Shown here one piece after another: positions 1-35,463 of a stretch of DNA of 35,463 nucleotides. Under the pieces are notes generated by a model. The model saw only the letters and a program-made list of their open reading frames with translations. It ran no database searches and was not told the DNA's origin. The stretch covers positions 71,828 to 107,290 of the forward strand of contig CABZTX010000002.1 in the NCBI GenBank assembly GCA_902528875.1, given 5' to 3'. A program made the position numbers and the translations under genes. How positions within the stretch are numbered: the stretch's first letter is position 1; the number at the start of each line of letters is the position of its first letter. This stretch comes from an uncultured SAR86 cluster bacterium (GTDB taxonomy: Bacteria > Pseudomonadota > Gammaproteobacteria > Magnimaribacterales > D2472).

Positions 1-405
1 CTTTCGAAAGAGCAATCATCTATCCTGGGATATAATTTTATTAAAAAATCTCTAGAAACTACTGATTTATCTGTAGCAATTGCTAAAAGAGATAAGATAT
101 TATCAGATCTTAATAATATATCCAAACAGCCTATTTTAGAGGCAAAATCTACAGATAATATAGATGACAATAGGGTAAATGAATCAAATATTTATACAAA
201 ATTTGATGATTTTAGTGAAAATACTGATAGTTATGAGAAAACTCAGCAAGAAATGGGTACAAAAGTTAAAAAGAGAGATAAATATAGAATCTTATCCATA
301 AAAATACCTAAATTGCCTCAAAAAGAAGAGATAGTTAGTAAAATTGATAGCATTGTACCCATAATTATTGCTTTTTTAACTTTATTTGTTGTTCTAATTG
401 CTTGA
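1..405 (+). CDS. C-terminal part of an unrecognised protein with a C-terminal membrane anchor (5' end outside window)
   Basis: Frame 1 is open from the first base to a TGA at 403-405, giving 134 residues with no start in view. The visible part is hydrophilic, rich in Asp, Asn, Lys and Ser. It looks like a linker in the middle and ends in one hydrophobic stretch (PIIIAFLTLFVVLIA) reaching the last residue. That is the arrangement of a tail-anchored or C-terminally anchored inner-membrane protein. I do not recognise the family. Its last 41 bases overlap, tail to tail, the end of the kinase gene on the other strand. Absence of internal stops over 134 codons in this AT-rich DNA and the coherent TM end support it being real, but the assignment stops there. 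Confidence 0.6.
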   Translation, partial: LSKEQSSILGYNFIKKSLETTDLSVAIAKRDKILSDLNNISKQPILEAKSTDNIDDNRVNESNIYTKFDDFSENTDSYEKTQQEMGTKVKKRDKYRILSIKIPKLPQKEEIVSKIDSIVPIIIAFLTLFVVLIA

Positions 406-1201
406 TTTTATTAAAGAGATTCTTGCTTTTTAAAGAATTTTGCTCTTTGCCATGAATGTTTTCCATTATTAGAGACCATATATAATCTATATATAGATTA
501 ATTTGTTTCCAAAGTAAGATCTTTTCTCTTATATCAATGTGATTTTTTATTCCGTAACTTTCTAAAAAAACATTTTGTTCATTTGGATTCATATCAAATG
601 AGAGCATAATTTTACTAATATCAAAGAATTTATTATTTAATGATGCATATTCATAATCAATAAAACATATATTTTTATTAAACAAAATATTTGTGGGATT
701 CAAATCATTGTGTGAAAAAACGTTCTCTTGATGATTTGTTTTTGACATTTTTATTAAAGCATTTAATTTTTCAAAGACCTTAGGGAGTTTGTTTATATTT
801 AATATTTTTTTATATGCTTCTATTTGTTCATTGAATGTATGAATATTTTTTTTATTTTTTAATTCATGTATTTCTTTTAATCGATTACCCAATTTTTTAA
901 AAAACATATTATCTTTTTTACATAATGATGTTTCATGGTATTCGTAAATTAAAATGCCTTTTGTTTTGTTTTTATATAGAACTTTGGGGTGTAGTTCTTT
1001 ATTTGATAACTCAGTAAGAGTTTCTTTAGTGAGATAACTATTAATCTTAAAATTGATGTTAAATTTTTTGAATACCTTGATTATTATTTTTTTTCTTTTA
1101 AGTCGTCCGGTAAATGTCTTTGATGTTTCTCCCTCCCTTAATAGAATTAAATCTTCAATAAAAATATTGATCTTTTTTAAATTCGTTAATATGTTATCCA
1201 T
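365..1201 (-). CDS. Choline/thiamine kinase-like phosphotransferase (probable thiamine kinase)
   Basis: A 278-residue protein of the aminoglycoside phosphotransferase / choline kinase fold. The catalytic loop reads HNDLNPTNI (Brenner motif, Asp base and Asn metal ligand) and the metal-binding Asp follows in FIDYEYA; both match the LicA/ThiK group. It is the last gene of the riboswitch-led operon, and its start overlaps the end of the PnuT gene by 8 bases, so translation is probably coupled. Family knowledge leaves choline, ethanolamine or thiamine as substrate. The TPP riboswitch and PnuT partner favour thiamine: phosphorylation to thiamine monophosphate would trap it in the cytoplasm. A separate enzyme would still be needed to make TPP, and none is in this window. 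The kinase fold is secure; the substrate is an inference from context. Confidence 0.8.
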   Translation of the reverse strand: MDNILTNLKKINIFIEDLILLREGETSKTFTGRLKRKKIIIKVFKKFNINFKINSYLTKETLTELSNKELHPKVLYKNKTKGILIYEYHETSLCKKDNMFFKKLGNRLKEIHELKNKKNIHTFNEQIEAYKKILNINKLPKVFEKLNALIKMSKTNHQENVFSHNDLNPTNILFNKNICFIDYEYASLNNKFFDISKIMLSFDMNPNEQNVFLESYGIKNHIDIREKILLWKQINLYIDYIWSLIMENIHGKEQNSLKSKNLFNKIKQLEQQIKLKKQ

Positions 1202-1766
1202 CGTTTTGATTAAGTGTTCTTTTCCATGATCTGTAACCGAAAACTATTATTACTAAATAGATTACAAATAAAAAAGCAGTTAAATATAATCCTCTTGATG
1301 TATATAAGTAAATTGAGATTGAATCTATAACAAACCAGTATATCCAATTTTCTAATATTTTTTTTGCAACCATATATGTCGTTACTATTGCACCCCAAGT
1401 AGTGAAAGCATCAATAAATGGTAGAGCAGCTTGGGTATATTCCTCTAAAATAATCCCAGATAAAATTGCTAAAATTGTTACAGAAATAACTGCATAAACA
1501 TGATTTAAATTATTCCAACTTTTAATTCTTAAATCACGATTACTATTGATAATATTTTTCCAATGTAACCATCCATAAACCGCCATTAAAACATAAAAAA
1601 TTTGTAATAAGGATTCCATATAAAGACCTGCCTGGAACATAATATAAATATAAAGGCAAGAACTAATTAATGCCGCATACCAGCATCTTACGTCTTCTTT
1701 TGCAGCTAAGATTAAATACAAAATAGCTGTGAGAACAGCTATGCTCTCGATAACTATGTTAACCAT
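1194..1766 (-). CDS. pnuT: PnuC-family vitamin permease, probable thiamine transporter PnuT
   Basis: A 190-residue, very hydrophobic protein with about seven membrane segments. PnuC-family signatures are visible: YGWLHW near residue 65 (compare YGWW.W) and ENWIYWFVID near residue 140. PnuC proteins are facilitators that work with a cytoplasmic kinase which traps the substrate. NiaP/PnuC-type members carry nicotinamide riboside, PnuX riboflavin and PnuT thiamine. Here a TPP riboswitch leads the operon, a TonB-dependent receptor lies 6 bases upstream and a small-molecule kinase overlaps downstream, so thiamine is the best substrate guess. Length is close to the family norm of about 200. The family is secure; substrate assignment rests on the riboswitch and neighbours. 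Confidence 0.85.
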   Translation of the reverse strand: MVNIVIESIAVLTAILYLILAAKEDVRCWYAALISSCLYIYIMFQAGLYMESLLQIFYVLMAVYGWLHWKNIINSNRDLRIKSWNNLNHVYAVISVTILAILSGIILEEYTQAALPFIDAFTTWGAIVTTYMVAKKILENWIYWFVIDSISIYLYTSRGLYLTAFLFVIYLVIIVFGYRSWKRTLNQNDG

Positions 1767-1772
1767 ATGATT

Positions 1773-3869
1773 TTAGAAATCATATCTTACAGAAAATCCC
1801 AGATTTCTTGGATCGCCTTGTCTTCTATATAATGTATCAACAAAATTTGGGGCCTCATTTCCAAAGAAAAAACCTCTTGTTGAGTAATACTCATCAAATA
1901 AATTTCTTACCCATAAGTTTGCTGAAAAGTCTGCTTTGGCATAGCCAAAAGTAAGATTAACAAGCTGATAACTTTTTGATTTATTATTGTGGGAATCTGA
2001 ATAATAAAAGCTACTTTTTCCATTAATATCTATTTTTAAATATAGGTTATTTTTTAAATCTAGATTTGCACCGATAGAATATGTTTGTTGAGGTGCATGA
2101 GCTTGAGCTCTGTTTTCTAAATCAGCTCTAGACTCCCAATTGATAATTTTTGTTTTTAGAATACCTAGATTTGCAAAAATATATAAGTTATCAGTAGCTG
2201 AATAATTTGAACTTATTTCTAATCCATAGTTTTCACCTTCAGCGGCATTTTGAGTTAAGAATGAGAAAGTATTAGGATCAGACGGATCAACCTGTTTAGA
2301 GATTAAAACTTGTTGATCATTTCTTTTAGAATAAAAAATTGTAGAAGAATAATTAAAATTTTCATCAGCTTTTGAACTAAAACCAATTTCATAGTTTGTT
2401 AAAAATTCCGGATCATATATCAAGGATTCTTTTACAGAGCTATCAGTAGCATCAAGACCAAGATTGAAACCACCTTGTTTATATCCTCTTGCAATTGAAA
2501 AATAAGTATTAGATCCGTCTTCATTATTTTTGATCAATGATATCTTTCCTCCATTCATATTATTTGATGGATCAAAAAATTCATTATTAGAATCTTTATA
2601 TTTAGAATCCCATTTTTCCCATCTTAATCCAAAAGCGACTTTGTAATTTTCAGTTAAAAAATAATCAATATTTCCAAATATAGATAAGTTATTCGCTTCA
2701 TAGTCTCGTGAAACTAACGATTCACTTGCATAAGGACTGTAAGGATCATCAGGGTCACCGTATATACCATCATCTTTTGTAACATTTTTTTCTTCAAGAT
2801 CACTAAATTCAAAGCCAAACACCCATTCAAATGGGTTTTTCTCTGAAAATTCAGGATTATTTGATAAAAAACGTATTTCTTGACTAAAAGTATCTCTTTT
2901 TCTTAATGTTTCTGAAAAATAATCATAAATATAAGGAAAATGTGACTCAGAATTTCCCCAGTCAGCATCATAACTAAAAACAACATCTGTTTTTGTAGTA
3001 TTTGTAAAACTTTGAAGATCAAAATTACTATAGTTTTTTGTTATTTTTATTCCAAATGAATCTGTGACTTGTGAATCCATTCCTGGACGATCTGATAATG
3101 TGTTTAAGCTTCCATCTATAGTCCAAATATCGGCTGGATCATCCATATCAATTTTTGAAACTACTAAATTTATATTTGTACTTTTATCAATTTCCCAATT
3201 TAATTTATATCGTAGAGTTAACTCATCTTTTTTTGAAGTATCAGATTTGTTTAAATAAACATTTTTTCTAAAGCCATCTGCATAATCGGTCCTAACTACT
3301 AAACGATATTTCATATTTTTATTCTGCATTGGCCCACCAAATGCTACACCAATATTTTGTGTTCCATAATCTCCAATGGTCACTTCAGAGGTCCCTTCAA
3401 ATTCGTCAGTTGGATCTTTAGTTTTAATATAAATTAATCCTGCTAGAGCATTAGCACCTGATCTTGATCCTTGCGGTCCTCTATAAACTTCAACCTGATC
3501 AACATCAAACAGGGTTGCAATTCCACCTTGTCCAGAGTAATCGATATCATCTATTAGAAATCCAACGGAAGAATTCGGAGTACCTTGATAACCTGACCTT
3601 TCACCAATGCCTCGAATTTGAAAATATCTTGCCCGAGAGTCTGAAGCAGCATAATTCAAATTTGGTACTAGATAAGAAAGTTGTTGAAAATGTTTGATCG
3701 CTTGAGATTTAATTTCTTCAGATTGGATTACAGCAATACTAGAGTCTTCCTCGCTGATTAATTTTTCTCTAAACTCTCCCTTCACAATTATTTCTTCAAT
3801 CTCTTGTGAAAAGATAAAAAAAGAAAAGAATAAGGGTACTAAAAATAAAATATTTATTCTGATATACAT
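1773..3869 (-). CDS. TonB-dependent outer-membrane receptor, probably for thiamine or a precursor
   Basis: About 698 residues. A signal peptide (MYIRINILFLVPLFFSFFIFS) is followed by a TonB box-like EIEEIIVKG. The plug domain shows QIRGIGERSG, GFLIDDIDY and VEVYRGPQGS, and a long beta-barrel ends in the aromatic terminus GFSVRYDF. These are outer-membrane receptors that import scarce ligands using TonB energy. I chose the ATG at 3867-3869 because GGAGG sits eight bases before it and the signal peptide then starts at the N-terminus. A longer TTG-started reading frame runs to 3908 but would lie inside the riboswitch and add 13 non-signal residues. First gene of the TPP-riboswitch operon, so the ligand is likely thiamine or a thiamine precursor. 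The class is certain; the ligand is inferred. Confidence 0.93.
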   Translation of the reverse strand: MYIRINILFLVPLFFSFFIFSQEIEEIIVKGEFREKLISEEDSSIAVIQSEEIKSQAIKHFQQLSYLVPNLNYAASDSRARYFQIRGIGERSGYQGTPNSSVGFLIDDIDYSGQGGIATLFDVDQVEVYRGPQGSRSGANALAGLIYIKTKDPTDEFEGTSEVTIGDYGTQNIGVAFGGPMQNKNMKYRLVVRTDYADGFRKNVYLNKSDTSKKDELTLRYKLNWEIDKSTNINLVVSKIDMDDPADIWTIDGSLNTLSDRPGMDSQVTDSFGIKITKNYSNFDLQSFTNTTKTDVVFSYDADWGNSESHFPYIYDYFSETLRKRDTFSQEIRFLSNNPEFSEKNPFEWVFGFEFSDLEEKNVTKDDGIYGDPDDPYSPYASESLVSRDYEANNLSIFGNIDYFLTENYKVAFGLRWEKWDSKYKDSNNEFFDPSNNMNGGKISLIKNNEDGSNTYFSIARGYKQGGFNLGLDATDSSVKESLIYDPEFLTNYEIGFSSKADENFNYSSTIFYSKRNDQQVLISKQVDPSDPNTFSFLTQNAAEGENYGLEISSNYSATDNLYIFANLGILKTKIINWESRADLENRAQAHAPQQTYSIGANLDLKNNLYLKIDINGKSSFYYSDSHNNKSKSYQLVNLTFGYAKADFSANLWVRNLFDEYYSTRGFFFGNEAPNFVDTLYRRQGDPRNLGFSVRYDF

Positions 3870-3952
3870 ATGCAATTCCTCCGCAACTATTGTGTTGATC
3901 AGGTTCAAAGAGTTTCAAAAAGATCTCAGGCTAAACTGCCACCCCTTTGCAT
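3870..3952 (-). promoter_or_regulatory. TPP riboswitch (THI element)
   Basis: Read on the minus strand, this leader contains the conserved THI-box blocks in order: GGGGTG, CTGAGAT, GAACCTGATC and GCGGAGG. The ends pair perfectly as P1: ATGCAA (minus strand of 3947-3952) with TTGCAT (minus strand of 3870-3875). The 3' arm of P1 directly abuts the ATG of the TonB-dependent receptor, and the conserved GCGGAGG block supplies its Shine-Dalgarno sequence at 3878-3882. Ligand binding should therefore block ribosome access. No separate terminator hairpin is visible, so control of translation initiation is the likely mode. It is the strongest evidence that the three-gene operon serves thiamine uptake. 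Confidence 0.95.
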
Positions 3953-3958
3953 TAATTA

Positions 3959-3964
3959 CTTATA
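3959..3964 (-). promoter_or_regulatory. Putative -10 element of the thiamine operon
   Basis: On the minus strand TATAAG lies six bases before the first base of the riboswitch P1 helix, so transcription would start at or next to the aptamer. The -35 side is only a weak AT-rich match. The rest of the 93-base spacer up to the prolyl oligopeptidase stop (3953-4045) is very AT-rich, and I see no gene or clear terminator in it. Confidence 0.4.
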
Positions 3965-4045
3965 TTAATCAATATTTCTATAATTTAAAAGTATTGATTT
4001 TAAATATAATTTAAGAGGTATAAAATTATTATTTATAACCTTATA

Positions 4046-6145
4046 TCAGCTATTTATAACATTTAATGCATAACCATAAATTTCAGAAATTTGATTAATT
4101 CTTTTATCTTTTGGTGTACCTGCACCATGACCTGCTCTATCTTCTACTCTTATCAAAATAGGATTATTGCATGACTGATTCTCTTGAAGCTTAGCAGCAA
4201 ATTTGAAAGAGTGTGAGGGAACTACTCTATCATCCCGACTTGCTGTTGTAATCAAAGTTGTAGGATAACAAACATCAGATTTAATATTATGAAGCGGTGA
4301 ATATGATAGAAGATTCTCAAACTCATCTTTTTTATCTGAAGATCCATAGTCACTTTCCCAGGCCCAACCAATTGTAAATTTATTAAACCTAAGCATGTCT
4401 AAAACACCAACTTGTGGAATAGCAACTTTATATAAGTCTGGATTTTGTAACATGGTTGCTGCTACTAAAAGTCCACCATTAGATCTTCCATCGATAGCAG
4501 TCGATTTTGGGGACCCAATTTTTTTAGCATGCAAAAATTTTGCAGCGTATGCAAAATCATCAAAAACATTTTGTTTGTTCAAAAGCATGCCTGCTTCATG
4601 CCAAGCATCTCCATATTCCGCACCGCCTCTTAAATTTGCTACAGCAAAAACTCCATTTTGATTTTTCCATGCAGTTTGACTTTTACTAAAACTTGGTAGT
4701 ATTGAAATATTGAATCCGCCGTATCCATAAATTAGTAAAGGCGTATTTTCATCGATCACTAAATCTTTTTTATGACTTATATGAATTGGGATTTGTGTCC
4801 CATCTTTTGACTCATAAAATTCTAACTTTGATATATATTCCTCTGAGTTATACCCTTCTAAATCCTCTTGCCAAAAAAGTTCATACGAAAGATCTGTTAA
4901 ATTTATTTCATAAATTTCTCTTGGAGTTACGTAATTTGTAATTGAAAAGTAGGAACTTGTATCTTCAAGACCTCCACTAAAACCACTTATGGTTCCTTCT
5001 TTCGGTAGTGACAATTTTGAAATAAGCTGGCCATCTAAATCAAAGACACTTATTTTTGAGAAAGTATCCTCTAAATAGTTAATCACAAAAGAATTGTTTA
5101 CAATATTAACGGATCTGATGGCATTTTTAGACTCAGGAATTACTTCATTCCATATAAAAGAGTTATTTTTGACCTCTAAATTAACAATTTTTCCATTTGG
5201 AGCACTTTCAGTCGTATAAAACCACAAAATATTATCTTTACTATCAATAAAGCTATATGAAGCAATTAATTCATCAATAATAGGAATAAAATCACTATCT
5301 TTGCTAACTTTTAAATAAATTCTGTTTCTTTCATCAGTTCCCTCAGAAATAGATAATATTTTCATATCACTATCTTTAACAACTGTTATTCCAAACCCCC
5401 ATCTAGGATTATCAGGATTTTCGTATATTAATTGATCATCAGATTGATTCGTGCCAATTTTATGAAACATTATTTTTGGAGATTCATTTAACTCTTTTAA
5501 TAACTCTCCGTCAGGTTCTTCATAGCGTCTGTAGTAAAATCCACTATCATCATTTTCCCAAATTGCCCCAGAAAATTTTGCCCACTTTAAGTTATCCTCA
5601 AGAACCTCTCCTGTTTCGATATTCATTACTTTCCATGATCTCCAATCAGACCCACCATCTGAAATTGAAAATGCAATATGCGTTGCATTATTATTTATAC
5701 TAGTTCCACCAAGAGATACTGTCCCATCTTCTGAGAAAGTGTTTGGATCAATTAAAACTCTCTCTTTACAATCTTCACAATCTTTGATCATTAACTTGCT
5801 TTGTTGGAACGTACCATCATTAAAGTAATAAAATGTTTTTTCTTTTACCTTATATGGAATAGATATCGACTCGCTTTCCCATATATCATTCAAATAACTT
5901 TCAAGACCTTTCTTATAATTATTATTTTGAATAAAAACTTTTGTAAAGTTATTTTGCCGATCTGCCCAATCTACAGATTCTTCACTTGTAAAATCCTCAA
6001 GCCATCTATATGAATCAATTATTTCATAACCATGGATCGTTTCACTAAATTCTATTTTTTTTGTTTCTGGATATGAAATCTCAGATTCTTGAGACGAGCA
6101 GGAAACTAAAATGAAAAACAACAAAGAAGAGTATTTTTTATACAT
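4046..6145 (-). CDS. Prolyl oligopeptidase family serine peptidase (S9A), lipoprotein
   Basis: A 699-residue two-domain peptidase: an N-terminal seven-bladed propeller (about residues 70-430) and a C-terminal alpha/beta hydrolase domain. The catalytic triad is visible: Ser555 in GRSNGG, Asp638/639 in SRDDRVVP and His673 in GHGAG. Spacing closely matches the mammalian enzyme. The N-terminus is a lipoprotein signal with a lipobox ending at Cys16 (FFILVSC), so the enzyme is exported and membrane-anchored, unlike the cytosolic eukaryotic form. S9A enzymes cleave short peptides after proline. A periplasmic or outer-membrane anchored version would trim imported peptides for uptake. It stands alone, 93 bases upstream of the riboswitch leader on the same strand. 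High confidence in family; exact substrate unknown. Confidence 0.93.
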   Translation of the reverse strand: MYKKYSSLLFFILVSCSSQESEISYPETKKIEFSETIHGYEIIDSYRWLEDFTSEESVDWADRQNNFTKVFIQNNNYKKGLESYLNDIWESESISIPYKVKEKTFYYFNDGTFQQSKLMIKDCEDCKERVLIDPNTFSEDGTVSLGGTSINNNATHIAFSISDGGSDWRSWKVMNIETGEVLEDNLKWAKFSGAIWENDDSGFYYRRYEEPDGELLKELNESPKIMFHKIGTNQSDDQLIYENPDNPRWGFGITVVKDSDMKILSISEGTDERNRIYLKVSKDSDFIPIIDELIASYSFIDSKDNILWFYTTESAPNGKIVNLEVKNNSFIWNEVIPESKNAIRSVNIVNNSFVINYLEDTFSKISVFDLDGQLISKLSLPKEGTISGFSGGLEDTSSYFSITNYVTPREIYEINLTDLSYELFWQEDLEGYNSEEYISKLEFYESKDGTQIPIHISHKKDLVIDENTPLLIYGYGGFNISILPSFSKSQTAWKNQNGVFAVANLRGGAEYGDAWHEAGMLLNKQNVFDDFAYAAKFLHAKKIGSPKSTAIDGRSNGGLLVAATMLQNPDLYKVAIPQVGVLDMLRFNKFTIGWAWESDYGSSDKKDEFENLLSYSPLHNIKSDVCYPTTLITTASRDDRVVPSHSFKFAAKLQENQSCNNPILIRVEDRAGHGAGTPKDKRINQISEIYGYALNVINS

Positions 6146-6173
6146 ATAAATAATATTACTTTACAATTACCCG

Positions 6174-6848
6174 ATGGATCAATTCAATTCTGCATGGAAA
6201 TACACATTTTCAAATTGGAAGTATTTTATTATGCTCTCGCTTCCTGTGATTGCAATAGAATCAATGACCACCTTCCTAATTATTCCTCTTGCAGAGATTT
6301 CTCAACCAGAAGATTTTATAGAATTTTTTGAAAATAATTCACTCGTAATAGGTATGGTTGGATTAATTGGAGTTGTTCTTCAAATTTCTTTTTTAGGTGG
6401 TATTTGGGTAAGCTATTTGTCAATTGATAAGGGAAAAGAGATAACTCCTATAAATGCTCTTCAAGCTGGACTGACAAAGTTCTTTCCCTTATTTGGAGCA
6501 TATATCTTGATAGCTATAGTTTCATTTTTTGGGTATATATTATTAATATTACCTGGCATATATCTCACTGCAAGATTTTCATTATTTGCAGCTCAAATTA
6601 TGTATGAAAATAAGGGTGTTTTTGAATCAATAAGTTCATCATGGGAAATGACGGATGAATATGGATCAAAATTATTTGGGTTTACCTTGGTCTTTGTAGT
6701 ATTAATGATAAGTTCAAGTTTAATATTGTCCAGTATACTTCCAACTGGAATAGTGCAAACATCTATACTTGCAATTAATGAATATTTATTTGTAATTCCC
6801 TTGGGTTATATTTACTTTACTCTTTATAAGTCTCTTAAAGAAAGTTAG
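6174..6848 (+). CDS. Multi-pass integral membrane protein of unknown function
   Basis: A 224-residue protein with about five or six hydrophobic segments. The middle has LLILPGIYLTARFSLF, followed by an amphipathic stretch ending in SISSSWEMT. This pattern resembles the YciC/UPF0259 and related membrane-protein families (a proline-containing LPGIY helix break followed by an A.. SW motif), but I cannot assign a function. There is no signal peptide beyond the first membrane helix. A -10-like TACAAT sits six bases before the ATG and there is no Shine-Dalgarno sequence. The gene is divergent from the prolyl oligopeptidase and 48 bases before tRNA-Ile. A real gene judging by length and coherent membrane topology. 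Confidence 0.8.
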   Translation: MDQFNSAWKYTFSNWKYFIMLSLPVIAIESMTTFLIIPLAEISQPEDFIEFFENNSLVIGMVGLIGVVLQISFLGGIWVSYLSIDKGKEITPINALQAGLTKFFPLFGAYILIAIVSFFGYILLILPGIYLTARFSLFAAQIMYENKGVFESISSSWEMTDEYGSKLFGFTLVFVVLMISSSLILSSILPTGIVQTSILAINEYLFVIPLGYIYFTLYKSLKES

Positions 6849-6853
6849 TTTAA

Positions 6854-6882
6854 TTGTCGAAATTGAAATTCAAAGGTAGAAT
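6854..6882 (+). promoter_or_regulatory. Putative sigma-70 promoter of tRNA-Ile
   Basis: TTGTCG (6854-6859) and TAGAAT (6877-6882) are separated by 17 bases, and the tRNA starts 14 bases after the -10 box. This gives the tRNA its own promoter right after the stop of the upstream membrane-protein gene. Confidence 0.5.
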
Positions 6883-6896
6883 GCTCTTTCATTTGT

Positions 6897-6975
6897 GGGC
6901 CTGTAGCTCAGTTTTGGTTAGAGCGTTCGACTGATAATCGAGAGGTCGGAAGTTCGAGTCTTCCCAGGCCCACCA
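6897..6975 (+). tRNA. tRNA-Ile (anticodon GAT), CCA encoded
   Basis: A full cloverleaf can be folded. The acceptor stem GGGCCTG pairs with CAGGCCC. The D arm is GCTC/GAGC with an 11-base loop. The anticodon stem TTCGA/TCGAG has one T-G pair and the loop CTGATAA, giving anticodon GAT. The T arm is GGAAG/CTTCC with loop TTCGAGT. A discriminator A and an encoded CCA follow at 6972-6975. It reads AUC/AUU isoleucine codons. No 16S or 23S rRNA lies next to it, which is the usual place for this tRNA in Gammaproteobacteria. Confidence 0.97.
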
Positions 6976-6980
6976 TTTGT

Positions 6981-7433
6981 TTAAATAAAATCTAAAAGTT
7001 CTATTTCGAAAACTAATATTGAATTTGATGGTATCCCTGGTCGTCCTTCGTCACCATAAGCCATTGAAGAATCAATAAATACTTTCCACTTGTCTCCCGG
7101 ACTCATCAGTGAAATAGCTTTTTGGCAACCTATAATTAGTTTTGACAATTCAATTGAAAGGGGTTCAGAATCAAGTGAGCTCCAAAAAATATCTCCATTG
7201 GTGAGAGTTCCGTGGAAATGGGCAGTTATCACTTGATTAAGCTTTGGGTTAGTCGTATTAGAGTCACTTTTTTTAATAACAGAATATTGCAGTCCTGATT
7301 CGATTTCTATGACATCACTTTTCTTTGCATTATCAATAAAAAATTGTAAGTTCTCAATTTGTTGAATGTTTGGACTATCTTGAACACAGGAGTACAAAAA
7401 TAAAGAAGATAACAAAATAAGTAATTGTCTCAT
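6981..7433 (-). CDS. FKBP-type peptidyl-prolyl cis-trans isomerase, lipoprotein
   Basis: A 150-residue protein. The lipoprotein signal has a lipobox at FLYSC with Cys16 as the lipidated residue, followed by a short linker and one FKBP domain (about residues 45-150). Typical FKBP features are GLQYSVI, the strand ITAHFHGTL, PGDKWKVFI, AYGDEG and the terminal VFEIELLDF. These enzymes speed cis-trans isomerisation of prolyl bonds and help fold exported proteins. The lipid anchor places it in the periplasm. The usual VHY-G-L motif is changed to AHFHGTL, and the active-site region has GCQKAISLM where W or V often occurs, so the activity level is uncertain. It starts two bases after the tyrS stop and is probably cotranscribed with it. 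Confidence 0.88.
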   Translation of the reverse strand: MRQLLILLSSLFLYSCVQDSPNIQQIENLQFFIDNAKKSDVIEIESGLQYSVIKKSDSNTTNPKLNQVITAHFHGTLTNGDIFWSSLDSEPLSIELSKLIIGCQKAISLMSPGDKWKVFIDSSMAYGDEGRPGIPSNSILVFEIELLDFI

Positions 7434-7435
7434 TA

Positions 7436-8623
7436 TTATATTTTTATCTTAAGAAATTTTCTCTTACCAACTTGGTAAATACTTTCAGAGCCTTTAAGTA
7501 TTTCATGCTTAGGATCTTCAACTTTTTCAGAATTTATCTTTATTCCACCTTGTTTGATTAGTCTATTGCCCTCTGAGACGCTATTGATCATATTTGTATT
7601 TTTAAGAAGATTAACTAATAAAATTGATTCTCCTTCAATTATATGTTCAATTAATTCAATCTCATCTGGCATCTTTCCTTTTTGAAATCTTTCTAAAAAG
7701 GCCTCTTTGCATTTTTTACCATCGCCAGCTTCATGAAATCTATCTACCAGCTCTTCTGCCAATATAAATTTTATATCACGAGGATTTTTCCCATCTTTCA
7801 TTTCTTTTTGGAGACCTCTTATTTGCTCTTCAGGTAAAAAGCTTAAAAGTTCAAACCATCTCCACATTAATTCATCTGAAACTGACATTATTTTTCCAAA
7901 CATTTCACTTGGATCCTCATCAACTGCAATGTAATTGTTTAACGATTTTGACATTTTCTTTACTCCATCTAAGCCCTCTAATATTGGCACTGTAATGACA
8001 ATCTGAGGATCTTGCTCATAATCTCTTTGAAGCTCTCTTCCTACAAGTAAATTAAATTTCTGATCAGTTCCTCCACATTCAACATCAGCCTTAAGTGCAA
8101 CTGAGTCATAACCTTGGACTAGAGGATATAAAAATTCATGAATGGCTATTGTCTTATTTGAAGAAAATCTTTTGTTAAAATCATCTCTCTCAAGCATTCT
8201 TGCAACATTATATTTTGATGCCAGTTTAATAAGGCCGTCAGCCCCAAGCTGATCACACCATTCAGAATTAAATCTCACTTCAGTAAGTTCTTTTTTAAGA
8301 ATCTTAAATACTTGTTTTTCATAGGTTTTAGCATTTTCTTCCAAATCTTTTGCGTCAAGTGTTGGTCTTGTTTTATTAGTTCCTGATGGATCTCCAATTC
8401 GCCCCGTAAAATCACCTATTAGAAATATAACTTTGTGGCCTAAATCTTGAAAATGTCTTAACTTATTTAACAATACTGTATGCCCGAAATGAAGATCAGG
8501 TGCAGTAGGATCAAAGCCAGCTTTTACAATTAATTGTTTACCTGAATTCAGTTTATTTTGAAGATCAGACTCAGTGAGAATTTCATCAGAGCCTCTTTTA
8601 ATAAACTTTAGTGCATTATCCAT
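7436..8623 (-). CDS. tyrS: Tyrosyl-tRNA synthetase (TyrZ-type)
   Basis: A 395-residue class I aminoacyl-tRNA synthetase that charges tRNA-Tyr. The HIGH-box appears as HFGH at residues 45-48 in [10 protein letters not shown], and KMSKS is at residues 223-227 in [10 protein letters not shown]. This combination is the TyrZ clade rather than the E. coli TyrS clade. A C-terminal S4-like RNA-binding domain starts near residue 335 ([13 protein letters not shown]). Length fits the family. In Pseudomonas-like genomes the TyrZ gene neighbours mepM-anmK-erpA, and the same block is here with putA between. A -10-like TATGAT lies six bases before the ATG on the minus strand. Confidence 0.97.
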
Positions 8624-8666
8624 CTAACTATCATAATATTTTTATCAGATTAATAGAATCACAAAG

Positions 8667-8694
8667 TTGCTACTTGGTACTTTAAGATTAAAAT
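8667..8694 (+). promoter_or_regulatory. Putative promoter of putA
   Basis: TTGCTA (8667-8672) and TAAAAT (8689-8694) are 16 bases apart. Only seven bases separate the -10 box from the ATG at 8702, so the transcript would begin at or within a base of the start codon. There is no Shine-Dalgarno sequence, consistent with a leaderless message. Confidence 0.45.
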
Positions 8695-8701
8695 AATAAT
8701 T

Positions 8702-11700
8702 ATGTTAGAGGCTAAAAATAAATTCATTTGCGAAAAAAAAATCTTATCAGCTCTTTCAACAAACACTAAGTTTATCAATGAAAAAAGTATATCCAGTAAT
8801 GCTGAAAAAATAATTAAGTTATGTAGAAAGAATAAAATTGATAGATCAAAGCTTGATGCATTTTTGAGTGAATATGGCTTAGATAATCAAGAGGGTGTTG
8901 CTTTAATGTGCCTTGCTGAATCACTATTAAGAATTCCAGATAATAAAACAAGAAATTTAATAATTTCAGAAAAATTATCTGAAGGTAGATGGATTGATCA
9001 TTTAAATAAAGCAGATAGTCTTTTTGTAAATGCATCTACCTGGGGGTTATTGCTTGCTGGCAAAGTAGTCACAACACCCATAGAATGGTCAAAAAATCCA
9101 AATAACTTAATCCACAGATTAATATCAAAATCTGGTGAAATGCCTCTGCGTAATGCTGTGCTTGGAGCTATGCATATTCTAAGTCAAGAGTTTGTTATTG
9201 GAAGAGATTTCGATGATGTAAAGAAAATCCCTGATCTTGATCAAGAAATATTTTCTTTCGATATGCTTGGTGAGGCAGCAAGGACTATCGAACAAGCTGA
9301 AAATTATTTTAATTCATACAAAAATGCAATTAATGAAGTAAGTAAAATCAATAAACTTAAAAATCTTTCAAACGGCATTTCAATTAAAATTTCTGCCCTA
9401 TATCCAAGATATGAGATGAGAAAAGTTAACGAGGTTGAGTCTGAATTAGTTCCAAGGTTACTTGAATTAATTAAATATGCATATTTAAAAGATGTCGATG
9501 TAACTATTGATGCTGAAGAGCAAGATAGATTATCACTTAGCATTTACATTATTGAAAAACTAGCATTAGAAAAGAATATCAAGCATTGGGATGGCTTTGG
9601 GATTGCACTTCAAGCCTATGGTAAAAGGTCAATCGAGGTAATACATTTTTTAAATAACATTTTAAAAAAGAGAGATAAAATTCATATTCGTCTTGTTAAA
9701 GGTGCCTATTGGGACTATGAGATAAAACATGCCCAAATTAATAGTTATGAGGGCTATCCAGTATTTACAAAAAAATCTTTAACAGATATTGCATACTTGG
9801 CTTGTGCAAAAGAGATATTAGAAAATAAAAAATTTTTCCCAAAATTTGCAACTCATAATGCTCATACAATTTCTTCCATTGTTCACTTAGCTGAAGATGC
9901 TGATTATGAATTTCAGAGACTCTATGGCATGGGTGAACTATTGTTTAAAAGTGCTTCAAAAATATTGGGTTTATCAAAAAAACCATCAGTATATGCCCCG
10001 ATTGGAAGCTATAAAGATCTTTTACCATATCTGGTAAGGAGGCTTCTTGAAAATGGTGCTAATAGTTCTTTCATTAATAGATTGCTCGATCCAGAAACTG
10101 ATCCTAAGTGGTTAGCAAAAAATCCATTATTAAAAATCGATGATGAAAATAAAGAAATTCCTATACCAAAAAAAATATTCACTAATAGAGATAATTCATC
10201 GGGCTTTGACATTTCTGAAATACAAAATATTGAACTTTTAAAGAAAGAATTAAAACTTTTTGAAAATACCAATATCAAAGCAGAATCAATATATAAAAAT
10301 AGAAATGAGTCTAAGAAAACTTCAGAGAAACTTAAATCAATATCTTCAGGATTAGATATTGGAACAGTGGTTTATGATGATCCTATTGAGATAAAGCGAT
10401 GTCTTAAAATGGATAGTCCTAATGTTTGGAGTTTAACAAAAGTCAAAAAAAGATCAATAATATTAAAACGTATTGCTGATGATATTGAAAAAAATCCATT
10501 TCAATTAATCTATTATTTAATAAATGAAGCAGGGAAAACTATTCAAAATTCTATTGATGAAGTTAGAGAAGCAATAGATTTCCTCAGATACTATTCAGAG
10601 CAAATTCTAGAGATATCTGGTGAAAATCAACTTAATGGTCCTACAGGTGAAGAAAATTCAATGTCATATGTTCCCAAAGGAAAATTTTTATGTATTAGTC
10701 CATGGAATTTTCCTGTTGCTATACTGATAGGCCAAATTTCAGCAGCATTAGCTTGTGGCAACAAAGTAATTTTAAAACCCTCAGAGCATACTCCAATATT
10801 AAGTTACTTAATTGTTAAAAAATTTCATAAATTTGGAATACCTTTAGAAGCATTAGAATTAATTTTAGGTGATGGAGTTTATGGTGAGATTCTTTGCAAG
10901 ATACCAATCAATGGAGTTGCTTTCACTGGATCACTAAAAACTGCAAAAAAAATTCAAACAAACCTTTTAAATAATCAAAATCAAATAGTTCCTCTTATAG
11001 CAGAAACTGGCGGAATTAATACAATGATTGTAGATTCAAGTGCCTTGCTGGAACAAGTTACAGATGATGTAATTCGGTCTGCTTTTGATAGTGCGGGACA
11101 AAGATGTTCGGCATTAAGAGTTCTATGCGTTCAAGAAGAAATCTATGACGAGCTTATAAATATGATACTTGGAAATATGGAAGTTCAATCTTTAGGAGAT
11201 CCAAATAGTTTTGATGTAGATATTGGTCCTATTATTAACAAAAGCGCTCATAAAAAATTAAAAAACTACATCGCAAACTGTCGTGAAAAAGGAATGAATG
11301 TAATTGAAACAAATCAGGCCACCTGTGATAAATATATTGGACCAACATTGATAAGTATTAATAAAGTTTCTGATATTAAAGAAGAACAATTTGGACCTAT
11401 ACTTCATGTTTTAAAATATTCTTTTGATGACATTGATAATCTCATAAAACAAATAAATGATAGCGAATACGGATTGACAATGGGCATACATACAAGAATA
11501 GAATCAAGAGCATCTTACTTATGTGATGAATCAAAAATAGGAAATATTTATGTAAACAGGGATATGGTGGGTGCAGTTGTAGGGTCTCAACCATTTGGTG
11601 GTGTAGGATTATCGGGAAGTGGATTCAAAGCTGGAGGACCTAACTATTTAATACAATTTTTAAATGAAAAAGTAGTCTCAAAGAACTCAGTTGCTTTTGG

Positions 11701-11737
11701 TGGAAATACTGAATTACTTAACTTTCAAAAAGATTAA
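8702..11737 (+). CDS. putA: Bifunctional proline dehydrogenase / delta-1-pyrroline-5-carboxylate dehydrogenase PutA
   Basis: A 1011-residue enzyme that oxidises proline to glutamate. The N-terminal half is the FAD-dependent proline dehydrogenase barrel, with RLVKGAYWDYE near residue 330 and the flavin/substrate region near YAPIGSYKDLLPYLVRRL. The C-terminal half is an aldehyde dehydrogenase with PWNFPVAI near 663, ETGGIN near 767 and the catalytic Cys802 in AGQRCSALR. It lacks the N-terminal ribbon-helix-helix DNA-binding domain of E. coli PutA, so it should not repress its own gene, and it ends soon after the catalytic domain like the short PutA form. Electrons go to the quinone pool and NAD. 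The stop overlaps the next start by one base (TAATG). Confidence 0.97.
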   Translation: MLEAKNKFICEKKILSALSTNTKFINEKSISSNAEKIIKLCRKNKIDRSKLDAFLSEYGLDNQEGVALMCLAESLLRIPDNKTRNLIISEKLSEGRWIDHLNKADSLFVNASTWGLLLAGKVVTTPIEWSKNPNNLIHRLISKSGEMPLRNAVLGAMHILSQEFVIGRDFDDVKKIPDLDQEIFSFDMLGEAARTIEQAENYFNSYKNAINEVSKINKLKNLSNGISIKISALYPRYEMRKVNEVESELVPRLLELIKYAYLKDVDVTIDAEEQDRLSLSIYIIEKLALEKNIKHWDGFGIALQAYGKRSIEVIHFLNNILKKRDKIHIRLVKGAYWDYEIKHAQINSYEGYPVFTKKSLTDIAYLACAKEILENKKFFPKFATHNAHTISSIVHLAEDADYEFQRLYGMGELLFKSASKILGLSKKPSVYAPIGSYKDLLPYLVRRLLENGANSSFINRLLDPETDPKWLAKNPLLKIDDENKEIPIPKKIFTNRDNSSGFDISEIQNIELLKKELKLFENTNIKAESIYKNRNESKKTSEKLKSISSGLDIGTVVYDDPIEIKRCLKMDSPNVWSLTKVKKRSIILKRIADDIEKNPFQLIYYLINEAGKTIQNSIDEVREAIDFLRYYSEQILEISGENQLNGPTGEENSMSYVPKGKFLCISPWNFPVAILIGQISAALACGNKVILKPSEHTPILSYLIVKKFHKFGIPLEALELILGDGVYGEILCKIPINGVAFTGSLKTAKKIQTNLLNNQNQIVPLIAETGGINTMIVDSSALLEQVTDDVIRSAFDSAGQRCSALRVLCVQEEIYDELINMILGNMEVQSLGDPNSFDVDIGPIINKSAHKKLKNYIANCREKGMNVIETNQATCDKYIGPTLISINKVSDIKEEQFGPILHVLKYSFDDIDNLIKQINDSEYGLTMGIHTRIESRASYLCDESKIGNIYVNRDMVGAVVGSQPFGGVGLSGSGFKAGGPNYLIQFLNEKVVSKNSVAFGGNTELLNFQKD

Positions 11738-12981
11738 TGATTGGATTTACAAAATCACCAAATAAAATAATCATAATTGTTTTTTTTGGTTTAATTTCAT
11801 TCATCCTTCTAACTTACATAGATACAAAAACAAATTATTATGAGCCAGAAGAAAATGTTTTAATTAGTGAGAATCTTAGTGAGAGATTACCTAATATAAA
11901 TAACAAAATTATTCATAAGGTAAATGAAGGCGAAAATCTTTCAGTAATTTTTGAGGATAAAAAAGTTCCACTAAATACGGCTTATAAAATTTTTAATTAC
12001 GATAAGGATAATATTCTCTCGGGTATACAACCAAATGATTTAATGGAATTTAATTATCTAGGTGATGAGTTACAAAGTATTGAAATTATTAAAGATAAAG
12101 TAAATTCAATTCTTATTTCAACTTCTAGGGAAATTTCTGTAAAAAAAATAAAAAAAGATATCCAAAAGATTAAATACATTAGGAAGGGAGTTATTGACGA
12201 ATCTTTCTACAAGGATGCTCTTAAAGTTGGAATCCCTGATAGTATTATTATGGATTTTGCATATATTTTTAGTTGGGATGTTGATTTTATTTTTGATATA
12301 AGAAAGGGTGATACTTTTTCAATTATATATGAAATTGAATATTCAGATGGAGCAAAAATATCAAATGGAGATATTATATTTGCACAATTTATAAATAAGA
12401 ATAAAACTTATGTAGCTCAAAGATTCTATGATGATGATCAAGGCAAGCAGTACTTTAATGAGTCTGGTGATAATGTTAAGAAAGCATTTTTAAGAGCTCC
12501 ACTTGATTTCGCATACATAAGCTCGCATTTTAATCCAAATAGAATGCATCCAATTCTTCACAGAATTAAAGCTCACAATGGGGTGGATTATGCAGCAAAA
12601 AGAAATACGCCTGTAAAAGCATCTGGAGATGGGACTATTTCTTTTGTTGGAAGAAAGTCCGGCTATGGGAGAACAGTAGAAATTAAACATGGTGGAAACA
12701 TTAAAACTTTGTATGCACATCTAGAAAACTTTAAACCAAAGCTAAAAGTTGGTGACAAGGTAAGCCAAGGTGAAGTTATTGCTTTTGTTGGAGATTCTGG
12801 TCAGGCTACTGGTACTCATTTACATTTTGAATTTTGGCAGGGCCTCATAAGATCTGACCCAGTAAAAGTCAAACTTCCGTCTGCAAAAGCAATTAATTCC
12901 AGTCAACTCAATGAATTTAATAACTTACTAACCTTAAGCTATAAAAGCCTAAATGAGTATAATCTTTTTTTAAATGAGTAA
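11737..12981 (+). CDS. mepM: Murein DD-endopeptidase, M23 family (MepM-like), membrane-anchored
   Basis: A 414-residue protein. An N-terminal membrane helix (about residues 12-30) is followed by a LysM/OapA-like region beginning HKVNEGENLS, then a C-terminal LytM/peptidase M23 domain (about residues 285-375). The zinc ligands are visible as HNGVD and HLHFE, with GYGRTVEIKHG between. These enzymes cut D-Ala-mDAP crosslinks so new murein can be inserted. The start overlaps putA by one base and the end overlaps anmK by eight. The mepM-anmK pair matches the Pseudomonas-type gene order next to tyrS and erpA, and links crosslink cutting with recycling of anhydro-muropeptide sugar. Confidence 0.93.
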   Translation: MIGFTKSPNKIIIIVFFGLISFILLTYIDTKTNYYEPEENVLISENLSERLPNINNKIIHKVNEGENLSVIFEDKKVPLNTAYKIFNYDKDNILSGIQPNDLMEFNYLGDELQSIEIIKDKVNSILISTSREISVKKIKKDIQKIKYIRKGVIDESFYKDALKVGIPDSIIMDFAYIFSWDVDFIFDIRKGDTFSIIYEIEYSDGAKISNGDIIFAQFINKNKTYVAQRFYDDDQGKQYFNESGDNVKKAFLRAPLDFAYISSHFNPNRMHPILHRIKAHNGVDYAAKRNTPVKASGDGTISFVGRKSGYGRTVEIKHGGNIKTLYAHLENFKPKLKVGDKVSQGEVIAFVGDSGQATGTHLHFEFWQGLIRSDPVKVKLPSAKAINSSQLNEFNNLLTLSYKSLNEYNLFLNE

Positions 12982-13996
12982 ATATTTTATAGGAATAATG
13001 ACAGGTACAAGTGCTGACGCATTAGATGGTTGCATTGTTTCTTTTGATAGGAGTTTTAAACTTATAGGATCATTGAGTACCGAATTAGGAGAAAGTTACA
13101 AGGAAAAGTATGAACAATCTATTAAAAAGGGTTATAAAACTATAAAAGAATCAAATGATTTAAAAGAAATAGAAGACAAGTTGAATGAAAAAACAGTGGA
13201 ATTAATAAATAAACTTTTAAAAAAGACAAGCATAAAGTCATCAGATATTTCTTCAATCGCTTTCTCCGGTCAGACAGTCTTCCATACAGTTGGTAAAAGT
13301 TACCAAATAGGCAATCCCCAAAAAATTTCCAATGATTTAGATATAAATGTTGTTTCTGACTTTAGAAATTATGATATTTCTATGGGAGGCATGGGCGCAC
13401 CCCTAATACCAGAATTTCATAGATACATTTATTCTGAAAAAGATAAGAGAAAATTAATTATTAATATAGGCGGTATTGCAAATGGTACGTATTTAGAGGG
13501 TGATATTATTTCTTTAGCATCTGACATTGGTCCAGGAAATTGTCTTATTGATCATGCATCAAAGAAACTCTTTAATACTAGGTATGATAATTGTGGGAAT
13601 GAATCGTCTAAGGGAAATATAGAAATAAATTTACTTAGGGAACTTATGAATGAGTCTTCAAAGATGGTTTATCCACGATCAGACGACAAAAGTGATTACT
13701 ACGCATTGCTTAATAGGGAAAGAATGAAAATTACTCCAAATAATCTTTTAAGAACCTTGACAGAATTTACTGCTGAGAAAGTAAAAGAATTTTATCTATT
13801 TTGTAATAATCCAGATGAAGTAATATTGCACGGAGGTGGAACAAAGAATAACTTTTTAATGAATCTTATTAATAAAAAAATTAATGTTGCGATTAGAACA
13901 ACAGATAGTGAAATTTCATCTAAATATGTTGAGGCAGCAGGCTTTGCATATTTGGCTTACTTAGATAAAGGGAAAAAATTTAATTCTAGACGGTAA
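12974..13996 (+). CDS. anmK: Anhydro-N-acetylmuramic acid kinase
   Basis: A 340-residue ATP-dependent kinase that opens and phosphorylates 1,6-anhydro-N-acetylmuramic acid to MurNAc-6-phosphate in cell-wall recycling. The phosphate-binding signature GTSADALDG lies at residues 10-18, just inside the N-terminus. Other family landmarks are INIGGIANGTYL, SDIGPGNCLIDH and the HGGGTKN loop near residue 290. Length is slightly shorter than the E. coli enzyme (369). Translation is probably coupled to mepM through an eight-base overlap. Its end overlaps the end of erpA on the other strand by 11 bases. No MurQ etherase is in this window. Confidence 0.95.
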   Translation: MSKYFIGIMTGTSADALDGCIVSFDRSFKLIGSLSTELGESYKEKYEQSIKKGYKTIKESNDLKEIEDKLNEKTVELINKLLKKTSIKSSDISSIAFSGQTVFHTVGKSYQIGNPQKISNDLDINVVSDFRNYDISMGGMGAPLIPEFHRYIYSEKDKRKLIINIGGIANGTYLEGDIISLASDIGPGNCLIDHASKKLFNTRYDNCGNESSKGNIEINLLRELMNESSKMVYPRSDDKSDYYALLNRERMKITPNNLLRTLTEFTAEKVKEFYLFCNNPDEVILHGGGTKNNFLMNLINKKINVAIRTTDSEISSKYVEAAGFAYLAYLDKGKKFNSRR

Positions 13997-14330
13997 AAGA
14001 TTCTCCACAACCACAAGTTGTTTTAGCATTAGGATTTTTTATTACAAATTTAGATCCAGAAAGATCCTCAACAAAGTCTAGTGTTGAGCCATATAAGTAA
14101 GGATATGACATAGAATCAACTAATATTGAAAAATCTGGGAAATCTATTTTATCGTCATCATTGGCAACATCTGGATCAAATTTAAAGCCATATTGAAATC
14201 CAGAACAACCACCTCCGGTTACAAATATCCTGAACTGTGAAGTCTTTTCATTACTGCTATCTATAACATTTAATATCCTATTTGAGGCATTTTTTGTAAT
14301 TGAAATTGATTGTTGATTTTGATTATTCAT
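13986..14330 (-). CDS. erpA: Iron-sulfur cluster insertion protein ErpA
   Basis: A 114-residue A-type carrier, the same length as E. coli ErpA. The three cluster-binding cysteines are visible: one in GGGCSGFQYGF and two in the C-terminal TTCGCGESF. A-type carriers deliver [2Fe-2S] or [4Fe-4S] clusters to apo-enzymes, including isoprenoid-pathway enzymes. The neighbouring anmK and mepM genes support ErpA rather than the IscA paralogue. It starts one base after the stop of the small exported protein gene upstream, so the two are probably cotranscribed. Confidence 0.95.
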   Translation of the reverse strand: MNNQNQQSISITKNASNRILNVIDSSNEKTSQFRIFVTGGGCSGFQYGFKFDPDVANDDDKIDFPDFSILVDSMSYPYLYGSTLDFVEDLSGSKFVIKNPNAKTTCGCGESFTV

Positions 14331-14331
14331 A

Positions 14332-14820
14332 TTATGAAATTCTTCTTACTTTAATTCGCCTATCATTCTTTTTGCTTATCATCCAAAAACCACCCATATT
14401 TGCTTCTTGAATAATTATATCTGTCTTTTTTCTAAACGAGCTTTTTCTCTCAGGTATTGGGGATTGACTCTCCCATGTCTGATTATTTTTTAACTTAAAC
14501 CTTGTTTTCCCTGAGTTAGTATCGAAAACATCCAAAATTGATGACATCAAAGATACAGTACTATTAAATGATGCATTTTGCTCAACTTGCCTTTTGCTGA
14601 GTCCAAAGTTTTTTTCATCTGAGATCTGATTATTTTGTTTTATATCTTGGTTAATTAATGTAGGAGTTTCTTTTTCCATTATTTGAGATTTCCCAGTTAA
14701 CAGATAGTCATAACAAGCCAATCTTTTCTGGTCAGATTTAATTGAGGTACAGTCTTCTATTTTTACTTCTGAGTGAAGAAATAAAAAAATGCCATATGTA
14801 AGTAATAAACTTTTTTTCAT
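14332..14820 (-). CDS. Exported protein of unknown function with a RLACYD motif
   Basis: A 162-residue protein with an N-terminal signal peptide (MKKSLLLTYGIFLFLHS). Next comes a Cys-containing motif, CTSIKSDQKRLACYDYLL, then a low-complexity linker. The C-terminal part (from about residue 105) looks like a small beta domain: FKLKNNQTW ... QEANMGGFWMISKK and a basic end. Proteobacterial periplasmic proteins with a C.. RLACYD motif and an N-GQ.W ... G.. I.. lGs.. L domain are common but have no settled function; I recognise the pattern, not a role. The two Cys residues, 14 apart, could form a disulfide. It lies directly upstream of erpA, one base apart. Confidence 0.75.
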   Translation of the reverse strand: MKKSLLLTYGIFLFLHSEVKIEDCTSIKSDQKRLACYDYLLTGKSQIMEKETPTLINQDIKQNNQISDEKNFGLSKRQVEQNASFNSTVSLMSSILDVFDTNSGKTRFKLKNNQTWESQSPIPERKSSFRKKTDIIIQEANMGGFWMISKKNDRRIKVRRIS

Positions 14821-14919
14821 GTCAAACCATTATAAATTCAAATATCAGTATAAAATATAGCAATATCTAAAATATTTCTTAAAAAATTTTAATAAAATAA
14901 CTAAATATTGTAACTTTAA

Positions 14920-15435
14920 ATGGAAAAATCGTTAATTCTTTATTCATCTGTTGATGGTCACACAAAAGAAATCTGTAATAGAATTGCTTCAAAGGCTAGA
15001 AATACTTCTGTTGATATTAGATCAATAGATGAAACTGATCTTAGACTAAACAATTATAAAAAAATAATAGTAGGTGCAAGTATAAGATATGGTAATTATA
15101 GAAAAAGTTTATTTAATTTCATTGATAAAAATAAAGATATTTTAGATTCAAGAGATAATGCTTTTTTTTCTGTTAATGTAGTTGCAAGAAAGCCTGAAAA
15201 AAATGAGCCAAATACTAATCCATACATGATCAAATTTTTGAAAAAAACAAATTGGAAACCAAAAATTTTGAAAGTTTTCGCAGGAAAAATTGATTATCCT
15301 AAATATAGATTTTTTGATAAATATGCAATTAGATTGATTATGTGGATAACGAATGGTCCAACAGATTTATCTAAATCATTTGAATTCACTAACTGGAGTA
15401 AAGTTGAAAGCTTTTCAGAAGAACTAAAGATATGA
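14920..15435 (+). CDS. hemG: Menaquinone-type protoporphyrinogen IX dehydrogenase HemG
   Basis: A 171-residue flavodoxin-fold protein. The FMN phosphate loop is at the N-terminus (LYSSVDGHTKEIC), and the second flavin loop is GASIRYGNYRKSL near residue 52. It lacks a membrane helix but has the long insert typical of HemG (FSVNVVARKPEKN to the KYRFFDKYAIRLIMW region). HemG oxidises protoporphyrinogen IX to protoporphyrin IX, passing electrons to respiratory quinones. The next gene, hemL, overlaps by four bases (ATGA), so early and late heme enzymes are cotranscribed. A general flavodoxin is excluded by the RYG motif and the hemL partner. Confidence 0.9.
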   Translation: MEKSLILYSSVDGHTKEICNRIASKARNTSVDIRSIDETDLRLNNYKKIIVGASIRYGNYRKSLFNFIDKNKDILDSRDNAFFSVNVVARKPEKNEPNTNPYMIKFLKKTNWKPKILKVFAGKIDYPKYRFFDKYAIRLIMWITNGPTDLSKSFEFTNWSKVESFSEELKI

Positions 15436-16721
15436 ACAAAATAGATAATTCTATAAAATTTTTTTCAGAGGCTAAAAAACATCTACCTGGAGGTGTAAAT
15501 TCGCCTGTAAGAGCTTTTAAGAATATAGAAGGTAACCCTATTTTCTTTAAAAAAGCTAAAGGAGCATATGTTTTTGATGCAGACGATAATGCTTACATTG
15601 ATTACATTGGTTCATGGGGACCCATGATTATGGGGCATTCTCATCCAACAATAATAAAAGCAATTTCAAAACAATTAGAATTAGGTACAAGCTATGGGGC
15701 GCCAACAAAAATTGAATCAGAAACAGCTGAACTTATAAAGCAATGTTTCCCATCAATTAAAAAAATTAGAATGGTTAACTCTGGAACTGAAGCAACAATG
15801 AGCGCTATTAGACTTGCAAGAGGCTTCACACAAAGAAATAAAATAATTAAATTCGACGGCTGTTACCATGGTCATGTTGATTCACTATTAATAAAGGCTG
15901 GGTCTGGTATTTCAACATTTGGACTTCCAGATTCTCCTGGAGTTCCACCACAGCTTGCTAAACAAACTTTAAGTTGTGAGTTTAATAATCAAGAAGATTT
16001 TTTAAGAGTTTTTGAAAAAGTTAAAGATGATCTCGCTGCTGTGATAATTGAGCCTATAGCTGGCAATATGGGTTTTATCCCTTCAGAGAAATCATTTTTA
16101 AAGCTCATTAGAAATAAAACAAAAGAAAACAAATCCTTACTAATTTTTGATGAGGTAATGACCGGATTAAGGGTGTCACTTGGTGGAGCTCAGGAAATAT
16201 ATAAAATTCAGCCTGACTTAACAACCCTAGGTAAAGTAATAGGTGGTGGCCTTCCAGTTGGCGCATTTGGAGGAAGAGCAGAAATTATGAATCACCTTGC
16301 TCCTGATGGTCCTGTTTATCAAGCTGGAACATTATCCGGAAATCCATTAGCTATGGCAGCAGGATCAGCACTCATTAAGTTACTTATTTCAAAAAATCCT
16401 TACGATGCTCTTGAGAACAAGGCTAAGAAATTACTAAAAGAAATGAAAACAATTTTTTATGAAAATAATATTTCTATCTCAACTAATCAGATAGGTGGAA
16501 TGTTCGGATTCTTTTTTTCAAAAGAACTTCCTCAAAATCTTAAAGATGTTGTTAAATCTAATGACATGTATTTTAAAAACTTTTTGAATGCATGTATTAG
16601 AAATGGTATTTACTTTGCGCCATCAAAGTTTGAAGCTGGTTTTATTTCAACAAAACATACTAATAAAGAGATTAAGAATACAATAGATATAGTTAAAAAA
16701 ATCTTAAGGAAAGGAATATAA
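15432..16721 (+). CDS. hemL: Glutamate-1-semialdehyde 2,1-aminomutase
   Basis: A 429-residue PLP enzyme of fold type I that makes 5-aminolevulinate from glutamate-1-semialdehyde, the first committed precursor of heme in the C5 pathway. Visible signatures are PGGVNSPVRAF near residue 20, GSWGPMIMGHSHP, VNSGTEATMSA, the cofactor Asp in IFDEVMTG and the Schiff-base Lys268 in TLGKVIGGGLPVGAFGG. Length matches E. coli HemL (426). The gene overlaps hemG by four bases and is followed two bases later by a PfkB-family kinase. Confidence 0.97.
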   Translation: MNKIDNSIKFFSEAKKHLPGGVNSPVRAFKNIEGNPIFFKKAKGAYVFDADDNAYIDYIGSWGPMIMGHSHPTIIKAISKQLELGTSYGAPTKIESETAELIKQCFPSIKKIRMVNSGTEATMSAIRLARGFTQRNKIIKFDGCYHGHVDSLLIKAGSGISTFGLPDSPGVPPQLAKQTLSCEFNNQEDFLRVFEKVKDDLAAVIIEPIAGNMGFIPSEKSFLKLIRNKTKENKSLLIFDEVMTGLRVSLGGAQEIYKIQPDLTTLGKVIGGGLPVGAFGGRAEIMNHLAPDGPVYQAGTLSGNPLAMAAGSALIKLLISKNPYDALENKAKKLLKEMKTIFYENNISISTNQIGGMFGFFFSKELPQNLKDVVKSNDMYFKNFLNACIRNGIYFAPSKFEAGFISTKHTNKEIKNTIDIVKKILRKGI

Positions 16722-16723
16722 AG

Positions 16724-17725
16724 ATGAAATATGATATTTGCGCAATAGGTAATGCTCTAGTAGATACACAATATATGGTTGAACATGATTTTTTAGTAGC
16801 TATTGGTTTAGAGGCAGACTCTATGACTCTTACTTCAGCCGAAGAACAATCTCCGATTGTTAAAAAATTAAAAGAAATGAATGCAGAGTCAGTTTCAGAT
16901 TGTGGAGGTTCTGCTACAAATTCTCTTGTGGCTGCATCAAATTATGGTTCTATTTGTCACCATGTATGCAGAGTATCTGATGACGAAGATGGTCATAAAT
17001 ATCTTGATAGTTTGAAAGTTGCAGGTGTAGAACATATTGGATTTAGCAAAGAAGAATGCGATCTACCAACAGGCAAATGTTTAATTTTTGTTACTCCAGA
17101 TGCAAAGAGAACTATGAGTAGTATGCTTGGGATAAGTGCCTTTTTAGGTCCGTTAGATATCAATCTTGATGCTATTAGAAATTCTAAAATATTCTATATT
17201 GAGGGATACATGGTAACAAGTGATGAAAATTTTAATGCTGTGACTTCTGTTTTAGACAATATTAGAGATACTAAAATTACAAAAGCTTTGTCTCTTTCAG
17301 ATGCAGGAATTGTGATGGGTTTTAGAGATAAATTTGAAAAAATTGAAGAATACAGTATTGATATGATTTTTTGTAATGATGACGAGGCTATTGCTTTTTC
17401 AGGTAAAGAAACTCTTGAAGAGGCAATTAATTTTTTTAAAAACTCATCATATATGATTGCCATTACAGTTGGGTCTAAAGGAAGTATTGTCATAAAAGAT
17501 GGTGAAGCAATAGTTTCTCCTGCTGTTGAAATAGATCCAATTGATACGAACGGAGCTGGTGACATGTTTGCAGGCTCATTTATGCATGCTTATCTTAAAG
17601 GCTACAGTTTAGCTGAGTGTTCTGATTTCAGTAATTTTGCATCTTCTAAGGTTGTTGAGACTTTTGGACCAAGGTTAACTAAAGATGGATATGCTGAAGT
17701 ATTAAATAAATTAAAAAAAAGCTAG
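16724..17725 (+). CDS. PfkB-family carbohydrate/nucleoside kinase (adenosine kinase-like)
   Basis: A 333-residue ribokinase-fold enzyme. The N-terminal substrate-binding part has AIGNALVDTQY, then GGSATNSLVAAS near residue 66. The C-terminal ATP/anion-hole signature DTNGAGDMFAGSF contains the catalytic Asp280. This subgroup is often labelled adenosine kinase in marine Gammaproteobacteria, but sugar kinases share all these motifs, so the substrate is not settled by sequence alone. A good AAGGA Shine-Dalgarno stretch precedes its ATG. It is probably the third gene of the hemG-hemL transcript, only two bases after hemL, with no obvious link to heme synthesis. Confidence 0.88.
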   Translation: MKYDICAIGNALVDTQYMVEHDFLVAIGLEADSMTLTSAEEQSPIVKKLKEMNAESVSDCGGSATNSLVAASNYGSICHHVCRVSDDEDGHKYLDSLKVAGVEHIGFSKEECDLPTGKCLIFVTPDAKRTMSSMLGISAFLGPLDINLDAIRNSKIFYIEGYMVTSDENFNAVTSVLDNIRDTKITKALSLSDAGIVMGFRDKFEKIEEYSIDMIFCNDDEAIAFSGKETLEEAINFFKNSSYMIAITVGSKGSIVIKDGEAIVSPAVEIDPIDTNGAGDMFAGSFMHAYLKGYSLAECSDFSNFASSKVVETFGPRLTKDGYAEVLNKLKKS

Positions 17726-17777
17726 CTTATTTTGCAACTATCTGATATTTTTTCACCCTTAAATTTTTCTTAATTAA

Positions 17778-18326
17778 ATGGCAACAAAAAAAGTTACTAA
17801 AATATCAACAAAAAAGAAGGCTGTTAAAAAGGTTCAATCAAAAAAACCTGTTGCTAAGAAAAAGCCTGCTCCAAAAAAAACTGTTAAGAAAAGTAATGTC
17901 GCTACAATCGCCAATAATAAGTCAAAAATAGCTCCATATAAATTAAAGAAAAATGAAAAATATATGAGTGCAGCAATGCGAAAACATTTTATAGCTGTAT
18001 TATTGTTATGGAAAGAGCACTTGAAAGAAGAAATGCAGAAAACCTTTGATCATCTTAGAACTAAAGGTGAGACATATGCAGATCCAATAGATAGAGCTTC
18101 TCAAGAGGAAGAATTCGCATTTGAGCTAAGAACAAGAGACAGAGAGAGAAAATTAATCAACAAAATTGGGATTTCTATTGATCAAATTAAAAATGATGAA
18201 TACGGATGGTGTGAGTCATGCGGCGACGAAATTGGTGTAAAAAGACTTGAGGCAAGGCCAACCGCAACTCATTGCATAGATTGTAAAACATTAGATGAAA
18301 TTAAAGAAAAGCAACTTAGTGGATAG
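17778..18326 (+). CDS. dksA: RNA polymerase-binding transcription factor DksA with lysine-rich N-terminal tail
   Basis: A 182-residue protein. Residues about 50-182 are a standard DksA: coiled-coil with the tip motif DPIDRAS (the DxxDxA that reaches the RNA polymerase secondary channel), and a four-Cys zinc finger with CESC and CIDC about 17 residues apart. DksA works with ppGpp to turn rRNA promoters down and biosynthetic promoters up. The unusual part is the first 40 residues: 17 lysines in the first 38 positions with Ala, Pro, Thr and Val, resembling bacterial histone H1-like tails. E. coli DksA is 151 residues and has no such tail. The pcnB gene follows, as in many Gammaproteobacteria. 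Confidence 0.96.
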   Translation: MATKKVTKISTKKKAVKKVQSKKPVAKKKPAPKKTVKKSNVATIANNKSKIAPYKLKKNEKYMSAAMRKHFIAVLLLWKEHLKEEMQKTFDHLRTKGETYADPIDRASQEEEFAFELRTRDRERKLINKIGISIDQIKNDEYGWCESCGDEIGVKRLEARPTATHCIDCKTLDEIKEKQLSG

Positions 18327-18352
18327 TCATCCTTTCTTATCAAATCATAATT

Positions 18353-19585
18353 TTGATAAATAACAAAAAAATCAGTAAGTTCGCAATCTCAATCGTAGAA
18401 AAATTGAACAAAAATAACTTCGAAGCATACCTTGTTGGAGGATGTGTCCGTGATCTGTTGTGTGGCTTAAATCCAAAGGATTTTGATATCGCAACAAATG
18501 CAACTCCAAGTGAAATAAAGAAAATCTTTAAAGCATCAAGAATTATTGGAAAAAGATTTAAATTAGTTCATATTTTTGATAGATCTGAGCTTATTGAGGT
18601 TGCTACCTTCAGATCTGGTGAAACAACAAATAATGATAGCAATCTTGTTAAAGATGAGTCTGGAAAGATAATTCGTGACAATATTTGGGGAACATTAGAG
18701 CAAGACACTTTTAGAAGAGACTTTACAATAAATGCTCTTTATTACTGCCCAACCTCAAAAAAAATTGAAGATAATAATAATGGCCTGCAGCATATTAATA
18801 AAGGTTTGATAGTTTCTATTGGAGATCCACAGAAGAGGTTTGCTGAAGATCCTGTTAGATGCCTAAGAGCAATAAGATTTAGTAATAAATTAAGTTTTAA
18901 AATCGATAATCAAATAAAAGACGCTATCTATAAAAAAGGTCATTTATTAGCAAATATTTCAAATGCAAGATTATTTGATGAATTCTGCAAAATATTTCTT
19001 TATGGTAATGCTGAGAGAAATTTTAACAAGTTATCAATCTTTGGCCTAAATAAATATTTGCTATTAACTGAAATTAATCAAAATCAATTTTCAAATAAAC
19101 TTATTAAAGAATCACTAAGGAATACTGATAAAAGATATTTAAATAATCAGTCAGTAACACCTGGATTTTTAATAGCTGCTCTTCTTTGGCCTGTTGTTCT
19201 TGAGTCTTGTAAAAGTAATAATCAAATAAATTTAAGAAAATTTTTTAGGGGTATGGATAAAATATTGAGAAATCAGCAAAACTTAACTGCTGTCCCGAGA
19301 AAATTTCACTCCTATATAAAAGATATATGGGTTCTTCAATTAAAACTTCATAGCCGAATTGGCAAACAACCTTATAAGACGCTAAAACATCCAAGATTTA
19401 GAGCGGCGTATGATTTGTTGCTTATTAGAGAAAAGGTATCTGAGAAGCAAATGCATTTAGGTAAATGGTGGACAGATTTTCAAAAAAACAATGACTCTCT
19501 TAGAAAGGATTTGATTGAAGATTTAAAAAATAAAAAAGAAAAAGAATCCTTTAAAACATTTGGTTTCTCTACAGAGTTAATATAA
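18353..19585 (+). CDS. pcnB: Poly(A) polymerase I (PcnB)
   Basis: A 410-residue class II nucleotidyltransferase. The head motif is LVGGCVRDLLCG followed by the metal-binding DFD in PKDFDIAT. Further on are RRDFTINALYY and the RFAEDPVRCLRAIRF helix. PcnB adds poly(A) tails to RNA 3' ends and thereby promotes decay. The dksA neighbour and the C-terminal basic region support PcnB over the CCA-adding enzyme. No ATG is available: the frame starts with TTG at 18353 (or a nearby ATT), since the first conserved residues follow within about 30 codons. There is no Shine-Dalgarno sequence. The folK gene that often follows pcnB is absent. Confidence 0.92.
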   Translation: MINNKKISKFAISIVEKLNKNNFEAYLVGGCVRDLLCGLNPKDFDIATNATPSEIKKIFKASRIIGKRFKLVHIFDRSELIEVATFRSGETTNNDSNLVKDESGKIIRDNIWGTLEQDTFRRDFTINALYYCPTSKKIEDNNNGLQHINKGLIVSIGDPQKRFAEDPVRCLRAIRFSNKLSFKIDNQIKDAIYKKGHLLANISNARLFDEFCKIFLYGNAERNFNKLSIFGLNKYLLLTEINQNQFSNKLIKESLRNTDKRYLNNQSVTPGFLIAALLWPVVLESCKSNNQINLRKFFRGMDKILRNQQNLTAVPRKFHSYIKDIWVLQLKLHSRIGKQPYKTLKHPRFRAAYDLLLIREKVSEKQMHLGKWWTDFQKNNDSLRKDLIEDLKNKKEKESFKTFGFSTELI

Positions 19586-19611
19586 TCTATTAGTAAGATA
19601 TTGTTATTTTA

Positions 19612-20278
19612 ATGAAGGCAGCTTTAAACGAAATACCCCTACCAAAATACATTGCTATTGAGGGACCCATTGGTGTTGGAAAGACAACACTAGCTAACAA
19701 AATAGCTAAAACTTTTAATTATGATGCATTCTTAGAGCAGCCAGCTGAAAATCCATTTTTAAAAAATTTCTATAGGAATCCTAGTCAATCAGCTTTAGCT
19801 ACTCAATTATTTTTTTCTATTTCAAAGAATGCAACAAATACAAGATTTAAAACAAAGAAGTTTATTTGAGAATGTCCGTGTAGCTGATTTTTTAATCGAA
19901 AAAGATAGATTGTTTGCTGAAGTTACTTTATCGAATGAGGAAATAAATCTATACAATAAAGTATACGAACATATAACTTTAGATGCTCCAACACCTGATT
20001 TGGTTATTTACCTTCAAGCGCCAATTGAAATCTTAAAAGAAAGAATAATTAAAAGAGGCAATATTAATGAACAATACTTGACCATTGAATATCTTCAAAA
20101 GCTTAATGATGCTTATTCAAGGTTTTTCTTAGATTATAAATCAGCACCACTTTTAATAATTAATGCAGCTGACATTAACCTAGAATCAAATGAAAAGGAC
20201 TACGAAGAGCTTATTACAATGATTATGTCTAATCCAAAAGGTAAAAACTTTGTAAATCCTCAACCTTCAATAATTTAG
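19612..20278 (+). CDS. Deoxynucleoside kinase (dAdo/dGuo kinase-like), broken by a +1 frameshift
   Basis: Two overlapping pieces, 19612-19869 and 19829-20278, together encode one enzyme. The first has the P-loop GPIGVGKTT near residue 19 and reads to QLFFSISK. The second has VADFLIEKDRLFA and the LID-like KERIIKRG. The break sits in a run of seven T at 19810-19816. With six T the protein reads QLFFLFQRMQQIQDLK, a near-perfect match to the family consensus, and totals about 221 residues, the usual length. Such kinases salvage deoxynucleosides for DNA synthesis. Error in the T run is the simplest explanation; a true inactivating mutation or transcriptional slippage are alternatives. Located between pcnB and acs. 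Confidence 0.85.
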
Positions 20279-20287
20279 CTTATCATC

Positions 20288-22210
20288 GTGTCTTCTGATA
20301 AATATAATCCATTATCAGAAAACCCTCACATTAAAAATATCGAAGAGTATGAAAAACTTTATAAAGAATCTATAGAAAATCCTGAAAAATTTTTTCAAAC
20401 TCTTGCTTTAGAGAATATTTCGTGGATTGAGAATTTTGACAAAGTGCATAATAAAAAATTTGCAAATACAAAATGGTTTGAAGGTGGGAAAACAAATATT
20501 AGCCTAAATTGTATCGATAGGCACCTTGAGGATTCTGCTGAAAAGATAGCTCTTATTTGGGAGGGTGATGATCCAAATGAATCAAAGAAATTCACTTTTC
20601 GAGAACTTCATATTGAAGTATGTAAGTTTTCTAATGTTTTAAAATCAATTGGGATTTCTAAGGGTTCAAAAGTATGTTTGTATATGCCCATGATACCTGA
20701 GGCTGCTTTTGCAATGCTTGCCTGTACAAGAATTGGGGCAATTCATTCTGTTGTATTTGGGGGATTTTCATCAGAATCTTTGAAAGACAGAATTTTAGAT
20801 GCAAATTGTGAACTAGTAATTACTGCTGATATGGGTATAAGAGGCGGTAAAAAAATTCCTCTTAAAAAAAATGTTGATGAGGCTGTTCAATATTGTCCAA
20901 ATATAAAAAATACTTTAATTATAAAAAGAACTGGAGATAGTATTGCTTGGAATCCAGATAAAGATCTTTGGTACGAAGAACTAAAAGAAAAGGTTTCAGG
21001 TACCTGTGATCCTGAACCTATGGATTCTGAGGATCCATTATTCATCTTATATACCTCTGGCTCAACTGGAAAACCAAAAGGAGTATTACATACAACTGCT
21101 GGATATCTTTTAGGTGCTCATGTAAGTTTTAAGTATTTATTTGGTATAAGCGATTCAGATATCTATTGGTGTACTGCAGATGTTGGTTGGATTACTGGGC
21201 ATACTTATATTCTTTATGGGCCTCTTTCAAACGGCTCAACGACTATTATGTTTGAGGGAATTCCAACTTATCCAGATGCTTCTAGATGCTGGCAAATATG
21301 TGATAAATATAATGTAAGTGTTTTTTATACAGCACCCACAGCAATTAGAGCTTTAATGGCGTATGGAAATGAACCTGTTTTAAAAACTAAAAGGGATAAT
21401 CTCAGAGTTTTGGGCACAGTTGGAGAGCCTATTAATCCTGAGGCATGGCAATGGTATTTTGATATTGTTGGTAAAGGTTCATGTGATGTCATTGATACTT
21501 GGTGGCAAACAGAAACGGGATCGATTCTTATAGCACCAATTGCTGGAGTAACTCCAACCAAGCCTGGTTCAGCTACCCTTCCGTTTTTTGGAATTAAGCC
21601 ATCTCTATATGATGATAAAGGAAAAGGTATCATTGGTGAGGGTTCAGGAAACTTGGTAATTGAGCGCTCATGGCCTAGTCAGATTAGAACAGTATATGGA
21701 AACCATGAAAGAATGATTTCTACTTATTTTGAAACTTACGAAGATATTTATTTTACTGGAGATGGGGCCCGAAAGGATCAAGATGGGTATTATTGGATTA
21801 CTGGTCGTGTTGACGATGTATTAAATGTTTCAGGTCATAGGTTAGGAACTGCTGAAATTGAAAGTGCCTTAGTTCTTCATCAAAAAGTTGCTGAAGCGGC
21901 CGTAGTAGGAATTGAACATCCTATAAAAGGTCAAGGAATATATGCTTTTGTCACTCTCATGAAAGGAGAGACTTTTGATAAAATTTTAAAGGATGAACTC
22001 ATAAAGTTTGTTGCAAATGAAATTGGGCCTATAGCAAAACCTGATCTACTTCAAAATGCACCAGCACTTCCAAAAACTCGATCCGGTAAAATAATGAGAA
22101 GAATACTTAGAAAAATTGCTGATGGTGATATGGATAATCTCGGAGATACAACCACACTTGCAGAACCATCAGTAATTAATGACCTTATTAATAATAGGCA
22201 AAGTATATGA
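20288..22210 (+). CDS. acs: Acetyl-CoA synthetase
   Basis: A 640-residue AMP-forming ligase that turns acetate, ATP and CoA into acetyl-CoA. Signature motifs in order: TSGSTGKPKGVLHTT (P-loop) near residue 255, TWWQTETGS near 405, the hinge YWITGRVDDVLNVSGHR near 505 and PKTRSGKIMRR with the acetylatable Lys601. Length matches E. coli Acs (652). The start is GTG at 20288; no ATG precedes the conserved N-terminus. A small lipoprotein gene overlaps the end by four bases. Lysine 601 acetylation is the known family control, but no acetylase or deacetylase gene is nearby. Confidence 0.97.
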   Translation: MSSDKYNPLSENPHIKNIEEYEKLYKESIENPEKFFQTLALENISWIENFDKVHNKKFANTKWFEGGKTNISLNCIDRHLEDSAEKIALIWEGDDPNESKKFTFRELHIEVCKFSNVLKSIGISKGSKVCLYMPMIPEAAFAMLACTRIGAIHSVVFGGFSSESLKDRILDANCELVITADMGIRGGKKIPLKKNVDEAVQYCPNIKNTLIIKRTGDSIAWNPDKDLWYEELKEKVSGTCDPEPMDSEDPLFILYTSGSTGKPKGVLHTTAGYLLGAHVSFKYLFGISDSDIYWCTADVGWITGHTYILYGPLSNGSTTIMFEGIPTYPDASRCWQICDKYNVSVFYTAPTAIRALMAYGNEPVLKTKRDNLRVLGTVGEPINPEAWQWYFDIVGKGSCDVIDTWWQTETGSILIAPIAGVTPTKPGSATLPFFGIKPSLYDDKGKGIIGEGSGNLVIERSWPSQIRTVYGNHERMISTYFETYEDIYFTGDGARKDQDGYYWITGRVDDVLNVSGHRLGTAEIESALVLHQKVAEAAVVGIEHPIKGQGIYAFVTLMKGETFDKILKDELIKFVANEIGPIAKPDLLQNAPALPKTRSGKIMRRILRKIADGDMDNLGDTTTLAEPSVINDLINNRQSI

Positions 22211-22608
22211 AATATACATTACTCACATCCACAACAATTTTATTTACCAGTTGTATGTCAGTTCCAGAAGGTGATTTTGACAAAATTATTGGAGCAGATG
22301 ATCCATCATTTAGCAGAGCAAGTCTTACATGTTTGCAAAAACCTGTGAATCATCAACCACATCCAAATAATGAAGATGGAAGGTATCAAACCGTATCTTC
22401 AGATGCAAGTTGTATGGAGTCTGAATTAACCAAGATAGCCGTTAAAAGAGCTAACAATAAAGATGAAAATAAAATTCAAATTTATTTAAAAAAGAAAAAA
22501 GGCATAGTTGTTGTAAATAGTGATGAAAATGATTTTAATTTTGAGAAACTGGAAAAACTTTTCAAGAAGAAAGATATAAATGAGGATCCAGATCAAGACG
22601 AAGAGTAA
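22207..22608 (+). CDS. Small lipoprotein of unknown function
   Basis: A 133-residue protein. The N-terminus is a lipoprotein signal with a lipobox ending at Cys16 (ILFTSC). The mature part is polar: two further Cys (in SLTCLQK and DASCMES) that could form a disulfide, a lysine-rich stretch (LKKKKG) and a very acidic C-terminus (EDPDQDEE). No family recognised. Its start overlaps the acs stop by four bases (ATGA), so it is likely translated with acs. Its end overlaps the end of the metallo-hydrolase on the other strand by 16 bases. Confidence 0.7.
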   Translation: MKYTLLTSTTILFTSCMSVPEGDFDKIIGADDPSFSRASLTCLQKPVNHQPHPNNEDGRYQTVSSDASCMESELTKIAVKRANNKDENKIQIYLKKKKGIVVVNSDENDFNFEKLEKLFKKKDINEDPDQDEE

Positions 22609-23390
22609 TTTCCTTCATTTAAATTAATTTTCTTATCGCTGACCAATTTTATAAGATGTGCCAATAAACTCATTTTAGCTATTGGATACAAAGAATCATG
22701 AATATCCGAATAAACTATTGGTAATAATTCATCTATAGTGAGATTTTGATTAGCCTCTATATTTCTCATCACTTTCGACTCTCTTGCTAGCCTATGTCTG
22801 ATGATTGAATCAATGGTTTTATTAGGATTATCCATATAATTTCCATGTCCTGGGGCGAAGTTTTCAATATCATAATTTTTGAGTAATTCAAGAGAGCTTA
22901 AATATGCTGCCATATTGCCATCTGGAGGCGCAATTACAACAGTCGAACCATCCATAATATGATCACCAGTAAAAAGACATTTCGTTTGAGTTAAATAAAA
23001 ACATAGGTGATTGCTAGCATGTCCAGGGGTATGAATTACTTCGAGTGTATATTCACTTGTTTCAATAGTGTTACCATGGCTGAGAACATTATCCGGAACA
23101 AAGCTTTTATCTTCCCATTCTGATTTTCCATCAACTAATCGACCATACATAGGAATATTAAGTTCTTTTGAAATTGGTAAAGCTGCAGGAGAATGATCTT
23201 TATGGGTGTGAGTAACTAATATCCTATTTATTTTTCCATCGCCCTCTAAAAGAATATTTTCAACATGTTCTTGAATATTTGGCCCAGGATCAATTAAAGT
23301 AATATCGTCCTGTCCTACTAAATATGTATTAGTCCCTTGCCCAGTAAATATACCTCCATTTGGAGCAGTGATTTTCTTAATGCTATCCAT
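22593..23390 (-). CDS. Metallo-beta-lactamase-fold hydrolase (glyoxalase II / LACTB2-like)
   Basis: A 265-residue protein with the zinc motif HTHKDH at residues 61-66 (HxHxDH) and later ligands in HTPGHASNHLC, GDHI and the GHGNYMDNP loop. The N-terminal GGIFTGQGTNTYLVG is typical of the LACTB2-like branch. These hydrolases act on thioesters, phosphodiesters or RNA; sequence alone does not say which. It overlaps the Nudix gene by one base, a pair that recurs in other Proteobacteria, so the two probably act in one housekeeping clean-up process. Class secure, substrate open. Confidence 0.87.
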   Translation of the reverse strand: MDSIKKITAPNGGIFTGQGTNTYLVGQDDITLIDPGPNIQEHVENILLEGDGKINRILVTHTHKDHSPAALPISKELNIPMYGRLVDGKSEWEDKSFVPDNVLSHGNTIETSEYTLEVIHTPGHASNHLCFYLTQTKCLFTGDHIMDGSTVVIAPPDGNMAAYLSSLELLKNYDIENFAPGHGNYMDNPNKTIDSIIRHRLARESKVMRNIEANQNLTIDELLPIVYSDIHDSLYPIAKMSLLAHLIKLVSDKKINLNEGNYSSS

Positions 23391-24181
23391 TAATGATCCT
23401 CGTATCCCTCATCATCAGGTAATAATCCTACCCAATTACCATTCTTTTTGAAAAATTTAGGAAGAATTGGTGGTATATCTTTATTGGTAAATTTTTTATA
23501 AGTATCTAACATTTGTGTTGAATCATCAAAATCTTCACATGTTTGTAAATTTTTTATAGTAGGCATTATCATCTGCATTTCACCATTAAATGCCATTTTT
23601 ACTGCTTTGCTTGGATTAATCCATAAGCTTTTCGTAATCTCAAAGCCGTCATGCTCTACGATTTGATTATCTGGCAAATATGCAATGAAGAATCTAGTGT
23701 CAAATCTTCTTGCTTCAATCTTAGGAGTAATCCAATGAGACAGAGGAGCTAAATTTGATGTGGATAAAATTAAATCTTCTTTTTTGCATATTGAGAAAAG
23801 ATTAGTTTTGTTTTCAATTAATAATTTTCTATATTCTTTAAATTTTAATTTTTCTTTATCGTCTAATAATAACTTCTCTCCTGATCTTCTTGTAGCAAGA
23901 AAAATACCAACTTCTTCAAAACATTCTCTAATAGATGCTATCCAAAAACTGAGACCATCTTTTTTGAGACCTAATAAATCAGATGCAGACTTATCATCTA
24001 ATCCATCGGTATATGATTCAAGATCATCTAATAAATCGTTTTCATCTATTTTTCCTCCAGGGAAAACATACAAATTTTCAAATGGAGGTTTCTTTGATCT
24101 TTTGACCATTAATACTTCCATTAAATTATTATTATCCCTTAAGACAAGAACTGTTGATGCTGGAGTTAAATTATTATTCAT
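23390..24181 (-). CDS. Large Nudix hydrolase (NUDT19/NUDT7-like)
   Basis: A 263-residue protein. The Nudix helix is seen as RECFEEVGIF, with the earlier glycine loop in VFPGGKIDEND. Between these lies an insert of about 40 residues, characteristic of the NUDT19/NUDT7 type, which hydrolyse CoA and acyl-CoA derivatives to 4'-phosphopantetheine and 3',5'-ADP. The strict G-x5-E-x7-RE spacing is therefore broken by the insertion, which is normal for this branch. It leads the two-gene minus-strand unit with the metallo-hydrolase. A -10-like TATAAC lies eight bases before the ATG. A CoA-type substrate is suggested by family and not proven. Confidence 0.85.
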   Translation of the reverse strand: MNNNLTPASTVLVLRDNNNLMEVLMVKRSKKPPFENLYVFPGGKIDENDLLDDLESYTDGLDDKSASDLLGLKKDGLSFWIASIRECFEEVGIFLATRRSGEKLLLDDKEKLKFKEYRKLLIENKTNLFSICKKEDLILSTSNLAPLSHWITPKIEARRFDTRFFIAYLPDNQIVEHDGFEITKSLWINPSKAVKMAFNGEMQMIMPTIKNLQTCEDFDDSTQMLDTYKKFTNKDIPPILPKFFKKNGNWVGLLPDDEGYEDH

Positions 24182-24200
24182 AAATTTCTGTTATATGGCT

Positions 24201-24206
24201 TAGAAT
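24201..24206 (+). promoter_or_regulatory. Putative -10 element of the alpha/beta hydrolase gene
   Basis: TAGAAT is followed by seven bases and then the ATG at 24214, so transcription would start at about the start codon. The -35 match is weak. No Shine-Dalgarno sequence is present. Confidence 0.35.
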
Positions 24207-24213
24207 ACTCTTT

Positions 24214-25104
24214 ATGAAAATCACTGACAATCTTACTAATGATATCTCAAATGCACCTGATTGGTTTTTAAAAGCCATTAATGAAATTGGTATTGAAAAT
24301 ACTATAGAAGATAACAAGGGTAAGATTTCTTATTCTGAATGGTCAGCAAAATCTAATACAGAAAATCTCATTATATTTATTCATGGTACTGGCGCACATA
24401 AAAAATGGTGGGACCCTATTGCACCAAGTTTTACTGATTTCTCAAACGTTATCGCCATTGATCTTCCGGGTATGGGTGATTCAAGCTTTAGGCAAAAATA
24501 TAGTATTAAAGACTTTGGTAAATGTGTAATTAAAATTATTGAGGAGCAAAAAAATAAGAGACGAATATCAAACGTATATATAGTTGGTCATTCTTTAGGA
24601 GGACAAGTTGCGGCTTATGTTGCGTCAGAAAAAAAAGACTTGATTACGAAGTTGGTGATGATTGATACGTTTATAAGGCCTCCCGATTACAATCCAGATG
24701 AACATCAAGGAGGGCCATTAAGAAAAATAAAATATTATCCAGATAAAAATACTATTCTTAAAAGGTTCAGATTAATGCCAAGTCAAGAATGCTTAAATGA
24801 ATGGTTTCTTAGATATATTGCTGAATACTCTGTAAAAGATACTGAAAAGGGTTGGCGTTGGAAGTTTGATGATAATATGTTTAATAGTCTTGAAAGATTA
24901 TTTGGTTACAAATTTACATTTTCTTGCCCAGCCTTGTTTATCCATGGTTCAGATAGTCTTCTTATGTCAGGTAATATTCTTAAAAATATTAAACTAATGT
25001 ATTCGGATATTATGGAATTTAAAGAAGTAAAAGGTGCTGCTCACCATGTGCCTTTAGACAAGCCAGTTGAGATTATTGATATAATCAAAAAGGAACTATT
25101 TTGA
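24214..25104 (+). CDS. Alpha/beta-fold hydrolase
   Basis: A 296-residue protein. The oxyanion-hole region is FIHGTGAHKKWWD near residue 55, the nucleophile is Ser127 in GHSLGGQ, the likely acid is Asp247 in FIHGSDSLL and the base is His277 or His278 in AAHHVPLDKP. Thus a complete catalytic triad of an esterase, epoxide hydrolase or haloperoxidase-like enzyme; there is no clear marker for one. It has no signal peptide, so it is cytoplasmic. It is the first gene of a rightward run that continues into the propeller protein and the nnrD-tsaE-amiB genes. The substrate cannot be read from sequence. Confidence 0.85.
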   Translation: MKITDNLTNDISNAPDWFLKAINEIGIENTIEDNKGKISYSEWSAKSNTENLIIFIHGTGAHKKWWDPIAPSFTDFSNVIAIDLPGMGDSSFRQKYSIKDFGKCVIKIIEEQKNKRRISNVYIVGHSLGGQVAAYVASEKKDLITKLVMIDTFIRPPDYNPDEHQGGPLRKIKYYPDKNTILKRFRLMPSQECLNEWFLRYIAEYSVKDTEKGWRWKFDDNMFNSLERLFGYKFTFSCPALFIHGSDSLLMSGNILKNIKLMYSDIMEFKEVKGAAHHVPLDKPVEIIDIIKKELF

Positions 25105-25113
25105 TAACAAAAT

Positions 25114-26487
25114 ATGAATTATTTTTACTTCTTTTTCTGTATTGCATTAGCCGGTTTGATTTTATGCAAACCAATTACTAAATATTTATTTTCAAAAATA
25201 TTACAGAAAGAAAATCTTAGAGTTATTGCTTCTCTTTCAATGATTATAGGGTTATTGCTCATTGCTATTTCTTCAAATTATGAATTTTGGTTTGAAAGGG
25301 TCTGGACTCTTACAACTTTTGTACTTGGATGCATTTTATTATTAAGAGGAATCTTCACCTTAATTTTTCCAAACATAGTTAAAAAATTAATAAGTTCATA
25401 TTTTAGAAATTATTACAAATTTTCTATACCTACATCTGTGTTTTTAGTATTCATAGGTATTCTGATTGTCTTAAATGATTATATCGGGCCAAAAAAAGAT
25501 ATATCTGAATGTATTTCAGATAAAGATATTTCTGTAATTTGTGGCTTTAAAAACCCAGAAGATATAGTAATCACTCCAGATGATAAATTCCTTTTCATAT
25601 CTGAATTTGGAGGAGTCAAACCTTATGAGGATGAAAAATCAGGTTACTTTTCGTTGTTAGAAATAAAATCTAGCAAAAAATTAGTTCCAAATATTAAAAT
25701 TGCAGAAAATACCTGGGGTGATAAATTTTGTACTAGATCAGAATCACAAAAATATGGGCCTCATGGAATTGATCTTGTCATGAGAAATGATCAGCAATAT
25801 CAAATTGGTGTTATCAGTCATTATCCTAAAGAGACAATAGAAATGTTTGAGCTTGTAAATGAAAATAATGAATGGGGAATGATATGGAGAGGATGTATTA
25901 ATGTTCCAGAAAAGTATTATTTTAATGATATAAGTCTTAAAAAAGATGGAACATTTTATGCATCTCATATGTATGGGAGAGACATAACATTATCAAGATG
26001 GTTGATTGCAGCTCTATTAAAGAAAAATACTGGATATCTTGTGGAGTGGGATAGAAATATATTTAAAAAAATTCAAAATACGTATGGAAGTGGCCCAAAT
26101 GGAATTGCTTTGGATGAAAAAAAACAAGTTATATACATTAACTATAATAAAGGCGATAAGATTTCTAAATTTGATTTAATTGCAAATAAAGAAATAGAAA
26201 GTTTTTCGATTGAGTCTCCAGATAATCCTTACATAAGCAATAATTCAATTTGGGTTACTTCTCTTGACTCTCAGCCAAATGATTTAAGAGACTGTGAAGT
26301 AGGAAAAACTTGCTCGGCTCCCTTTTCAATTCTTGAACTAGATAAAGATACTTTGATGATTAAAAATAAGTTTTCATATAGTAAAACAGTATTTGGTCTT
26401 CCTACTATCGCAGTTCCATTTAAAAACAAAATATATTTAGGCTCTTTTAGATCGGATCGGTTAGGAGTAATAATCAATAGACAATAA
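25114..26487 (+). CDS. Membrane-anchored beta-propeller protein (SMP-30/paraoxonase-like)
   Basis: A 457-residue protein. The first 125 residues contain about four hydrophobic segments, then an exported domain of about 320 residues. That domain has propeller-like repeats: EDIVITPDDKFLFISEFGG, the PHGIDLV motif near residue 213, NDISLKKDGTFYASHMYG and GPNGIALDEKKQVIYINY. The PHGI and NDI elements resemble the metal-binding strands of paraoxonase, gluconolactonase and SMP-30 enzymes. Activity may therefore be lactonase or arylesterase-type, but this is inference. A membrane-anchored propeller enzyme next to an alpha/beta hydrolase suggests ester or lactone processing. The two genes are nine bases apart. 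Confidence 0.72.
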   Translation: MNYFYFFFCIALAGLILCKPITKYLFSKILQKENLRVIASLSMIIGLLLIAISSNYEFWFERVWTLTTFVLGCILLLRGIFTLIFPNIVKKLISSYFRNYYKFSIPTSVFLVFIGILIVLNDYIGPKKDISECISDKDISVICGFKNPEDIVITPDDKFLFISEFGGVKPYEDEKSGYFSLLEIKSSKKLVPNIKIAENTWGDKFCTRSESQKYGPHGIDLVMRNDQQYQIGVISHYPKETIEMFELVNENNEWGMIWRGCINVPEKYYFNDISLKKDGTFYASHMYGRDITLSRWLIAALLKKNTGYLVEWDRNIFKKIQNTYGSGPNGIALDEKKQVIYINYNKGDKISKFDLIANKEIESFSIESPDNPYISNNSIWVTSLDSQPNDLRDCEVGKTCSAPFSILELDKDTLMIKNKFSYSKTVFGLPTIAVPFKNKIYLGSFRSDRLGVIINRQ

Positions 26488-26491
26488 AATA

Positions 26492-27319
26492 ATGAAAGAA
26501 TTTAATATTGATACTCTCGTACAAAAAGTTCCTAATAGATTAGTTAACTCACATAAGGGTGACTATGGAAAAGTGTTAATAATAGCGGGTACAAAAGGTA
26601 TGGGTGGTGCTGGCATTTTATCCTCAGAAGCTTGTGTCTTTTGTGGTGCTGGTCTTGTAACACTACTTACGCACCCAGAAAATGTCCAAGCAAGCTTAGA
26701 GAGAAATCCTGAGGTTATGGTTTCTAGTGAAAAAAATAATACTAAGCAAGATGATAATAAAATTGCTTTATGTGGTCCTGGACTTGGAGAGGATAATTGG
26801 TCAGAGAAATTTTTTAAAAAATTTTATCAATATAATTTTAAAAATGGTCTTATATTAGATGCTGGTGCTTTAAATTTTTTATCCTTGTTAGATAAAAATT
26901 CATTTGTTAATCATAGTAAATTAGTACTAACACCTCATCCTGGAGAGGCTGCTAAACTTTTAAAAACTACTAATAATGAGATACAAAAAAATAGGCCTAA
27001 GGCTGCTAAAGAAATATCAAAGATCTTCAATGCAGATGTAATTCTTAAAGGTTATAGAACTGTAATATATTCAAAAAGTGACTCTGCTGTTCTTGTATGT
27101 AATGAAGGTGGCCCAGAACTTGCCTCGGGAGGAACAGGAGATGTTCTTGCAGGTCTATTACTTGCACTAATTGCTCAAAATTTATCTACTATCGATGCAT
27201 GTATGCTTGCAGTTGCTGTTCATGCCAGGGCAGGATTAATTTTTAAAGAGAATGTAGGCGAACTTGGTTTAAATGCTTCATCATTGATACCAATTTGTAG
27301 AGAGTTATTAAATAAATGA
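26492..27319 (+). CDS. nnrD: ADP-dependent NAD(P)H-hydrate dehydratase (NnrD)
   Basis: A 275-residue ribokinase-fold repair enzyme that converts damaged (S)-NAD(P)H hydrate back to NAD(P)H using ADP. Signatures: HKGDYGKVLIIAGTKGMGGAG near residue 21, LDAGALNFL, LTPHPGEAAKLL and the anion-hole GGPELASGGTGDVLAGLL near residue 210. In E. coli this domain is fused to an NnrE epimerase; here it stands alone and no NnrE is in view. The next genes are tsaE and amiB, the usual Gammaproteobacterial order. Its stop overlaps the tsaE start by four bases. Confidence 0.94.
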   Translation: MKEFNIDTLVQKVPNRLVNSHKGDYGKVLIIAGTKGMGGAGILSSEACVFCGAGLVTLLTHPENVQASLERNPEVMVSSEKNNTKQDDNKIALCGPGLGEDNWSEKFFKKFYQYNFKNGLILDAGALNFLSLLDKNSFVNHSKLVLTPHPGEAAKLLKTTNNEIQKNRPKAAKEISKIFNADVILKGYRTVIYSKSDSAVLVCNEGGPELASGGTGDVLAGLLLALIAQNLSTIDACMLAVAVHARAGLIFKENVGELGLNASSLIPICRELLNK

Positions 27320-27777
27320 TAGAAATTATCCTAAATAATGAAGCTGATACTAGCGAGCTCGGTAAAAGAATTGCTTATGAAATCGTTAAATTAGATGAGC
27401 CTTCAATTGAGCTGCATCTAGAAGGAGACCTCGGAACTGGAAAAACTTTTCTTACTAGATCGATAATTGTTAATTCAGGTTGGATTGGGATGGTGAAAAG
27501 TCCAACTTATACTCTATGTGAAGAATATGATTTAGTAGACTCAATTTTCTTACATATTGATCTTTATAGAACCAGCGAACCTGAAGATATTCATATTTTT
27601 AATTTAGATAGAAAAACGCACTCAAAAAAAATTATAATTATTGAATGGCCTCAAAAGCTTGTTTCAAAAAGAGATTTTGATTTAAAGATATCTTTTGAAC
27701 ACTTTGAAGGTAAAAGAAAAGTATTATTAAATAATAACAGTGAGCTATTCTCAGATCTAATTAAATATTATGAATAA
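27316..27777 (+). CDS. tsaE: tRNA threonylcarbamoyladenosine biosynthesis ATPase TsaE
   Basis: A 153-residue P-loop protein with Walker A GDLGTGKT at residues 37-44 and the family motif KSPTYTLCEEY near residue 65, then HIDLYR. TsaE works with TsaB and TsaD to add threonylcarbamoyl to A37 of ANN-decoding tRNAs, an essential modification. It sits in the order nnrD-tsaE-amiB, overlapping nnrD by four bases and amiB by eight, so all three are probably translated from one message. Length is as in E. coli (153). Confidence 0.96.
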   Translation: MIEIILNNEADTSELGKRIAYEIVKLDEPSIELHLEGDLGTGKTFLTRSIIVNSGWIGMVKSPTYTLCEEYDLVDSIFLHIDLYRTSEPEDIHIFNLDRKTHSKKIIIIEWPQKLVSKRDFDLKISFEHFEGKRKVLLNNNSELFSDLIKYYE

Positions 27778-29023
27778 ATTCTCATTATTTTTATTAGCTC
27801 TCTCATCACTAACGTATGCAAATGAAATTTCATTCTTCGAAGTAAAAGATTCTGACAGTGAATCTACAGAAATATCTTTTCTTTTAAGTAAAGTATCTTT
27901 TATAAAATCATATTCACTTGTTGATCCTTCAAGAATTGTTATTGATGTTTATCAGAGTGATTTAAAATCAGATGTTCAGAAAAAATATAACTATCCCATT
28001 AAACAAATTAGAGCTTCATCAAAAGAAGACTTAACTAGAATTGTTATTGATTTATATGAATATGTTGCTTGGAATAAACCTACTCAGGAAAAAATAGATG
28101 TTGGTATATTATTAAAAATTAAAATTAAAAAAAAGAAAAACTTAAAAAATAATATTAGAGATATTGTTGTTGCCATCGATGCTGGCCACGGAGGTAAAGA
28201 TCCTGGTGCGGTAAGTAGCAATAATGTTTTAGAGAAAGATATAACTCTTTTAATAGCAAAAGAACTGGAGAGGACTCTACGAGATACTGAAGGATATCAG
28301 GCAGTATTAATTAGAGATGATGATAGTACCGTTAGTCTTAATGACAGATATCAAAATGCAAGAAGGTATGGTGCAGATGCATTTGTTTCAATCCATGCTG
28401 ACGGATTTAGACTTTCATCTGTTAAAGGCGCATCAGTCTTTATATGGTCAGAAGAATCATCTAGCAGTATCGCAAGAAATCTATCGGATAAAGAAAGAAG
28501 TAGAATTCAAGCTCAAATTAAAAATTTAAAAACTTATGATTTCAATGAAGACGCTGCAAGAGATCTTTATCCTGATACCTACAAGAAGAAGATTGATCAG
28601 AGCAAGATATTAGGAACCAAGATACTAGATCAACTAAAAAGAGATCCATTCACAAAGATTCACAAACAAAATGTAGAGTATGCTGATTTCAGAGTACTTA
28701 AATCTGTCGATATACCCTCTGTATTAGTTGAGTCAGGATTTATAACAAATCCTGAAGATGCAAAAAGACTTAAAACTAAAGCAGGTAGAAGAATGATAGC
28801 TAGATCAATATTTCTTGGTATACATAATTATTTTAAAGAAGATCCAGTCTCAGGATCTGTTTTAGAAAATTATTCTAATTATCTAAATTATGAAATTCAG
28901 AAGGGAGATGTTTTGTCAGAAGTTGCTATCAGATTTGGCGTTACAGTCAATTCTATAAATAATTTAAACAATCTTAAAAACAAGCCCATATACCCAAATC
29001 AAATAATCAAAATAGAAATATAG
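27770..29023 (+). CDS. amiB: N-acetylmuramoyl-L-alanine amidase (AmiB-like) with AMIN and LysM domains
   Basis: A 417-residue exported amidase. Signal peptide (MNKFSLFLLALSSLTYA), AMIN domain for envelope targeting (about residues 20-118), then amidase_3 from about 130 to 350, with the first zinc ligand in AIDAGHGGKDPGA (His140), later SIHADG and ESGFITNPEDA. The last 45 residues form a LysM repeat (YEIQKGDVLSEVAIRFGVT). It splits septal peptidoglycan during daughter-cell separation, normally activated by EnvC/NlpD-type LytM proteins. The C-terminal LysM points to AmiB rather than AmiC. The gene ends four bases before the end of priA on the other strand. Confidence 0.95.
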   Translation: MNKFSLFLLALSSLTYANEISFFEVKDSDSESTEISFLLSKVSFIKSYSLVDPSRIVIDVYQSDLKSDVQKKYNYPIKQIRASSKEDLTRIVIDLYEYVAWNKPTQEKIDVGILLKIKIKKKKNLKNNIRDIVVAIDAGHGGKDPGAVSSNNVLEKDITLLIAKELERTLRDTEGYQAVLIRDDDSTVSLNDRYQNARRYGADAFVSIHADGFRLSSVKGASVFIWSEESSSSIARNLSDKERSRIQAQIKNLKTYDFNEDAARDLYPDTYKKKIDQSKILGTKILDQLKRDPFTKIHKQNVEYADFRVLKSVDIPSVLVESGFITNPEDAKRLKTKAGRRMIARSIFLGIHNYFKEDPVSGSVLENYSNYLNYEIQKGDVLSEVAIRFGVTVNSINNLNNLKNKPIYPNQIIKIEI

Positions 29024-29027
29024 AGAT

Positions 29028-31006
29028 TTAAGACATGTCATGTGGGTCAATGTCATAACTCCACTTTACCTTTTTTGTCTCAGGCCAGGCTTGAATTTCA
29101 TTTGTTAAAAATTTAAGAACTTTATTTAAATAAGTTTTGGTATTTGTTTTTATAATCAAATGATTTCTTGTGTTTCCTTTTATTTTTAAAGGAATTGAGG
29201 GAAGTGGGCCAATAATAGTAATACTTTTTTTGTTATCTAAAAGGTTGCTTACTTTCTCTAGAAATTTATGACAACTTTGATGATTCGGAGAAGTGGCTCT
29301 TAGCATTGATATGGTTGAATAAGGAGGCATCCCAATAGCTTTATTATTTTGAGGCATTGATCTGCAACTAACTGATAATCACCAGTCTTAATTTGTTTTA
29401 AATTTAGATCATTTGGGTATCTAGTCTGAATAACAACTTTTGCAAGATTGTTATTTCTTCCAGCCCTTCCAGACACCTGAATTAATTGTTGTGAAATTTT
29501 TTCAACAGCATTTATTTCTGGGCTTAACAAGCCTCCATCAGCGTTTAGAATCACACATAAAGTTACCTTTGGAAAATCATGTCCTTTTGATAACATTTGT
29601 GTTCCCACAAGTATTGCTTCCTTACTCTCATTAGCTTTTTCATAGATTGCTTCTATTGACCCCTTAAGCCTAGTTGAGTCATAGTCCATTCTGATGATTG
29701 GGACTTTCTTAAAAATACTCCTGAGCACCTCCTCAACTCTTTCAGTGCCAGTCCCAAAAGTACTTATTTCAGTTGACTGACAATCAGGACAATTATCATT
29801 GACTGCATATACAGATTCACATTTATGACAAATCAATCTATTTTTTGATTTATGAAAAACTAAATTTGATTCGCATGATGAGCATTTAGCCACCCAACCA
29901 CAATTATCGCATTCATATAATGGTGCAAAACCTCTTCTATTTATAAATATTAAGACTTGTTCTCCTCTGTTTATTGCAGTTTCGATAATGCCTATTGTTT
30001 GGACTGCTAATCCTCCAAGTAAGGGTGAATCGCTTATGTCTAATGGAATTAACTTCGGAGGTTTTTTACCATCTACTCTCCTAAGCAGATCAAATTTCTT
30101 ATATTTTTTATCTTTTACAAGCTTAAGTGTTTGCAATGATGGTGTAGCAGAACCGAGGAAAACAGGTATATTTTCTAATTGTGCTCTTTTTATTGCTAAA
30201 TCTTTTCCTGAAAATCTGAATCCATCAGCTTGTTTGTATGAGTGGTCATGCTCTTCATCAATTATTATCGCTCCTAAATTTTTTAATGGAATCAAAACTG
30301 AGGATCTAGTTCCAACAACAACTTTTATTTCTCCAAATTTTGATCCTAACCAAACTCTTAATCTTTGATTAGGAGTTTGTCTTGAATGATATATCCCGAT
30401 TTCACCTTTAAATCGATTCTTAAATCTTTTTAAGAGCTGAGGTATTAGATTTATTTCAGGTACTAAAATCAAGATAGATTTATTTTCTTTGAGAAACTTT
30501 TCAGCCAATTGTAAATATATCTCTGTTTTACCAGAACCAGTAACTCCATAAATCAAAGAGGGACTAAATTTTTTAATTTTATTTAACTTGGATAGATTGA
30601 CACTCTGCTCTTTAGTAAGTTTAAAGTTCTTATCGTCATTATTTAGTCCATATTTAAACTCTCGATTTGAAGTACTTATAATTTTATCGTTTTTTTTTCT
30701 AAGTAAAGTTGGTATAAAAGATAGAAATACTTCCCCAATAGGGTGATGATAATAATCTGCTGCCCATAAGATTGTTTCAAAAATTGATTTGTCAAAGCAA
30801 GCGCAATTATCAGGTATTGAGATTATATCTTTTAACCCTTCTACTGATTCAGTATTAGATAATTTCTTTACTACTATACCTACCAATGTTTTATTGCCAA
30901 AAGGAACAATTACCCTGGTACCTTTTTTTATATCATTATTGGATTTGTAGGTAAAACATTGTCTAATTGGTAATCCAACAGCTATATCATAGTAAAAAAT
31001 ATTCAT
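29028..31006 (-). CDS. priA: Primosomal helicase PriA, broken by a -1 frameshift near the C-terminus
   Basis: Two overlapping reading frames (29300-31006 and 29028-29357) make one PriA of about 659 residues. The larger piece has Walker A GVTGSGKT at 154-161, DEEH at 250-253 and eight zinc-binding Cys from 365 to 408 in CxxC pairs. The smaller piece holds the C-terminal domain ending in VKWSYDIDPHDMS. The frame changes at an A run on the minus strand (29347-29350). With one extra A the protein reads ADQCLKNNKAIGMPPYS, matching the family length between ADQ and PPYS. The small frame's own ATG would start inside the domain, so it is not a separate gene. PriA restarts collapsed replication forks. 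Confidence 0.92.
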
Positions 31007-31013
31007 TTTTTAA

Positions 31014-31041
31014 TTGAAATGGAGTTTATTTTTGCTATAGT
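31014..31041 (+). promoter_or_regulatory. Putative promoter of rpmE2
   Basis: TTGAAA (31014-31019) and TATAGT (31036-31041) are 16 bases apart, and a TGC precedes the -10 box. Transcription would start about 16 bases before the ATG of the L31 gene. No zinc-repressor-like palindrome is apparent between 31007 and 31064. Confidence 0.5.
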
Positions 31042-31064
31042 TCTCACCCTAATTTAATTTTATT

Positions 31065-31313
31065 ATGAAAAAAGATATACATCCTGAATACCGTGAAGTT
31101 TTATTCCATGATATTAGTGTAGACGAATATTTCATAATTAATTCAACACTAAAAACAGATAAAACCAAAGAATGGGAAGATGGAAAAACTTATCCCTATT
31201 ATACTGTTGAAATTTCCTCTGCTTCACACCCCTTCTATACTGGTAAACAAAAAATTATTGACACCGGCGGTAGGGTGCAAAAATTTGAAGAAAGATTTGG
31301 TAAAAAGAGTTAA
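31065..31313 (+). CDS. rpmE2: 50S ribosomal protein L31 type B
   Basis: An 82-residue protein matching the zinc-independent L31 paralogue (RpmE2/YkgM type): start [16 protein letters not shown], then [22 protein letters not shown] and the end [13 protein letters not shown]. It lacks the CxxC zinc pair of ordinary L31, and no Cys is present at all. In E. coli the type B gene is kept silent by Zur until zinc runs short. Here it sits divergently from priA, the place where the usual zinc-containing rpmE lies in E. coli. It may therefore be the housekeeping L31. Good identification. Confidence 0.95.
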
Positions 31314-31318
31314 TTTAA

Positions 31319-31774
31319 TCAATTAATTCCAGAGCTCCCAAATCCTTTAACCCCTCTTGACGAAACTTTAAATTCGTCGACCATCTCAAATTCCGCTTGT
31401 ATTATTGGAACTATTATCATTTGAGCTATTCTGTCGCCTGGTTTTATTTCAAATTTACTATCAGACCTATTCCAAGCTGGTACCATTAGTTCACCTTGAT
31501 AGTCTGAATCAATTAAACCAACAAGATTACCAAGAACTATTCCATGTTTTGATCCCAAGCCAGATCTAGGAATGACAAGCGCAGATAGATTATTATCCTC
31601 GAGATACATAGCAAAGCCTATTGGTATCATTTCTGTTTTTCCTGGTTCTAAGGTAAGTTTATTTTCAATGCATGCGCGAAGGTCGAGTCCTGCTGACCCA
31701 ACCGTTTCATATTTTGGTAATGGTATTTCTTTTCCAATTAATGGGCTTATTATTTTTATTTTTACGCTTATCAA
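31319..31774 (-). CDS. dut: dUTP diphosphatase
   Basis: A 151-residue homotrimer-type dUTPase that splits dUTP into dUMP and pyrophosphate, keeping uracil out of DNA and feeding dTMP synthesis. The five motifs are visible: [31 protein letters not shown] (with the catalytic Asp), GDRIAQMII and the C-terminal [11 protein letters not shown] lid. Length is as in E. coli (152). It lies two bases downstream of the sixA-like gene, probably in one transcript. The five-base gap to rpmE2 leaves no clear room for a terminator hairpin. Confidence 0.97.
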
Positions 31775-31776
31775 AG

Positions 31777-32265
31777 TTATATTTCCTTGGGTCTTATTAC
31801 TAATTCTAACTTACATTCACCTTCACAAAGATTCTTCCAACTATTATTGAAATTAATTATTGCCATGTTGCAAGTTGCAAATTTATGAATATGTTCTTTT
31901 GTTAAAGTTTCTACAAGAAAATGAAGCGTAGGGTTGTGTCCAATGATTAAGACACTTTTCGTTTCTTCATCAATGCTTCTTAGGTAACTTAATATTTTAT
32001 CTATGCCTTTAAAATATAAATCATCAGTGTATCTAGCATCTGAAATTTCAAATTTAATACCTTCTGAAATTATATCAAGTGTTTCTTTTGTTCTAGTCGC
32101 ATTGCTACATAAAACTTTATCCACTGAAAAACTGTTTTTACTAAGATAGTCACACATTGTATTAGCATCATTAATACCTCGCTTTGCAAGTGGTCTTTCA
32201 AAATCAGAGAGGTTCATGTTATCCCATGAGGACTTTGCATGTCTTAAAATAAAAATTTCTTTCAT
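31777..32265 (-). CDS. sixA: SixA-like phosphohistidine phosphatase (histidine phosphatase superfamily)
   Basis: A 162-residue member of the histidine phosphatase (phosphoglycerate mutase-like) superfamily. The catalytic RHG-type motif reads LRHAKSSW at residues 7-14 (first catalytic His8), and the second His is in IGHNPTLH near residue 110. SixA removes phosphate from histidine-containing phosphotransfer domains such as ArcB. In E. coli dut-coaBC-radC-rpmB is the local order; here this gene is the partner of dut and is divergent from rpmB. A perfect TATAAT lies nine bases before the ATG on the minus strand. The substrate is by family analogy only. Confidence 0.85.
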
Positions 32266-32283
32266 ATATTATTGATTATAGTA

Positions 32284-32312
32284 TTGATAAGTGTTGTTCT
32301 GTTCTATAAAAT
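32284..32312 (+). promoter_or_regulatory. Putative promoter of rpmB
   Basis: TTGATA (32284-32289) and TAAAAT (32307-32312) have a 17-base spacer, or TATAAA at 32305-32310 with 15. The ATG begins nine bases after the -10 box, leaving a leader of only two or three bases and no Shine-Dalgarno sequence. The divergent sixA-like promoter overlaps this region. Confidence 0.5.
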
Positions 32313-32321
32313 CGCGATTCT

Positions 32322-32558
32322 ATGAGTAAAAAATGTCAAGTAACAGGAAAGATACCACAATCTGGGAATAATGTTTCTCATGCTAAGAACAGGACTAAGC
32401 GTAAGTTTTTTCCTAATCTACATACCCATAAATTTTGGGTTGAATCTGAGAACAGATTTGTGAATCTTAAAGTTTCTGCTAAGGGCATGCGAATCATTGA
32501 TAAAAAAGGAATTAGTCAAGTTTTAAAAGAAATCAGAGGTCGAGGCGAAAAAGTATAG
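32322..32558 (+). CDS. rpmB: 50S ribosomal protein L28
   Basis: A 78-residue L28 protein, the same length as in E. coli: [27 protein letters not shown] start, then [20 protein letters not shown]28 binds 23S rRNA in the large subunit. The rpmG (L33) gene that normally follows it in Gammaproteobacteria is not here; three bases later an unrelated gene ends on the opposite strand. Strongly recognised. Confidence 0.97.
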
Positions 32559-32560
32559 GT

Positions 32561-33556
32561 TTATTTGTATCCCGCCTCTTGTGCTAAAAAAACTGCTTCC
32601 TTTTGTAGAGATCCAAGTTTACTAACATTTATATTATCCTCAACAAAAGCGCCCCAACTTTTTATAGCTTCATTAATTTCAGAACCTTCAACCACTGGGT
32701 ATTCTTTTACAGCAGAAGCATAAAATTCCTGTGCTTTTTTGGACGAAAAGTATTCAAGTAACTTTATAGCATTCTCCTTATTGTTGGAAGTATTTACAAT
32801 TCCTGCTCCAGAAATGTTTACATGCACCCCTCTGTTTTTTTGGTTAGCCCAAAAAAGTCTCAGATTATCATATTGAGGATCATCCAATAATCTTGCTAAA
32901 TAATATGTATTTACAATGGTAACCCCACATTGACCGCTCGATACCGCTTTAAGTGCGCTAGTATCATTTGAAAAGACCTCTGTTGCTAAATTTGAAACCC
33001 AGCCTGATACTACAGATTTGGTTTTTTCAAAACCGTATGAATCAATCATGCTAGCTATGAGTGATCTGTTATAAACTTTTTTTGAAGTTCTTAGGCATAA
33101 TTTACCTTTCCATTTGGGGTCTGATAAATCCTCATAGGTAGAAAAGTCTGATGCAGAATATTGGTCATCTGAGAAAACTATAGTTCTAGCTCTTTTTGAA
33201 AAACCGAACCACTGATTATTAGCATCTCTCAAATAATCAGGAATATTTGTATTTAAAATATTTGAATCAACTTCGCTAAAAATATTTCTTTCAGCTGCTT
33301 GCCACAGAACTCCAGCATCAACTGTCATAAATATATCTGCCTTTGAATCTTTTCCCTCTACAGATATTCTCTCCATTAAAACCTGAGCATTTCCGGACAA
33401 CAAATTCACCTTTATGCCCGTATCTTGATAGAATTCATTAAGTATTGGTTCAAGAAGTTGTGGTTGTCTTGAAGTAAATATAGTAAGTTCATCTTCTAAT
33501 TTATTAGCACAAGAAATTAAAATAAATAAAGATAATATTATCGAAAGTTTTTTCAT
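32561..33556 (-). CDS. Iron(III) ABC-transporter substrate-binding lipoprotein (AfuA/FutA-like)
   Basis: A 331-residue binding protein with a lipoprotein signal ending at Cys16 (LFILISC). The N-terminal domain starts ELTIFTSRQPQLLEPIL and continues to DSKADIFMTVDAGVLWQAAE, typical of the ferric-iron branch; the tyrosine pair VNTYYLARL near residue 220 supplies likely iron ligands, as in FbpA/FutA. It would capture Fe(III) in the periplasm. No permease or ATPase gene is adjacent: its neighbours are rpmB (convergent) and ubiH (42 bases upstream, same strand). The ligand is inferred from the family and the Tyr pair. Confidence 0.88.
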   Translation of the reverse strand: MKKLSIILSLFILISCANKLEDELTIFTSRQPQLLEPILNEFYQDTGIKVNLLSGNAQVLMERISVEGKDSKADIFMTVDAGVLWQAAERNIFSEVDSNILNTNIPDYLRDANNQWFGFSKRARTIVFSDDQYSASDFSTYEDLSDPKWKGKLCLRTSKKVYNRSLIASMIDSYGFEKTKSVVSGWVSNLATEVFSNDTSALKAVSSGQCGVTIVNTYYLARLLDDPQYDNLRLFWANQKNRGVHVNISGAGIVNTSNNKENAIKLLEYFSSKKAQEFYASAVKEYPVVEGSEINEAIKSWGAFVEDNINVSKLGSLQKEAVFLAQEAGYK

Positions 33557-33598
33557 TTTAAACCTCAGTAAATTAAGATTTTAAGGTGTGCAAGAAAA

Positions 33599-34755
33599 TT
33601 ATATCTTATTATTACCAGCTGCGTGATTTATAAATAATCTTTTAAGAAAATTAATCTTATTGACTGAAGAAAGTCCAATGTTTCTTATAAGCTTTGTATA
33701 AAGATTATTTGAGTTAAATGTATTCACAAATAAATCCATAGATTTAAGCATTGCTAGATTGAGGCTTCTTCTTTTAATTTCATACTTTTTAAGAATAAGT
33801 TTTTGGTTTGGTTCATGGCTTCTTTCGAATCCTCTTATTATTTCTTCACAAAAAACTTGAGCATCCGCAAATCCTAAATTAATGCCTTGACCAGCCAATG
33901 GATGAATTGAATGAGCTGCATCTCCAATTAGTACCATTGAGTTGAATACATAGCTTTGATAATGATGATTTATAAGATTAAAGCTAAGGATTTTTGAGAA
34001 AATTTTTATCTTTGTACCTAATTTATTTTCAAAGTAGTTAATATTATCAATAACATAACTTTCAATATCAGTATCCTTTAGTCTTTTATTGTCTATTGAC
34101 CAAACGACAGTATGTGTTAATTTTCCTGAGCTTTTTGGTGCCGGCATAATGGCAAATATACCTTTCTCAGAAAAAATTTGATATGCGCTTGTTTCTTCTA
34201 AATTATTTACAGTTACTGTAAAAGTTGCTGCCGTTTGATTGTAGGTATTGTTAATCTCTTTAAATTTTCCAATCTTTGCAACCTTTGAGTTTCTTCCATC
34301 ACAACCTGCTACAAACTTAGTTAAAATGCTTTGATTATTAGAGAGAGTAACCTCAGAGTTTTTACAAGGCTCGCCACTAATAATTTTTTTTATTTCATTT
34401 TCAAATATTGTTCTTTCCGAGGTCTTTTGTTGCAATGCTTGCTGAAGATCGTTAAAAAAAACTACATAGGATAAATTATCGCTACCTATTTCATCAGATG
34501 AAAAATTTATTTTTCCAGAACCTTCCCCATCATTAACAAAGATTTTTTTGATTTCGGCATAATTAACATTTACACCTATTTCATCTAATAATTTCTTTGA
34601 TGCCGGTTTAGAGTAAGAGTTCTAATATTTTCTTTTACCTGATTAGATTTACTAAGCTTTTCTATTACAAGCGAATCAATATTATGGTTGTGCAGCTTGG
34701 AGGAAATATAATTTCCAATAATACCACCTCCTGAAATAGTGACTATTGTTTTCAC
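33599..34755 (-). CDS. ubiH: UbiH-family FAD-dependent hydroxylase, broken by a -1 frameshift near the N-terminus
   Basis: Reading from a GTG at 34755 gives the FAD-binding start MKTIVTISGGGIIGNYIS and reaches NIRTLTL, then the frame breaks near 34607-34612. The other frame resumes at KPASKKLLDEIGV and runs to 33599. Restoring one base between ACTCT and AAA aligns RTLTLKPASKKLLDEIG with the family pattern RTLALSPGSLRLLDALG. The repaired length is about 385 residues, normal for the family. Later motifs are GCDGRNS near 151 and GDAAHSIHPLAGQG near 278. Such enzymes hydroxylate the ubiquinone ring. The pepP neighbour, four bases upstream, favours UbiH over UbiI or UbiF. Confidence 0.87.
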
Positions 34756-34759
34756 AATA

Positions 34760-35463
34760 TTAAGACATTAATGACTCAATCTCTTTAGGATCGGATGGGA
34801 CTTTTTTTGTAAGGTTTTCGTTTCCATCTTTGGTTACAAGAATATCGTCTTCAATCCTTACTCCAATGCCCTTCCACTTATCATCAACATCCATTGAGCT
34901 ACTAATATATATACCTGGTTCAATTGTTGTAATCATGCCAGGTTTAAATTTCATAAAGTCATCACCTTCAACGTAATCACCTGCATCATGAACATCGAGT
35001 CCTAACCAATGACCAATTTTATGCATATAAAAATCTTTATATGCTCCAGATGCATGGAGTTCATCTAAATCTCCTTCCAATAAACCAAGTTTTATTAGTC
35101 CTTTTGTAATAACTTTTTCTGAAGCCTCTTGAGGTCTCATTACACTGTTTCCTTCCTTTACTTCATCAATTGCAGCATTCATTGCTTCTAAAACAACTTC
35201 ATAAATCTTTAGCTGTTCCTCAGAAAATTTACCGCTAATTGGGAATGTTCTTGTTATATCAGCAGCATACATTTCAAATTCACAACCAGCATCGACAAGA
35301 ATTAAATCAGAATTATTTAGATCCTTATTATTCTCAACATAATGCAATACGCAGGCATTTTCACCACTAGCAACAATTGGATTGTAAGCAGGATATCTTC
35401 CACCTTTTTTTGAAAATTCATGAATATATAAACTTTCAATTAATTGTTCGTTATCGCCACCCT
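34760..35463 (-). CDS. pepP: Xaa-Pro aminopeptidase PepP, C-terminal part (5' end outside window)
   Basis: The frame is open from the window edge (bases 35462 down) to a TAA at 34760-34762, giving about 234 C-terminal residues; a TTG-started shorter frame at 35347 is not the real start, since conserved sequence continues upstream (GGRYPAYNPIVASGENACVLH). Pita-bread metallopeptidase ligands are visible: the two Asp in LVDAGCEFEMYAADITRTFP, His in KIGHWLGLDVHD, Glu in TIEPGIYI and the final VRIEDDILVT. It removes N-terminal residues before proline using two metal ions. In E. coli pepP also lies directly upstream of ubiH. The N-terminal domain is outside the window. Confidence 0.94.
   Translation of the reverse strand, partial: GGDNEQLIESLYIHEFSKKGGRYPAYNPIVASGENACVLHYVENNKDLNNSDLILVDAGCEFEMYAADITRTFPISGKFSEEQLKIYEVVLEAMNAAIDEVKEGNSVMRPQEASEKVITKGLIKLGLLEGDLDELHASGAYKDFYMHKIGHWLGLDVHDAGDYVEGDDFMKFKPGMITTIEPGIYISSSMDVDDKWKGIGVRIEDDILVTKDGNENLTKKVPSDPKEIESLMS

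Follow-up and report, generated by a model that had tools for sequence, protein, structure and literature searches.

A predicted TPP-riboswitch operon for vitamin B1 uptake in a SAR86 bacterium that appears to have lost vitamin B1 synthesis

How might a bacterium that appears to have lost vitamin B1 synthesis cover its need for the vitamin? SAR86 is described as an abundant, B1-auxotrophic marine group in the part of the source available (PMC10881298). We analysed a window of 35,463 nucleotides from an uncultured SAR86 cluster bacterium (assembly GCA_902528875.1, contig CABZTX010000002.1, forward-strand positions 71,828 to 107,290), for which an original prediction had described a TPP riboswitch ahead of genes for a TonB-dependent receptor, a PnuC-family permease and an APH-fold kinase. 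Comparison with named relatives likewise assigns the DNA to SAR86. The three reading frames were present in that order, and the gaps between them, +6 (1767-1772) and -8 bases (1194-1201), were exactly as first given. The features are as follows.

3859..3956, minus strand: RF00059 aptamer of a TPP riboswitch, the THI element (56.7 bits by cmscan over a cut-off of 54.3)
3878..3882, minus strand: Shine-Dalgarno-like GGAGG within the 3' side of aptamer helix P4 (sequence read against the cmscan structure line)
1773..3869, minus strand: TonB-dependent receptor, 698 aa, predicted outer-membrane thiamine receptor in the omr1/OMthi role (Pfam domains)
1194..1766, minus strand: permease of the PnuC family, 190 aa, predicted to be PnuT and to facilitate thiamine passage through the inner membrane (PF04973, 169.8 bits)
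365..1201, minus strand: kinase of the APH fold, 278 aa, resembling ThiK and choline kinases, predicted to phosphorylate thiamine to TMP (PF01633 and PF01636)

We put at about 0.87 the probability that this locus is a SAR86 vitamin B1 acquisition operon, with TPP-controlled translation, import by the receptor and PnuT, trapping by the kinase, and ThiL elsewhere in the genome. The TonB receptor would carry scarce thiamine over the outer membrane, PnuT would let it equilibrate over the inner membrane, the ThiK-like kinase would turn it into TMP that would be retained in the cell, and ThiL would make TPP from TMP. Thiamine is the predicted ligand of both receptor and permease and TMP the predicted product of the kinase, and the specificities of transport and of the kinase are likewise putative. 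As such, the locus offers a concrete candidate route for SAR86 to cover its B1 need.

A covariance search with the Rfam TPP model, as the original prediction had proposed, gave a match in the window that was above the gathering score (E 1.1e-8) and covered the complete aptamer (model positions 1-105). The conserved blocks first noticed before the receptor (3870-3952) lie inside this match (3956-3859), which is the only one in the bacterium's own genome (a 1.03 Mb assembly, 74% complete). Since the covariance model scored over its cut-off and relatives carry the same element ahead of the receptor, the riboswitch is beyond chance; TPP is the predicted ligand of the leader. In an alignment of aptamers from 28 of 30 loci, where the window stands for L001 (L011, identical there to L010, and L020, which has unread bases, were excluded), 93.7% of 476 pair cells were formed, compared to 31-50% in slid versions, and 19 cells showed two-sided change; neither value was reached by any of 500 shuffles. 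The number of pairs with two-sided change (3, matched by 65 of 500 shuffles) and the number of pair types (8, matched by 452 of 500) were not above shuffles, and neither was the thermodynamic folding energy of the leader (z 0.32; 122 of 200 shuffles folded at least as well).

P1 of the aptamer pairs 3951-3947 with 3875-3871. The likely ATG of the receptor, at 3869, falls inside the RF00059 stretch one base past the 3' strand of P1, so the aptamer and the start region overlap. The GGAGG in P4 was invariant in all 28 aligned aptamers, where the Rfam consensus is GuAGG, and as a consequence one P4 pair is an unformed G-G in 28 of 28. By a strict motif count over 110 loci, some of which overlap one another, GGAGG was followed 6 or 8 bases behind by an AUG opening a long frame in 91, and the AUG lay one base after P1 or overlapped it in 91. 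The program-made reading frame of the receptor begins at TTG 3908, inside the aptamer.

The embedded GGAGG and the AUG beside P1 point to translational OFF control by TPP. At low cellular TPP the leader RNA would be open, with the GGAGG exposed, and the receptor gene and the rest of the operon would be translated; at high TPP, P4 and P1 would close and hide the ribosome site, and a separate expression platform would not be needed. The arrangement in most SAR86 loci, with GGAGG in the aptamer and AUG touching or overlapping P1, is that of a direct translational switch. This is a known type: TPP riboswitches with the ribosome site in the aptamer core have the same embedded-site layout, the SAR86 examples differing in their gammaproteobacterial host. 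TPP riboswitches often control by transcription termination or via a longer expression platform, and the operon might be governed in either of these ways instead of by the aptamer itself covering the ribosome site. However, the aptamer match extends into the first codons, the GGAGG lies within P4 with the AUG next to P1 in the 91 loci, and a search of 3700-4300 yielded no terminator-like site (0.2 expected), which together make such control improbable. A scan for promoters returned 3 sites, where 2.8 would be expected. Control of such genes is likewise unproven in Bacteroides, because transcripts of riboswitch-linked transport genes there were hardly altered by thiamine, according to the available part of the study (PMC5613172).

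The original prediction had also suggested searching the genome for thiC, thiE, thiL and TPP kinase. We covered 60 genomes (G000-G059, the bacterium's own included), with which the named loci L031-L110 overlap (for example, L032 and G005 have identical kinase coordinates). The riboswitch, counted at E up to 0.001, was present in 40 genomes (37 over cut-off) and the permease in 39, both together in 39. ThiC was found in 10 genomes and full-length ThiE in 11, none of which had the riboswitch or permease; ThiD of at least 130 bits was found in 8, none with the riboswitch. The thresholds for ThiE (100 bits) and ThiD (130 bits) were our own choice, the curated values of 145.1 and 204.95 each being reached in 1 of 60 genomes. 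Fisher's test of riboswitch against full-length ThiE gave p 4.9e-7 over the 60 genomes, a descriptive value only, which ignores relatedness. ThiC had no match in the bacterium's own genome or any riboswitch-bearing relative, no ThiE match reached 100 bits in the 40 riboswitch genomes, and ThiE and ThiD gave at most weak partial matches in this set. The weak ThiE matches (18-29 bits, spanning no more than 58 residues, in 9 of 40) are taken as other proteins or, in G051, as a gene remnant. Seven of the 60 genomes had no riboswitch, ThiC or full-length ThiE (G006, G014, G017, G023, G025, G027 and G033, 63-84% complete) and are taken as assembly gaps. Neither of the two outcomes named beforehand as counting against the original prediction, the lack of a TPP-model match or a full synthesis set, was found.

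Because the genomes with riboswitch and permease are without ThiC, full-length ThiE and ThiD, uptake substitutes for synthesis in them, and this SAR86 bacterium appears to have lost vitamin B1 synthesis. Riboswitch plus PnuT, as against ThiC and ThiE, is a genomic marker splitting consumers from makers inside one order.

What do the three proteins carry and convert? The receptor scored over cut-off for Plug (49.1 bits, cut-off 23.9) and TonB_dep_Rec_b-barrel (75.7 bits, cut-off 27), and 79 of the 80 named permease loci contain a homologue. The permease exceeded the cut-off of the PnuC model TIGR01528 (93.4 compared to 42.45 bits), by which NCBIfam names it PnuC (nicotinamide riboside), and its best solved-structure match was PnuC 4qtn (E 2.5e-7), while that of the kinase profile was the choline kinase 4r77. 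These matches would suit a nicotinamide riboside carrier paired with a choline or nucleoside kinase, under riboswitch control for another reason. That explanation is very unlikely, as the permease occurred in 39 of 40 riboswitch genomes but was absent from the remaining 20 (10 of them with ThiC); in one locus (L080) the TPP riboswitch ends about 60 bases before the permease homology and the receptor was not detected; and the permease reads W..W...D, which we take to mark PnuT, where 4qtn reads W..W...N. TPP-riboswitch control, itself a criterion for PnuT, applies to this permease. Transport by PnuT depends on substrate phosphorylation. PnuT reportedly works by facilitated diffusion, to judge by the title of a study referenced in the Shewanella woodyi paper. 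The Shewanella woodyi PnuT, a PnuC-family permease called a thiamine transporter in the available part of that paper (PMC7749635), belongs by its description to the same family as the SAR86 permease.

The kinase was over cut-off for PF01633 (45.7 bits) and PF01636 (31.2 bits). Its H164, D166, N171 and D182 were invariant in 21 aligned relatives; the H.D....N and D residues have a conserved functional role in APH/choline kinases. ThiK (YcfN) has the APH fold as well, but the kinase reached only 46.7 bits on the ThiK model (TIGR02721, ycfN_thiK), far under the curated cut-off of 299.45, and scored slightly higher on GntI, also far below cut-off. All 21 aligned relatives matched TIGR02721 at E 1e-5 or better, and all 21 matched GntI too.

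Since TPK was over cut-off in none of the 60 genomes and ThiL in 56, the likely route to the cofactor runs by the kinase to TMP and then by ThiL to TPP. ThiL did not score over cut-off in the bacterium's own, 74%-complete assembly. The three genes had been proposed as a whole route; they stand as the genes of the operon, but the complete route also needs ThiL. Of the two substrates originally suggested, thiamine or a precursor, intact thiamine is favoured: uptake substitutes for synthesis, which speaks against HMP, and both ThiE and ThiD are lacking. Least probable is import of HMP or thiazole, joined inside the cell to give thiamine phosphate: the available part of PMC10881298 describes a riboswitch-linked pyrimidine transporter, thiV, in Pelagibacterales, and the receptor and permease ligands here are predicted, not measured, but full-length ThiE and ThiD are absent from all 40 riboswitch genomes, so a precursor would be unusable by the known route and precursor salvage was ruled out as the main reading, and SAR86-order genomes with full-length ThiE and without ThiC (G041, G044, G059) had neither riboswitch nor permease.

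A route without a thiamine ABC transporter, as originally proposed, agrees with the result for the ThiB-type binding protein (TIGR01254), which was over cut-off in none of the 60 genomes. Given matches under cut-off in 39 of 60 (39.5 compared to 93.4 bits for the best in the bacterium's own genome), there is still a slight chance of another thiamine carrier besides the operon. One window protein (32561-33556) was rejected as a thiamine ABC binding protein, its score being below cut-off and exceeded by those on PhnS-type models, which did not reach their cut-offs either.

The components of the locus belong to known types, in an arrangement that is mostly as expected. The available part of PMC5613172 describes the OMthi-pnuT-tnr3 genes of Bacteroidetes, where a TPP riboswitch likewise goes with a TonB receptor, PnuT and an enzyme that phosphorylates, all in a single operon in most gut Bacteroidetes genomes. 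The enzyme there is Tnr3, whereas in SAR86 it is an APH-fold kinase, with no TPK over cut-off in the 60 genomes, and ThiL would finish the route. The same text reports that Bacteroides thetaiotaomicron was unaffected when OMthi or PnuT was lost singly, but grew poorly at low thiamine when it lacked the two together, or one of them plus synthesis. For SAR86 itself, the accessible text of PMC10881298 places a TonB receptor (omr1) near a TPP riboswitch in two metagenome clusters and describes auxotrophy; that part of the main text contains no word beginning 'pnut' or 'thik'. A SAR86 TonB receptor with a TPP riboswitch is therefore already published, and the remaining findings are a modest extension.

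Of the 80 named permease loci, 61 contain a kinase reading frame; for calling the operon kinase we set a threshold of our own, >80.1 bits. Because sister SAR86 genomes keep the riboswitch, receptor and permease without the operon kinase, trapping by this kinase is not a trait shared across the group; the original proposal of kinase trapping fits the window operon, where the kinase is present, but not its relatives at large. A replacement TPK (PF04263) was found in none of 24 genomes, including 7 kinase-less ones plus 10 of 14 named kinase-less. We suggest, tentatively and as somewhat less than an even chance, that SAR86 lineages swapped thiamine synthesis for the uptake locus more than once, and that the sister group, lacking both operon kinase and TPK, has an unrecognised thiamine kinase or imports a phosphorylated form by another route. 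These relatives indicate a gap in the known pathway. The operon-kinase profile gave no match in 3 of the 14 named kinase-less genomes and weak matches (27-71 bits) in 11. Six of these 11 proteins were scanned: in four, the APH(3') score exceeded that for ThiK, one was AmgK-like, and for the sixth (L131) the best model was ThiK at 39.5 bits, far under its cut-off. We put none of the weak matches forward as the missing enzyme, though any of them might be it. Weak matches to the kinase profile also occur in the ThiC-bearing genomes G037 and G040.

The original prediction of a TPP riboswitch ahead of the operon was borne out by the Rfam TPP covariance model, which matched from end to end, scoring 56.7 bits against a cut-off of 54.3, and had no other match in the window's own genome (47 contigs, 1,033,007 bases, 74.1% complete). 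On the same strand, 3' of the riboswitch, lie a TonB-dependent receptor, then a PnuC-family permease (predicted PnuT) and then an APH-fold kinase. ORF positions gave the predicted gaps of +6 and -8, with 6 bases between receptor stop and permease start and an 8-base overlap of permease and kinase. The mechanical ORF of the receptor opens with a TTG at 3908, within the aptamer; the start is likely to be the ATG at 3869, for a product of 698 residues. This ATG lies one base past P1 when the sequence is read against the cmscan structure line, as the helix positions below also were.

Features of the window:
3956-3859, minus strand: TPP riboswitch aptamer
3951-3947 with 3875-3871, minus strand: aptamer helix P1
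3882-3878, minus strand: GGAGG, 3' side of aptamer helix P4
32561-33556, minus strand: substrate-binding protein of the ABC type, with weak similarity to models for phosphonate and thiamine binding

The locus is a well-supported and largely expected operon for vitamin uptake, and two aspects of it merit follow-up: relatives without the kinase, and the swapping of synthesis for uptake inside one order. In earlier papers, omr1 has a TDP riboswitch near by in two SAR86 clusters, and SAR86 members are termed auxotrophs (PMC10881298); OMthi, PnuT and Tnr3 are controlled by TPP riboswitches in Bacteroidetes (PMC5613172); PnuT is a thiamine transporter (PMC7749635); and Baltic Sea bacteria transcribe omr1, whose specificity the authors term unclear (PMC12442306). 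In literature searches that covered few subscription papers, SAR86 with PnuT returned only a paper on freshwater Actinobacteria, and thiamine kinase with riboswitch, TonB and marine returned nothing. The presence of this kinase or of PnuT in SAR86 is not put forward as new.

Markers of uptake and of synthesis did not coincide in any of 60 compared genomes, the window's own included. The riboswitch (counted at E up to 0.001) was found in 40, over cut-off in 37 and narrowly under it in G032, G048 and G050. The permease was found in 39, as was the combination of both; the exception, G038, yielded a riboswitch and a partial match to the kinase and none to the permease, and the locus that holds its riboswitch (L017) is truncated. 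ThiC was present in 10 genomes, ThiE at 100 bits or more in 11 and ThiD at 130 bits or more in 8, and in 0/60 did any of these co-occur with riboswitch or permease. Weak partial matches to ThiE (18-29 bits) occurred in nine riboswitch genomes, and to ThiD (at most 40.2 bits) in many. Riboswitch, ThiC and full-length ThiE were all missing from seven genomes, each 63-84% complete, in one of which (G033) a kinase fragment runs to the contig end. Within the window's own genus the riboswitch was found in 27 of 34 genomes, and its absence from the others probably reflects assembly gaps. Genus g6 has two B1 strategies side by side. Full-length ThiE, without ThiC, riboswitch or permease, was seen in its genomes G041, G044 and G059; the riboswitch was seen in G038, G047, G050, G053 and G056.

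An apparent thiD-thiE remnant, as loss of synthesis would leave, was found in one case, the riboswitch and permease carrier G051 (contig 50, 57500-61500, locus L147, at about 1890-2145). The stretch matches the start of G036 ThiD (46 residues, 67% identity, E 4e-18) and, overlapping in another frame, weakly matches 39 residues near the end of G036 ThiE (36%, E 3e-5); that strand bears no ORF as long as 60 residues in this region. One flank has the same two neighbours as the intact thiD-thiE of G036 (53% identity over 336 residues; 46% over 137); the other flank is different.

How would imported thiamine become TPP? ThiL was over cut-off in 56/60 genomes, with weaker matches in the window's own and in G022, G028 and G044. 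TPK was over cut-off in 0/60, G059 giving a single match that was weak and partial; of 24 genomes searched, none had the Pfam TPK catalytic domain. The operon kinase followed by ThiL is therefore the likely route. The check suggested with the original prediction named thiC, thiE, thiL and TPP kinase: ThiC, full-length ThiE and TPK over cut-off were not found in the window's own genome, and ThiL there is under cut-off, in an assembly 74.1% complete. ThiB-type proteins were over cut-off in none of the 60 genomes, with weaker matches in 39, one inside the window. For the protein at 32561-33556 (minus strand), phosphonate-binding models outscored ThiB-type ones, every score being below cut-off.

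The operon kinase matched Pfam Choline_kinase and APH over cut-off, and ycfN_thiK at 46.7 bits, far under that model's cut-off. Both ycfN_thiK and GntI matched all 21 aligned relatives (E 1e-5 or better), in which H164, D166, N171 and D182 do not vary, and choline kinases were the closest solved structures to the kinase profile. Operon context, rather than sequence family, suggests that it acts on thiamine.

Among the best 80 of 131 confirmed permease loci, 61 have the kinase ORF. Five of the other 19 stop within 167 bases of the permease match, and 14 have at least 2 kb downstream yet no kinase.

Loci with receptor and permease and no adjacent kinase:
L053, L064, L067, L068, L070, L073, L075
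L085, L088, L090, L094, L095, L097, L100

A large opposite-strand gene comes next after the permease in 12 of these 14; in L068 it is, judged by eye, a catalase-peroxidase. When the 14 genomes were searched for the kinase, 11 gave only weak matches, of 27-71 bits, and 3 gave none, where three controls scored 252-303 bits. An operon-type kinase was likewise not found in seven genomes of family f2, a set overlapping the 14 (G039, G042, G045, G048, G051, G054 and G057; best match 80.1 bits, in G054 on another contig), all with riboswitch, permease and ThiL. G010 also lacks the kinase, its permease match lying 74 bases short of a contig end.

TPP riboswitches that hide the ribosome site within the core of the aptamer have been described (PMC2258182). 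A motif script run over 110 overlapping loci found the conserved riboswitch blocks in 105 (59 distinct 3' halves). In 91 (29/30 riboswitch loci from the 60 genomes and 62/80 permease loci), GGAGG is followed at 6 or 8 bases by an AUG that begins a long frame and falls on the last P1 base or one base after.

The 14 remaining loci with the conserved blocks:
L093, L096, L099, L103, L107: GTAGG; the closest long frame opens at an ATG 66-104 bases further along
L109: GAAGG; ATG at 68, TTG at 14
L078, L092: distance 88-89 bases
L054, L082: only TTG starts near by; L082 additionally has ATGs at 69 and 75
L015, L064: ATG one base after GGAGG
L097: GAAGG; AUG at 6
L080: AUG without a long frame

All 28 aligned sequences have G-G at the P4 pair where the consensus GuAGG has its u, and the other three P4 pairs are invariant. 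One weak aptamer pair may have been traded away for a perfect Shine-Dalgarno in the leader. Covariation support for the aptamer (19 double-change cells, 2 in P1 and 17 in the inner helix) is modest, because two of the shuffle measures were not exceeded and the sequences are related.

Many of the best 80 of 131 permease-locus records are labelled SAR86 cluster; the closest permeases in the 80 are those of L031 (Gammaproteobacteria bacterium, 96%) and L032 (SAR86 cluster bacterium, 94%). In the 10.5-kb locus L080, a TPP riboswitch (4843-4941) precedes the permease homology (5001-5528), and no receptor was detected. In L041 and L042, about 250 bases separate receptor and permease matches, compared to about 10 in close relatives.
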